Shown here piece by piece: positions 1 through 64,000 of a stretch of 64,000 bases of DNA (position 1 is the stretch's first letter; every line of letters starts with the position of its first letter). A model generated the notes under the pieces. The model was not told the DNA's origin. It did not search any database and saw only the letters and a program-made list of their open reading frames with translations. This stretch comes from Ricordea florida (lineage: Eukaryota; Cnidaria; Anthozoa; Corallimorpharia; Ricordeidae). The stretch covers positions 1,209,696 through 1,273,695 of the forward strand of contig OX453272.1 in NCBI GenBank assembly GCA_949710005.1, read 5' to 3'. The position numbers and the translations under genes are program-made.

Positions 1-3000
1 ATCTATTCTTAGTACCGCCTTTTCACCCAAGGAAATTCGACTTATTTACATAACTTTACATTACTTATTTACATATTTATCTAAATTTTTTTTCTATCAA
101 CATTGCTGGGGTATAAATTGCAGTGAGAGCTTCTGAATACGGTTATGGAGACTGGTTATAGATGTGTAGAGTAAAAATGTACACTCGCAATGCCATTTTG
201 TGTCTTGTGCGGTAAATATTTGGCCAGCATTGTACGTTGTCCCTTCTTGTTGTTTCTATAGAAATGGAACGTTATCCCGCATTGTCTTGCCTCACCTGGG
301 CCTATATGCGAGCGGGCGGTATCTTTGTGGCAGTGAGCGTGCGATTAAGTAGTACCTATCTGGGTTGCAATGGGGCCCTCGTGTTGGTTGGGAGCGACAT
401 TTCCAGGTGCTTAATGCTACATAAACATTTTCAACGAAGGACATTTTGTGTGAGCCTCGTGTTCCTGGTGCACTTCTTCCCTTCCTTCCACACTTACGTA
501 CCGTCTTGGGTGCCGACCTGCTTACTTTTCTCCTTTTCTATGTGGGTACGAGTGAGTGCCTACCTATCTGCCTGCTTTACTTTTTAAAACCCCTACCCAC
601 TTACCTACCTGCTGACTGTGTCTTTATACAACTACGGAATGTCTTGTTTAACTTTTGTATGTTTCGTATGTATGTGAACTTGTGTTCTTCTAAATGAAAA
701 CATGTCATTAGTACCTATAGGTGGTCAGGCAACAAAGCAAACAGTGCATTAACTTGTGTGTCAAGCCTATCAAATATCAGGTTGCATTTTGGTACATGAC
801 AAATTATTATGTCGGTAAAACGTTATTTTTACAAGTTGACCACAAATACATAAACATGTTGAGTCGTGACTACTGTTTTACACAGTATGGCATTTTGTTC
901 AAATTTGCTCTACTATTCGTTTTGACGGTCGACCTTGTGTCAGGTTCATTACCAAGGTGTTGAGGTCAAAACGTTGTTGTTTTATTTAAAACAAGCTTTC
1001 AGAAGACAGAGCAGAACTCGTAAAACGGCCGTTTATGGGCATCTGTGGAACGGTGACAGGCTAGTGGGCTTTCTTCGCTTCTGCAGAATAAAAAAAAAAC
1101 GTCTTACTGTAATAGTGCCTTGTGGTGGCACTAACAAATTAGCACACACATATTGCTTTTTCATAGTTATGAAACCATTTAACTTCATGCAGATAATATC
1201 CTACTTGCAAAACCAAAAACGCTGACTTAATATAAGTTTTTTGCTGATTACCAAGAGATTTATACTATCTTGTTGCGTTCTCGCTTCATCTAAATTACAG
1301 TCACAACTTTCACGGAAATTAGTACATCACCATTTTGTGGCTCTGTTTTTTTTTTTTTTTTTTTTGAAGGTTTCTTCGAAAAAGAAACTTAAATTCATTA
1401 AATATAACACACAGTCAAATGCCAGCTGTTATCAACTGTTGACCTAGTAATTCGTTTTGTTCTTTCTCAGGTCACAAGGGCCAACCAGTTCTGCTTGAAT
1501 TAGCACTAGTACTTCAAAATTGGATATGGTGGGAAACGCGCAAATCTAACTAAAGAAAACTGGCAATACATTTTCCTTTTTACAACAAAGACGCTTTCCA
1601 TTTTCTAATCCCATCTGGAGGAGAGTCACTTGGTCTCATGCTAAGGTCATGTGGATGATCCTTAAAGAAACTCTTCTTGTGTTGAACTCCTTTTGCAAAC
1701 AGGAGACAGCAGGTGAGTTAAACCACAAGAGGAGATCTTATTCAGTCATATCCACACCCAGATAGGTTTGATTTTACAGCCCGGTTGCCGGTTTTTTGAT
1801 AGGTTTGGTAACTTACTTGGGCCGGAAAGCTATTTTATGATCGCAATGTTTACAACGATAATTAACTTTTTTTTTCTTTTTCAAGGTTAAGCAATACAAT
1901 TTTAAGCTAAATGGTACGTAAGCTTTATACGCTAAAAAATTCAAAAAACGTTTGGTAGACCTCGATATAAAAATGAAGCTCCGACCCCGGAGTTATCGTG
2001 ACCTTCACAAACGGGGCCCCAGGTGAAACTGCCATAAAGATTTAACGGCCACTTGCTTGTGATGATATTTTTTTCGCAGCCTAGAACTAAAGGTGTATAG
2101 CGCACCTTATTGTACGTTTAATAAACTGTGTACACTTTTAGGAAACGTGCTACGCTTCTGAGCTTATCATCTAGTTATAATAGTACAATGTCCTAATATA
2201 TTGCAATACGTTTCCATGCACTTCCTTCTCTGAGGAAGGTTGTTTTCTGTGCAACTTAAGTGGCATTGCAATGATCTCGTAATTTTATGTCCATATATTG
2301 TAATCATTGTGTCTTCAGTTAAGGTCTCTCTGCATCCGTACTGTTGGATAATGCCTCATGCTGCGTATTGCCATTTTTCAAGTTCTTTTTGTTAGCTTGA
2401 TTTTTATCGAGGCGAGTGCACCCAGATTTAGTGACGCACTCTTCTTCCCTTCCACAACATAGCTAGCTCTTCTCATAACCTTGAAAATGGTTCCTTGTCT
2501 GCTCTTTGTTTGATAAGCTGGTATATCTGTTCTGCTTTGTCGTGCTGAATTGTGGCTACCCCTGCTGATGCTACATGTTGCTACCTTTGATAGCATCACA
2601 TTTTCTCCATCTTTTGGCACAAAATTGTGGATCAGTTTAATGCAACCATGATCTGGTTTTTTTTTTTCAAACACGTCTAAAACTCACCTTAGCTGCCACA
2701 TTTCTCGAAGGTGGATTGCGTAATATAAGTTGCTTAGGTCGGCTAGTAACTCAGCTCTTTACCCACAGTTTGCAGAGTAGTCGGACACCACCCTGTTGGA
2801 AAAGTGGACGGCGTCCATCCCTCATCCAGGGATTAGGCATCGCCGATATGAATCCATGTAATACACAGGGTGTGCTCCTGCTCTGTTCTTTATCACCCTT
2901 ACCTGGAATCCTTCATTCCACCTGTTGCAGTATGTTTGTTAAACAAATAATTGCAGTGTTGCTGGCAACTGATAATAAATCTACGATCAACCTTACAAGT

Positions 3001-3352
3001 GGAAAATCGTTGAATTTGTGGAAAGTGTCAAAGAACTCAGTGATAGGATTGTTCAGCGAGCACTTTCGTGTGCGCATCGCAGTCCTGTTCTTTTCTGGTT
3101 GGAGAGTTATAACCTGAAGTGAATGCCTGTAAACGTTTCTGTTATAAATCTGTATTTGCCTTTTGTCTACCACTTTAAAGTAATAAGTTAGCACAGTATA
3201 CCCACACAGTTATGGCACTGAAGCGACTATACGAAAAGTGACCCTAGGTTATAAGTGTGGGAAAGGGATTAACAGTTTGGTAATTTATCTCGCAAACAAA
3301 ATTTTATTTAAGCAAACATATATTTGATATTTGCCTCTCGATAAGGAACAAA
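1..3352. other. Non-coding flank, no recognised gene
   Basis: I see no gene with a recognisable domain here. There is a poly-T run at about 1,346-1,365, a short AT-rich stretch, and open frames that look like chance. Two minus-strand open stretches, 2,378-2,674 and 2,913-3,194, have a protein-like composition without low complexity, but I recognise neither and they start at non-ATG codons. They may be fragments of an old element or gene. Confidence 0.5.
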
Positions 3353-4171
3353 TGGCCGTTTTTATGCTAGAGACGTTAAAGTCGTCTAGGCGCATTTAAC
3401 GTCTGAGACGTTAAAGCCGTCAGGTATAAAAACGGGACGCATAAAAGTAGACGACCTAACAGAAAGAAGAAACTTTTTTTTCTAAAAAAGACTGGGTTCT
3501 ATCCTCGGAAGACACTGGACACGAGCAAACTCGGCGCCAAATAATCTTGAAGCGCGCGAATATACGAATAAAATAAACATGGCGGAATTACAACTTCTGA
3601 AGTCCATTACTCGACGTCGCCAAGAAAGGCAAGATATGGAAATACAAATGTTTTTAAAGAAGAAAAGTCAATCGAGAAAGCGGCTTTTGCAGGATATGGA
3701 CGGAGAACTAGATATGGCTCAGGCACTTGGCTTGTGTGCCGTAGCTATGAAGAGACCAAGGAAAGGACGAAACGTGGATGAATAAAGGAGTTCCTCGTGG
3801 TGGAGAAATGGTTACCAAAATTGGGACGATACTGCGTTCAAAAAACGTTTGCGTACAAATCGAGCAACGTTTTAGTTCATTCTTGGCGAGATAGAGGACC
3901 AGCTAGTCAAAGAGCCAGTCGTCTGTGGACGATTAAGGGCTAAGTGCGTCCCAGTAAGGGCGTCCCGTTTTTATGCTAGAAGCATTTAACGTCTGAGACG
4001 TTAAAGACGTCTGTTAAATGCGTCTAAACGACGCACTTAACAGAAGACGTTAAAGCTGTCAGACGTTAAATGCGTCTGTCTTATTTACCGTTTTTATACT
4101 AGACGTTAAAGTCGTCTCGAGACGACTTTAACGTCTCAGACGACTTTAACGTCTCTAGCATAAAACGGCCA
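3353..4171. mobile_element. Harbinger-like DNA transposon remnant with complex inverted ends
   Basis: The left end at 3,353-3,395 (TGGCCGTTTTTATGCTAGAG...) and the right end at about 4,136-4,171 are reverse complements over about 33 bases, with one T-run indel. Inside the ends, short modules built on GACGTTAAA, GTCGTC and CATTTAACGTCTGAGACG recur in both orientations. They include inner copies of the TATAAAAACGGG end motif near 3,424-3,437 and 3,960-3,975 and a perfect 36-base palindrome at 4,101-4,136. The body holds the start of a Harbinger-type transposase, which supports the family call. I cannot define a clean target-site duplication. The element is too short for a full transposase, so it is a deleted or foldback-like derivative. 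Confidence 0.75.
3579..3935 (+). pseudogene. Harbinger-type transposase N-terminal fragment, broken
   Basis: A frame opens at an ATG (3,579) and runs 68 codons to a TAA at 3,783. The same frame then continues with protein-like sequence to a second stop, TAG at 3,873, and on to about 3,935. The first part is Lys/Arg-rich and charged, ending in RPRKGRNVDE. The second part reads SSWWRNGYQNWDDTAFKKRL, then FILGEIEDQLVKEP. That WW..N - D..FKK..R..R.TF..IL order resembles the region just before the DDE domain of animal PIF/Harbinger transposases as I recall them. The catalytic DDE part is missing, because the right inverted end follows within about 230 bases. It lies inside the element at 3,353-4,171. 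Two in-frame stops and the missing catalytic domain make it inactive. Family assignment is from recalled motif similarity only. Confidence 0.6.
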
Positions 4172-4355
4172 GTTACACTGTTTCGTCTTCAAAATGAATC
4201 AATCAATCTTAAAAAGGAATTTTCTGTCGGTAAACAATCTTACGGTAGAATGTTACAGTTAAAGTTAGCAAGATAGCAAGAAGAAACCAAGAACAGTATA
4301 AAAGTTTGCTAAGGCAAACTTAGAGGATATACACTATGATGCTGAAATCCTCAGT

Positions 4356-4967
4356 ATGAATTTCTTCAAAAGAGACCCAGAAAACGTCAGTATCGAGGAT
4401 AACTGGGAGTTCTTTAAGTCAAGATTGTTGTCAATTCTCAGTAGTCGAGTCCCAAGAAAAAAGATCGGCTCATGGAATGACTCCCCATGGATTACTAGGG
4501 ATCTCAAGAAATTACTGAGAAAAAAGAAGAGGCTTTATAACACCTACAAGAAATCAGGGAAAGCTGGTGATAAGCTGAAATATCGGAAATTCCGAAAAGC
4601 ATTGAAAACCAAATTCAGATCAGCACAAGACAAATATATAGCAAATTCTCTTGATTGTGTCTTAAAGGAAAAGCCAAAGAAATTCTGGTCCTATATCAAA
4701 TGTAAAAGACAAGATCAAATTGGCATTCCTCCACTTAATGCTAATGATAAGGTGTTGACTGACAGTACAAGTAAAGCTGGAGTCTTAAGCAACCATTTTC
4801 AACAGAGATTCGCTAAAGAGGATCTTTCCTCCATACCGAGCAAAGGCTGCAGTGACATTCCAGCTATGGAATCTGTTATATTCAACAGAGAAAGTTTCTT
4901 TTTCGAAAAAAAAAAATCGTGCAAGCTGAAAATTCCCCCCCCCCCCCACCCCCCACCACTTTTCTAA
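4356..4967 (+). pseudogene. LINE ORF2 linker region preceding RT, broken
   Basis: This 203-codon open frame starts at an ATG, but the original protein almost certainly began further upstream. Its layout is typical of the stretch between the endonuclease and RT of LINE polyproteins: an SWNDSPWITRDLKKLLRKKK segment, then a basic helical stretch with LYNTYKKSG, then FWSYIKCKRQDQIGIPPL, and then a KAGVLSNHFQQRFA segment. The frame is destroyed near 4,900-4,960 by an A-run and a poly-C tract that give a nonsense PPPPHPPP tail, after which RT-like sequence restarts at about 4,980. No catalytic residues belong to this segment. It is the upstream half of the same dead LINE as the RT at 5,268-5,903. 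Confidence 0.75.
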
Positions 4968-4979
4968 TGGTCCGTCCCT

Positions 4980-6111
4980 AAGATAACTGCATCAGAAATA
5001 GCTGAAGCTGTTACTCTGCTTTTCTCCCATCCATATGAGTCAGGTCAACTGCCCAATGACTGGATAAATGCTCATGTAGTCCAAGTTTTTAAGAAGGCGG
5101 AAAAAACATGATCCATGAAAATATAGACCTGTCTCACTTACTACTGTGTTATGTAAAACCATGGAACATATTATTTATAGGAACTTTATGCACCATCCTG
5201 AGAACAATGGCATCTTATTTGCGAACCAACATGGATTTCGGAAAAAAATAATTCCTGCGAAACTCAGTTGATTCTGACTGTTGAAGACCTAGCCATGAGC
5301 CTAGATCACGGAGATCAAATGGATATGATCATATTATATTTCAGCAAAGCATTCGATAAAGTACCCCATCAACGCCTCATTACCAAATTGCAGTTTTATG
5401 GCATACAAGGACGTACCCTTGCTTGGATTGAATCTTGGCTCACTAGTAGATCGCAGAGTGTCATAGTTGACGGCGTGTGTTCGAAATCTGTAGAAGTGAC
5501 TTCAGGGATTCCACAAGGCGCAGTACTAGGTCCATTAATGTTTTTGTTATTCATTAATGATATGCAAGATTATCTAGAATGTACATTAAGATTGTTTGCT
5601 GGTGATGCTTTATTGTATCATAAAATCACTCATAAAGATGACGCCTTGGCTTTACAGCGTGACCTAGACAAACTAGGCTTATGGGCTGATAGGTGGCAGA
5701 TGCTGTTCAATCCCTCGAAATGCTACAAAATGTCTGTTTTCCGTAGTAGATCCCCAGTAGTAAAAGACTATACCCTTTCCAACCAAACCCTGGTACTGCT
5801 CAGCAACATGCTTATCTGGGTGTTTTGCTGTCCAGCAATCTGCAGTGGAACTCTCATATGGACAAGATTGCAACAAAGGGGAACTCTTCACGTGCATTCG
5901 TGAAAAGGAACTTGTATGCCTGCTCAAAGGAAACCAAACGAGCAGCATATATATCACTATCAGGCGGTATCAAAAGTATGCGTCTGCAGCATGGGATCCT
6001 CGTAGACAGAATCAAGTGGAGAAACTAGAAGCAGTCCAAACTGAAGAAATCTCTATCTTTGGAATTACTAAGCGAGAAAACAAAATCCCATCGTCTACAA
6101 ATTTTCCATAA
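4980..6111 (+). pseudogene. LINE reverse transcriptase, broken, catalytic FADD mutated
   Basis: RT motifs follow in order across several frames: an N-terminal block around 4,980-5,260 with stops; then 5,268-5,903 with YFSKAFDKVPHQRLITKLQF (motif A region), GIPQGAVLGPLMFLLFINDM (motif B region), and a catalytic motif reading FAGDALLY. The last should be F/YADD, so the first catalytic Asp is a Gly (GGT at 5,601-5,603). After a frameshift near 5,800 the thumb-like C-terminal part continues in overlapping frames to about 6,111 (SSRAFVKRNLYACSKETKRA). In the family this enzyme copies element RNA at a nicked target. This copy cannot do so, because a catalytic residue is lost and the frame is broken several times. 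It resembles CR1/Rex-like LINEs, but I cannot fix the clade by eye. Confidence 0.85.
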
Positions 6112-6412
6112 ATCTGTGTACAATAATATTGCTTTGGCTATTCCGCCTTATTATCAATTGTCTATCAGGGAAATTAGAAATTACTCGTCAAATTTTTACA
6201 TTCAACCACCTGTAAATCATGATTACTATAAATTTAGTGCAGTACAATATTATTTTAAGTTTTATTTTTAAGTACAGCTATATTTATAATTAAATATTTT
6301 ATTTATTTATTTTTATTTTGTGTTAGCTATGTTTACATTTTTATTCTTTTTAACTCTTCTTGATGTGTAATAGCATTGAAGAGCATTGAAATAGATGTAG
6401 ATGTAGAAACAT

Positions 6413-7300
6413 GTACTAAAAGTTAAATCCAAACAAAACAAAGAAAAAAAAACGCCCCACATTGCTTCGTCTTCAGCATTCCACTGCTCAGCGAAAGCCT
6501 TTTTGAGAATTGTTAGATTTGTAAGTCAGATGCTGTATTCTAATGTCGTACAGGAAGTCTCCTGAACTGTAGCTGTTTAAGAAGATATTACACGGGAGAA
6601 TCTTCCCTTTTCTTTAATGATGCAATTCTGGGACGTGGAAAAAACGCTTTTAGAAGAGTGTACTGCATAGGAGGTACTTCCTGATGTAGACATTGCACTA
6701 CGGGCTTGGTAAAACTAGAAGTGTTGGAGACTTTGTTGTGAATTAATGTCAGTAGAGTTTAAACACGTTTAGTAGCCTTATTGTCATTAAGTTCCTACCC
6801 CCTGCTGCCTCTCAACGCTGCTTCTTCACTGATTCGATGCCAAACTTAGAAATGCTCTCATTGTTATTCAAAGTAATAGCGAAGTCTGATACATCGGGGC
6901 ATTGAAAGCTACGATGTATCTTGTTCCCCAGTTGGTACTTGTCTCCTATTGGCCACCATTATGCTGTATACAGCCATCTATGACTTGGATAGGTTAAGAG
7001 AAATGGAACGTACTTTCTTTTCATAGACGTTATTTTCTTGCATTAAAGGAGCTAGTTTAGATGTTTGATATATTTCAGGAGTATTCTGTGGTGTTTTCTA
7101 AGACGAAACTGTGTGTGATATATGTCCTCTTAACTTCTAAGATGCGAGAAGAAGGTAGATGCAACTTGATGGTTTGCATTAGGGTTGACAAAACGCGCGC
7201 ACCTGTGCAGATATCTTTTTTCAGATCACCCCTGGTTTTATGCCCCAGGATCCAAGCATTCCACCTTTCCACAGTAAAACGCATATATATATATATATAT
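6413..7300. other. Non-coding spacer ending in (TA)n
   Basis: I see no gene or element between the LINE tail and the first Penelope copy. A (TA)n run at about 7,281-7,300 directly abuts the 3' end of the minus-strand Penelope copy. Confidence 0.5.
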
Positions 7301-7472
7301 AAACGGTTATAAAATGCCTCAAGCCAACAAAGAATGCCACTGCGTCAGGAGGATCAATGAAGATTCACAGTCCAAGCCTCACCACAAAAATGAATTTAAA
7401 AACGTTAGATAAAGCAAGGACGGACAACTTCTGACGATAAAAAAGTTAAAAAGTTAAAAATTTAATAGAAAA

Positions 7473-7499
7473 AACGTTTCGGTCTTAGACCTTCGTCAG
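7473..7499 (-). ncRNA. Hammerhead-like core, class A (left arm)
   Basis: On the minus strand: CTGACGA, an extra A, GGTC-TAA-GACC (4-bp stem), GAAAC, GTT. This has the conserved hammerhead core order CUGANGA / stem II / GAAA. The extra A before stem II and the lack of a closed stem III (ACGU only, self-complementary) depart from the standard fold. Short-stem-III hammerheads in Penelope terminal repeats are known and are thought to act as dimers. Stem I is weak here. Confidence 0.5.
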
Positions 7500-8083
7500 T
7501 TACAGGAGAAAAAGGACGGAAACTAAGTTTAAATACGGTTACAGTGTGGGAGATTACATACCGAAATGAAAAATACTATCGTGCTATTAATACATCGTGA
7601 TTAATACAATACAGGGAAAAATATGCAAAACGAGAAATACAATGCTGTACTATAAATTACGTCATACAGGGTGATAATTAATAGACCAAACGAAAAAGAT
7701 ACAATGCTGTGCATAAATTACATTATAAAGCGGGATAATTGCAGAACTAGGTTAAATTCAACCTAAAAACTAAAATAGTTAAAATAGATAAAACGGACTC
7801 TTGCAATGCGGTAAATATTACGGGAAAACTAGTTTACAAAGATATGCAGAAGAAACCTACGTTTACGCTGGACAGGGTTAATAACAAAATCCCAAATCGA
7901 GGCCTTTGGAGCATTAAAGGGTTAACAAACAACAAAATCCCTGGAGGGGCCCTTAAACAATAAGCTGTAATAAGATCCCAGGCAGGGCCTTTGAGCATAC
8001 CTAACACCCAAAGAGCTGGCAAAATCCAAGGAAGGGCTTTTGGACTGCTTTATGGCGCAAACGCATATTTACACAAGAGAAAG

Positions 8084-8806
8084 TTAATTATAACAAATTC
8101 TGTTTTTGGAGTGAAATTCTTTTCTTTTATTTAAGCCATGGGGAGCCATAGAAAACAGTTGAGCACTCCAATAAGCCTCTTTCGTAATTAAAAACCTATC
8201 GATCTCGTCTGAGTCATTAGGGGCCTGCACCTGATCAATGCATTGGAATTCAAAATCATCCAAGGAGTGTGGAATTTTATTGAAATGTACTGCTACCTCA
8301 CAAGTGGTTTTGTTTGTGAGCATAGCAGACTTGTGGTTACGAAACCTAACCCGAAAATCGGTGGTAGTTGATCCTACGTACTGTAAACGACATTTCTTGC
8401 AGGAAACTAAATAGATCACGTTTTTAGAATCACAAGAAAGCCTTGAATGAATGGTGTATTTTCTGCACGTTCTAAAACTTAGAAATGATTTAGATTCAAC
8501 AAAGAAATTTCGACAGAGATCGCATCTATTTCTTTCACATTTAAAGCAGCCATTGTTTGGCTGAATTGTTTGTCCCTCATCGGCGGTTTTAAAACGAGAT
8601 GGTGCTAATAATTCTTTCAGGTTTTTTGTTCTACGAAAAGATGGTATGATAGAGCCTTGAGGGAAAAGTTCTTTCAATTTAGGGTTGGATTGCAAAATCA
8701 ACAAATGCTTTCTAATTATGCTACTCACATTAGGCAAGTTAGGATTAAATGTGAGAACAAATGGAAATAATTTCCTCGATTGTTTTCCGCGTTGCCGTAG
8801 TAAATC
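8084..8806 (-). pseudogene. Penelope GIY-YIG endonuclease domain (left copy)
   Basis: The frame is open from the palindrome junction (8,806) to a stop at 8,084. Most reads best as the C-terminal 240 or so residues of a Penelope polyprotein rather than a gene with its own start. A linker contains a Cys cluster, CFKCERNRCDLC. A GIY-YIG-type nuclease core follows, with NVIYLVSCKKC and QYVGST about ten residues apart, then an R..NHKSAM helix and a terminal AYWSAQLFSMAPHGLNKRKE segment. In Penelope elements this nuclease nicks the target so the RT can prime. The reading frame here has no internal stop and so is the better preserved of the two arms, but the RT domain is missing. It is a truncated element fragment and would have no transcript start of its own. 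Confidence 0.88.
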
Positions 8807-9599
8807 TTGTTAATCAGGGTTATCCCCCAAAATTAGTTGACGATCAATTCTCCAAAGCCTCCACCATTTCTAGGATTGATTTACTACGGCAACGCGGAAA
8901 ACAATCGAGGAAATTATTTCCATTTGTTCTCACATTTAATCCTAACTTGCCTAATGTGAGTAGCATAATTAGGAGGCATTTGTTGATTTTGCAATCCAAC
9001 CCTAAATTGAAAGAACTTTTCCCTCAAGGCTCTATAATACCATCTTTTCGTAGAACAAAAAACCTGAAAGAATTATTAGCACCATCTCGTTTAAAACCGC
9101 CGATGAGATACAAACAATTCAGCCAAACAATGGCTGCTTTAAATGTGAAAGAAATAGATGCGATCTCTGTCGAAATTTCTTTGTTGAATCTAAATCATTT
9201 CTAAGTCTTAGAACGGGCAGAAAATACACTATTTATTCAAGGCTTTCTTGTGATTCTAAAAACGTGATCTATTTAGTTTCCTGCAAGAAATGTCGTTTAC
9301 AGTACGTAGGATCAACTACCACCGATTTTCGGGTTAGGTTTCGTAACCACAAGTCTGCTATGCTCACAAACAAAACCACTTGTGAGGTAGCAGTACATTT
9401 CAATAAAATTCCACACTCCTTGGATGATTTTGAATTCAAATGCATTGATCAGGTGCAGGCCCCTAATGACTCAGACGAGATCGATAGGTTTTTAATTACG
9501 AAAGAGGCTTATTGGAGTGCTCAACTGTTTTCCATGGCTCCCCATGGCTTAAATAAAAGAAAAGAATTTCACTCTAAAAGCAGAATTTGTTATAATTAA
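8807..9599 (+). pseudogene. Penelope GIY-YIG endonuclease domain (right copy), one frameshift
   Basis: The frame runs from the junction through IDLLRQRGKQSRKLFPFV and the conserved FRRTKNLKELLAPSR segment. One base is lost in a T run near 9,091, since the left copy has four T and this one three. The zinc-cluster and nuclease part therefore continues in another frame, with 9,264-9,599 holding IYLVSCKKCRLQYVGSTTTD through to GLNKRKEFHSK. Apart from the frameshift it matches the left copy closely, including the K/Q difference in DFEF(K/Q)CIDQ. The domain is the same nuclease as in the left arm. The single slippage-type lesion and otherwise intact motifs fit a recent copy. Confidence 0.85.
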
Positions 9600-9640
9600 C
9601 TTTCTCTTGTGTAAATATGCGTTTGCGCCATAAGGCAGTC

Positions 9641-9815
9641 CAAAGGCCGTTCCTTGGATTTTGCCAGCTCTTTGGGTGTTAGGTATGCTCAAAGGCCCTG
9701 CCTGGGATCTTATTACAGCTTATTGTTTAAGGGCCCCTCCAGGGATTTTGTTGTTTGTCAACCCTTTAATGCTCCAAAGGCCTCGATTTGGGATTTTGGT
9801 ATTAACCTTGTCCAG
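9641..9815 (+). repeat. Tandem GGCC-hairpin motifs in Penelope 3' UTR
   Basis: The 3' UTR after the endonuclease holds four degenerate units of about 45 bases. Each has AAAGGCC or AAGGGCCC, a few bases, then GGGATTTT or GGATCTT. The left arm carries the mirror copy at about 7,885-8,045. The diverged deleted Penelope downstream has the same series at about 11,245-11,420, including CCCTGTTCAGGG, which can form a small hairpin. Confidence 0.55.
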
Positions 9816-10186
9816 CGTAAACGTAGGTTTCTTCTGCATATCTTTGTAAACTAGTTTTCCCGTTATATTTACCGCATTGCAAGAGTCCGTTTTATCTATT
9901 TTAACTATTTTAGTTTTTAGGTTGAATTTAACCTAGTTCTGCAATTATCACGCTCTATAATGTAATTTTTGCCCAGTATTGTATCTTTTTCGTTTGGTCT
10001 ATTAATTATCACCCTGTATGACGCAATTTATAGTACAGCATTGTATTTCTCGTTTTGCATTTTTTTTTTCCCTGTATTGTATTAATCACAATGTATTAAT
10101 AGCACGATAATATTTTTCATTTCGGTATGTAATCTCCCACACTGTAACCGTATTTAAACTTAGTTTTCGTCCTTTTTCTCCTGTAA

Positions 10187-10213
10187 CTGACGAAGGTCTA
10201 AGACCGAAACGTT
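10187..10213 (+). ncRNA. Hammerhead-like core, class A (right arm)
   Basis: Same motif as at 7,473-7,499, on the plus strand in the right arm. It lies about 195 bases before the element end, in a region repeated directly at 10,507-10,705. Confidence 0.5.
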
Positions 10214-10383
10214 TTCTATTAAATTTTTAACTTTTTAACTTTTTTATCGTCAGAAGTTGTCCGTCCTTGCTTTTTCAAACGTTTTTAAATTCATTTTTGT
10301 GGTGAGGCTTGGACTGTGAATCTTCATTGATCCTCCTGACGAAGTGGCATTATTTGTTGGCTTGAGGCATTTTATAACCGTTT

Positions 10384-10506
10384 TTATATATATATATATA
10401 TATAACTTTTTATATAACTTTTTATATATATATATATATATATAACTGACGAATATATATATATGACGAATATATATATATGACGAATATATATATATAT
10501 ATATAA
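10384..10506. repeat. (TA)n tract with interspersed TGACGAA units
   Basis: TA dinucleotide repeats separate two Penelope ends. Inside, ATAACTTTTTATAT occurs twice, and TGACGAA followed by TATATATATA recurs near 10,445-10,490. The microsatellite appears to have captured and copied the first bases of the hammerhead-like motif (CTGACGAA). Confidence 0.7.
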
Positions 10507-10705
10507 CTGACGAAGGTCTAAGACCGAAACGTTTTTTCTATTAAATTTTTAACTTTTTAACTTTTTTATCGTCAGAAGTTGTCCGTCCTTGCTTTATCTA
10601 ACGTTTTTAAATTCATTTTTGTGGTGAGGCTTGGACTGTGAATCTTCATTGATCCTCCTGACGCAGTGGCATTCTTTGTTGGCTTGAGGCATTTTATAAC
10701 CGTTT
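10507..10705 (+). repeat. Penelope terminal repeat (direct copy), hammerhead-like class A
   Basis: This is a direct repeat of 10,187-10,385, about 199 bases, starting exactly at the hammerhead-like motif (CTGACGA to GTT, 10,507-10,533) and ending at TTATAACCGTTTT. It sits just before a Penelope N-terminal coding fragment (10,766), so it is in the position of a 5' pseudo-LTR. The two copies differ at only a few positions. Confidence 0.75.
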
Positions 10706-10765
10706 TTAATATTTGATACTCCGCTCTCATCCGCCTTCGAATCGTCCGTCCTGGTTGATCCAAAG

Positions 10766-11041
10766 ATGCTACGTCTTAATTCTATAGTCAACATAGCTGC
10801 TTTTGTTTGGAACAAGCTCTCCAGATATCAGCACCATTGTACTTTCCTTAAACGTTGTTTGGATCGTAACGTTATTCCTGTTGGCTTTAATTTTCATTTT
10901 CATTTGGCTTTGAAAATTGATGATGTTAGTCTCAACACGTTTTGTAAACACTCACTTCAACGCACATCGAGGGACATTTGCAATGCGGTTTTACGTGCTT
11001 CCCACGAGAAGGTTAACCTCCTTCCTGTATTGTATAAGTAA
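10766..11041 (+). pseudogene. Penelope ORF N-terminal fragment
   Basis: A 91-codon frame lies 61 bases after the terminal repeat. Features are LNSIVNIAAFVWNKLSRYQH, then FLKRCLDRNVIPVGFNFH, then a Leu/Asn-rich helix with LNTFCKHSL. The pattern of a short basic segment, R-x-VIP-x-G-F, then helices recalls the N-terminus of Penelope polyproteins that precedes the RT. It ends at a stop at 11,039-11,041, and the next recognisable sequence (11,085) is from the extreme C-terminus of the same protein type, so roughly the central 600 or so codons are deleted. Whether the true start is this ATG or one upstream cannot be told. A product would have no enzyme domain. Confidence 0.65.
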
Positions 11042-11084
11042 CAATTGTTGTAAGTAACAGTTGTTCTTGTACAATACAAGTAAC

Positions 11085-11204
11085 ATCGAAAAGCTTTTAA
11101 TCACTAAAGAGGCATATTGGAGCGCACAGTTGTTCTCTCTGGCACCTTTTGGCTTGAATAAACGTCAGGAATTCCACTCGAAAAAAAGAATAAACTACAA
11201 CTAG
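11085..11204 (+). pseudogene. Penelope ORF C-terminal tail
   Basis: In the frame starting at 11,085 the sequence reads IEKLLITKEAYWSAQLFSLA, then PFGLNKRQEFHSKKRINYN and a stop. It is the same end as in the two palindrome copies (there IDRFLITKEAYWSAQLF and PHGLNKRKEFHSK), clearly homologous but more diverged. It marks the right edge of the internal deletion in this element. Confidence 0.8.
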
Positions 11205-11759
11205 CGTAAAAATAACTTGCTAATTTGGCGGTTATCTTAGTTCAGGTGTTCAAAGGCCCTGACCTTGGATCTTGTTAGCTTTGTTAGTGCAAGGTTTTCT
11301 CAGGGGCCCCCATCGGGGAATTTATTACATTATTGTTGTTTAAGGGCCCTGTTCAGGGCGCCTGTTGTGCCTTGCCGCGGCATAGCTTCAAGGGCTTTGT
11401 TTGGGGTTTTTATTACAAGTTTTTCCTAGGATGGCCTTTTATGAATACTGTGAATATTTTACACGCGGGTCCCTTCACACTTTTGGCTGACTTGACGAAT
11501 CATGTTATAGTTTTTTAACATTAATCTTATTTGTATTATATCCGATTATTTATTCATATTTGGTTTGCGTTTCTTGAGTTTTGTATCGCATTGTCATAGT
11601 TTCTCGCTTAGTAATCACCGATTGTTTATCATTGGTTAATTTTTTCATTTTCATGTGTTACCACGCCCTGTTATGTAATCATCTTTGTTATATTATGTCA
11701 TCTTTTATACTGTAAACCTATTTAAGGACATTGCAATTTCTTATTCACTTGCACTGCAA

Positions 11760-11786
11760 CTGATGAAGGTCATTGACCGAAACGTC
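11760..11786 (+). ncRNA. Hammerhead-like core, class A variant
   Basis: CTGATGA, extra A, GGTC-ATT-GACC, GAAAC, GTC. Compared with the other class A copies the loop is ATT rather than TAA, while the stem is kept, and the putative cleavage triplet is GTC, the classical one. Stem III would again be only the self-complementary ACGU. It lies in the 3' terminal region of the deleted Penelope. Confidence 0.5.
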
Positions 11787-12000
11787 TATTTTTATTAAAT
11801 TTTTAAACTTTTTTTAGATTTTTTACTGTATATATATATTTTTTTTTTCGCTCGAAGTTGTCCGTCCTCGTTTTCCACAATTGCCTACAAATTTCATTAC
11901 TCGAGGTTTGGACTACGAATCCTTTTGGATCCTTCTGGCGTGTGGCATCCCTGTTGGCTCGAAGCATCATAACTTTTTATATATATATATAGATATATAT

Positions 12001-12170
12001 ATATATATACCCCCTGATGAGTGGGCAACCACGAAACAGGCTTGTAGGGATAAACCTGTAGTTTGTTTGTGTGTTTTTTCTCCCGCAACAACTACTTCGC
12101 TCTACGTTCACGTATTGAGCACTGTTTTACGATTAATCAACTTTTACACTTTATATATATATATATATAG
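12001..12170 (+). repeat. Penelope terminal repeat B, plus copy between (TA)n tracts
   Basis: The unit starts at the hammerhead motif (12,014) and runs through TTTGTTTGTGTG, CTCCCGCAACAACTAC, TTCGCTCTACG and ATCAACTTTTACACTTTA into (TA)n. The same unit, whole or partial, occurs at 12,661, 12,791, 12,875, 15,365 and 60,371 on both strands. Confidence 0.75.
12014..12060 (+). ncRNA. Type I hammerhead ribozyme candidate, class B
   Basis: The core reads CUGAUGA (12,014-12,020), stem II GUGG with a GCAA loop and CCAC, then GAAA (12,033-12,036). Stem III is formed by ACAGG (12,036-12,040) and CCUGU (12,055-12,059), five pairs around a 14-base loop. The residue after it is A (12,060), giving a GUA cleavage triplet. 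All core positions of the hammerhead consensus are present. Stem I can form only one clear pair with adjacent sequence, so activity of this copy alone is doubtful. Type I hammerheads in Penelope terminal repeats are an established finding, including in cnidarians as I recall. Confidence 0.7.
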
Positions 12171-12180
12171 ACCAGTAGGT

Positions 12181-12652
12181 GAACTACTCAAATCCTGAGT
12201 GCAAGGGCGTTTAATACAAGCCTGTTTCGTAGGCCACCGAAAAGGTGACCCACTCTTCAGTTAAACTCCATTATAACACTGAAGCGTCAGGGTCTACATC
12301 AAGAAATGTGATCGCGTGATAAAAACGGTTACATATAACGTGGAAGATACTCGCCAAAGCAAAATCTTACACCAATCTTACAAAACGTTGCAATCTATGT
12401 ACAACAGAGAAGTTCTTTTTAATCTGTAGACCTCACATGGCAACACTGAACAAACGCAACGAACTTGTCTCTACATTAAGACATCGACGCAAGTTCATCC
12501 TAAGATACAATCGAACATGTGAAAGCCAGAGATTGTAGCGCGAGCTTTCGTGTGACTTAGGTTTCGCGTAAGAGATGTAGGCGATTGAGAGCAAGCGCGC
12601 GCTTTCCATTCTGAAATTTCTGTCTTGGCTTCGCCGGTGAACATCTAACTGG
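12181..12652. other. Fragment with class C hammerhead-like motif, otherwise unassigned
   Basis: Between two (TA)n tracts lies about 470 bases without coding signal. Near its left edge a hammerhead-like core sits on the minus strand (12,221-12,260), suggesting the end of another Penelope family on that strand. The rest I cannot assign. Confidence 0.4.
12221..12260 (-). ncRNA. Hammerhead-like core with long stem II, class C
   Basis: On the minus strand CUGAAGA is followed by GUGGGUCACC, a UUUUC loop, GGUGGCCUAC, then GAAACAGG. Stem II can pair over ten positions counting G-U wobbles, and CUGAAGA satisfies CUGANGA. The 3' partner for ACAGGC is only partly kept (GCC then mismatches), so stem III and the cleavage site look decayed. 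Confidence 0.55.
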
Positions 12653-12691
12653 ATATATATAGTTGTTGCGGGAGAAAAAACACAAACAAAC

Positions 12692-12738
12692 TACAGGTTT
12701 ATCCCTACAAGCCTGTTTCGTGGTTGCCCACTCATCAG
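12692..12738 (-). ncRNA. Type I hammerhead ribozyme candidate, class B (minus copy 1)
   Basis: Minus-strand copy of the class B core with the same stem II (GUGG/GCAA/CCAC) and stem III (ACAGG/CCUGU) as at 12,014-12,060. It is part of an 80-base cassette, 12,661-12,740, whose other end (CAACAACT) directly abuts (TA)n. Confidence 0.65.
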
Positions 12739-12753
12739 GGGATATCCTTTTAC

Positions 12754-12791
<38 letters not shown>

Positions 12792-12823
12792 GTTGTTGCG
12801 GGAGAAAAAACACACAAACAAAC

Positions 12824-12870
12824 TACAGGTTTATCTCTACAAGCCTGTTTCGTGGTTGCCCACTCATCAG
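12824..12870 (-). ncRNA. Type I hammerhead ribozyme candidate, class B (minus copy 2)
   Basis: Same core as at 12,014 in the left arm of the perfect inverted pair. The G-to-A change (GUAGAGAU) lies in the loop of stem III and leaves both stems intact. Confidence 0.65.
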
Positions 12871-12875
12871 GGGGC

Positions 12876-12922
12876 CTGATGAGTGGGCAACCACGAAACA
12901 GGCTTGTAGAGATAAACCTGTA
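12876..12922 (+). ncRNA. Type I hammerhead ribozyme candidate, class B (plus copy 2)
   Basis: Right arm of the inverted pair, exact mirror of 12,824-12,870. The full terminal repeat continues to about 13,010 (ATCAACTTTTACAT), unlike the two truncated minus copies. Confidence 0.65.
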
Positions 12923-13067
12923 GTTTGTTTGTGTGTTTTTTCTCCCGCAACAACTACTTCGCTCTACGTTCACGTATTGAGCACTGTTTTACGATTAATC
13001 AACTTTTACATTATATTCTTTTTACATTATATTCTTTCTCATGCTTTCCGTAGAACTGAGAATTTTA

Positions 13068-13385
13068 TTAAACGGAAAGATGGTGAAATGCGATGTTAGC
13101 CAACATTGGCAGAGTATTCCTGATAAGATGGAAGACTAAAGGATTGTTGGGATTGTATGTTGCAACAAGACAAAGAAGGTTGTTGTCGTTGCTTCCCTTT
13201 TCTTTCACCATTCGTAGTTCCTGGGGAGTTTGGGTGAGTGCCTTCTCGATTCCAAGATTAATAACATTTTCCGTGTACTTCATACTGGGCAGGATGTATT
13301 TAAGCTATTGGAGACGATGCTCTCTTTTCGCCTGGTTTTCGATAATTATGTATATCCTACGGGCTAAGTTAAAGGGTCTGTTATT
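13068..13385 (-). pseudogene. Penelope linker between RT and endonuclease, broken
   Basis: On the minus strand from about 13,385 one frame reads RPFNLARRIYIIIENQAKRE, an in-frame TAG, LKYILPSMKYTENVINLGIE, then KALTQTPQELRMVKEK and YNPNNPLVFHLIRNTLPMLA, stopping at 13,068. The (Y/F)NLARRI, YP-x-x-x-I, GIEKAL and NP-NNP-x-x-F-x-LI landmarks are those I associate with the stretch following the RT thumb in Penelope proteins. It lies on the same strand as, and 3' of, the RT remnant at 13,753-15,368, separated by a repeat block, so both may come from one insertion. The endonuclease that should follow is missing; a terminal repeat B in the opposite orientation begins instead. Confidence 0.7.
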
Positions 13386-13389
13386 TTTA

Positions 13390-13760
13390 AGAACGAGAAA
13401 ATGTAAGTTGAAGCCACACATATGCGCACCGAGGCGACTGTGGTAGAAGGGATTAAACCCTGTTGCTACCAAAAAAAAGATGAAAAAATTGAGCTCAAAA
13501 GCCAGCAGCCATGGACCGCTGTTTCGACTTTGTTAGGCCTCATCAGCGTGGCACAGCTAGCAGATGAGCTCTGGGTTCCCACATTATGAATGTCAAAGTG
13601 ATGAAAAATGGTAGGGTTGTGGGATGTGGCTTGAAATGACAACGACAAAATGTAATAAGGGTAAGTTGAATCCACACATATGCGCACTGAGGCGACAGTG
13701 GTAGAAGGGATTAAACCTTGTTGCTACCAAAAAATATATGAAAAAATTGAGCTCAATAGC
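13390..13760 (-). repeat. Partial tandem repeat (about 258-bp period) with hammerhead-like class D
   Basis: Segments 13,403-13,503 and 13,661-13,760 are direct copies about 100 bases long (GTAAGTTGAA...GAGCTCAA), offset by 258 bases. They flank a hammerhead-like core on the minus strand (13,521-13,546). A few-hundred-base tandem unit containing one type I hammerhead is the architecture of animal retrozymes and of Penelope terminal repeats. It interrupts the Penelope fragments on either side. Confidence 0.65.
13521..13546 (-). ncRNA. Hammerhead-like core, class D
   Basis: On the minus strand: CUGAUGA, GGCC, UAACAAA, GUC, GAAAC, then AGCGGUCCAUGGCUGCUGG. Stem II is short and imperfect. CAGC can pair with GCUG (13,508-13,522 region) as a stem III, but the base after GCUG is C where U is expected. 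The core is recognisable and probably decayed. Confidence 0.45.
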
Positions 13761-15368
13761 TTGTTTCCACAGTAAGCTGCATGTTATCGTTCAGGCCATT
13801 TAGGCCATTTAGAATACGGTGAAGTACGCCCAGTTTTTCTTCACCATATGGCCAGTTTATATAGCAATCGTCGACAAATCGTTTCCATTTGTTCTGAATG
13901 TAACGACCTATTTCTTCCCTGAAGATGTCAGTAATCCTTCCGTATAGTCTTTGCTCCAAGAATCCCAGAACTAGAGTTGCATAGCTAGGAGCTATTTTAG
14001 TTCCCATCGCGGTACCTTTCTTCTGAGGAAATATTTTGTCATCAAAGGTAAATGAATTGTTTGCCAAAATCATTATGATTGAATCAATAAAAAACTGTTT
14101 GTTGAAGCGTGGGTGTAGGCTCTCTGGGTGTTTGTTAAGCCAAAATGTAATGGCATGTACACCAAGTTCATGGGTAATGCTTGTGTATAAGCTTGTTACG
14201 TCGAATGAGGCTAATATTGTATTTTCAGGCAGTCTCCGGTAGGTAGTTGAGGAAATCTATCGTGTCCCTCAGATAACTTTGGACATAGGAAGAGAAGGGC
14301 TTAATAAGTAAGTCCACAAAGTTACTGAGTCTGCTTGTCGGACAAATAGGACCAGCAACTATCGGTCTGAATTTGAGATCTGTGGGTCTCAGGACCTTGA
14401 TGTACGGTTTGTTCTGGGCCTTCGCTTCCTGGCATATAACCTTGTTTTTATGTATTTTAGGAAGGCCATAGAAACCACTTGTTCGAAAATTAAAGCGACA
14501 GAGATAGTCTATCTCTGCTTTCGTTTAATTGTGAGTATGTTTAAGTGTTAGCTCCTTTATAAGCTTTATAACTGTTTTGTCTGTGTTACTCGAGATTTCA
14601 AAATAGGTTTCTGAGTCGTTCAGCATTTCTACCATTTTATCGGCGTAATACGCTCGGTCCATAACTACTACTGCTTCCCCCAGCTAACTACTACTGCTTC
14701 CAGTTCCAAAGATAATCATCTCAGAATCATCCTTCAGTTCTGTCACAGCATTTTCTAACTCTATGGTTAGATTGGAGCGTACAGTGGCATAGAGGGTAAT
14801 TCTTCAAGAGGGTATTTTGTAAGGAAGTCTATATAGTTATCTAGGGTAATGTTCCTGTTCATTGGAAGGTAGAAATTACTTTTATTCTTCGCCAAGCTTT
14901 CTTCCACACTCGAAACGTCCGGGTTGCCTTCAAAGAATTCCTTTTTCCGTAGTTTCGCACAAAAAAAGTTTTGATATTTGCGTCGAATTCGCATACATCC
15001 TTTCTCAGAGTTGGCGTAGACTTACGCCCTTTTGATAAGAGTTTTATCCGCCCTTCTGTAACTTCCTTAGAAGATAAATTAACAATCTTTAAATTCGAGA
15101 AAGTGTTCCCTTAATGCATTACCCTAAAAGTTTGTGATGTTAGGTTTGATTTGCATAATTCCTCCGGCCTTGCCCTAAAAAAGCCCCCCATTTTGCTACG
15201 TTGTTGTACGTTTGGCCTACCGGTTCTCTCACGCCGATTACCTCTTGTACTCTGAGTACCGTTATCTCTACGGTTTCTGCCCATGTTTCGGCTTATGTTT
15301 CTTTGTTGATTATTGCTTCGGTTTGTGTTACGCCTAAATACTTCAGAATAGATTGCTCTCGGTCTCAC
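13753..15368 (-). pseudogene. Penelope reverse transcriptase with N-terminal region, broken
   Basis: Read on the minus strand from 15,368 the landmarks follow the order of a Penelope polyprotein. A basic N-terminal part (15,111-15,368) has RRNTNRSNNQQRN and KMGGFFRARPEELC. A second block (14,767-14,994) has FCAKLRKKEFFEGNPD, MNRNITLDNYIDFLTKYP. RT sequence then contains GFYGLPKIHK near 14,450-14,478, LKFRPIVAGPICPTSRLSNF, ASFDVTSLYTSI (motif A), KGTAMGTKIAPSYATLVLGF (motif B) and FVDDCYINWPYGEE (catalytic motif C, both Asp kept). Frames change several times (for example near 14,220-14,240), and there are stops between the blocks. Penelope RTs are related to telomerase and prime at nicks made by their GIY-YIG partner. 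The copy is dead and ends abruptly at about 13,760 against the repeat block. Confidence 0.88.
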
Positions 15369-15515
15369 TCGTCAGTTGGCAACCACGAAACAGGCTTGTA
15401 GGGATAGACGTGTAGTTTGTTCGTGTATTTTTTTCTCCCGCAACAACTACTTCGCTCTACGTTCATGTATTGAGCACTGTTTTACGTTAATTAACTTTTA
15501 CACTTTATATATATA
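15361..15515 (+). repeat. Penelope terminal repeat B, degraded, inverted relative to RT
   Basis: The same unit as at 12,001-12,170 lies directly upstream of the minus-strand Penelope N-terminus, but in the opposite orientation. Inverted terminal repeats at the 5' side are a known feature of Penelope insertions. The hammerhead start has decayed to CGTCAGTTGG, while GCAACCAC-GAAACAGG remains (15,370-15,414). Confidence 0.7.
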
Positions 15516-15522
15516 TTACTCA

Positions 15523-15523
15523 G

Positions 15524-15595
<72 letters not shown>

Positions 15596-15597
15596 AG
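15523..15597. repeat. (TAC)n microsatellite
   Basis: An uninterrupted trinucleotide array of about 75 bases. It follows the (TA)n end of terminal repeat B. Confidence 0.95.
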
Positions 15598-15599
15598 CT

Positions 15600-18500
15600 A
15601 CTTCATCTTTACAAAACCTGGCATGACCGTCCTATTGAGGCCTTAAGTCAAAATGGCGGCTTTCTGTCCCGGCCCGACCCCTTGCCACACCTTTGGGTTC
15701 AAAACGAATACTAATGACACATCCACCATCTGCAAAATATTATCTAAACAATCAATCAGAATTGCCGTGTCTCAGTGCTTGTTGGGTTTGTAGAGTTGGC
15801 GGTGATTTGGGAATATAACAGAAAGGACAGCGAAAGCCAGATTGGCACTGAAAATATTAAGACAGTGGAATTTTAATTGAAAGTTTACAGAAATTAAAAA
15901 TAAACATCTGAGTTAGCAGTTCAATGAGGATAGTTATACTTGAACGTTTTGCTTTCTGAAGTGAAGCCTTATTTTGCGCTCGTGATTCTAGTCATGCGTT
16001 TTCAGGTGTAAGCTACTGAGAGACGTTTTTTGAAACAGAACTTCGTTTCTCTGTAAGTTCTCTTCAGCTTGCATCTGCAACGTCATACCCTTTGGCTAAA
16101 TGGAATAGTACTCAGCGCAATAAATAGTCCTCTCTTCATCAGTGACACATTTTTTATTGACTCTCAACTGTCGTTTCGATACCGTTTTGTTTCCCATTGA
16201 CACTTCTACGTCTGCAGACAAAGCATGTTTCTTTTCTCGTCTTCTGATCTTACCAAGGGTTCATGCATGGTGCACCTATTTTTTTTCCTTTCATTCTTTC
16301 TCTGCTTGCATGTTATAACGTGTTTTAACATGCTACGTATCATGCGGCGGGTGTAATCGTGTTCAGTAAAATCTTATGTACCTACAATTTCTAAAATGGA
16401 ATAGCACGGAAAAAGAAAGGAAAAACTTATGTAGGTGACTGGCAAGGCAGAGACCTTCTTTTGCTTCCAAATTAGGAGTATGGTTTATTTATCAACTGTT
16501 TTGCTCTAAAGATGCCGGAAATGCTGTTGCAAGCTCCTGTAGTCCCATACGATTACCCCTGGTGCAAGCTTGTAATCTGCATCACAAGCTACAATCACTT
16601 ACAATTTTTTTCATTAAGCGAAATCTCGCCAGAGATCTCTCGGGCCTTGTCAAGAAAAGGTGTTCTCGCTGTGGGATACTGCACAAAAAAAAATCTGTTT
16701 TTAAATCATGCAATGACTTACCCTCAGAACAAGCTGCAAGCTCAGAACCTTGCAATTAACGGAAAGTTTCGGAAGCAGCGAACTCCAAGCTTTGGTTATT
16801 AAATTTCCTTGCCACTTCTCTATCTTTCATTAGTGTTGACTTAAAGGCCCCCCCACGTTTCTTCATTGTCTCTTTAGATGCCCATATCCCGTCAAGAATC
16901 CAAGTGAGAAGGAACCCCACCGAGCCTTATTCAGAGGCTCTGTGACAGATGCAAATTCAAACTGCGTCTGCCCTTAGAAGTTTCCGGCACATGGTTCTTT
17001 TTAATTATGAATGTTTCCAAATCTTCTCTCGAAATCTTTTAATTTTGGCAAAATGCAAATTTCTTGGCAACCGTGGATAGGCGACTCCTATTCCCACCCC
17101 GCGCAAATATTTCAGCAACTCGGCAACTCGATTTACCGCATGTGGTTAAATTTGAAGGTGTTTAATCTGACTAGTGCTTCCCAGTTGCTCCGTTGTTTTC
17201 CTACACGACAAAGCATCATCACAATGAACAACCTCAACGAATGTTTGTTTTCTATTCTAACTCTCCAAGGTAAAGTCCGGTAGACGAAACACTCGTTCAA
17301 ACGATAACTTCATGGACAACACCATTGCTTTATTTTTATTTGTTCGATTGTCTCGTGGTGATTGGAAGCGTTCTCACCTACTCTATATTTTTTTCTTTCC
17401 CATTCCCTCAACAGAGGCGGTGAACCTCACATACAAAAGCATCTATTCTTTGTCTCCTTTAACGGAAGGCTTTCTTTACTCATTCTTTTCAAGAATTTCA
17501 CGAAAGCATTGCACCCAATAGATAGCGAATAGCGTTGTATTCTAGAAAACTTTCATCTCAGCAAAAAAAACCTACTAAAGCGGCACGACAAGCCGCAAAG
17601 AACCGCTTTCTTTTCTTTGGGTCGGACTCCTTGTGTGCTTTGTCAGATTTAAATAATTTGCAGACAAAGGCGTACTCAAAGACACCAATTTACTGGCGAT
17701 GTTGCCTGGGGTGCGAAATTCAGATTCTCTGAGAACACATTTTGCAAAACATTATAAAACTCGACTAGATCGCAGTTGCCAAGGTTATTCGCCGTTTCCC
17801 CTCGATTTTAACTTTCAGCTTAATTACTTTCTTCAGGCACCCTGCGTAGCAGTCCTAGGAAACGAAGAGATAGCGAAAATGAGAAAATATTGCCTCCGGC
17901 TAACAGAGGTTGTAAACAGCACATACGGTGGCTCTCAGATAAATGAGTAATTAGAATGAGTTCGCGGCTAACAAATCCTAACACTCTAGGTGGTCACACA
18001 TTGAAGTCGTAATATTAAATTTTTCTGGGGCAATCCTTGAGACTTGAGATTCACTTTCAAAACTTGAATGAGAATCCTTATAAACGTATGTCGTACCAAG
18101 AATATTACAGCGGTCCGCCTAAATCTTTTGGTTTTTCGCGGCATTCTTTGTAATTTCAATGTTCTTTATGTTCATTCTTTTTATGAACGTAGTTTAGCAT
18201 AATTTCCCCTAGTTTAATTTTGATCGGTTGTTGTATATCGATGTCAACTTGTGCTGGGTTATTTCTAGCAAGACCTAAATTTTTTGTGGATGTTTTCGTT
18301 CCCAACAGATCTTTTAAACCAAGACGTTTCTGACCACCAAACTTTGCCACAAGGCTAGACTTTCTTCGCTTTAAGACATGTTAACAGAACGTGTTTTCAG
18401 AATGAGTGTTTTCACGATTATCTATTCGAGCCCGAAAAGGTTTTCAGGACTATCAGAAAGCGCATGAAAAAATAAAATGAAAAATGAAAAAAGGCCGTTG

Positions 18501-21500
18501 ATTTCTTACCCGCCAGACAGTATATTCTTGTTCCTTTCCATCGTTCTCTTTTAATTATAAATAAAAATCATCTTCCCATCTGGGAGTCTGCGGTTGCGGA
18601 TCCCAGGCTGTAAACACGTCTTATTTTCTGCTTTGATATCTTTTGGTCAACATTCTATTTCTGTAACCCTAGAAAATATTGATCGACTTTTATCCAGAGT
18701 TTTGTGAACATTTGTCAGAGATGTAATCCCTTCGAGTTTAGCGTTTCTTGTTTTGTTGGCTTAATTATCTCCGAACCGATATATAAAATACGTCTTCACA
18801 TGATATCGTCTGTTATGGGACGCTGAGCTTACGCCTGAGATGCGTTTGTTGATCTAAGCAGGACTTGAAACTATAAAAACAACTATTACCGTAATTGTTA
18901 AGATAAAGAGATGAATACCAAACATCAATTCACTTTTCTAAAACAACTCAAACTCTTCAGTGTTGGTGCGCTTGTTTACATTCCCTTACGTAAACAGTCG
19001 CTCGCCTCGACCATTCGAGCGATTTATAGGCAAGAGAGTACAAGATTAGTTCACCAGAATCTTTGTACAAGCCGTTACAGCTAGTCGTTCCAGTTTTAAA
19101 ATAGTTGATGTAAATAATCAGCTTCTGGTAGCCCAGAGTGGATCAACGAGAACCTATCGGTAATATATTCCAAGCTTAGACTGCGATGTTTTGGCATGTC
19201 TGCTTGCCTTTTGATCGTGTTTTGTCAGCGATTATAAACTTTATTGTTATTTCCTTCTCAAACTTAAAAATTGTACGCAGAATCCTGTTAGTACATGTGC
19301 TTTTCGAATCGGTGCAATGTTATAGTGTCTACATTCATCAGACCATGTCTGTACCACATTACTTGCGCTCTTCTTGAGACGCATTATGCAAACATGAAAC
19401 GCTCCGTGAAGTGTCGACAAGGAATATAATCAACTGTACGCTGTACCTCAACCCAAGACAATCTGTCTCTTGACATATCAAATACATATGAATATTAAAT
19501 TGAAAAGAAAGTATAGTTATGAAAAATCTTTTGAAAAAAGCTAGTAACAGATAGAAGAAATGCAGCTTTTAAAGTAACGATAACGCTACATGGTTTTGTC
19601 TCTCTCTGCAAAGCTAGACTCCAATTAATATTTTATATCTTTTTTTAAGACGTCTGTTGAATTAACGCATACAAAGATTCGAAAAGTTGAAGTTCGTCGA
19701 TGTAACCGATATTAAGTCACGGTCGCTGCCTGCGCCATCTTGAACTTAACACGTGGAAAATTTGTTATTAAACTTGCTAATGATTCACAAACGCAAGAAG
19801 CGATAGAGATGTGTCATAGAAATCTTACATTACCCAAACTGTCCTTTTGTGCTGAAAGCAAAGCAATGCAATTTCTAGTTGAATTTAAAACTGAAACCCC
19901 CTGTTTTACCCTTAAGTAAGGTTGTTTTAGTGATCAAAACGCGATCAAGACTTTGTCTCCGGCAACGCTGTGATGCACTTTAGATCAAAATAGATAGACA
20001 CCCTCGTGTTCGCCTGTAATTGCATCTCCGGAGAATAAAAATTAAAACGTACCATTGACGGCCGCTATTCCCAATATTGTAAATGTATGAAACGGTATGA
20101 ATTTGTCTGTGGTTCTGTGGTTGTGCCGGGCTCACTGTAGTACGGTTTGAATGGTTTGGTCTTCGGTTCTCGGGAAACCTTGCAGCTCTTAAAGGATGTG
20201 CAATATGATATGCATGGGAATGGTTATAAGACTTTAAGTTTAAGTTTCCCTGAGAAGTAGCAAAATCTTTATAATTGACTTTGGCTGGCTGTAGTTTATA
20301 TCACTTTGGAGTTCTCAGGACTATTTCTGAGAAACCATAACAGAGAGGTCTCGCCTTCCGCCGGTTTTACCAACCCCTACTGAAATTCTTTCCCCTGCTC
20401 TCATTTCTGATAAGATGTTACGTCTCATTAATGGCCGACTGAAACTAAGTATCGGAATATTTTCACTCTCGTCTGATCGTTTTGTTTTTTTTTTTTTCGG
20501 TTTTCTGCTGAATGTTATGGCAAATTTCGGTTGTTATCATACTGTATGTTGGTTGTCAAGCCCAGTGTAGTTTGTATGAGATATTTGGTTATCAACGTAC
20601 GTTGCCAAACAGTAAAATGACAGCGACATAACATCTGGTCGAAATCATGGTATGACAGAATAAGTAACCTCCAAACGACTGCTAACAGAATCAACAGACT
20701 TTTTGTTTACTTAATGACCCCTGAATATCATTGTTAGATTCCGTTCTTCGAGCCAGCGAATGTAACTTACTTGTTCGGAATAAACGACAAGGTAGGATAT
20801 AGTATCATTACCCGCAAATAATGTTCAGATAAAAAAATAAATAAAGTTTTTGCTCTCACAGTGTGCTGTGTTGAAGCATAATATTGTGGTTGTAGTCCTA
20901 AACAGATTCTGAAACAAAGCATACCACTTTTCTTGTATTATTTGTATTTCATTGTTTTAACTAGATTTCCTTAAAGCTTTCAAGAAATTGAGTTTTGAGG
21001 CTTTAACCAAAAAGTAACAGTTCACTAAAAATCCCTGTGTTTTTTTTTTTTATCCTTGCTTTGTTTCGATTTCTTTTTGTTTTGTAGGAAATTTGAATTT
21101 ATAGTGGTGCCTGCAAATGCCCTTGGTCGTGCTGTGAATAACAAGGAAGAAAACAGAATACATTCTAGGCTAAACGTTTCAAGTCTGGTCACCAAATCTT
21201 GTGATACTATTCAATGGTTGCTCTTCTTTGAAATAATCACATTGGTGCCGTCCGTTGGGTACTACAGATCTTGCACATTTCCGAGAAATGTGACACAGTG
21301 ATATTTTTGAACATCATTGACCAAGTTTCATAGAGCCCCTTAAGTCGCTCGCTTTACTTGATTGTTGAACCAAAGTTCTGAAACCGTCCTTAGTTTGACT
21401 GGCGTGATACAAAGGCAGGAACTCTGCGACAAATTACACATTTCCAGTAACTTGAGTTCATCTTGTCCTCCGATGATGACCTTGATTAGCTAAGCACCAT

Positions 21501-24500
21501 CATATGAACTAAAATTTGATTACAAAAAATTGGGATTACCCTGTATGTTTTTTACGGCTTCAAGGACCTATTGCGCGAACAGTGATAGAACTGAGAATTC
21601 TGAATTCTGCACGAGAGCATTTACATTATGTACGCAATAGGGGCGCTCACAGAAGACGTAAAATCGTGCTACTGAATCAGAACAAGATTTGTGTCTAATT
21701 ATGGAATCCTAAGGTCTCATTAAGAGACAAAAACATGTAGCTTTACCGTTAGTTAGAAAATATAAAAGGCAGTTGACTCTCAAAATTTCTCATTAAAAAA
21801 AAAACTTGAGACCATTTGAGTTGATTTGGCATTTGGGTCGCCAAGGTTTATTGCACATCTACAATTCCTTGTATTTCCATTACAACCTCGAAACTCTTCT
21901 TCACTTGATAGACTTCAACCTTTGAAACTACGTATAAATAGGAGGAAGGTCACCGTTGGCTATCTGTGTGATATTTGTTTTTGATACTAGATTTGGCTTG
22001 AGTAGTTTCTCATAATGCTATGCCAGACACCGTATGCGTTTCAGTTGTGCTCAGGCGCGAGCGATTTGGTTAGCCGATCTTGTCATGCATTGTGTGGCTT
22101 TCTAATGCAGTTGATATTGTGCTGTATTTGTTCTATTATAATTCCTTTAACTGCCTTAAAATGATTGTCTTCTATATTTCTCTGTTGTTCGGAGAAAATA
22201 TGAAACGTGGGAAGGATACTAGAAACGATGCAGAGCTGACCTAGATCGATATATCACCCACGAACGAAGTTGCAGGTTTGAAAATATGAACCTCGGAACC
22301 CTTAGAGTGATAAATGTCCTTACTTTCTGCATAACAAGGTAATTCATTTTAAAAGAAGTGCTATTTAATAAGTCAAATTCACCTTAGAATTTATTACGAG
22401 ATACTTTATTCATTAGCTTTCTTAAAACCATAGTGTAGATTTGTGCAGGTGCAATGGTAGATAACCTTGGCAATAAAGAAAAAGCCCGTTTTTCATTAAA
22501 GTGTCAAAGGAACTGTTTCTCACATGATAAATTGAAACTTTAGTAATTGCAACCAAAGGAAATTTTCATTAACTTCCGAGGAACCGTAGTTTCTCTTAGG
22601 GAAATTAGCAAAGGTATAGATTTCAAGAAGATGACTTAAGAGTCACAAAAGGTTAAACTTAGTTGTGATTTCTCATACTTTACGCTATTAGTCGATAATA
22701 AAAATGTGAATAAGAAGTAGTTTTTTTTCTTGGTTCAGTTAGAAACAAATTCAAACACAGGGAACGTATCCAAATTTTGCAAAGAAAAGCAAAGCAAGCC
22801 TTGGCGAGGACAATTAACGACCAAGAATATGTAAGGGTAAAGCAGATTTTGTCCGTCGGCGGTCCTGTGTTAACGCTATCCCTTGCTTGAAACTTAAAGA
22901 ATGTAAGGGAAAACTGGGTGAATTATAACGGTTCTTGACTTATTAAGTTAAGTAAGTTTCATCACGAAGTTTGGGCTGTAATGCTCAAAACCACAAGGCA
23001 ACTGCCAAACACATCAGAAAGATACAATTCATGGAGATAAACGCAGAACGAGATAACAGTGCCAATTTGACGTTTTCGAATTCTTTCTCAGTCTCACACA
23101 AGGGAGTTCGTTGTCGTTTGTCTGCTCGAAACAATGTAATCGTAGTCATTCACTCGCGGATGATATCAAGCTGTTAAACAAGATAGAATTGCCTTGTATT
23201 CCTAATATAATGATATCGGTAGATGAACCATAGTTCAGTGCCTTCCCAAAGCGTATAAATCTAAAGCCATTTTGAATTAAAGGAACATAAACATTCAAAA
23301 GCCAACAATCATGCAATTAAGCCCTGCTTAGTACCTTTTGCCAAGGATGGTTTTATCGCGTGCTTTTGTCTGCAGGTGTAAAAATTAAAATTGCACGGTG
23401 CAGCTCAAGGTTACGGGCTTTGGAATTTCAAGAAGTAAGCGCCTTCAGTTGCGATCTAACCTACTTGTTATGCTTGGGAATAGCATTAATAACTGATCTA
23501 CTGCTCATTGAAAATGCCGTGAAAAACACACGTCCACTCCCTGTTCCCAATAGAGCTGATGATGGACACAGAGCCTTCAGTCAAAAAAATCAATGTTTTG
23601 CACAGTATAGATATATATCAGTGCTTTATATAGTGTAGATTCTTAAACTCAAAAGGACTGCTTTTCGCTTGATCCTCTCATCGCTATCTTTTTGCGTCGT
23701 TTTTTAATCTGAATTCTTACATTTCCCAGTTCCTTCAAAATTTAAAGGGTAAGACTACAACTAATGGGAAATGTGTTGGTGAATCAATTCTCAGCCTCTC
23801 TGAGTATCGTTTCCAGTGCCCTTATTCTATATATTAGTGTGAGATTTGCTTTCTTGTGCTGATTCCTAACTGCAAATGCCGCTGTCTCACTTAAATTCAC
23901 TGGCCTTTAAGTTTTTCTTTTTTTGTTTAGGGGGACAATTTGCTGGTTGAATTGACATTGTTGTTGCGACGTCATGTCGCAAAATGACTTTGGTCCCACC
24001 GGCTTAAATCCAAACAAACGTTGAATAGTATTTTTCTGTTTCTAGGCATTTAAAGCGAAATTAAACCGTTATGTTTCTAACATAACATTTGTTGATTTCA
24101 CAAATGAAATGGATAAACAAAGACATCTATTGCTATAGAATCACCCCATTGACAGTGTTTGTGGAGAACGGATCCCATGGGGTGTTTTTGCAAGAAGTGA
24201 TCGTGAAAACTCTGTTCCTGTTACCTTTAAATTTTGTTAGTTCACTTTGATAAGTAGGTTTGATTTATCTTTTTATGAAAGAATTATATTCCCGTTGCTA
24301 TCTCAACGACTCGTGCGGCTAGCCCGAAACACAGTCCAACGTACTTCCGTAGATGTTTTATTACTCAAATAGAACTTTATCACAGACTCTGTTTGTTAAG
24401 CTTCTTCTTTAGGATGCCCATTATTGCCAATGTTACTTAATAAGAATATCCATCGGTTAAGGAAGCATCTCCAAAATTATGATATACCTCTATGTTGACA

Positions 24501-27500
24501 CCTTGGTATTCTCTATAACCTCTTCAATAAGTAAACGTAACAAGATGTTTGCGTGCTTGTGAGCTCAGTGCAGCTTCACCTGAAAAGTGTTAATTATTGA
24601 TTGTCGCTCGGATGACAGAGGGGCTTCATAAACACATCACACTGAATACCGCTCAAAAAAAAAGAACGAAAAAACGAAACAGCTATTGTTGACAGGCATA
24701 ATATTCTCGAAGAGTCGTCAACTTTCATTTCCCTTCATTTAACATTTACTTAATAGAAGGTCACAGTCATTGAAAATAACGTTAAGAATTTACCTACGCC
24801 AAAGCTATTATTGGCATTACCAACTGTTTTCTTTAAATTATATCATACCTGGATCACATTTGGATGAAATTTTGATTATGAGAGAAATTGCTATACCGTA
24901 ACCGTTTACTGAACGTTGCATATTCTTTATTTTAGAAACCCAAAGGGCGAAACTACTCATTACTGTGTTATTTTCTTGCTGAAAATTGAGCGCGCCTTTG
25001 TAAACGCCTTGTCTGTTGTAATATTTGTCGCGAGTTTCTATAATTCTTGCATCGGACGTTGTGGACTTTCTGTTAGGAAATTCAACCCTTAGACAATGTT
25101 TATGTTGCGTGGTTTTACACGCGGCTTCACATGAGTTTCACCTACAAGGAAACCAATTTCCCAATACCCTTGCTTCATTTTTTGTTCGCCCAATCCTTAA
25201 ACCAGTTCACCTCAACGACACCGGTTCTCATATTAGACGTTTCTCTTCCATCTTAATTTGTTATTATAAATTCTTGTATTTGATTCTTTACGATACCATT
25301 TTTCTTCGCCTTAGACTACTAGCTTTACACGTGCAGTATTGGCTCAAAGCAATGTCGACATCTTTAATAGCAAACTGTTTTGATGTTCATCCTTTTTCCA
25401 TTAGTTTCCTCTTTTCTCAAAAAAAAAAAACGGTAACGTAGCGGCGAAAAAAACTTGTTTTGTCTTGGTAATTATCACTGTAAAAACTACGACTGAAAAT
25501 GTGGTCAATGAATCCCCTTGCGATATGGCAGCTTTTGTTTTGACGTTTCCGTCTGCTTTAACGTCGAAGGGACATCCACTCTTGGTACCTCAGTAGCCTA
25601 CAACGTATTACGGTCTTCAGACTAACCATAAGGGTTTGGTATTTGGAAAAGGCAACTTTTGTAACGCCATTTAAGCTCCTTCCAACCAAATAGAAGTGTG
25701 GGCTTGGGCTTAAGCTAGGCTACTGGTGGATTGAAACATGCTTATGCGGTACGGCAGCTGAATTTTTTACGTGAAGCTAAGTTTGCATCCAAATAACCAA
25801 CAATTCTTATTTTCTTAGCCACTAAAAATGAACAAAGCCACAACATAAGCGTTTCCAAACGTACAGGGAAAAGCGACACAGAATAAAAGCAACGAGATGG
25901 TTTTAAACCATTTGAAGCAACAACGATGGTCGGGAATGTCGTATTTACAAAGTGGATTTAAACAAAAGCTGAGTTCTTCATTTTAAGGATAGCATCGCTA
26001 ACCCGCTTTCCTTTCCTCTATTGACCGCGTTACACTAACATTTAAATTTAACAGCGATAAAGGTAACCTGAGATGTTTATGCTAAGTACTGTAGACGAAA
26101 ATGAAGTTATGGTGTTTGTTAGAAAACGAAGTTGATTACTAATCTGTCGTTGCATTCTTCTCTTCTGTTATACGAGGATGGTACGTTTGTGGGCTCATAT
26201 TCCCTACAAATCGTAATTAAGGTCTCCGCTTGATTTTGATTTTTCTAAGTCATTTAGCTGTCACTTGTAAATCATAAGCTTACCATTTTTAGACAGTCCC
26301 TGTCTATTTCAACGAATTTTCTGAGAGTGAGATTTCTGTGTCTTCTTTTTACACTCAAGTTTGTTAACATTTCTTTAGCACTCTTCACAATCAGTAATTT
26401 TCCTTCCAACCGTCATAAATAAACTTGCTGTTTTGCTTGATTCTACAAACGCTGCGACGGTTTGTGAAACGGCGGTCAATCTGTGAACCGTCACTCTCTT
26501 TGTATGCATGCCCCATTTCTGTCCTTATTTCCATGGCAAAAATTATTCAGTTTTCCAGACTGAATTTTGCTATTTGCATTTCTAATGCTACCCTCTGTTT
26601 TATCTGTAGTCATGTTTGCTAGTTTGTCTTAACGTTTTCAAGCTTTTATTTTGGTTTATACTATCCATATAACAGCAAAAGCTGACTAAAACAATGCGAT
26701 GTGTAAACATGGTCCGCCTGACGCATCTTAAGAGTGATTACTATATTAGCAAGCCAAAAGTTGAAATGACTTGTAGACTAAGGTTTCTTGCTTGGCTAAC
26801 GTACAATCTAACTGGCAATTTCTTCGACTAAAAGTGTGAAGTTCAATTGTCGCTACAGTTCCTTCGAAGCTAAAGAAAATTAGAGACGTCTTCATGCACC
26901 GTCGTAATCCAATTTCACTTAAAGCTCCTCGAGTGCTCTTGAGTTAAATGAACTGTTAAGCGGCTTTCTGGTCCTTAGATAATTGATCGCCAGTGTAGCG
27001 TGGCTGTCATTTATCGTGTCAGCTCATACAAAGGAGTTTAGATGATGGCCGATAACAAACATTTTAGTCGACTGTGAAATCTGTGAGATCTAACAAGCAT
27101 GAGAATGATATAGTGTCTCAAGGATACGCTGCAGCCGGCCATATGTCAACAAAACATGTCAGGAGAGATCACATTGTCATTGACTTCTACCTGTTTAAGG
27201 TTTCTTTCCTAGACGATGCATTTGGTTGTGTCCCTAATAAACAAAATTCTAAGTCAACCCGAAAAAATTCAAATTAGTGCTTTGAAGTCACGCAACCAGA
27301 TAAAACAAAGCGTGGCTTTGAGAGTATTAGACAATAGCACTTCATCTTATGACAAGACTTTTCGTTAGTTACTGCCAAACGTTAACTAGAAGATGTAGAG
27401 CAACGACCGTCGTTTCACAATTGCACAACCGTTGTTTCTTGACTGAGTTTTTCTTCTTGAATAACTATGCTTAGTGAGTTAAAACAAAGTAAATGTTTTA

Positions 27501-30500
27501 AGGCGAACTTCTTAAAACTGTTTAAAAATTATTTTTTCTTGAATTTGTCACTTAAATGAAGGGGTCTTAAACAACGGCATCGAAGAGAGACTGAGACATT
27601 TAACTTGAACATTTGGAAACCCGTTCAGTGTCTTAGTTTAAACGCTTATAAAAGCACTGTTTTCATTCGGGCAACGAACACAGGGTGGATTGAGTAACCA
27701 TATAAGCTAAGTCGAGGGAAAATTTAAGTTTTGTACTCTCCGAACTGAATTCATCTTTTGTTTTGATGACTTTCTGGCTGCCGCTCTATTAGTACTTCGA
27801 GTTTAGTGCAAATGATTTCTTCAAGACCCCGTAAATATCATGTCCTTTGTTTGTTTTGCCAGCATGTGTGAAGTTTTAAGTAAACCACCCTTTCCAAGTG
27901 CAATGCAGAAGATGAGCTTAAAACCAGGCAAATCATCTCTATTTGCCGTAGCGTTCTCTTGTACATTCTGTTACAATTTTTAAAGGCTATCATAAGTTTT
28001 GTGCACACGATTCTTGATGTTTAAATCAACAAGCCGCCATGCGTTCCCTTGTTTAAGTACACCCTATGTACAACTTCCTTACCTCGTGGTTTTCAATTTC
28101 CCCGTATTTTGTAGAAACCTGTGGTTAGCGTCTTGAGCGGTACCTTTATCATACCAACTAACGTGTGTAGATTGCTCTAAGCAATACAGCATGACTAGTC
28201 AAGTGCCTTCTCTGTCGAGTAGAACTCACCCAAACCCCACCTATACATACACACCTGAGGTAAATGCATGCTGTTACTGCAAAAGCCCTGCTCACATATA
28301 AAACGCAGCAGGTTCTACACACCGCTTCAAACGCCCCATTGTCTAATGATGGTTTTGTTTAGTTAACCGCATGGTTTACTTTGCAGTATTTTGATCAAAA
28401 AGGACAGTTTACTAGGCGTTCTGAGATCTTTTTTTGCTTTCTATCGAGTACCTAGAGAAACCACTGTTGCCTTACACGTTATCTTCACCCCGTTTGCTGT
28501 AAGAAGCTGTGGCTATCCAGTTCTAAGTAAATGAGATTAAGTCTCAGTGGCAAAAGTTGTTTGCAAAAGCTTTCTTTGCACTGTCATGTAGTACCACTGT
28601 TATTAATCATACCGGGGTGCGGCCCTTATTATCTGAGGAGCAATTCATCAGTTTCTGACTGACATTCTGCAGTCCACGAGGACGCCATACCTCGGATGCG
28701 TCTCTAACTGGTTTGTTGATCGAACGACAACGTTGCTTACACTTGCAGTCGGCAACGTAACTTCTTTTAATTTTTTTAAAAGGCTCTTTGCCGGCAAAGT
28801 GACTATGCTTACTAAACACCACTGAGTACAGCTATTGGCTTAGCCTTCGCCAACCATAGTAAAGTAACTATTGTTTTCATTGTTTTGTACCCTGCACGGT
28901 CTTGCAAAACTGACATTTTTTATAGTCAGTATTTTTAGAGGAAGGTTGTAGGATTTTACTATACTGGGTGGGACAGCATTGCACACTCAAATAGTTGCCA
29001 GATCAAAGCAAATTTACGCGAAAGAGCTTCTGTGTTGCACGCCGGTTCCCTGCATGCTTTGTAAAGGGTGTGTTTATTCTCTGTTTTGTATGTTTGTATG
29101 TACTACGGTGGTCTCTAAGTTGGTGTAAGCTACACCTCATTTTTTTTTCTATTGATTGATTCTGCCTCTTTTGCCTAACTTAGGATTTACTTTTTGAAGG
29201 CCAGTTTGAATCAGTATTCTAAAGGACCACAATTCACTTTTCTTGCGGCATTTTGCTAACGTTTCCCATAAACTTTTCGACGATTCTCGTTAATCTAAAA
29301 TAAATATGGACGTGCGATTATTGAGTAGCAATTCAAAAACAACACCGGAGATAAAAGAAAAGTTTATTCTGCACTGCTTTGCAAAGTTTGTGGGAGTAGC
29401 TTTCAGGAAATAATTTTTATTCATTATCTCAGATCCGTCTTGTTAAGATTACGGAAATAGGTCAAAAGAAATTTAGTTGATCGTCGAAAGTATCCGGCTT
29501 AAATATTCATGAATTCTGGAAAATTCAATTTAGAAAAAAATTTACGGAGTAGACTATGTGCTCTCATTAGAAAGAATCCACAAGACCACAGTGAGATTGC
29601 TTGTCAATCTGGTCGATATTTGCTTATTTGGGCTTTTCTTATATTTTATCTTTTTTTGGAACAAAATTCCTCAAGTTTTCCCGTTTAAAGTTTGTTTGCC
29701 TAACCCTTGAGCAAACTAAGATTTTCCACGACTTCAGATTTTTTTTTTGAAAACAGGGTAAACACTCCGATTTGAACAAATATAGATATTGCAATAAATA
29801 CTGTAGTATGGTTTTGTGTGATCCTTTTACCCTTGCAAATGACTCCAGAGAGGGCTGTCCCAATTTCTTTTCTTTTTTTTTGCGAATTTCGGGTCGATTG
29901 AGAAAACCGTATTGAAATGAATTATATCATACACTCATCGAACCCCCACCGCGCAACAAAAAAATAGTAATCACCTTTGAAGATATTTAAATTCTGAAGG
30001 CACTGATGAGATGGATAAGTCCATTTTTTGATCTCGCTCCGATATTTTTTTGTATGTATGTGTGAATGAGTTTACGTCAAAGTTTATCTAAATAGCTTCA
30101 ACAGGCGAAACCGTTTCAGAAGTTGTACATAAATGAAAGATCAGTTTTCCCTTTCTGTCTGACTCTTTTAGATTTTTGAATAAAACATTACTTTATTAAT
30201 ATTGGGAGCAATTTCTGCAAAATGAATTTGTGGATTTCCGTATTCGTTTCCACTCCTTTATGAGTACTTTCTAGTTTTAAATGTCTCGTTTTTCGCTTTT
30301 TTGTAAGTTGCAATAAAATCCAATTACAGTTTGAGAGATTCCCTGGTAATTTCAATTCCCGATAATTTACTGAAGGCGATAAATTCGAAGTCATAATAAA
30401 ACTTCGCGTCTGTACGAATGCTCCTATCTCAGAACATATCAGTTGGGTAATGAAATAAACTGAGAGGAAAGCTTCAACTTTTGTGATCCCCTAATTCTAA

Positions 30501-33500
30501 CAAAAGTGGCGGTGTTCTTGTTAATAGTACAATTTCTCGCGGAAATTGGATTCTTATTATCTTGTGGGAGTCGCGTTGCAACCGATCTCTTCAAGCGGAT
30601 ATTTGCTAGGGAATAATACAGTTGTATACGGAGATCAAATAGTTTTGACTCAAGTGGTATCGGCTTACGGCTGCGAAACTATATCTGTGTGGTGAAGATT
30701 TGCACTTTGCTTACTATTTTTGAGAGCAGTAGTAAATAATATTACACAAGCGGTTTGGACACTGAGGTTTTTGTGTACTATAATCCCGCATTTAATTTCC
30801 ACTCACTTTTGTTGACACGAAGCAAACACGACGTAAGTGCTTCAGTAAATACAGTATTTATATTGCAACATCTTTTTATGAAGGTTAGCGGGTAAATGGT
30901 GAGTTCTTCATTTCGTAGTTATTTCAGACGGGAGATATTTGCTGTCAAATCGAATTCGTCCTTTGGTTACCCGCCGATAATGTATCTTAAAAAGCCGGGT
31001 GGTTTGCGCGATTAATTTCAATTTTTCACTACTTTACAATATTACACAGCCCAAAGTGATTCGCATGATCCTCTTCATACCCGACTATAACTGAACTTTC
31101 TTGCTGTTGGGATTTACGTTGGGTTATTTATTGTTTTTTTTCCTGTTTTCCTTAATGAGCGTTTCTGGCATCGCTCCCATTTGTTCTGGAGATGGTGACT
31201 TAAACTCTTTCTTGATCGTCAGTTAAATGAACGCGGAAATCCAGTTACTACTGCAGATTTAATTTCATTGCCGATTTGTCATGAATTTTCAACATGGCCG
31301 TGGCCTTTAGTTTTAGCCGTTTCCGTTTTGAATTATGTTATTTGCTCGGTCAGAAAGCGGATAGTTAAGTCTTTGAAGTACCGAGATCTCATCATCTCTT
31401 TCGCAAGAAGACACCAAAGGGAGGTACCACGTATGATTACTAATAATGTTCAAATTTCGAGGTTATCAGGCCCAAACGTAAGTCCTAATGAATTCAATGT
31501 AAGTCCTTCAAGGCAATATTTATCGGCAAGTTCTGCGTCAGGGAAATTTACTTGGTAAAATTATTATTATTATTTTATGATGACTGGGAATAAGCTAGAC
31601 ATGGGCCAAAGATAGCCAAAAGACCTGTCGCGTCCTAGCCGTCGTAAACTGCCTTCACTTGGACAATTTCAGGTTTTAAAAGCAACAATCTGGATCAAAA
31701 TTGAAGGCGGAAAATAAAGACAAGGCAATAAAGAGTTTAGTTTGGTGACTTTTTCTGTGTTTTACTTGTCCGCGCTCACGTTTCGTTTTATTCTACGGAT
31801 AAAAAAAGAAAACTCCACTCTGCGTTTTTGAGCATTTCTGTGTGAAACACCCTGCTAACTCATCTATACGGCTCATGTTGAATGGTCCATAAAGACATTT
31901 ATTGTGTGGTTTATAATAGCGTCTGAAAAAGGAGGAAACAAGTCCTTCATTCTTTGCTTTCCAGGAGCCGTGCCATTTTAAAATTCAAATTTCTTATCAT
32001 CTTTGTAATTCTAATTTGTTGACAACATCATGGCGTGTTAGCAAGGGGTCGCCACTGTGTAAGATTGTGCTACCTTACCTTCTGTCTTGACAAAGTCCAA
32101 ACTGTATTCGATCCAAACGAGGACGGTTGACGAATGTTTTAGGAAAGCGAGTCGTAACTCGAGACCGAAGACAAAGCGACGAAAAGCCGAACCAGAAGAA
32201 GGGCTCACTCTCGATGAGGTGTAATACTGTGTATTTAGACAGGATGTGTATTCGAATGCTGCAGAAGTGAAGCGTGGCTTTTTCTACAACTGTACCAAGC
32301 GTGGTAACTTTAATTCTGAAATATTTCGCTTTTTGCCTGCTGTGTATTTCGCTGTTTATCTGTTGCAAGGATTTTTCCTGTTATCTAGTCAAAGCTGCGA
32401 AGTGCGGCTTTGTAGTGTAAACTCACATGAAACGGTATCTCAGCTGGAGAATTGTTCAGACTGCTCGCGTTTTCTCTATACCATTATAAGAGTAATTGCT
32501 CTTAAGTCAGGTCCTTGCAGTAGAGGAAAGTTTTATTTTCAATGCCTTGGACACAAGCGTTTTCTGGAGCAACGTTTCCTAGGATGTACATGCAACAGGG
32601 ACCCGACCGAGCGATCAATTTCGCGCGGCGCTGTGTCGCTCCAGTCACTTGAAATTTAACTATTTTGTCATCCGTGCGATTGATTTTGAAGCTTCTTGTA
32701 ATTACATAACTGAACTTTTTCCTAGGGAAAATTCACTTTATTGCGGCCCAACACAGACTTTTTAGTTTTTACTTACTTCTTGCATTGTTCAAGGAACTTA
32801 GGCAAGACAAGTCTATTGTTTACGAATTTTCAGTGAATGGCGCTCTGCTAGAAGTTTGTGGGGATCTTGCGCCGGCAGTTAATAATAACATCTCGCCAAG
32901 AGGCGTTCAGCTTTTGTTTTTACCAAAGATAATTTTCCTTCAGTCAAGGGTTAGTTCATTCTCACTAATATGCTAAGAATACACGATAATCAAGGAATAT
33001 AAGAATCACTTCAAAAGTTTTTTTAAATTTTGATTTCGGTGTCCTTTCGATAATTTGACTTTGCTACCTCTTGCCTGATCAGAGATTTCGTCAAACATTA
33101 GGGATATTTTAAAGACAGTGAAACTTGAGCAAAGCATCCCAGCCAAGCAATGCATTTGACTTGGTTTTCAAGCTCGGGCTAGTCAAAAGTAACTTAATCT
33201 CTCTAATGACTGTTGACATGCACATTGGAATATTGTACTCAAGTTGATATCGATCTAAGCTAATTTAACAGAATGATATCATTTCCACTGAAGTTAAGCT
33301 TTCTTCTTCGCATCACAGATGTAGCTTATCGCAGAACGGAATACAACACCAGCTAAAACAGATGTGTCCTGTAATTCAGTTTGGTTTGTTTGGTGTGAAG
33401 TATTTTAGGACAATTTCCTCACAACTTAACACACAAACAAACGCAAGTCGATCTAGAAATGGAAGACATACGAAGGCCCTTTTATTGGATGATTGCATTG

Positions 33501-36500
33501 TCCTAGCCATCAGAGCCTAACAACAAAGTTAATAATATTTTGTGAAACTAATGCAAACTTAAAATTAAGAACCCAGGAAACCTTTTTTTATTCTGTGGCT
33601 TGATGGCCTGGGCAAAAAAAGATGGAGTTTATCTTTTGCAATAAGATTGTTCCTTGTACGTTCAAGAAAAAGGCTTATCTTTGAGTAAAGCAAGAAGCCC
33701 ATGCTTGAATGTGTAGCTTCTATTTGTTACAAATCTGTTTTCTTTTGAGGGGAATGTGTAGCTGTGTTCTCTACACAATGATAATAAACTATTGTTATAT
33801 GTCTGATTGATTCCTTGGCATTTTCTTTGCTATGTATTGTTTGTGTTTCTTGAGTTAGAAACCGGCCAAATCCTTGCAGTTTTTGTTTTTTAGTTAGGTG
33901 AGGTACAGCTACCTTCATCTGATAAGAACGCGACCACCCAGTTATCCTGTAACCCCTACAAGATACATAAACTGTCCTCTCTAACACTGTTTGCCTACAT
34001 GCGGAGAAATCTGTTTTCTTGACATCTAGAAGAAAAACTGTTTTGCCTAGAAATAGGAAACAAAAGAGACTCCAAAGGCGTCGCTTCCTTGTGTCCCAGT
34101 GGAATATCACTCCAGCAAGCTAAATGCCACACATGTGAAGGAAATGGTAATATCAACCAGTTTAAGTATTTTTGCGTTCGTGAAATCGAACTCGCAGTGA
34201 AATAAAGCCGTTTTCTCTAGACCAACACAGGTGCTCTCAAGCTTATCAGCTTACTGTCTGTAAACAGGGCCGTGTCAATAAACTCAACTTGTACGTTGCT
34301 CAGACAATGGGACCTTGGCTTTCACAGTCATACCTTTATTCACTTTGAAGTATACAAAGCAAGATTCAGAATTTAACTAATAGAAACTGCGATGCATGGC
34401 AGCTTCACGCTTAGTCAGCTTGCTTATTTCTTGAAAAAAAAAAAACTCGCCGAAACTAACACAATCAAATTCCGGCCAGTTGCTCACTACTTTTTTTTCT
34501 TTTCGGCTTCAAGTCCCCGTCGAAAGGTTAATGAAACAAATATTCCTTCTTCAAATTTTCTCTGCGCTTAATGTCATGTCTTGGCGAAATTGCTGTCTGT
34601 TCGCGCTCGCCTCAAAATTCAAATACTGATTGATTAAAATGAGTTCACTTTTTCAGATCACCGCCAAGAAATAAAAACATCCATCCTTTTAATTACACAT
34701 CTAAAGCGAGTTCCTGGCGGCGTAAGGGAAAGTCGTTCATCCAGAAGGGAGATAGTCAATTGCATTCTGTGTGTCGTTATGTCTAGTATTGTTCCTAGCT
34801 TGACTTTTAGTTAACGAGAGCTTTGAACCCATTTCTTTATGAAGCTGCGGCACCCAGCAGCGGCTATTTTATTGCAACGCGTTTTCTCGCATCCATGGAA
34901 ATGCAATACATCTTTTTCATCAGCAGCATTTCCTCTCCATCTCTTTCCTATCTGGGCACTCGCGATACCACAGCTGTTTCCAAAAAGTTCAAGTCAGTAC
35001 AATTTCCCACCCAGCGGATTATTTGGCTACCTATCACGAATTTCTTGTAAGGATAGAGTGTGTGGAAAGTTTCAGCCAAAATAAAATTCCACCTGTTACT
35101 GGGTAATTTTGGGGTTTTCCAGGATATGGTTGCGGAGTAGACATTATTCGTATGGGATTTTCTCTGTTTTTATTTCTTTGTCAAAGACTAACTTGCCTGG
35201 AAAGAAAAGGCTCTTTCGCACGTGTTGTGCTTTGAGATCTTTTGTGCGATTTAGGAGGCCGAGCGACCGTAAATGATCCTCTTATCTTGCCGAAATGCCT
35301 CGGGATATGTGGTTAATTTGAATACAAGAAGTTTTCACCGGCGATGTTTTATGCTTCACTTGAGTTTCAGCGCGCTTTGAAACCACTTTTCGTTTCAATT
35401 CTATAAAATCTTAAAACTATCGCGTATCGAACCGTACTTGCCGTGTGCCGGAATGTAAGTCCTATCACGTCATTTATAATTTCTGACTTAAAACACGGTC
35501 TGGCGCTTTTCAAAGTACTAGACATGCAGTAAATAAACTATGACTATTTCAAATAAAGACAGTAGTCTCGTACCTTGCACGTTTGAAGTGCGAAAGACCA
35601 TCACAGTGTCAACCTTCTTGAATTTAATCGCTGACTATTTAACAGAACGTTTGGTTAACAATAAGCTATCGAAAGGCTTAATTTAATGTCAAAACACCAT
35701 AAGGTACCTCCAAGAATGGTTTATATTTGAAATGAAAACAAGACACAAAATAACAAACAGAACCTTGGCTTCTCTTCGTTGCTTGCCTGTCGGCAGTGAT
35801 TTTACATTATTAAACTTGGCTACGAACCTAGGGGTGGAGAGGAGTAGCATTGATAAAGCAAATAGTGGGAGGATAATGAAACAAATGATAGATGCAAGAT
35901 CATCGAAATATTATGAAAGGTATAATGCAGTTCGACATTTTTTCTTTAACCAGTGGTTCAGCGAATTTATAGACGAGAAGTTAAAATAATTTACCAAGGA
36001 AACGCCGACGAGGGAGATCCAGTCTACAAGGCTAAGCACAGATCTTCTTTGGAGAAAAAGCTTATTACATCTTCCATTACTACTTCTGATACTACTGCAA
36101 TTTCGAAGATGGTCGAATTCCCTTGATTTATTAAGGTGAATCAATATTCTGACCCAATGACCCAAGCTTGGTTGTCGCTTGTGTTTACTGCTAGCTATGG
36201 ATTTTTGATTCTCCAAGGCCGAAATGAAACCATGTTATCCACATATTTACTCCAGGCAATCAAAACAGTCAGATATCCTGGTTAAGAGTTTATTTGCATT
36301 GAGGGCATAGAAAAGGCAGTCATATCGCCCCGGCAAATAAGATATTTTCACAAAACTTGTTTCTTCCTTGTTCCCTGCTATGTTTGACGTAGCTCTTTGT
36401 ACAGCAGTTCATTCTCGAAAGATGCACGTTTTCAATGTGGTCACCTTCCATAAAACATTCAAATTATAGAAATTATACTATAGTAGAAAAGTAACCAAAG

Positions 36501-36980
36501 GAGCTGTTCTCAGTTAAGTTTCTCAAAAAGAAAGAGGAGACAACGACAACAAACCCTGTGACATAATGCTGCAAATTGCAGTAATAAAAATTTCCTTTAC
36601 GTGGCTAGAAGTGGCGTTTTACGCCGAGAACTATGAGACTTACGATATTCACAATTCACTGACAAAAGCAGTGGGTAATACATTAGTACTAGTTGCGGAT
36701 TTTGTTTTTTGCTTTACTCTGAACATAGGATATGTGCGAAATAGAAATAAATCTAAGAATATTAACCTTTCCATTATATACTATACGATTTGGTACATTT
36801 GGCCTTTATCTGTTAGTCAACAGTGAGTACCCCATGTCAGGGGATTGCTGATTAATGCTCAAAGTAAATATAAAACTCAAATATTACTTGACATATCTAC
36901 TCTTAGTATTTGAACTGGCTTGTACTTCTCAAATTTCTTTTCCCCATTTCATTTTGTTATTTCGTCCCTGTTTTAAGGTT
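15600..36980. other. Long gene-poor region downstream of FoxL2
   Basis: I see no recognisable protein domain, RNA gene or transposon coding remnant across about 21 kb. The open frames are short, mostly under 100 codons, often start at TTG or GTG, and have no family motif. Short homopolymer and A/T runs occur throughout. A T-rich splice-acceptor-like stretch ends at 21,088 and another near 23,931, but neither leads into a recognisable exon. Unrecognised frames include minus 28,607-28,822, a Lys/Cys-rich stretch with CKCKQRC, and plus 31,268-31,558. Given the neighbouring gene this may be regulatory DNA, which is inference. Confidence 0.5.
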
Positions 36981-37063
36981 CTGGTCGTTGTATTCATGGG
37001 CTCATATAAATAAATCTCTAGACTGTAAAAATGTTTGCAGTAATTAATTTCTTACACGTTATT

Positions 37064-37945
37064 CTATGAACGTGGTTGAGCTTCGAACGTGTGCTTGTCT
37101 GGCGGGCTCCAGTATGGATAATGGTGAACTGCTGGATGTTCGGTCTGCCGGCGACAGCCGACACCGGTCATCGCCACGGTTCCGTACCCACATTGGTTAT
37201 TGACAGGGTTCTGAATTTGTGTGGAGTATTGCGTACCTGTGTATGTGCTTACGGGAACACCAACAGTGGATGCCATGTTCATGTACGGAGATACATAACC
37301 CGGAGGGACTCTGGACGTTTGCGGGTTGCAGGAGTAGGCCGAAAGAGGACCAGCAGGCTGCCCAGTTCGCCAAGGTCCCGCTGCTGCGGCTGCAGCAGAC
37401 ACACTCTGAACTTGGTGGTTATATGTCGGCCACTTAGGAGCAAGTTGATAGTTCCCGTATGGGCCAGCACGCGGATCTGCCAACATACCGTTAGTGTGCG
37501 GCAGAGCCGGTTGGCGGTATGGTCTCTTCATGCGGCGACGTCGCCTGTAGTTTCCTTTCTCAAACATGTCCTCGCAGGCTGGATCTAAGGTCCAGTAGTT
37601 ACCCTTTCTTTCACCGCCTCCTTCACGAGGCACTTTTATGAAGCATTCGTTGAGCGACAAGTTATGTCTGATGGAGTTCTGCCAACCCTTCTTGTTCTTC
37701 TCGTAGAACGGAAACTTGCTGATAATGTACTGGTAAATTCCATTGAGGGTTAACCGCTTTTCTGAAGACTCTCGAATCGCCATCGCAATCAGTGCGACAT
37801 ACGAGTAAGGAGGTTTGACGTTTGGGTCTTTCGCTGAATCCTTGTTCTCGGTTTTGTCGCTTTCCCCAGGACTCGAGGCACTGTCGTCCTTGTTATGTTC
37901 CGGCTCATAGCTGCCGAGCTGCTGTTCATGGTTTGCTGAAGCCAT
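37064..37945 (-). CDS. foxl2: FoxL2 forkhead transcription factor
   Basis: The gene encodes a 293-residue nuclear DNA-binding protein on one exon. Residues 1-43 are acidic and Ser-rich. The forkhead domain spans about 44-137, with [17 protein letters not shown], the recognition helix [10 protein letters not shown] at 90-99, and the wing segment [19 protein letters not shown]. It ends in [14 protein letters not shown], a basic nuclear-localisation stretch that is a hallmark of FoxL2. A short poly-Ala run lies at 184-189, where vertebrate FOXL2 has a longer one. The Tyr/Pro-rich C-terminus has no further domain I recognise. The start is an ATG with AAAATGG context. Vertebrate FOXL2 is also single-exon, at about 376 residues. 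In animals FoxL2 governs ovarian and other cell fates, while its role in cnidarians is less settled. No pseudogene lesion is visible. The nearest recognisable genes or elements are more than 17 kb away on either side. Confidence 0.96.
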
Positions 37946-38000
37946 TTTGCTTGTGTGTGACGGAGTTAATTCTGAAGTGTTGGAGGCTGTTCTGTGGCAA

Positions 38001-38010
38001 TAATATATAA
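38001..38010 (-). promoter_or_regulatory. Possible TATA box of foxl2
   Basis: On the minus strand TTATATATTA lies about 56-65 bases upstream of the foxl2 ATG. That spacing would allow a short leader of about 30 bases. A CCACAG just downstream could instead be a splice acceptor, so the leader may be spliced. The region is AT-rich, so chance occurrence is quite possible. Confidence 0.3.
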
Positions 38011-41000
38011 ATTAGAAATTCTAAAGACTGTTTGGTGTTTGTCTTGTCGTTGTGACATTTGATTGGCTCACCTATTCATTATCTATCACTTTCTATAAAT
38101 ATCCTGACATCACGCTATCTTTTGTTCATCGGACCAATCATTATGCTCTTTACAAAGCGTCAATTGATTCATTTATTTGTCTGGTAGCAATGCGACCACC
38201 TACTCTGGCAGCTGTTTCTCCTCCGTTTAGGCCCTTAATTGTTTCTATCCATTCACTTGTATTATTTACTCTTTCTATGCCAAATTCCGTGTACCTTCCA
38301 CCGGCCCCAGCTGAAGTGTACAGTTTTCCTCACTAATTTGACTCCTGTTGTATATTTACACTCAAGGTGCGAAAATATTTTCCCGTTATCTTCGAGGAGG
38401 AGCGAAAAGTGAAACTCTCTCCCCCACACCCATAGTTAACACCTGGTACGCGGATATACCAATCAGAGTGAAGCAATAGGCAGATGAAGGGTATTGAAAG
38501 GCACAAAGCAATTCACATGTTGTCTGGCCCAAGTGCAGGCTATTTAGCTTTAATTATACGATGTAGATTTTATTTTTTATTATTACAAACTACCCGCTGT
38601 GCCGCTTTTTACCCGATAATGCAGCCCCACGCTGGGGTTCTATACCATGCAAATGCGCTTTGCTATTTCTACGAAAACAACATGACAAAACCGAAAGACA
38701 CAGGCCCATATTTCTCTCCACCTGTGCTCAGTGCGACTGATAGACAACTGATCCAGATTGCTAAGGAAGGCGCAAACTATCCCCAAATTCGACTCAAAAC
38801 GTGAAACCCTTATCGTGTGCGCGAACTGACTTGATTAGAAATACCCGAGTTGAGTCAACGGGTTTTCTTTATTGTGATAGTGGTGCTCGTTGATAAGCAC
38901 AAAATACTCATTTTCCCGCAGACAAGGACGAGCTGAGTATTATTATTTTCCCAGGTTTTAATTACAGTTTAGAGTTACTGCAATATCATGAAACCCCCAA
39001 AAGTAAATATTTCGCGAAGCCCTCTCGAACTGATTACAATATTTGCTAGTTCTATTAGGATTTGTATACATTCAAAATGTTTATTCAAACGAGTTGTTAA
39101 AGATTTATAATTCATTGTAAACAAACAATTTTTAGCGTGCAAGGGGCATTTCCTTAAGACTTACAACAAAATGTTCAAATCCCTGATGAACTCGAAGAAA
39201 TTTCTCAAAGTTGCTGCGCCTGTCTTAGTTTCTTGTTTTTCTCCACCGGAAATCGAATAGCTAGGATTCTCGAATTTCGCGTTCAATCTCGGAAAATGAA
39301 ATTCAAAGGTCAAATTCTCTTTGCGACACCATGTTCATCTCTTATGCTTCTTATCAGATCGTAGCAAATTGTTTGTCTTTGTAATTGTACAGCGGCGAAG
39401 GTGATCTTGTCTCAGAAATTTAAAATTCTGAGTAAAACGGGAGACAGGAGCAGGGCTGATATTCTGGAAAAAGTGACAAAAAACAGCTGTGTTTTCTGAA
39501 TTAAAATGCCGCAATCACGCGAAGCTCTCTTCAAGAAACCATGATATCTTTGATTTGATGAGAGAAAATAAATTCAAAGGCGCTGATAGCTTTTCGATGG
39601 AAACAAAATAAATTTTAACCCAATAGATTTTTTCGCTTTAGTTATTCCTCAAAGATTCAATTACCTTTCTTCCGTGACTTGGTCTCGATTAAATTAGCAC
39701 TTCCCCGAGCAGAGCGACGGAGATTGTTCTCTTAACTATATCTATCTCAAACGACTTTATCCCGTCAGGTAAAGTTGAGATTGCTATGAAGCGTTTCAAG
39801 ACACGACTGAGGTCACCCTGATATGTGCTCTACGGGTTGTACTCCTACTGTCCTCGCTAGACATAATTGTTTCTTCGTTCAGCCGCCATGATTGGCCAGC
39901 CGTCAATTTATTGCCCTATTATTTACATCTGAAACAACAGTTGTCTTCGATCGCGTGGGATTTTATTGAAATGCGCTTCATGTTAAAGTTAGTGCATTAG
40001 TGCGCTCGAAGAGTAATAAGCCGGTTCAGACCGACCTTTTTTCGATATTCTGATTATACGGTACTGAAGTACACTCTTCCTGGGTAGGTAATCCTACGTT
40101 CCGGCTGTGAAAATAGTTGAAAGAATCCGCGGAAGTTTATCTGTTAACCCGCTGCTTCTGTTTACCAAACTAATCTAAATTTCACGGCAGGATGGTGATT
40201 ATGTATTCGCAGCGTTTATTGCATTTATGTTTTGTCAAACCTCCGTGTTGACAGCTTTGCCCATGGCGGGAACACGATAATTAAGTGACAAGCGCTTGAA
40301 ATGAAGGAAACTTTCGGGGCACAACCGATCGTGTTAAAGTCCTACTAATCTGAAGCACTTGAGCCAACAGCTTTTGCCGTTTGACGGAAAAACCCTCGAG
40401 TGCTGATTTCAGCTTTTAGGCGGACTTGTTTGATCACAGGAAGCTTTTGAAATGTTTACCCGTTTCCATTGTTGTTATTCCTCAATTGCCAGTGTTATGG
40501 TTATTTAGGACCGTGGTTCAGGAACAACATTTCATCTTTTTGCAAGACCTCATTATATTGATAACACGAAGGTAAAGATCAGCTGTTTGCTAAACGATTA
40601 ATAAGCGCAAACCTTGAAACGCCACTGTATAATAGCATTTTCTTTCTACGCCAATAGCGAAAAGAGCGCGATCGATGCTGTTATCTAAATTTCTCGAAAG
40701 TTCAAATTAAATGTCAGTTAATCCTGTGTCAGGGTGCGGAGTTCCTCACATGCAGCGCAGAGACAGACTAAACTTGTGAAAATACTCTCTGATAGCTTGT
40801 TTGTTTACACAAGTCAATAATGATGCTGTCAACATGTTACCCGTCTTTACCTACGCTTATCAGCCGCCGTTAAACTCATCCGTTCCGGTGAGCTTTCAAA
40901 CCACTTCAGCAGTCCCTGAGGCCGTTAAAAAGCGACACTCTCCGATGTCGGTACCATCTACCGAGACCCCTGAGTAGAAACCCGATAAATCTTGGTTTGG

Positions 41001-44000
41001 CTTTTTCCCGAATCTGCTTTGCGTTCAGCGTCTAAGAACGTGGTCGCGTTTTTCTTTTTTCTTTCCCTTAATACTTATTATTCATGATTTTCGCGTTGTA
41101 GACACCTTTGCTTCTTTAGGCAGGTAAAGCTCATTAAAGACGCTTACGGCGTGAAAAACACGTGTAGCTGCGCGGTTATTTCTTCACCCAAAGGCAAACA
41201 AACAAATTTTACAATATCGAAAGATACGACAAAAATGTTGTGGGCCAAGCTGGGGTCGTACCGGTTGAATACTATGCTTCCATGAATGCAATTCACATTA
41301 AAGTAAACACACGTCAGATAGATCGATCGACTAGCAACTTATTGTTTTATCGATAAAAAAAAGAATACTGCACTTGCCGATACGTTGAATATTAATGATA
41401 TTCTCCTTACATAGAAACCGATGAGCATATCATCAAATCGAGAACCACGAGCTCTAAATTGTTTTTATAATCTCCAAGTCTAACGTCAATAACCCGTGTA
41501 AATGTAAGTCTAAACAATAAAAATGTTTACAAACAGAATTTCCTGCTCTTGAGTACCTTTTTTTACCTTCCCGTGTAACGAATAAGAGATAAACTGTAAA
41601 TTGATCTTTCGGGTAAAATGTTTTCGATTCTTTTGCACGACCTATGATAGTCAGGAGAGAATGGATAAAGGCCACGGCTAGCTCTATCCTTGCTTCTCAG
41701 TTGCTCCTATGTGAAGGCTAGGTACGATTCGAAATGCAAACTTTAAGGCTTTGCAGAGCATCGCCCATTGTAAACCCATGAAGGCACCAAACAAGCCCCG
41801 ACTGCTCATCTGTCCTTTTCGCGATCAGTGCAATGTTTTGATTGTAATTAGCACTGCTGTTAAAGAATAATCTTTCTCGGATTTACGCTCCATTGAAACA
41901 ATGAAAACGTACGAATATATTTGCGTGTCAGTGCCCTGTGGTTTCCCAATACTGAATTTGTTTTGCTTGAGTGCTAGTCCCATACATTGCACTCCAACCA
42001 AAATGAAATCTTACGATCAGTCGTCACGTTTAATCGCAAATTTTTAGGGAACTCACCTGTCCAATGTCCACATTTCAAAACTTGAAGCCCGTCTGAAAAC
42101 AGCGCTTGTCAACAGTTTCATTCAAATAGCCAACCCTGGTTAGCGATTAATTATTCACGGTTCCTTTGGTAGAAAGCGGTTTTTGTCACTGCGAAGTTCA
42201 AGGTCCTTTCCACCTAACAGTTTTATAGCTAACTCACGGTTAAATACCCGTACCTCGACAACGGATCCGCCTAAATAGAAGTGTCACGATATATTGATAT
42301 TGGTGCGAATATGCGTTCACTGTTTTCTAAAGTCACAAAAAGCACAATGCCTGTTTGTAGAGAGGGAACCCTGACGGCTCTCGCTGCGTTTGAAAACGCT
42401 CCTAGTTCGCCAACCAATAAAAGCAGAGAAAACAAGAAAAACGCTTAAATTTCGAGATTCAGTAGACAATTACATGCTGTTTCTTTGCCCCTGTACTTTT
42501 CAAAGGGCTTGATACCCCCGCTGAGGCAGTATCTATTATGGACACCGTCACGCAATTCTGCAAAGCTGGAAAGTAATTTGAATAACTTTTTTGTTCTCTG
42601 ATCTTATGCCATATGAAATGTATACTACTGCATTTTTTTCTGTGAGCGTATTATTTTGGGAACCGTCCAGCGAATTAATGTTGCACTGTTGTTTGACCTA
42701 ATTTCGATAAGTTTATTGTTAGAAAACAGTCATAATAAGTTATAATAACCAGGCTGTTAACTCATGTCACTTTTACGTGGTGAAATTCGATGGTTTGATG
42801 GCGGGACAGTGACTAATATTAGAAGACAGTACTGTGTGTCGATGTGGGTGATCGTTAGCCAGTGGAAAACGGTTGCCACGAATATTTGTGTCAATAGCCC
42901 TCTCCTTGACTGCTTGTTGTTATTCTAGCCTGTTAGTTTTTCACTGTTATCTTCTCCCCTTTCACCATGTTATCAGCTCTCAGTGAAAAGATCAGTGAGA
43001 TCTTAGGCAGGGGCTAAAAAGGAGGTGCTGACTTCTTGGCCAATTTCTCATTTCCCTTCAGATATCACATTTGATGAGAAGGGCGTCGTAGCTTATCAAC
43101 AAGCTCGTGTTTGTTTACAAAGTTAGAATTGGTCTAGTCAACGCCATAGACAAAGCGGTTAAATCTGTGAGGTATTCTCAAGTATGCGGTTCATTCCATG
43201 ATTTTGAAAGAACGTTTACAAGGAGATCCCGAGTCGATGATTCGCCAAAACCTAGCATTCTCCACGCGACTAACTTATCCACCATATTCTGCAAGGTAGA
43301 ACTGAATGGCCATGCCCTGACCTGACTTATTTTCCGCTTCTGTTATAAACATATCGCTTTGTTTTACGTTTGGTGCTATGCTATCAGTGAGTGTGTTATC
43401 AGTCGTCAACTGGGTCAGTTTGTGATCAACTTTGCCCAATAACTTGATATGTTTTTGCTCCTCCCTCCATTTTTTTCTGAATTTTCTTTGCTTCTGATAA
43501 GATGAGAACATTGAGATAACTCGGGACGCTTTCAAGTGGTCCAGTATCTTAGCATCCTTTCTTTGAGGCTTTCCAAAAATACCTCGTAATGCCGAGATAG
43601 TTGAACTTTCTAAGCGTTATCGGTATGTGAGCTCTTTGGTCCCCCACGTTACAGTGACAAGATAAAATTGGTTCGATGCCTAGTCAGGTTGATTTACTTA
43701 ATCTAATTGAATACTGAACCCTGAAATTTCTTGAAGAGAGAAATATCGTACTTTAGTGGACCTAAACTTTGGAAAATCACTATGTTTTATCGCAACTGCT
43801 GAAAAACCTACCCCAAAGAATTCAATCTATGTAAGACACTCTTGATGTCGTTGGTCCCCTTTGAAGTTTCCGGTCGAGAGATTACGAATTATCGACACTT
43901 CATGATAACACCGCACAACTCGACTATCCCATGTCTAGGATTTTATCACGTCCAAAAAGACGAATTGATCTTACCCCGCTAGGTTCACAGGCATTGTGAG

Positions 44001-47000
44001 TTACGCAACAAGACTGCCAGTCCCCTTCATAATAGAAGTTTTGTTTACGTTTGGTCAACAGTTCATTACGAGAATTTGCCTTTTGCCCATTCTCTTTGTT
44101 TTCTGCCATTCGGGGCGTTCCGTGATTGTCCCGTACAAGTACAAAATGTCGCAATTTGTTCCCACGGTAAAATTTGAATAACGGGTGAAAGAAAACCATT
44201 GACACCCTGAATCAAATTTACGGCTTTCTCTTTGTAATTCATTCAGCACTACAGAAGGAAACTAATTTAATTGTGTTAAGACAGCCCCTGTTGAAGTTTA
44301 TTACTTATCCGTTATTAAAGAAACTACTTCTTTACAATTACCACTTCAAGCGAACAAAACCTTAAGACGTGCCAGTAACTCAGACTTAAAGTTGTGGTCA
44401 ATTTAAGTTCGATTATTTTCCTTGTTAGTCTCGATTTGGAAGTGAAAGTCCCACAAGCACGTGTTTCCTTGAACAGCTGACACGCCTAACAGGTGTGTGA
44501 AGTGTGATATGAGACGAATTGGTATAATTTGTCATGAACTGGCATTGTTCACAGCGCATTTTTTAACACATCCGTGTTGCCTTCTATTGTTTTTCCGCTC
44601 GCTCTCTATTCTCGCGCTTACATCTGTAAGTTTGTTTGCAATATAATTGCAATATATTCAACGCAACAACACCGGTTCATCCTCATTTGCTCAAGAGACT
44701 TTGACTACTTTCCTATGGCTTGCAGCTTTCACTGGGTTTCCTTATGTAAGACAGCCAGACAGTCAGTCGAAGGTTCTCCATTGTAGATGTCCTTTCTTCT
44801 TTTTTTCTTTTTCTTTTTTCTTTTTCGGCTCACTTAAACTGTTTGTTGTGCGTTGAAAGCAGTTTGCAAGGCTTTTGCTTTTTTTATAGTCCTGCTCGCT
44901 TTGTTGTGTCGCGAAAGACCTCGGTGGTTTTTGCTTCAGCGACTATGTTGGTCAGCTTCGGCCAACATCATCCGAGTTTAGTTTGAACGACAAGCATTGC
45001 AATCTCGAGAGAATTTTCTTTCATTTACAATAGCAGGTACGCCGTATACTTTACGGTGTTCTCTCTTTTTCTGTCTGCCACCTAACCCATTCTAAGGCTA
45101 GTTTCTTTGATTGAACTCCCACATTCCTTTCGTTATTTAACAATGGCCTCTTAACCAGGTGAAGTGTGAAGTGTGGTGTTAATGATTAATAGGCTGATAG
45201 ATAGTAATTCCACTTAACCAACAAACTGTTGGATCTCTATTTAAAGCCAATTGCATTGCGAATTGACAAACTTGTTATGCTTTAATCTAAACGTCATTTG
45301 TCAACAAGTGTTAATCCGCGGTCTTTTAAGGGTAGCCAAGTCTACGAGTTCAATGAATACCTTTACGATCTCTTCAGTTAGAGCCGAAATAAATAACCTC
45401 TTTAGTCTAATAAAGTAACAATGCCACAAATGGTGTACGGTGGTGACAGCTTTCTGCTCAAATACAATGCCCCAATCTTTCCAGGTTTTGATATCGGCTG
45501 CACTACCTTGAGATAAATGAAGACTGTCTGCTTTTCTGTACAACGAAGCTGCTTTGAACAAGTTGTGCGTCAAGCTAGTTCGCTGCGACAGCTCTATTAG
45601 GATTAGCTTATTTTGTTGACAACTAGACTATTTCTCAAATATTTCTTTTATATGGCCAAGGGTAGATTAAACAGTTTCCATCTCATACGCGTAAATAGAA
45701 TCCACAACGGGAAAATATCTTCACTCTATTTACGTTTGCAAAATAAACAATCGAAATGTTCTGAAAATAACAACTGCCAACCACAAAGCTATAAAATAAA
45801 AATTCTGATCGCATCTCGCTAGCATAGTACGAAAACTTACCTAAAACTGTCTCTTGAGCAAGCACAGTACCAACTGGAATACAATCTGAAGTGAAGCCTG
45901 AATGGGCACTCTGCCTTCTTAAATCAAAGTTGATTAAATATTTATACTTTTAAAATATTTGATATCGTTTTAAAGGTATTTTATTTGTACAAATACTCAT
46001 GAAATATTCAGGCCTATCCACCGCGCTTCCCCGACATGGCTAACGTAAACATAATACAAACTTACCCCCACCTGCTGGGACCTCTTTCAAATCGAGATTC
46101 TCCTCTTTTACGGAGAACAAAGGTATACGGTCGGTTTTGTTTCGTTTAAAAATACGTGTTTGTCTTGACTACATTAACAATTTATTCCATTCGAGCAGCT
46201 TTTTCTCTTCCGGTTTCTTTCTAGTGAGAAAGAAGTTCAATGGTGCGTTCTTTACGTGCAAGTGTCAATTATTTTCAGATTTGAGCGTTTCTAGATAAGT
46301 GTCTATCTTGAGTATATGTGCATGAAGCAATTGCGAGCCAAAATTAAGCTTCTTATGTACCTGCGTTTTTAAGTTTTTTGTTTCTCCGTGTGGAAGTCTC
46401 CTGAGTTTCTATTGTCAAGACACTTGACCAGTGATTTATTTATAATTGTCGAAGCTACAGCCTTATTGCCGCCAACTTCATTTACTGTACAACAGCTTCT
46501 ACCCTTTAACGCAAAAAAGCGGATAAGAAGAACAATAGCATCCCAAACATTTCCCGCTTACAAAGGCGAAGTGTAAAACTTCGATAGCACTAATGTTTAT
46601 ATTTTCCGTGTTGCCTATCTCGTGGTTTTTAACCAGTGCTCACAATATTTATTTGCTTTTCATCGACTGGTGCTTGGCGCTCAAGAGCCTTTTGTCGCGA
46701 ATAAACTTTCTATCCTTTGGAATCTTAGAGCTTCCTTCCTTATCCCTCACCTTTTTATCCCTTCAATGCCGAGAAGACAAGTCACAAGAGGTACGAATTT
46801 CTCCAATTTTTTTTTTGATTCCCTGGTACAATTTTAAGGTCGTTTAAGAAAAGCTTTCTTTCAAAACAAACCTAATTGCTCACAACAAACGATTTTACCC
46901 GAGTCTTCTCTAGTAGGCACAATTATGGTTACGGACATATATTTTTGTAAATTGTTTATCAAAACTTCAAATTAAATAGCAGTGAAGAGATCACCGTTCA

Positions 47001-49804
47001 AAGCTAAGCTAACTGTGCATTGCTTTTTGAGGGATAGGTTTACAATGCCGGAACCTGTATCTCAAGCCCCACCTAGGTTTCCGCTTTGTCTCTGGCTCGA
47101 AGTCGCCATACTTGTCCATTTACTTGAACGCATACTATTAGCAATCAAAAGCTTCAGAATTTATCTCTTAGTTATAAGATTTGTGTAATCAAACTAGATG
47201 TTGCCAAATTGGATGTTTTCAAAACTACCGTGTCCCTGTTAAATTGAAATGGAATTAAGCCATGGGAGTTTGGGTTTAAACCGAAACGCAGTGCTGTGCA
47301 ATGTATTTCCAATTTTCCTCAATCCTTAGTCGTCTTCTAATGCTTCCCTATTCGAGTAAAGTGAGTTTATTAAAGGTTAGTGGTTGTTGCGTCGACTGTG
47401 CGTTATGCACTGAGAATAGAAATGTTGCTTTTCAAAAACGCTTTACGAAAACGTGAAGACGTGGCTACGTCTATCGTTGAATCAAATTATCCACCGTGCG
47501 CCGAGGAAATGTTTTGGACACCTTCCTAATTTAACAGGACTTAAGTGTGTTTGTGATCGACGGGGTTGCAAAAAAATGATGAAAATTGTCTTTTGAGTCC
47601 TTCTTCTTCTGAGACGTTTATTTTGCATGTAACATCACTCCAAGTTGATAAATCCTTATGGAGATAAAGCACTTCTTACGACTGTTGTTAAATAATATAG
47701 AAGTTATTTTCCAAGTGGACAGAGTAACTATGTTACAGATTTCGCCAGTTTATATGGCGAAGTTCGAACCCCTTCCCGATGTCGATTTTGTTCTTTTTTT
47801 TCTATTCGAATTGAATTGTGTAGATTTATTTTTAGATAAAGGAAGAAATGTTTTGAAAATCATTTCTTGCAACCTGCTCATTGTTTTGCCTTTCTCCAAC
47901 ATGTTTTCATTGCATCGTAAGAATAGTTGAATAGAAAAGGCATGCAACTTTTATAGAAAACAGCGCTCGAATGGACTAGAACTCTGATATCAATGAGTTT
48001 AATTAGTCCAACTTTAAAATTGCGTGGAACAAAAAACGTTCTCTTATCTTGGCTCCTGATTTGTTTCGGGAATATGAAATTGCATTCAGACATGATTTCT
48101 TTCTACTGTTTTATAACTCTGTCGTTTCAAGACATAACACAGGAGATAACATCTAATAGTTTATCGCAAAGTACTCGCTCTTTTCATCGTCCTCTATCCG
48201 TTGGTAGGCTTTAAGTATTAATCGTTTCGCCGCTCTCTTAGCTCGCTCTTTTCCTATGAATATAAAGTAAGTGGTTTTTCGCACCATCTGGGGTGTTTCC
48301 GTTCGTTCCCTTTCGACGGCGATAGTTTTTGACGGTGTTTCACTTTATAAACAGAAGTCGAGCCAAAACACAAAGATGAAAAACTGTAAATGTTTTTCGC
48401 GATACTGGCTTCATTCCTTTGTTGTGGGGGGTAAAAGTCTAGCAAAGTTTGGAAATGCCAGTGTAATCAATCGTTCTTACATACCTCAGGCAAAACAGAC
48501 AGGTTTGCTGAAAATAGTGGCGCGTATGGACACTGAATGGTTTCGTCTGTGTCTCTTTCCGTCTTACTTGCCTCCGTTCACGCACTTTGTTAACGCGAAC
48601 GTTAGTCTTCCTCTACAATTTCCCGGCTTCCCTTAAAAGAAACGTTTTTGTGCTTGTTTGCTTTCCTTACTTTGTGATGACATTTTGTATGATCTAAATA
48701 AATCAATTTCCTACAGCTAAAGAAAAGACGATATTGCTTGCAGTAGTTATAGTAAACACTGGGAAAGCCTGATTGAGTGTACTTTGAAGTGCGCTTTTAA
48801 CATGCACCAATATTACCACTGGCATTGTGTAGTCCTAACAGGTTTTCGTGACGAAGTGCTGTGTGGCTGCCTTTTTGCTCGAAAATTTCCGGTGAAAAGT
48901 GCATCGGCAAAGCTTTTGCATAATACTTAGTATATGTTGATCGATAAAACGATAAAAGTCGGCGCTTTTCAATTTACTTTTAACGCCCCTTTAGAACACA
49001 ATGTACATAAGAACCGTGTTACTTCAGGGCTCTACTCCTCTATACGCTGAGTTCTTAACGAGTTCAGCGTTTCGAAGCGACCTTCGTTTCTTCAGGATTT
49101 GTATCTTAATCGTTAATTTATTTTCGATTGCACCGAGATAAGATCAGTACATATTTGTATTAAGCCTTTCAGGACAAACGACTACAAGCAAACTCGAGCA
49201 CCGTTTAGTCGATGTGATTTAGGGACACTTCTCTTTGTTTTACTGACCTGATTTTGGTCCACGAGAATATCAAACAAAGAGCACACCAAAATAAAGTGTA
49301 AAGCAAACTGGCTGAAAACATTCTAGATTTCGTGAGTGGAACCCAGGAAAGGAAAAGTTGAATGTCAATTAACTTAAGTCAATTACACAACGATCTAGAA
49401 GCGGTGAATGACAAAAAGCATTATTTACTATTTAAAATACTCCATGATCTCAAAGGCGGTAAAATGCAAAAGAACTTAAGTGTTTATCTTTTCGTTAAAT
49501 AAATTTGCTTCAAGCCACTCAAAAAGTTTGTTTTCTTGTTCTTTGCATTCTGTATTCAACGAGTTTTGGCATCTCGGTGTACACAAATTTGTTTAATATC
49601 TTGTTAGCTAGATAACACGACACTTACGTTGACTAATACAATATTTCTAGTTTCATAATAAACGATTAATCGTATAAACTATCCATGCAGCGAAGTCTCA
49701 GCTTGCTTAGTAAACATTGAGTGAATGAACGCACTAAAGTACTTAGGTTTGGCGTTCTTATCACGGCTCTGAAAAGTTGACATGATTCTGGACCGCACCC
49801 TCGT
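38011..49804. other. Gene-poor region upstream of foxl2
   Basis: No coding domain, RNA gene or transposon remnant is recognised. A 106-codon ATG frame at 38,484-38,804 and several shorter frames have no motif and look like chance. Forkhead-type TGTAAACAAACA occurs at about 39,116-39,128 and TGTTTACA near 40,804, which is compatible with Fox binding but expected by chance at this base composition. A CT-rich run lies at about 44,788-44,827. Confidence 0.5.
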
Positions 49805-50109
49805 TTGCTTGTCTCAAATCTTGGCATACATTCATCCTCTCTGCAGCAGTTACCCTTTGGCTGCGTTAAAACAACGGAGGTTCACATGAACTTGAAATAT
49901 CCAACGTCGCATAGAAGTTTCGAATCTAAGAATCGCTGGTCTCTTTAAGGCAAGTTAATTTAGTTTGCTTGACTCTTTTATCTTGGCCAATATTCATATT
50001 CTCTGCGGCTGTTGACACAACGGAGGTCTGTATGAACTCGAAATATCCAAGGTCGCTTTGAAGTTTCGAATATAAGAATCGCTGGTATCTTAAGGCAAGT
50101 TCATTTCGT
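49805..50109. repeat. Old tandem duplication, about 160-bp unit
   Basis: Segments 49,805-49,964 and 49,965-50,109 align along their length. Shared landmarks in order are TTGCTTG, a CTCTGC(A/G)GC stretch, ACAACGGAGGT, GAAATATCCAA, GAAGTTTCGAAT, AAGAATCGCTGGT and AAGGCAAGTT. Scattered substitutions and a deletion of roughly 15 bases in the second copy show it is not recent. No coding frame is kept. Confidence 0.8.
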
Positions 50110-53100
50110 GTAAATGTTATCTTCGTAGTAAGCAGGCCACTTTTATTACTCTTTCTTTAGTTTCATGTACCTTTTTCTCGCGTACCAAGAGAATTGCTAG
50201 TTCTAGTAGTTAAATCTGGGTTGCTGACTAAGTATGACTCCCAGCAAATTGTCATGGTGTTCCTATACAATAACTGCATGCATCATAATCTTGCTCCATA
50301 GTTAACTTTCATACGTACTAGGACACAAATTGACTAGAGCAAAATATTGCCAGGACACATTACCGACTATACTATTATATTACTTTCCTAATTCCCGTAG
50401 AAACGTTCATTACAATACCGCAGACTGATGAAATCTTGCAACTCCTTTCAGTTGCAACGCTGTTGTTGATACTGGCTTATATAAGTTTACCAACTGAAAA
50501 GTAGCAGTAAACAAATCAAACAATGAGACATTCGGTGTTGATTTACGCCGAAGAAATATAGTCGTACAAAGAAAGCGGGAAAATGTCTTGGCTTTTTGTT
50601 TTATAAACGTTATCCAAGTAAGAACCAGTTAAAAAAACTACGATTCCTTATTATCTTAAATCAAGTGTACATCAACTTAGCCGTTATTTCTGAAGTTGAT
50701 ACCTTCTGAAAACGCGCAATAGTTCTTCGCTATTCTGGAAATCAAACTATTCTTAAGGTTCTTTTTTCTCTATACATAAAATGGCACGAGTACACGTGGT
50801 TTTGCTTGGAAAAAAAAGCAACGCAACCTTCATTGGTCTCGGAACTTGAAAGAAAGCCTTTTTTCGTCGCCATGTTTCTTAGAATTTGGCAAACGACGGC
50901 AAACGCTCGCTAGTACAAGCTTCCTACCGTAAGCAATAAAATAGTAAATTGGGAAACGTCTTCTTGGTTTGAATAACCAATCACAAAGCACGATTTAATA
51001 TGTTTTTCCGACTCGCGTAGCAGCCGGCCACGTTTTAAGAATAGTAAATATTTGCCGATGGCATGAGACCTGAATAAAATAAGACTTTCTTTTTTTGCCG
51101 AATCAGGTTTAGCTGTATACTTTCTAGTTTTAGAAGCTTGTATATATGTTTTTCATTGCTAAGGTTCAATCGACGATGTAGAATTTTGTTGTTAGTGTGT
51201 CTTCCTCATTAAGCACCGATAAAAATGATAGGAGCTATAATTTTTTTAAAAAAATTTTTAATACCTCGAATATTGTCTAACATAACGCGAAAATGTGGAG
51301 ACATCCACGCAGTTTATTTTGCGCTGAAACTATTGTTTACGTTTTATTTCTTTCCCGATTCCGTGGTTGATTGTCTTGTTTTCCTCAGGGAAAATTCTGG
51401 AATTTCTAAGAATTCTTTCCGCTTTGAGATCTCCATTAAGTACAACAAATGGCTTTGGGAGACTCTTATTATATTTTTGGCCACTTCCTTTGCGTGATGG
51501 GCATGCAATCTCTTTGTAACCACCAAGCATTTGAATAGCTAAAATTAAATCCAGTGGATATAACAAGCTAATGGCCTTTGCATAATAGCTTGCCCCGAGG
51601 TAGTTTTATAATAATTCCCTATTCTTCTTGTTCTTGTCTAATTGGGATTGAGTTTTCCGGAGTTTGTTCGGTAAAGGAAATGGGTGTTTTATTTGATCTG
51701 ACTTTGTGTGTTACAGCGTAAAGGGAATTGCTTTGTTTGAATGATATGTATGAAAATAATCGGTCGGTGACAACATATGGCAAACCTCAATCGCTCCAGA
51801 GCCTAAATATTTGTTTAATTCAGACACAAACGTGTTGGTCTTATTCAGAAATATCACAAGTTAAGAATAGCTTATATTGGATTAAGAAATTAACATCTTT
51901 TCCTTTCTTTTAGAGTCGAAGGTTATTCGTGTACCACGGACTAAGTCATCTCCTAATCCTGTTGCCAATCCTCTGAAGTGTGATCGTTTCTGGAGTAAAC
52001 TGTTGAGAAGAGTTTCTACAAATAATGTTCTTCGCACCTAAAATTTAGGACATTTCGTTTTTAAATCGGTTTTCTTCATACTCTCATTGGTGAGGGAGCA
52101 CACTGTCCACTGCTGTCGGAAGTTTATTTTTGCAAAGCATCCAGATTTAATATTTTTGTTTAAGCCAAACTTGATTATATCGTACACTCTGAACTAAAGA
52201 TTACAAGATAGGTTTCTTTGTGAGGCAGTTATAACGTGTCTTATCTCTAGCAAGCGCCAGAACGATGAATCACAGACAACGAGTCACCATACGCCTATAG
52301 TAACATTCTTTTTTATTGATAACAGCACCTTTCGTAAATTTCAATTGCTGTCAGAAATTTCTTATGTTGAAATGCTCTGTATTCTCCGTTTGTGAAAAGT
52401 CCAGAAGAAATTGTGCATCTCAATATTGAAATATATCATTTATTACCAATATAAATGTTCATTTTATCTTTGCCGTCGAACCTCCTCTACATAATCCCTG
52501 GCTTTTTTTGCTACTTTCTCCAACTTAAGATGTGGAAGTTTGAAGTCAGTTCCAAAGAAATGTACCCTTAACTAAGAGCTACAAGCAATTTTATCAATGA
52601 TTGAGTTTTGTTATTTCATGATTCATTTCTAACGTTCGGTATTCCAGTAATTCCTAAGCAAACGTTCAAACGTTGAAAGGTCTTCCTCCTCTTCCAGCTT
52701 TCTTTATATTTTGAAATATGCTTGCGTTTCTTGTTATGTAGTTTGCGTAGCTTTGTTTGTTAACAAATATCTATGCGTGCAGCTGGTTTGGTCGGAGTAT
52801 GTTAATATACATTTCATCTCACTAATGTAAATATAATCCGCAATTGAACGTTTGCCAAACTTGGGCTTTGTGAAGAGATTATTAGCGTTTGGTTTTCATA
52901 GGAAGTTAATCGGGGAAAACTCAGATGAATTGTCAACGGGGCTGTCGTTGTTCTTGTCAAACCTCACACAGTTTGAGTCCCATTCCGTCAAATTTATCAA
53001 TTGTTCTCAGTTCCAAATTTAACCTCCTTATTTCGGATAATTTTTTATGCTGACTCGCTTGACAGTTTTTGACCGCGGGAGAGGAAACACAAGTTCAACA

Positions 53101-55431
53101 GGCCACAAGTCCTAGGTCACCTGTTAGCTTCATGTGATTACACGACCTGCTTGACAAAAAAATGGCCCTTTTTTAAATTGATTATTACAAGGCGGTAACC
53201 CACTTTGACTACCTGTGGGAGAAAATTGGAGGTTCTGTCAGTTAATAAAGAGCTTTAAGAGAATCGAATCTCCTCACCTGTTCCCCGCAAAATTGTACTT
53301 ATATTATAGAGTTTCTTATTGTTTCTTGATTACATTACAAGTCAAATCTGTTATATGGAAAAATCTCCCAATGTCCGCCTAATGCCACCACAATAGACAA
53401 TAGACTCCGAGGTTGGACTTTGACTTTGTTAACATTGGTATCATGTGCTTTTCTTAGTTCTAGGATGTATTTATAAAAGCACCCACTAGTAGCTGATGGT
53501 GTCAGGTGCTCTCCGCCCAGTCACAGTTTGGCACAGTTTAATTATTTCTCCTACCACTGAAGGTTTGGTATAAGTGTAAACGATACTGAAGCCTTGAAAT
53601 GCGCTCTCTTAGGACTTACATTTTAGCCTCAGTTGAAGCAAAATTCTATTGAGATTATAGGATTTTTCCTTTTGTCTCATTTCTAGTACAAAACAAGGCG
53701 TTGATTCCTTAATTAGTATTTGTGTAGGTAATAAGCTTGTTTTAAACTCGACAAGCAGGCCTCCCGGTGAGTTGATTTCTTTTATTTGATTCGGACGTTA
53801 GTTAACCTGTCTGAGTTTTGATATTAAAAGTCGGTGAAGGTCACGACCAAACTGTTCCAGTTGAATCACCTGTTCTGCCATATAGGAACCAAGACTTTTG
53901 CTTTTTCTTGCTTCTGTTGGGCGTTAGGTGGTTTTAAGCGATACAATGTCAGTCTAGTGTTATCGCGCCGGCTTGCAGTGGCAGGTCTCTTCATATAAAC
54001 GTTGCCTGGGTCCACCCACTCTAGGTTGTTAAGCATGTCATGTGTAGCTCTGCACGGAAGCACAACAAGTCATGGTGATTTCAGTGTGATTCAAGGAAAC
54101 TCAAATAGCACAGTCCATTTAACTCTTCCCGAAAAAAAATCACACCAGTCCGAAAATTCGTCGGTACGCTCTTAAAAACGGTTAGTTGTTTTGGTGTGAT
54201 GTGGAAGATGGAGAATCGTATTGTATTTTAGGAGCATTATCAATGAACTATTGTAGACAAAGCATTGTCGAATGGTCTTGTCTCGAGCCGTGGCTTCGCT
54301 TGTTTTGTTACATTTCTTTTTTGCTCATTTCAAGTTGCTATGTTTGCTACTAGTCATGCTCTTTCTCTGCTCGAGCTGCGGGGAATTCGCGCTAAATGAC
54401 ATTCAAAGGAATATCCCTGAAATTTCACTTAATGTATTCTGTGCTGTGGGAAACTCGGGTTTTAAAGATTCCACAGCACGCCCAGTGGTGTTAATGGAAC
54501 TCTATGCATAAAGAAAAGTCAGGACCTCGAGTTCTCGGCATTTGCTGAATGAGTCGACGCATCGCTGGCGGTACTTTCCTCTCTTTGATTACCTGTATGG
54601 TTCACATTCAAACTGTCCTTCCTGTATAGATAATAGTACGGTTTCGACTAATACTAACAAAACTTACCTATTCTAGAGGTCAAGTGCAGTTTGTTAATGT
54701 GTTCTTTGTAATCTAACTTTAATGATCCTTACTTCACGAGGAAGCCATGTCCTTAATTGAACTGACAAAAGACAAGGATGATTACTTTTCAGTTACATAG
54801 ATCAATATTCTCGCCAACTATTCTTTAGTTTTCGCGCTTGTGGCAACATGTGTGCATTGAGTTGTGAAGCTTAAGCGAATAATTGTCTTGAAACAGTAAG
54901 CCAATCAGATTGCTAAGGTTACTTAGTTGGTACATAATAATGACTCACGATAAATGGAACCTTTGCAACGGTCTCATTGAAAAGACGTATCAATAGGTCC
55001 TTAATGTTATTGTTACAAGGAGAACTTTCTAGAAGCTGTTAATATTACTGCTTTCCATCTTCATCAATTGCAAGGGACAACAGGGAATTTTTCATCCTAA
55101 GATTACGATGTTTTTAACCAGCCCTAAGAGCAAAATTTAAGCCCAAAACCCAAACCAAGGTATTTCTTAAAACTTCAAGGTTACCATTCCCCAAATAACC
55201 ATGCTCCCACAAATAATTTTAGTCCGTTTCGGAAATAACCTTAGCCTGTTTGACATCTACACCAACTCCTGTACTAGCCCTTGGTTTCATTTGATAATTT
55301 AAAGCAGAATTCAAATTTCGGAAATGACAACCCTTTTTATCAACAAGAGTAAAATTTCTCTTTCACTCAATCCGCAAATAGGCTTGTATACAGCAAATCA
55401 TTTCATGCAATGTCTTTCCCGGGTACTCTTC
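50110..55431. other. Non-coding region, no recognised gene
   Basis: Only short open frames without family motifs are present. I see no repeat array or element boundary that I can define. Confidence 0.5.
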
Positions 55432-56209
55432 TTATCCTTCATTTCGCACTTCAGCTACAAACGTTCCCAGAATGTCATCGAGCTCCTCATCGGACATACT
55501 GGACAGTGGCTCATGGTATACGGGCTCCCCAAGATAAGGCTCCTTTAAAACGACCTCGTTTCTTGCCTTACGCCAATCTTCAAATACTCTAAAGGAACCA
55601 GCACCATTTCCTTCGACTGTTATCAGCGGCCCAGCTTCTTCCAAATATCAGTTTGAGAGCCTTTATCCGAAACCAGGTTTCCTGTCGAGTTCTCATACAC
55701 GGGCATCACAACAACACCATTGCTTGCTGATGCGCTGTCGTTGATGGGATCGACCTTCGGTTTAAAATCTAATTGCTCGTGATCGTCAGTTGGTAAACAG
55801 TCGGTGAATGATTTTACAGCACAGTTTTTATCGACTAGCTTTACTTTCCTTGTTATCGGCTCCGCTCTTGATTTTGGTGCCTTTCTCTTGGAAGCACGTG
55901 CTCGACTCGCTTGTGCTGGAGTAAGATTCGCCTTTTGCGAATCCGGAAATTCGGCCGTTGGACCCTTTTCTCCGGGCCAGTGGAGAGCACAGATATAGGT
56001 ATTCCTAGTAATGTTTTTCTCCGTAAAGAAATCCCGTGAGCAAGCTACTAATCAGCGTTTGCACTTGGCTATGTCTTGCGTCGTTTTCGGAACGGTAAGA
56101 AGACTTTCATTCCCGATGCTTCTAACTCTCGGGGAGATTTTGACCCTTTTTGAGGAAATCTGGAGTCAATTTTGCATTAACCCCAACAGCAGTGCTTGGT
56201 AGTAGCCAT
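55432..56209 (-). pseudogene. THAP zinc-finger protein pseudogene
   Basis: From an ATG at 56,209 the minus strand reads MATTKHCCWG, a TAA stop at codon 11, then CKIDSRFPQKG and a VPKTTQDIAKCKR segment reached through a frameshift. A TGA follows at 56,054-56,052 where Trp would be expected, and then [20 protein letters not shown] and W. The N-terminal Cys pair and the later C-x2-H (ICALHW) give the C2CH zinc-coordination pattern of a THAP domain, which binds DNA. The frame continues with a basic, disordered stretch ([15 protein letters not shown]) and ends with a DIWKKLG motif. There one missing base, near 55,625-55,640, shifts the last 60 codons (SFRVFEDWRKARNEVV, SSMSDEELDDILGTF) into another frame. 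THAP proteins are often transposon-derived. With two stops and at least two frameshifts this copy is dead. Confidence 0.8.
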
Positions 56210-56416
56210 GAATCTTCCTTCTTGAATATTATCTCCGAGGTTTAACTTAGTTTTTCACTTTTTTGTATCGCTACAGCACTCCCCGCGCATACATTCCCTT
56301 CTGATCGCACCTTAATGTTTGTCTGAGTCGCGCGGGGGGTCTCATCTGTCAAAATCTATTTTTAGTAATAGTGCACATTGCTATTAAGGCAATGGCATCG
56401 ATAATAAAATTCTATA

Positions 56417-56775
56417 TAATGGTAATTGGACTGAGTGGAGTGCAATTTTGTCTGAAATCATACGTGTGATTTTAAATATCGAACGAGTGCGTAGCGCAAG
56501 TTCGATTTGAAATCACAAGTATGATTCCAGACCAAAATTGCACGACACGAAGTTCAATTACCACTTTATTACACTCATTTTGAAATCACGCAGTTTTTTG
56601 TCAATACTACTTATTTATTTATCCACTTCAGGGAGCCCGGTTTTTGAAAAGGAGTAACTTTTTAAAATGATGCGATTTAGAGCAAAAAATAGTGCAATTT
56701 GTGAACAAATCACATTGCTATGGGCCAATCAAATTGCAGGGATCACCTGTGATTTCAAAATGGATATAATAAAGA
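56417..56775. mobile_element. Foldback/MITE-like element
   Basis: Arms at about 56,421-56,488 and 56,495-56,562 are near reverse complements (GGTAATTGGACTGAG..., AATCATACGTGTGATTT), meeting at a central TCGAAC...GTTCGA palindrome. A second inverted pair links CTTTATTACACTCATTTTG at 56,564 with its complement ending at about 56,774. No protein is coded. It is probably one compound or two nested miniature elements, and outer target duplications are not clear. Confidence 0.7.
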
Positions 56776-57454
56776 TCTATAACATACATTGATTTTATTT
56801 AACATATCATTTTCATTTGAAGCTAGTGAAATGTCATAAGCTAATCCGTTAGAATCTATGTAGAATGAATTAAGCCACTATTTCATAACAGAAAAAAAAA
56901 AACTTTTAGTCTTAACTGTTCGTATTATTTATTAGATTCGAATAAGGAGGCAGTTTCCAGACAGAATTTTCGAGCGCCGAATCCAATGATTGGTTTATCA
57001 TTCTCCAAGTTCTTCAAAATGCACGTTTTGAAATTGTCCTAAGTATGTGCTGGGGCCTTAGATAGTCTTCAAATCATCGGCCCTTGAAGAATTGTGGACA
57101 TAATATATCAAACACGACGTACAGTGTTTCATCACAGATCAAATGCCGAAATACGAGCAAAATATACGACCCTATTGCACCATTATCTATAGGTTGTTTC
57201 TAAACTAAAAAATTTATCAATCCGCACTGTCTTCTTCTCACTGACAACCTCGGAATGTCCAGTGAGGAATCAAATGAAAGTCGTCCTTTTTAATGCACCC
57301 GAGACCGTGGAGTTCCTTCGCACCTTAAAATATGTCTTAAGAACGCTCACCCAAAAAATGTGTTTAGTTAACAATAAATATTAAATTTGTTTTGGCCAAT
57401 ACTTTTCCGGGCTGCTCCTGCTTTCCTCAAATTACCCTAGAACTAGATTCTTAA

Positions 57455-58295
57455 ATACAAGACGTTGAAAATCAGTGGTTTAGGTCTTACCTAAGCAAAA
57501 GGAAGAAAAACGTGTTTGTTAATGGCGTTGAATCTGACTTCCTAGAAGTAATTTCAAGAGTACCCCAAGGGTTGATCTTAGGTCCGGTTCTTTTCCTAGT
57601 TTGTGTAAATGATATTGTTAATGCAACTAACCTCCTTTCCATAAGACTATTTGCCGATGATACTTCGCTGACTGCGGCTGGTAAGGATTTAGATCTATTG
57701 CTACAGCGAATGAATTCTAAATTGCCAGCAATTTATGAATGGCTTTGTTCAAATAGATTAACTCTGAATTTAGGTAAAACGAAATACCTGGTTTTCCAAC
57801 CGAGACAAAAAGTTAGTTTAAATTTATACTCTAAAAATTGCCAACCAATATCTTGAGCAGTCAAACAGAATTAAATACCTAGGATTAGCCATTGATCGCT
57901 TTTTGTCTTGGCATGATCATATTGATCATATTAGTACTAAAATCAGTAAAAGTGTAAATAAGTGGTCACATTACGCCTCATTATGTTAACCTTGGTCTAA
58001 TTAAGCTTCCTGACATTGTTAAGCTAAATACTTGCAAATTGATTTATGATCGCTTTGTAGTTAAAAAGCCATCTAGTTTCACGCTGGCCTTGGTGTCTGA
58101 GCAACATAATTACGACACTAGAAGTACATCCCTGCAACACCTAAATCCCAGTACCGTTAGAATAAATATAAGAAAATTTTGTCCAACAGTTATAGGATGT
58201 TATTATTAGAATGATATTCCTTTATCTATACTTGAAAAGACAACTAAAAAATTATTTAAAAGAACACTATACAACTATTATCTTGCTCAGTATTA
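57455..58295 (+). pseudogene. LINE reverse transcriptase, C-terminal half, broken
   Basis: The fragment begins within the RT palm with NQWFRSYLSKRKKNVFVNGV, then SRVPQGLILGPVLFLVCVND (motif B region) and LFADDTSL, whose catalytic Asp pair (57,656-57,661) is kept. The thumb-like part follows (LCSNRLTLNLGKTKYLVF), then a frameshift near 57,850 into RIKYLGLAIDRFLSWHDHID, with stops after about 57,985. The terminal segment NYDTRSTSLQHLNPSTVRIN to LFKRTLYNYYLAQY ends at 58,295. This order is standard for CR1/Rex/Jockey-like LINEs. The endonuclease and the front of the RT are missing. An A-rich stretch near 58,554-58,590 may be the 3' tail. It is a different family from the LINE at 4.2-6.4 kb, judging by motif wording. 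Confidence 0.85.
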
Positions 58296-58965
58296 ATCAT
58301 CACCATACCCACTCTTGAGAGTTAAAAATATTTGTGTGTGTGTCTATGTCTATGTATGTGCTTTCCTTTTTTCCTCTTTCTTATATATTTCATTGTATAT
58401 AGAACTTTTAGACTTTCCTTTTTTTTTCTTTTAACCTAAATAAATGTGCAGTTTGATCAAAAGGCATGCAATTAGTTTAACTATATTCTGCCCTCTCCAT
58501 TCTAATAATAGCTTCTTCATATTCAAATCTTGTAGTACAATATAAATGGCTTGTAAGGAAATAAATAAAAAAAAATAAAATAAAAATACACGCCTTAGAC
58601 GTAAGAGGAAACTCTGGCGCCAACTATCACTCATTTGATGTCAACCCCTTTCAGCATACCTGTAAATGTGGCAGGTGCTTTTGTAAATAGTGCCTAATTT
58701 TTCGAAATAATGCCGCTATTTTTGTAAATGGTGACTCTGATGTCATTTATGCTGCTTATATTTTCGTAAGCCTAAGCTATTTGCGAGCAGAGGATGCCTG
58801 TGTATTTCATTGTCTTTATGTATGGTTTCAAATTTACGCTTATTTAATTTACGCTAAATGGTGCCTCTGTTTTCAAAAAATGGTGCTTCCAATATTCAGC
58901 GCTCTGGGAAAGAATTTAGAGTGACTTAACTGAGACAGACTGGGGATCAGGTATCTAAATTCAAA

Positions 58966-59495
58966 ATGGCCGTCTCTGTAAATCATGACTCTGTGGCAGG
59001 TCTTGGCCAGCTTGCTGTGAGTGAATTAGGCAACATCTGCTTCAGCTTATCAACAGAGCCCTCACAGGAATTTGATGCACTAGATGTACTAGAGAAAATC
59101 GAATAAGTTGTTGCTGGCATTAATTACCCGGATTCTGTTGTACGGTTGCCTGAGGATGTTAACAGAGACCAAGACATTTTAACTGACATATTTGAGAGAA
59201 CTTTGGCTCAACCTCAGTGCGAACGCCTCAAATCAACAGCAACACACCAGGACGTCCTTCTTATGACATTAGCGCGGCTCAGTTACAGTCCGGCACTGAT
59301 CGACCGGAGATTTTCAAGATTTTTACAAATGTGAATAAAGAAAAGTATCGACTCCACGCCACGTTACGACAAAAGAGGCACAATTTACAAAAACAACAAG
59401 GGCTGAATTTTGGCGGTAATAGCACGTCAGCAGAATACCGTACCACCTCTTACCACCTGTCGGGATGCCTTGTAGAGCGTGCCAGGATACAATAA
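58966..59495 (+). pseudogene. Unidentified gene or element ORF remnant
   Basis: An ATG frame runs 46 codons (LGQLAVSELGNICFSLSTEP, EFDALDVLEKIE) to a TAA at 59,104. It then continues in the same frame for about 75 more codons (YPDSVVRLPEDVNRDQDILT, FERTLAQPQ) to 59,334. An overlapping frame, 59,217-59,495, carries NTPGRPSYDISAAQLQ, which resembles the GRP-x-(Y/F)-DI-x-x-x-QL opening of helix-turn-helix segments seen in some transposon integrase-like proteins. The rest of that frame does not match clearly. The composition is that of a real acidic helical protein rather than noise, with one stop and one frameshift. I do not recognise the family with confidence. Confidence 0.4.
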
Positions 59496-59616
59496 TAGGC
59501 GCTTGTGCTATAACATGCGACTGATACGTAGGAGGAAACAATGAGGTTCAGCATTAGACTCAGATTTCAACACCCTCGAAAGTATCAATTCACCCATTTA
59601 ATTTCAGTCCCTGCAG

Positions 59617-59700
59617 AATCCCATATCACCCCTAACCACCTTATATGCACGTGTCGGGAATCCCATCTCTCTCCTAGCCACCTTATATGCACGTGTCGGG
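59617..59700. repeat. Two-copy 42-bp tandem repeat
   Basis: The units 59,617-59,658 and 59,659-59,700 share AATCCCAT, the stretch CACCTTATATGCACGTG and TCGGG, with a few differences in the CT-rich middle. Confidence 0.9.
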
Positions 59701-59770
59701 AAGTTACATGTAGCGAGGCATTATTTTCTATTTGTTTTTTTTTTCTTTATAACATTTACAGTAGCTGAGA

Positions 59771-60354
59771 GTGTTCCGAGGGAAACATAGAATAGAGCAC
59801 GAGGTCTCTTACAAGTTATGTTTCCGCAGACGAAAAGAATTGCTGGCACCATCCAGCTTTTCTAGCAATGCAATCGGGGACCAAGACCAAGAAGAAGCAA
59901 AGGAATGCTTCAAATGTAACAAAAAACGTGATTTTTGCCAGCGTTACTTAGTCCAAGACACTAAGTTACAGAGTTTTGCTTCCAACAGAATTTATAGAAT
60001 AAATCAACAATTGTTCTGCACTTTTGAAAATGTGATCTGTTTGGCAATTTGGGGTAGTACGTGGTGTAATACCTGACTATTATGTCTCGAGATACTATTA
60101 CTACTACTACAGGTACTAAAGCTACTACTCGGGACATAATGGTCAGGTCTTACACCACGTACTACTCGCAGTTTGGGCAGAAAACAATATGTTGGTTCTA
60201 CTTCTACGGAATTCTACGTTCATTTCATTATCACTGAAATAATTTAAATCGCAAAAGTAGCACCCATTTGGAGCAACGATTGCTTAAGCGGGAGGCTTAT
60301 TAGACCTCACAGCTTTTCATTCTGCAACCCCATGGTCTTAACAAAAGACGTGAA
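59771..60354 (+). pseudogene. Penelope GIY-YIG endonuclease remnant with inserted hairpin
   Basis: The frame from about 59,771 shows RRKELLAPSSFSS, a Cys cluster CFKCNKKRDFC and FCTFENVICL, the same order as the better preserved copies at 8-9.6 kb. At 60,054 a 114-base hairpin element interrupts it. After the insertion the sequence resumes with QYVGSTSTEFYV in one frame, then REAY and SQLF in another, and ends with PHGLNKRREF at about 60,354. The nuclease core is broken by the insertion, a small deletion before it, and frameshifts. It is more diverged than the palindrome pair and belongs to a related but distinct Penelope family. Terminal repeat B follows within about 15 bases. Confidence 0.8.
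60054..60167. mobile_element. Small hairpin insertion element
   Basis: Inverted ends GTAGTACGTGGTGTAA (60,054) and TTACACCACGTACTAC (to 60,165) continue as imperfect arms of about 35 bases around a loop rich in ACTACTACTAC. It is flanked by GCAATTTGGG (60,044-60,053) and GCAGTTTGGG (60,168-60,177), a likely target duplication of about ten bases with one mismatch. It interrupts the Penelope remnant and so is younger. Confidence 0.75.
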
Positions 60355-60358
60355 TTTA

Positions 60359-60510
60359 AATATATATATATACGAGTGGGCAACCACGAAACAGGCTTGT
60401 AGGGATACACGTGTAGTTTGTTTGTGTGTTTCTTTCTCCCGCAACAACTACTTCGCTCTACGTTCATGTATTGAGCACTGTTCTACGTTAATCAACTTTT
60501 ACACTAAATA
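60359..60510 (+). repeat. Penelope terminal repeat B with degraded hammerhead core
   Basis: (TA)n, then CGAGTGGGCAACCACGAAAC and the rest of the unit through CTCCCGCAACAACTAC to ATCAACTTTTACACTAAAT. The first CUGAU of the hammerhead is lost. Stem II remains, and stem III keeps three pairs (ACA/UGU, 60,390-60,415). It lies in the same orientation as, and directly after, the Penelope ORF end, which ties this repeat class to a Penelope 3' end. Confidence 0.75.
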
Positions 60511-60777
60511 TACCAAAAAATACTAACGAATGGGATGAAATTATTCCGCGGTAGGTGAGCAAAATACATTGCGAAATTATTTATTACGAACGAAAGTGAA
60601 ACTCTTAACAACAGCTGCCATTTTGAAGCCGGAGCCCGTAAACTGAGTTATTTTATTTCTGTCTATTTTTTCCACTTTTAATTTTCAAGCTAATTTGCTA
60701 AATCGAAAAATAATTAACAAATACATTAAAGAGATGTTTAAGAACGAGCCAGACTCCTGTTCGAAACTTTTCACATA

Positions 60778-60824
60778 TCGGCTCGACAACATGTCGGCTC
60801 GACAACATGTCGGCTCGACAACAA
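60778..60824. repeat. Three-copy 16-bp tandem repeat
   Basis: TCGGCTCGACAACATG is repeated at 60,778, 60,794 and 60,810, the last copy slightly altered. Confidence 0.9.
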
Positions 60825-60921
60825 CATGGTTCTGTTAACAAACAATAACAAAGTCAGTTCTTGTCGTACAAACTAATTCCCGGGCCAGTGTCTCACAATC
60901 GAGGGTTTAGAGATATAATAA

Positions 60922-61033
60922 AACAATTATTCCACTCAATCTCGTCGAACGTGAACTATAGTCAACTCGGCGCTACGTGCCTCGTTGGCTATTGGCTGAT
61001 GTACGACGACTCGATTTCGTGGAATAATTGTTA
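60922..61033. mobile_element. Short inverted-repeat (MITE-like) element
   Basis: AACAATTATTCCACTCAATC at the left and its near complement at the right (ending GTGGAATAATTGTT, about 61,032) enclose some 55 bases. Arms are about 26-29 bases with a few mismatches. There is no coding content. Confidence 0.65.
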
Positions 61034-61387
61034 AATATAAGGTGTTTCTTAGAGAACCTACCTGCAGAATTCAACGTAACGTTTTTGCCTAAAACCGGGC
61101 ATCGCACGGATGTGGGGCTTGCACGCGCTCTACGTTTGATGCCGGGGGGGAGAACGGCTGTGATGGTACCAACGAATAGTTCATACCCAGTTCTACCTTG
61201 CCGTGTTGTCTTTGTGAGACTGGTGCTCTTGTTTTGTCAGGGTAAGGGTTAGGAAATTTTGGTTTTAAGGCTAAACATCTCTGTTGTTTTATTTAATCTC
61301 ACATCTCAGTTGTTTCAGTCTGTAATCAGAGCTTGTCTAAGGTACTTTATTTTGTCTGTAAACCCTAGAGACAGTTAGTGACGCTGC

Positions 61388-61437
61388 GGTGGGGGAGGGG
61401 TGGGAGGCAGGGGGGAGGCTAGGGGGCAGTAGGGGGG
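61388..61437 (+). other. G-rich tract, possible G-quadruplex
   Basis: At least six runs of three to six G lie within 50 bases, more than enough for a four-stranded G structure on the plus strand. It lies about 70 bases before a long (TA)n array. Confidence 0.6.
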
Positions 61438-61505
61438 CCTAATAGGCTTCGGTTTATGTCTGGTTAAAGTAACTGGTCTGAAATGCTATGTTTTCCCAGA
61501 AACGG

Positions 61506-61506
<1 letters not shown>

Positions 61507-61586
<80 letters not shown>
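61507..61586. repeat. (TA)40 microsatellite
   Basis: About 80 bases of uninterrupted TA, the longest simple repeat in the window. No Penelope end is seen next to it, unlike the other TA tracts. Confidence 0.95.
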
Positions 61587-61592
<6 letters not shown>

Positions 61593-62329
61593 TACAAACC
61601 TTATAAATAGCCATCATTGAAATTAATTAGCATCTATGCAAGTTGGGGTACCGGCAAATTGGGAGCCTGTGGAGCAAACGTTTCCGTGTGGTTTTGAGCG
61701 TTTGAAAGCCGATTTCGGAAGTTTGTATGCGCGTAGAATGGGGCGAGTGCAGGAGCGGGAAGGAGAGGGGGTAAGGAAACGCATGCCGGCAAATCCCAGC
61801 ATTCTGCAGAGCGACTCATCACACCTTCACGCTTGTCTGGTGCTTGTCAAATAAATGACCAATGAGAAGAAGGAGCTTCCCAACATAAGTAAAACAAAAG
61901 TGCCTTGCTGATTTTAAAAACAAACACGGCGTCCCAGGTGGATTAGCAGGGGGTTCGTCCTCCAAACCCAAGTGGTGCAACGCGATCGAAGAGGCTGCTT
62001 GACTTGAAAGCACCCTCTCACAAATTTTGCGGCAACTTTGCCCTTTGATCTACAAAAACAAATAAATCCCAGATCTCTAAATTAGAATTCAAGCCTTTGA
62101 ACACCGTTTAGCTCACTGTCGAATATATTCGCTTGCCTTGGTCAACTTTACGTTATTTTCAATTTACTGCTAAACGCGACAGAAGAATTTCATTTGCCTT
62201 GGCAACTATACTTTTGATTTGCTCGCCCCACGAAATTTCGCAATACACGTTTTCTCGTCTCCAAAATTATACACTCTCGGAGCACCCTTTTTCTCCTGGA
62301 GACACGCAGGTTCTCACATTTGGCAGGTT
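61587..62329. other. Non-coding stretch, nothing recognised
   Basis: Short open frames on both strands without motifs. No repeat structure was noted. Confidence 0.45.
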
Positions 62330-62740
62330 GGAATAACAGTTCATCGTATGCTGCCCATGATTACAACGACTCAAGGTCTTGTTGGAGCTTGCACAAGTGA
62401 CTCGTGAAAAGCTGACACAGTCCGGAAAGTCATTGAGGAACAGAATTAATAAGATCGGTCCGGTCCAACCGCAGAGCCCTGAGAGACGCCTGAGTGGACC
62501 TCCTTCCCGTGACTGGCAACTCCATTTACAACGACACGCTGACGAAGATAGAAAAGGAAGCTTTGAAACCACTGAGTCCCAACGATTCCAAAACCCACAT
62601 GCAGCTTTTGAAGAAGGTGGGCGTGGCATACGGTGTTAAAAGCACAAGAAAAAGATATTCGATATCGGTCTCATCACCAGGATCGAGAGTTTTTCCAATC
62701 TCGTGAACGACAGCCAGGGGCTATTACATCAGCACATTTG
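62330..62740 (-). pseudogene. LINE reverse transcriptase fragment, broken
   Basis: Reading the minus strand across frames, RT palm landmarks appear in order. VVHEIGKTLDPGDETDIEYL comes first (about 62,720-62,650). Then VCHAHLLQKLHVGFGIVGTQ with WFQSFLFYLRQRVVVNGVAS follows, then VHSGVSQGSAVGP (motif B, Pro changed to Ser), and after a one-base shift ILLILFLNDFPDCV. The F/YADD catalytic block that should follow is not recognisable. The stretch is about 400 bases with at least two frameshifts. The open frames here on either strand do not reveal it, because the true frame is split. It is on the opposite strand from the LINE at 57.5 kb and truncated at both ends; the minisatellite begins just beyond its 5' side. 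Confidence 0.75.
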
Positions 62741-62781
62741 ACTAAACGTATTGCTGGTATCTCATCTTGTCCCATGATCGT

Positions 62782-63049
62782 GTTCAACAATATACACCGA
62801 TCTTGTTCAACAATATACACCGATCTTGTTCAATAATATACACCGATCTTGTACAACAATATACCCCGATCTTGTTCAACAATATAGACCGATCTTGTTC
62901 AACAATATACACCGATCTTGTTCAACAATATACACCGATCTTGTACAACAATATACACCGATCTTGTTCAACAATATACACCGATCTTGTTCAACAATAT
63001 ACACCGATCTTGTTCAACAATATACACCGACTTGTTCAACAATATACAT
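62782..63049. repeat. 23-bp minisatellite, about 12 copies
   Basis: Unit GTTCAACAATATACACCGAT plus CTT, starting at 62,782, 62,805, 62,828 and so on every 23 bases to 63,012, then one 22-base copy at 63,034. Most copies are identical or differ at one or two positions (GTAC for GTTC, ATAG for ATAC). All three plus frames are open across it, which is a by-product of the repeat. Confidence 0.95.
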
Positions 63050-63102
63050 TTTCCTCACCGAACGAGGTTCTTTAGGATAGTGGCAAGGATTTTGCGGGTT
63101 TA

Positions 63103-63231
63103 CCTCGGTGTAAAAACCTGTGAACTTTTTCTTTGTTATTCTAGTACTATTTTCCTAGTCTCTATTGTTTTGTCTCCTTTGTTTTCTTTGTTTTACGTCA
63201 CTCATGAACGTTACAGGTTTTTACACCGAGG
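63103..63231. mobile_element. Short element with perfect 19-bp inverted ends
   Basis: CCTCGGTGTAAAAACCTGT at 63,103-63,121 and its exact complement at 63,213-63,231 flank a T-rich 91-base interior. This is typical of a miniature inverted-repeat element. Target duplications are not evident. Confidence 0.65.
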
Positions 63232-63473
63232 ATGAGCCGATTTTGCATTGCGTTTCAGCTTACAAGAGAGCATGCAAGTGCAGCATGGTCATAGATCTTG
63301 GAAAAATAAATAAAAATAAATATCCATTTACTTACACGTTATATTGTTTAGGCTAGTAGGGCCAAGCTAGTAATGAAAGCGGAAACAAGGTTCATTAAGA
63401 ATCCTTATATGCTGGAGGCGAACTCGAGTTGACTATTTGCAAACGTGATCAAAGGCGGGAGTTGAACTTGGTT

Positions 63474-63880
63474 CAGTTCAGTTGCTATATTTTATACAGT
63501 TCAGTATTGATTTTTCACAGATCTGTTGGAATTGTCTATACAATTCATTTGTTATTGTTTTACAGTTCATTAGTTTGTGGTTCAGCTGTGATATTCATAT
63601 AGTTTTGTTGGAATTTTTCTTACAATTCAGATGCTATTTTTTCGCACTTCAGTTGTTATTTTGTACAGTTCAATTGTTAATTTCCTCTGTTCAAGTGAGA
63701 TTTCTTATAGAATCCAGTTGTGATTTTTTCCCACAGTTCAGTTCTCATTTTTTTTTTTCACGAAGTTCAGCCGTGAATTTTCACAGTTCAGTGGTGATTT
63801 TTTTCACACAGCTCAGTTGTCATTTTTTTTCACTAAGTTCAGCTATGAATTTTCGCTGTTCAGTTGTGATTTCTTATGAC
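63474..63880. repeat. Degenerate minisatellite, about 18 units of 15-29 bp
   Basis: Units approximate TTCAGTTGTGATTTTTTCAC plus AG, most 21-25 bases, repeated with many substitutions and T-run length changes. The long open frame across it (Phe/Leu/Ser-rich) comes from the repeat, which contains few stops on the plus strand. Confidence 0.75.
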
Positions 63881-64000
63881 TTTCTATACTTTTCCGTTGG
63901 AATAATTAGGAGGTTTAATTGTGGGTTTTCTAGCAGTCCAGTCCAAAAGGGGTGCTGGGCAGAAGATAATCTGTGAGTTTCCTGTGGCACACTAATCAAA

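Follow-up and report, generated by a model that had tools for sequence, protein, structure and literature searches.

Hammerhead ribozymes, tails, and palindromes are already known from Penelope-like elements. Minimal type I hammerheads with a very short stem III have been described in the pseudo-LTRs (pLTRs) of these elements and likely act as dimers, as far as the available parts of PMC7761336 and PMC6155905 describe them. PAc, a Penelope-like element of Anolis, was found to cut and extend both strands in vitro. It starts at two adjacent internal sites that flank the tail, and both sites were used on both strands with no strand difference. In the same work, no RNA reads were found at the hammerhead cut and insertion did not need cleavage (available portion of PMC11167929). 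Inverted pLTRs, head-to-head palindromes, and a tail on one of the pLTRs have been described for Penelope of the rotifer Adineta vaga, where the tail was called optional and self-priming was proposed (available portion of PMC3846280); the text of that article nowhere uses the term hammerhead. The metazoan retrozymes are abundant short elements with type I hammerheads that are organized as tandem repeats and give circular RNA (available portion of PMC7229834).

In this report we describe a repeat, denoted B, from the corallimorpharian Ricordea florida, found in a stretch of 64,000 nucleotides (the window). Repeat B shares with the minimal Penelope-like hammerheads the predicted type I fold, the very short stem III, the location in a pLTR, and a likely action as a dimer; unlike those, the insertion starts of B seem to record cuts. 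Adjacent start sites with a tail, an AT-rich target, and a hammerhead near the start of the ORF are common to B and PAc, whereas each palindrome of B has one start site per end and no strand difference was reported for PAc. The inverted pLTRs, the head-to-head palindromes, and the single tailed pLTR of A. vaga Penelope are also found for B. Like the retrozymes, B is short, abundant, and equipped with a type I hammerhead, but it is part of an ORF-bearing element. The literature passages that our search covered contain no report of insertions beginning where a hammerhead cuts, nor of a rule of one tail per insertion, and both may have been reported elsewhere.

The conserved core of the hammerhead, CUGANGA...GAAA, and its numbering are well established. 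A sequence-only reading of the window had proposed a complete-looking type I hammerhead within a Penelope terminal repeat at positions 12014..12060 (+), and its letters were read correctly: CUGAUGA occupies 12014-12020, a 4-bp stem II capped by GCAA (GUGG-GCAA-CCAC) occupies 12021-12032, and GAAA occupies 12033-12036. The recurrence that it had noted at three further sites was also found, at 12660-12745 (-), 12790-12871 (-), and 12875-13016 (+). When the genome (538 Mb, 48 contigs) was searched with a 34-base core of repeat B, 1807 matches with at most 3 mismatches were obtained, compared with 0 for the reversed control, and thus the motif is not a product of chance.

Two GUA triplets lie 3′ of the hammerhead core, and the stem I that each of them would provide was scored in 107 distinct copies of B, taken from 81 loci and the window. 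Using the first GUA (12044-12046), a stem I of UAUCCC/GGGAUA with at least 5 bp is formed in 85 of the 107 copies, and hence the edge of a copy coincides with the 5′ strand of stem I. Using the second GUA, which had been chosen previously with a cut between 12060 and 12061, stem I is limited to 0-2 bp in 102 of the 107 copies and to 4 bp in one, with four unscorable, so that a stem I of at least 4 bp is found in 1 of 103 scorable copies. The stem I that had been described as missing is therefore present in the first register. The register supported by this pairing puts the predicted cut between GUA and GGGAUA, which is between 12046 and 12047 in the copy at 12010..12153 (B1). Repeat B carries a real hammerhead, predicted from its pairing to be of type I, and the earlier choice of fold was wrong.

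With a descriptor for the supported register, two complete motifs were located in the window, at 12700-12745 (-) and 12209-12266 (-), and the same descriptor gave 2 matches in total on 200 dinucleotide shuffles. A previous version with a short stem II had missed the hammerhead at 12209-12266, and the descriptor was then widened. Among the fetched loci it matched 84 distinct places from four hammerhead families, in which stems I and II differ in sequence yet still pair. The copy at 12014 has the complete core but retains only 3 bp of stem I in the supported register, and each arm of the palindrome at 12790-12956 retains 1 bp; the only complete hammerhead in a B copy of the window is thus that at 12700-12745 on the minus strand. 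The core, stems I and II, a minimal stem III, and a UH triplet of the minimal Penelope type I hammerhead were all found. The stem III segments, for example ACAGGCUUGU and ACAGUACUGU, are entirely or almost self-complementary, and for this reason they are likened to hammerheads that act as dimers.

The best predicted fold of a 63-nt stretch (-18.9 kcal/mol) is an alternative structure; the supported register gave -10.8 kcal/mol and the register of the sequence-only reading gave -10.3 kcal/mol. The 46-nt stretch folds best with stems I and II intact and core letters paired with CAGG. Since the predicted folds favor other structures, cleavage would need co-transcriptional folding, a dimer, or a protein (as reported for Anolis). 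The Rfam search that had been suggested as a check for the hammerhead returned no match at the gathering threshold over the whole window. At E ≤ 10 in 8000-16500, a sub-threshold type III hammerhead (19.5 bits, E 2.9) was obtained across the palindrome at 12844-12902 (-), and neither threshold provided a usable hammerhead match over its respective range. Outside the B copies, a sub-threshold match to Hammerhead_HH9 (22.8 bits against a gathering value of 52, E 0.05) lies at 13491-13561 (-). Strong Rfam microRNA matches in the region were set aside as inverted repeats.

The relationship of B to a longer element was examined with a 43-base pattern containing the core and one upstream sequence, for which 357 matches were found in the genome. 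This upstream sequence represents the 3′ UTR that follows an ORF, the end of which resembles a piece of the window in which Pfam recognized a GIY-YIG domain (BLASTP E 1e-4). Pfam recognized no family in the ORF pieces of the B element itself, a PDB search with the first of these pieces gave nothing useful, and this piece had no similarity to the reverse transcriptase (RT) piece of the window. The ORF of the B element at locus L050 contains what we take to be RT-like motifs, recognized by eye. Two of the 107 B copies continue into the 5′ UTR and the ORF, and the Penelope-type architecture of pseudo-LTRs, tail, and inverted head-to-head copies was found. The Penelope-like label rests on the GIY-YIG similarity, this architecture, the hammerhead, and the presumed RT motifs. 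The earlier placement of a type I hammerhead in a Penelope terminal repeat is supported, and B is probably the pLTR of a Penelope-like retroelement.

Two 3′ ends account for most of the 107 copies of B: 47 stop at the SHORT site (CAACAACTA), 53 at the LONG site (CACTTTA) approximately 60 nt beyond it, and 5 elsewhere, in addition to the 2 that run into the element. For the 5′ starts, 64 of 115 arms begin within -1 to +6 of ATATCCC, 34 begin in the upstream 3′ UTR, and 17 begin further in. The common starting edge proposed in the sequence-only reading is therefore real. This usual start is the 5′ edge of stem I and lies 40 nt upstream of the predicted cut; a ribozyme-cut RNA would lose these first 40 nt, and hence the usual boundary is not a product of cleavage. 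The earlier suggestion that it might do so fails for the ATATCCC edge but finds some support in 6 of 255 palindrome matches, described below, that lie at the cut. We take ATATCCC to be the 5′ end of the uncut RNA, for which a transcription start would be the simplest reason.

The copies in the window were assigned from the sequence, the classification of copy ends, the stem I counts, the descriptor, the repeat comparison, and the list of pairs, and the (TA)n tracts were taken from the tandem-repeat listing. A (TA)n target tract (11978..12009) precedes B1 (12010..12153, +), which consists of the pLTR and 5′ UTR and has a LONG 3′ end running into (TA)n. The SHORT-ended arm B2 (12660..12745, -) contains the hammerhead that reads from 12745 down to 12700, with the predicted cut between 12706 and 12705, and is followed by TTTTACACTTTA (12748..12759, +), which was read by eye as an apparent remnant of a LONG arm head to head with B2. 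A further (TA)n tract (12758..12791) separates the insertion of B2 from that of B3 (12790..12871, -), the SHORT arm of a head-to-head palindrome whose LONG arm is B4 (12875..13016, +).

Members of other families are found around these copies. The sequence between B1 and B2 (12171-12650) carries the complete minus-strand hammerhead of another family (12209..12266), with a stem I of GUUUAA/UUAAAC, a 10-bp stem II, and a predicted cut between GUA and UUAAAC. The pLTR of family A, another Penelope-like element, starts in a hammerhead-like sequence, CTGATGAAGGTCATTGACCGAAACGT, at 11760..11785 (+). Two pLTR families other than B, family A among them, start at 10187 (+), 10507 (+), 7499 (-), and 11760 (+), with cores of the form CTGA(T/C)GAAGGTC...GACCGAAACGT and an extra A before stem II. 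Inverted repeats of 594 and 219 nt (98%) with a 71-nt loop at 8000-9683 belong to a GIY-YIG-bearing Penelope-like piece and form a head-to-head insertion of another family; the sub-threshold Rfam calls in this hairpin label it as microRNA precursors. Diverged, older copies of B are located at 15368-15508 and from 60369 onward (+). The open frame at 37067-38011 (-) has a forkhead domain (Pfam E 2e-38) and is probably a host gene, and tandem arrays occupy 62776-63048 (23-bp unit, 12 copies) and 15524-15595 ((TAC)24).

The two 3′ ends are paired in the palindromes. After the exclusion of 2 of 25 listed head-to-head neighbors, in which the plus arm has a nearer partner, 23 pairs were used, of which 21 combine one SHORT and one LONG end and 2 have one odd arm; SHORT/SHORT and LONG/LONG pairs were both found 0 times. 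Nine further palindromes, fetched for their turning points, were all SHORT plus LONG (a script identified the LONG side of six of them, whereas the other three loci and the SHORT sides were read by eye), and thus 30 of 32 palindromes have this arrangement, with each end beside (TA)n. At the observed frequencies of the two ends, the probability of 21 of 21 by chance is approximately 4e-7, a value to be read with two of the head-to-head pairs sitting in apparent local duplications. In the window, B3 and B4 follow the rule, and B2 seems to do so with the LONG partner that has shrunk to 12748-12759. All four adjacent pairs of family A, read by eye, are SHORT plus LONG. Two head-to-head pairs were also seen for family A2.

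The two arms of a palindrome resemble one another. For the pairs on contig 1 with both ends normal, which make up 18 of the 23, the mean similarity within pairs was 0.962 versus 0.879 between pairs, a value reached in 0 of 2000 shuffles of the partners. The similarity fits an origin of both arms from one RNA or from identical RNAs and would fit a later exchange between arms as well; some pairs, such as L093 and C1:15741633/15741644, have differing arms, and the support for a single RNA is mixed. Two fixed and different 3′ ends argue for two separately primed cDNAs. The SHORT plus LONG pairing fits two-strand priming at the two internal start sites that in vitro work identified in PAc of Anolis.

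Most palindromes turn at the usual boundary. With gapped patterns, 20, 26, and 209 palindrome matches were obtained in order of rising turn width (255 in all, with one locus shared by the first two classes). A search for the exact centre found 142 palindromes at ATAT, and 21 of 50 places listed for the widest class have exactly the ATAT gap. In 6 of the 255 matches the arms begin at positions 40/40 or 40/39, with 0, 1, 1, 1, 1, and 2 bases between them; a lone intervening base could be either template (position 39) or an addition, and if it is counted as template, one palindrome has both arms at exactly 40. The flanks of these six differ, but two of them adjoin the same family-A end. The base before GGGATAAACCTGTAGTTTGTTTG is A in 1270 places and another base in 22, and ten of the latter, when fetched, comprised three palindromes turning at the cut, two one-arm cases, four point variants, and one 1-base insertion.

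Among 64 arms without microhomology, 23 start at positions 39-41, compared with approximately 4 expected for an even spread over 46 positions; the count covers 44 of the 45 distinct places in the two narrower turn classes (C6:21914483, matched in both, was counted once and C16:24012930, with one strand not printed, was left out). Two arms of the same palindrome are dependent observations, and copying from one another may account for the 41/43 trio and for a pair on C12. Five of the remaining arms start at position 43 and the others are scattered. Both arms start within 39-41 at 8 places. At three loci (CATCAG joined to GGGATA) an arm with the uncut end is connected to GGGATA through six bases, which may reflect the joining of a cut and an uncut cDNA, self-priming, or slippage. 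Near the predicted cut of family A itself, palindromes of that family were found at 2 places, one of which is compatible with a turn at the cut. The best reading of the cut-site turns is that they are insertions from ribozyme-cut RNA, made by a minority route, and this agrees with Anolis, where insertion does not require cleavage. The starts at the cut suggest that the RNA cuts itself in the living animal, although most insertions would come from uncut RNA. We regard this footprint of the cut, as read from the copies, as a strong hint.

Other explanations were considered both for the motif and for the palindromes. For the second-GUA register, a 5-bp stem III of ACAGG/CCUGU can be drawn and the energy (-10.3 kcal/mol) is near that of its rival (-10.8 kcal/mol); it was rejected on the absence of stem I from 102 of 107 copies, the energies not being decisive, and it is extremely unlikely that the cut at 12060 belongs to the active fold. 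The small size of B, its very large number of copies, and its type I hammerhead could also suggest a metazoan retrozyme, a non-autonomous repeat spread through circular RNA. This is very improbable given the 357 places that link B to the 3′ UTR of a single ORF-bearing element, the two copies that continue into the 5′ UTR and ORF of that element, and the fixed ends of copies that are often head to head. The window contains no tandem array of B, such as the non-coding repeats of approximately 150-450 bp that define a retrozyme.

The palindromes might instead arise if the 3′ end of a single cDNA folded back and primed the copying of that same cDNA, with the hammerhead as a passenger, as proposed for the head-to-head palindromes of the rotifer Penelope (available portion of PMC3846280). 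The likeness of the paired arms would be expected from this, as would the three loci at which six bases complementary to stem I link CATCAGGGGATA with GGGATAAACC. However, a self-primed cDNA should duplicate its own 3′ end, and in 30 of the 32 palindromes examined a SHORT end is combined with a LONG end, both adjoining (TA)n; in addition, the six turns at the cut place CCC beside GGG, arm ends that cannot anneal to one another and provide no pairing for priming. We consider self-priming unlikely. Damage at the level of DNA is a further explanation, in which longer palindromes lost their centres after insertion and position 40 is the base of a DNA hairpin. Palindromes are unstable, and the three CATCAG/GGGATA junctions could be the result of slippage between short direct repeats. 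Loss of a loop at that base should, however, bring ATATCCC next to GGGATA in ordinary copies, and this pattern, with 0-4 bases between, occurs at 0 places in the genome; the ends lack microhomology, and the same base is reached in both arms at six places. This explanation is also improbable.

The explanation that we favor, and regard as probable, is that B is the pLTR of a Penelope-like element inserted by two-strand priming at the SHORT and LONG sites, occasionally from a ribozyme-cut template. The first 46 nt of the RNA of the element would contain a minimal type I hammerhead that is prone to act as a dimer, with AUAUCCC holding the 5′ strand of stem I. The enzyme of the element would break both strands of a (TA)n target, and the two 3′ ends would then act as primers for reverse transcription, which would begin at the SHORT site from one of them and at the LONG site from its counterpart, with one RNA or identical RNAs presumably serving as the template for both cDNAs. 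After both cDNAs had run off the 5′ end of the RNA, their head-to-head joining would create a palindrome in which one of the two ends has a tail and the other has none. In the usual case the RNA would be uncut, with the join at ATATCCC; occasionally the hammerhead would cut the RNA first and both cDNAs would stop at GGGATA.

We lean toward the view that the genome of R. florida holds a base-exact record of ribozyme cleavage in vivo together with two-primer palindromes, and that the mechanism itself imposes a single tail on each insertion. If the starts of insertions record cuts, ribozyme activity could be assessed for each family from genome assemblies. The pairing of SHORT and LONG ends would provide a simple, testable rule for the two-sided attachment to the target of these poorly understood retroelements.
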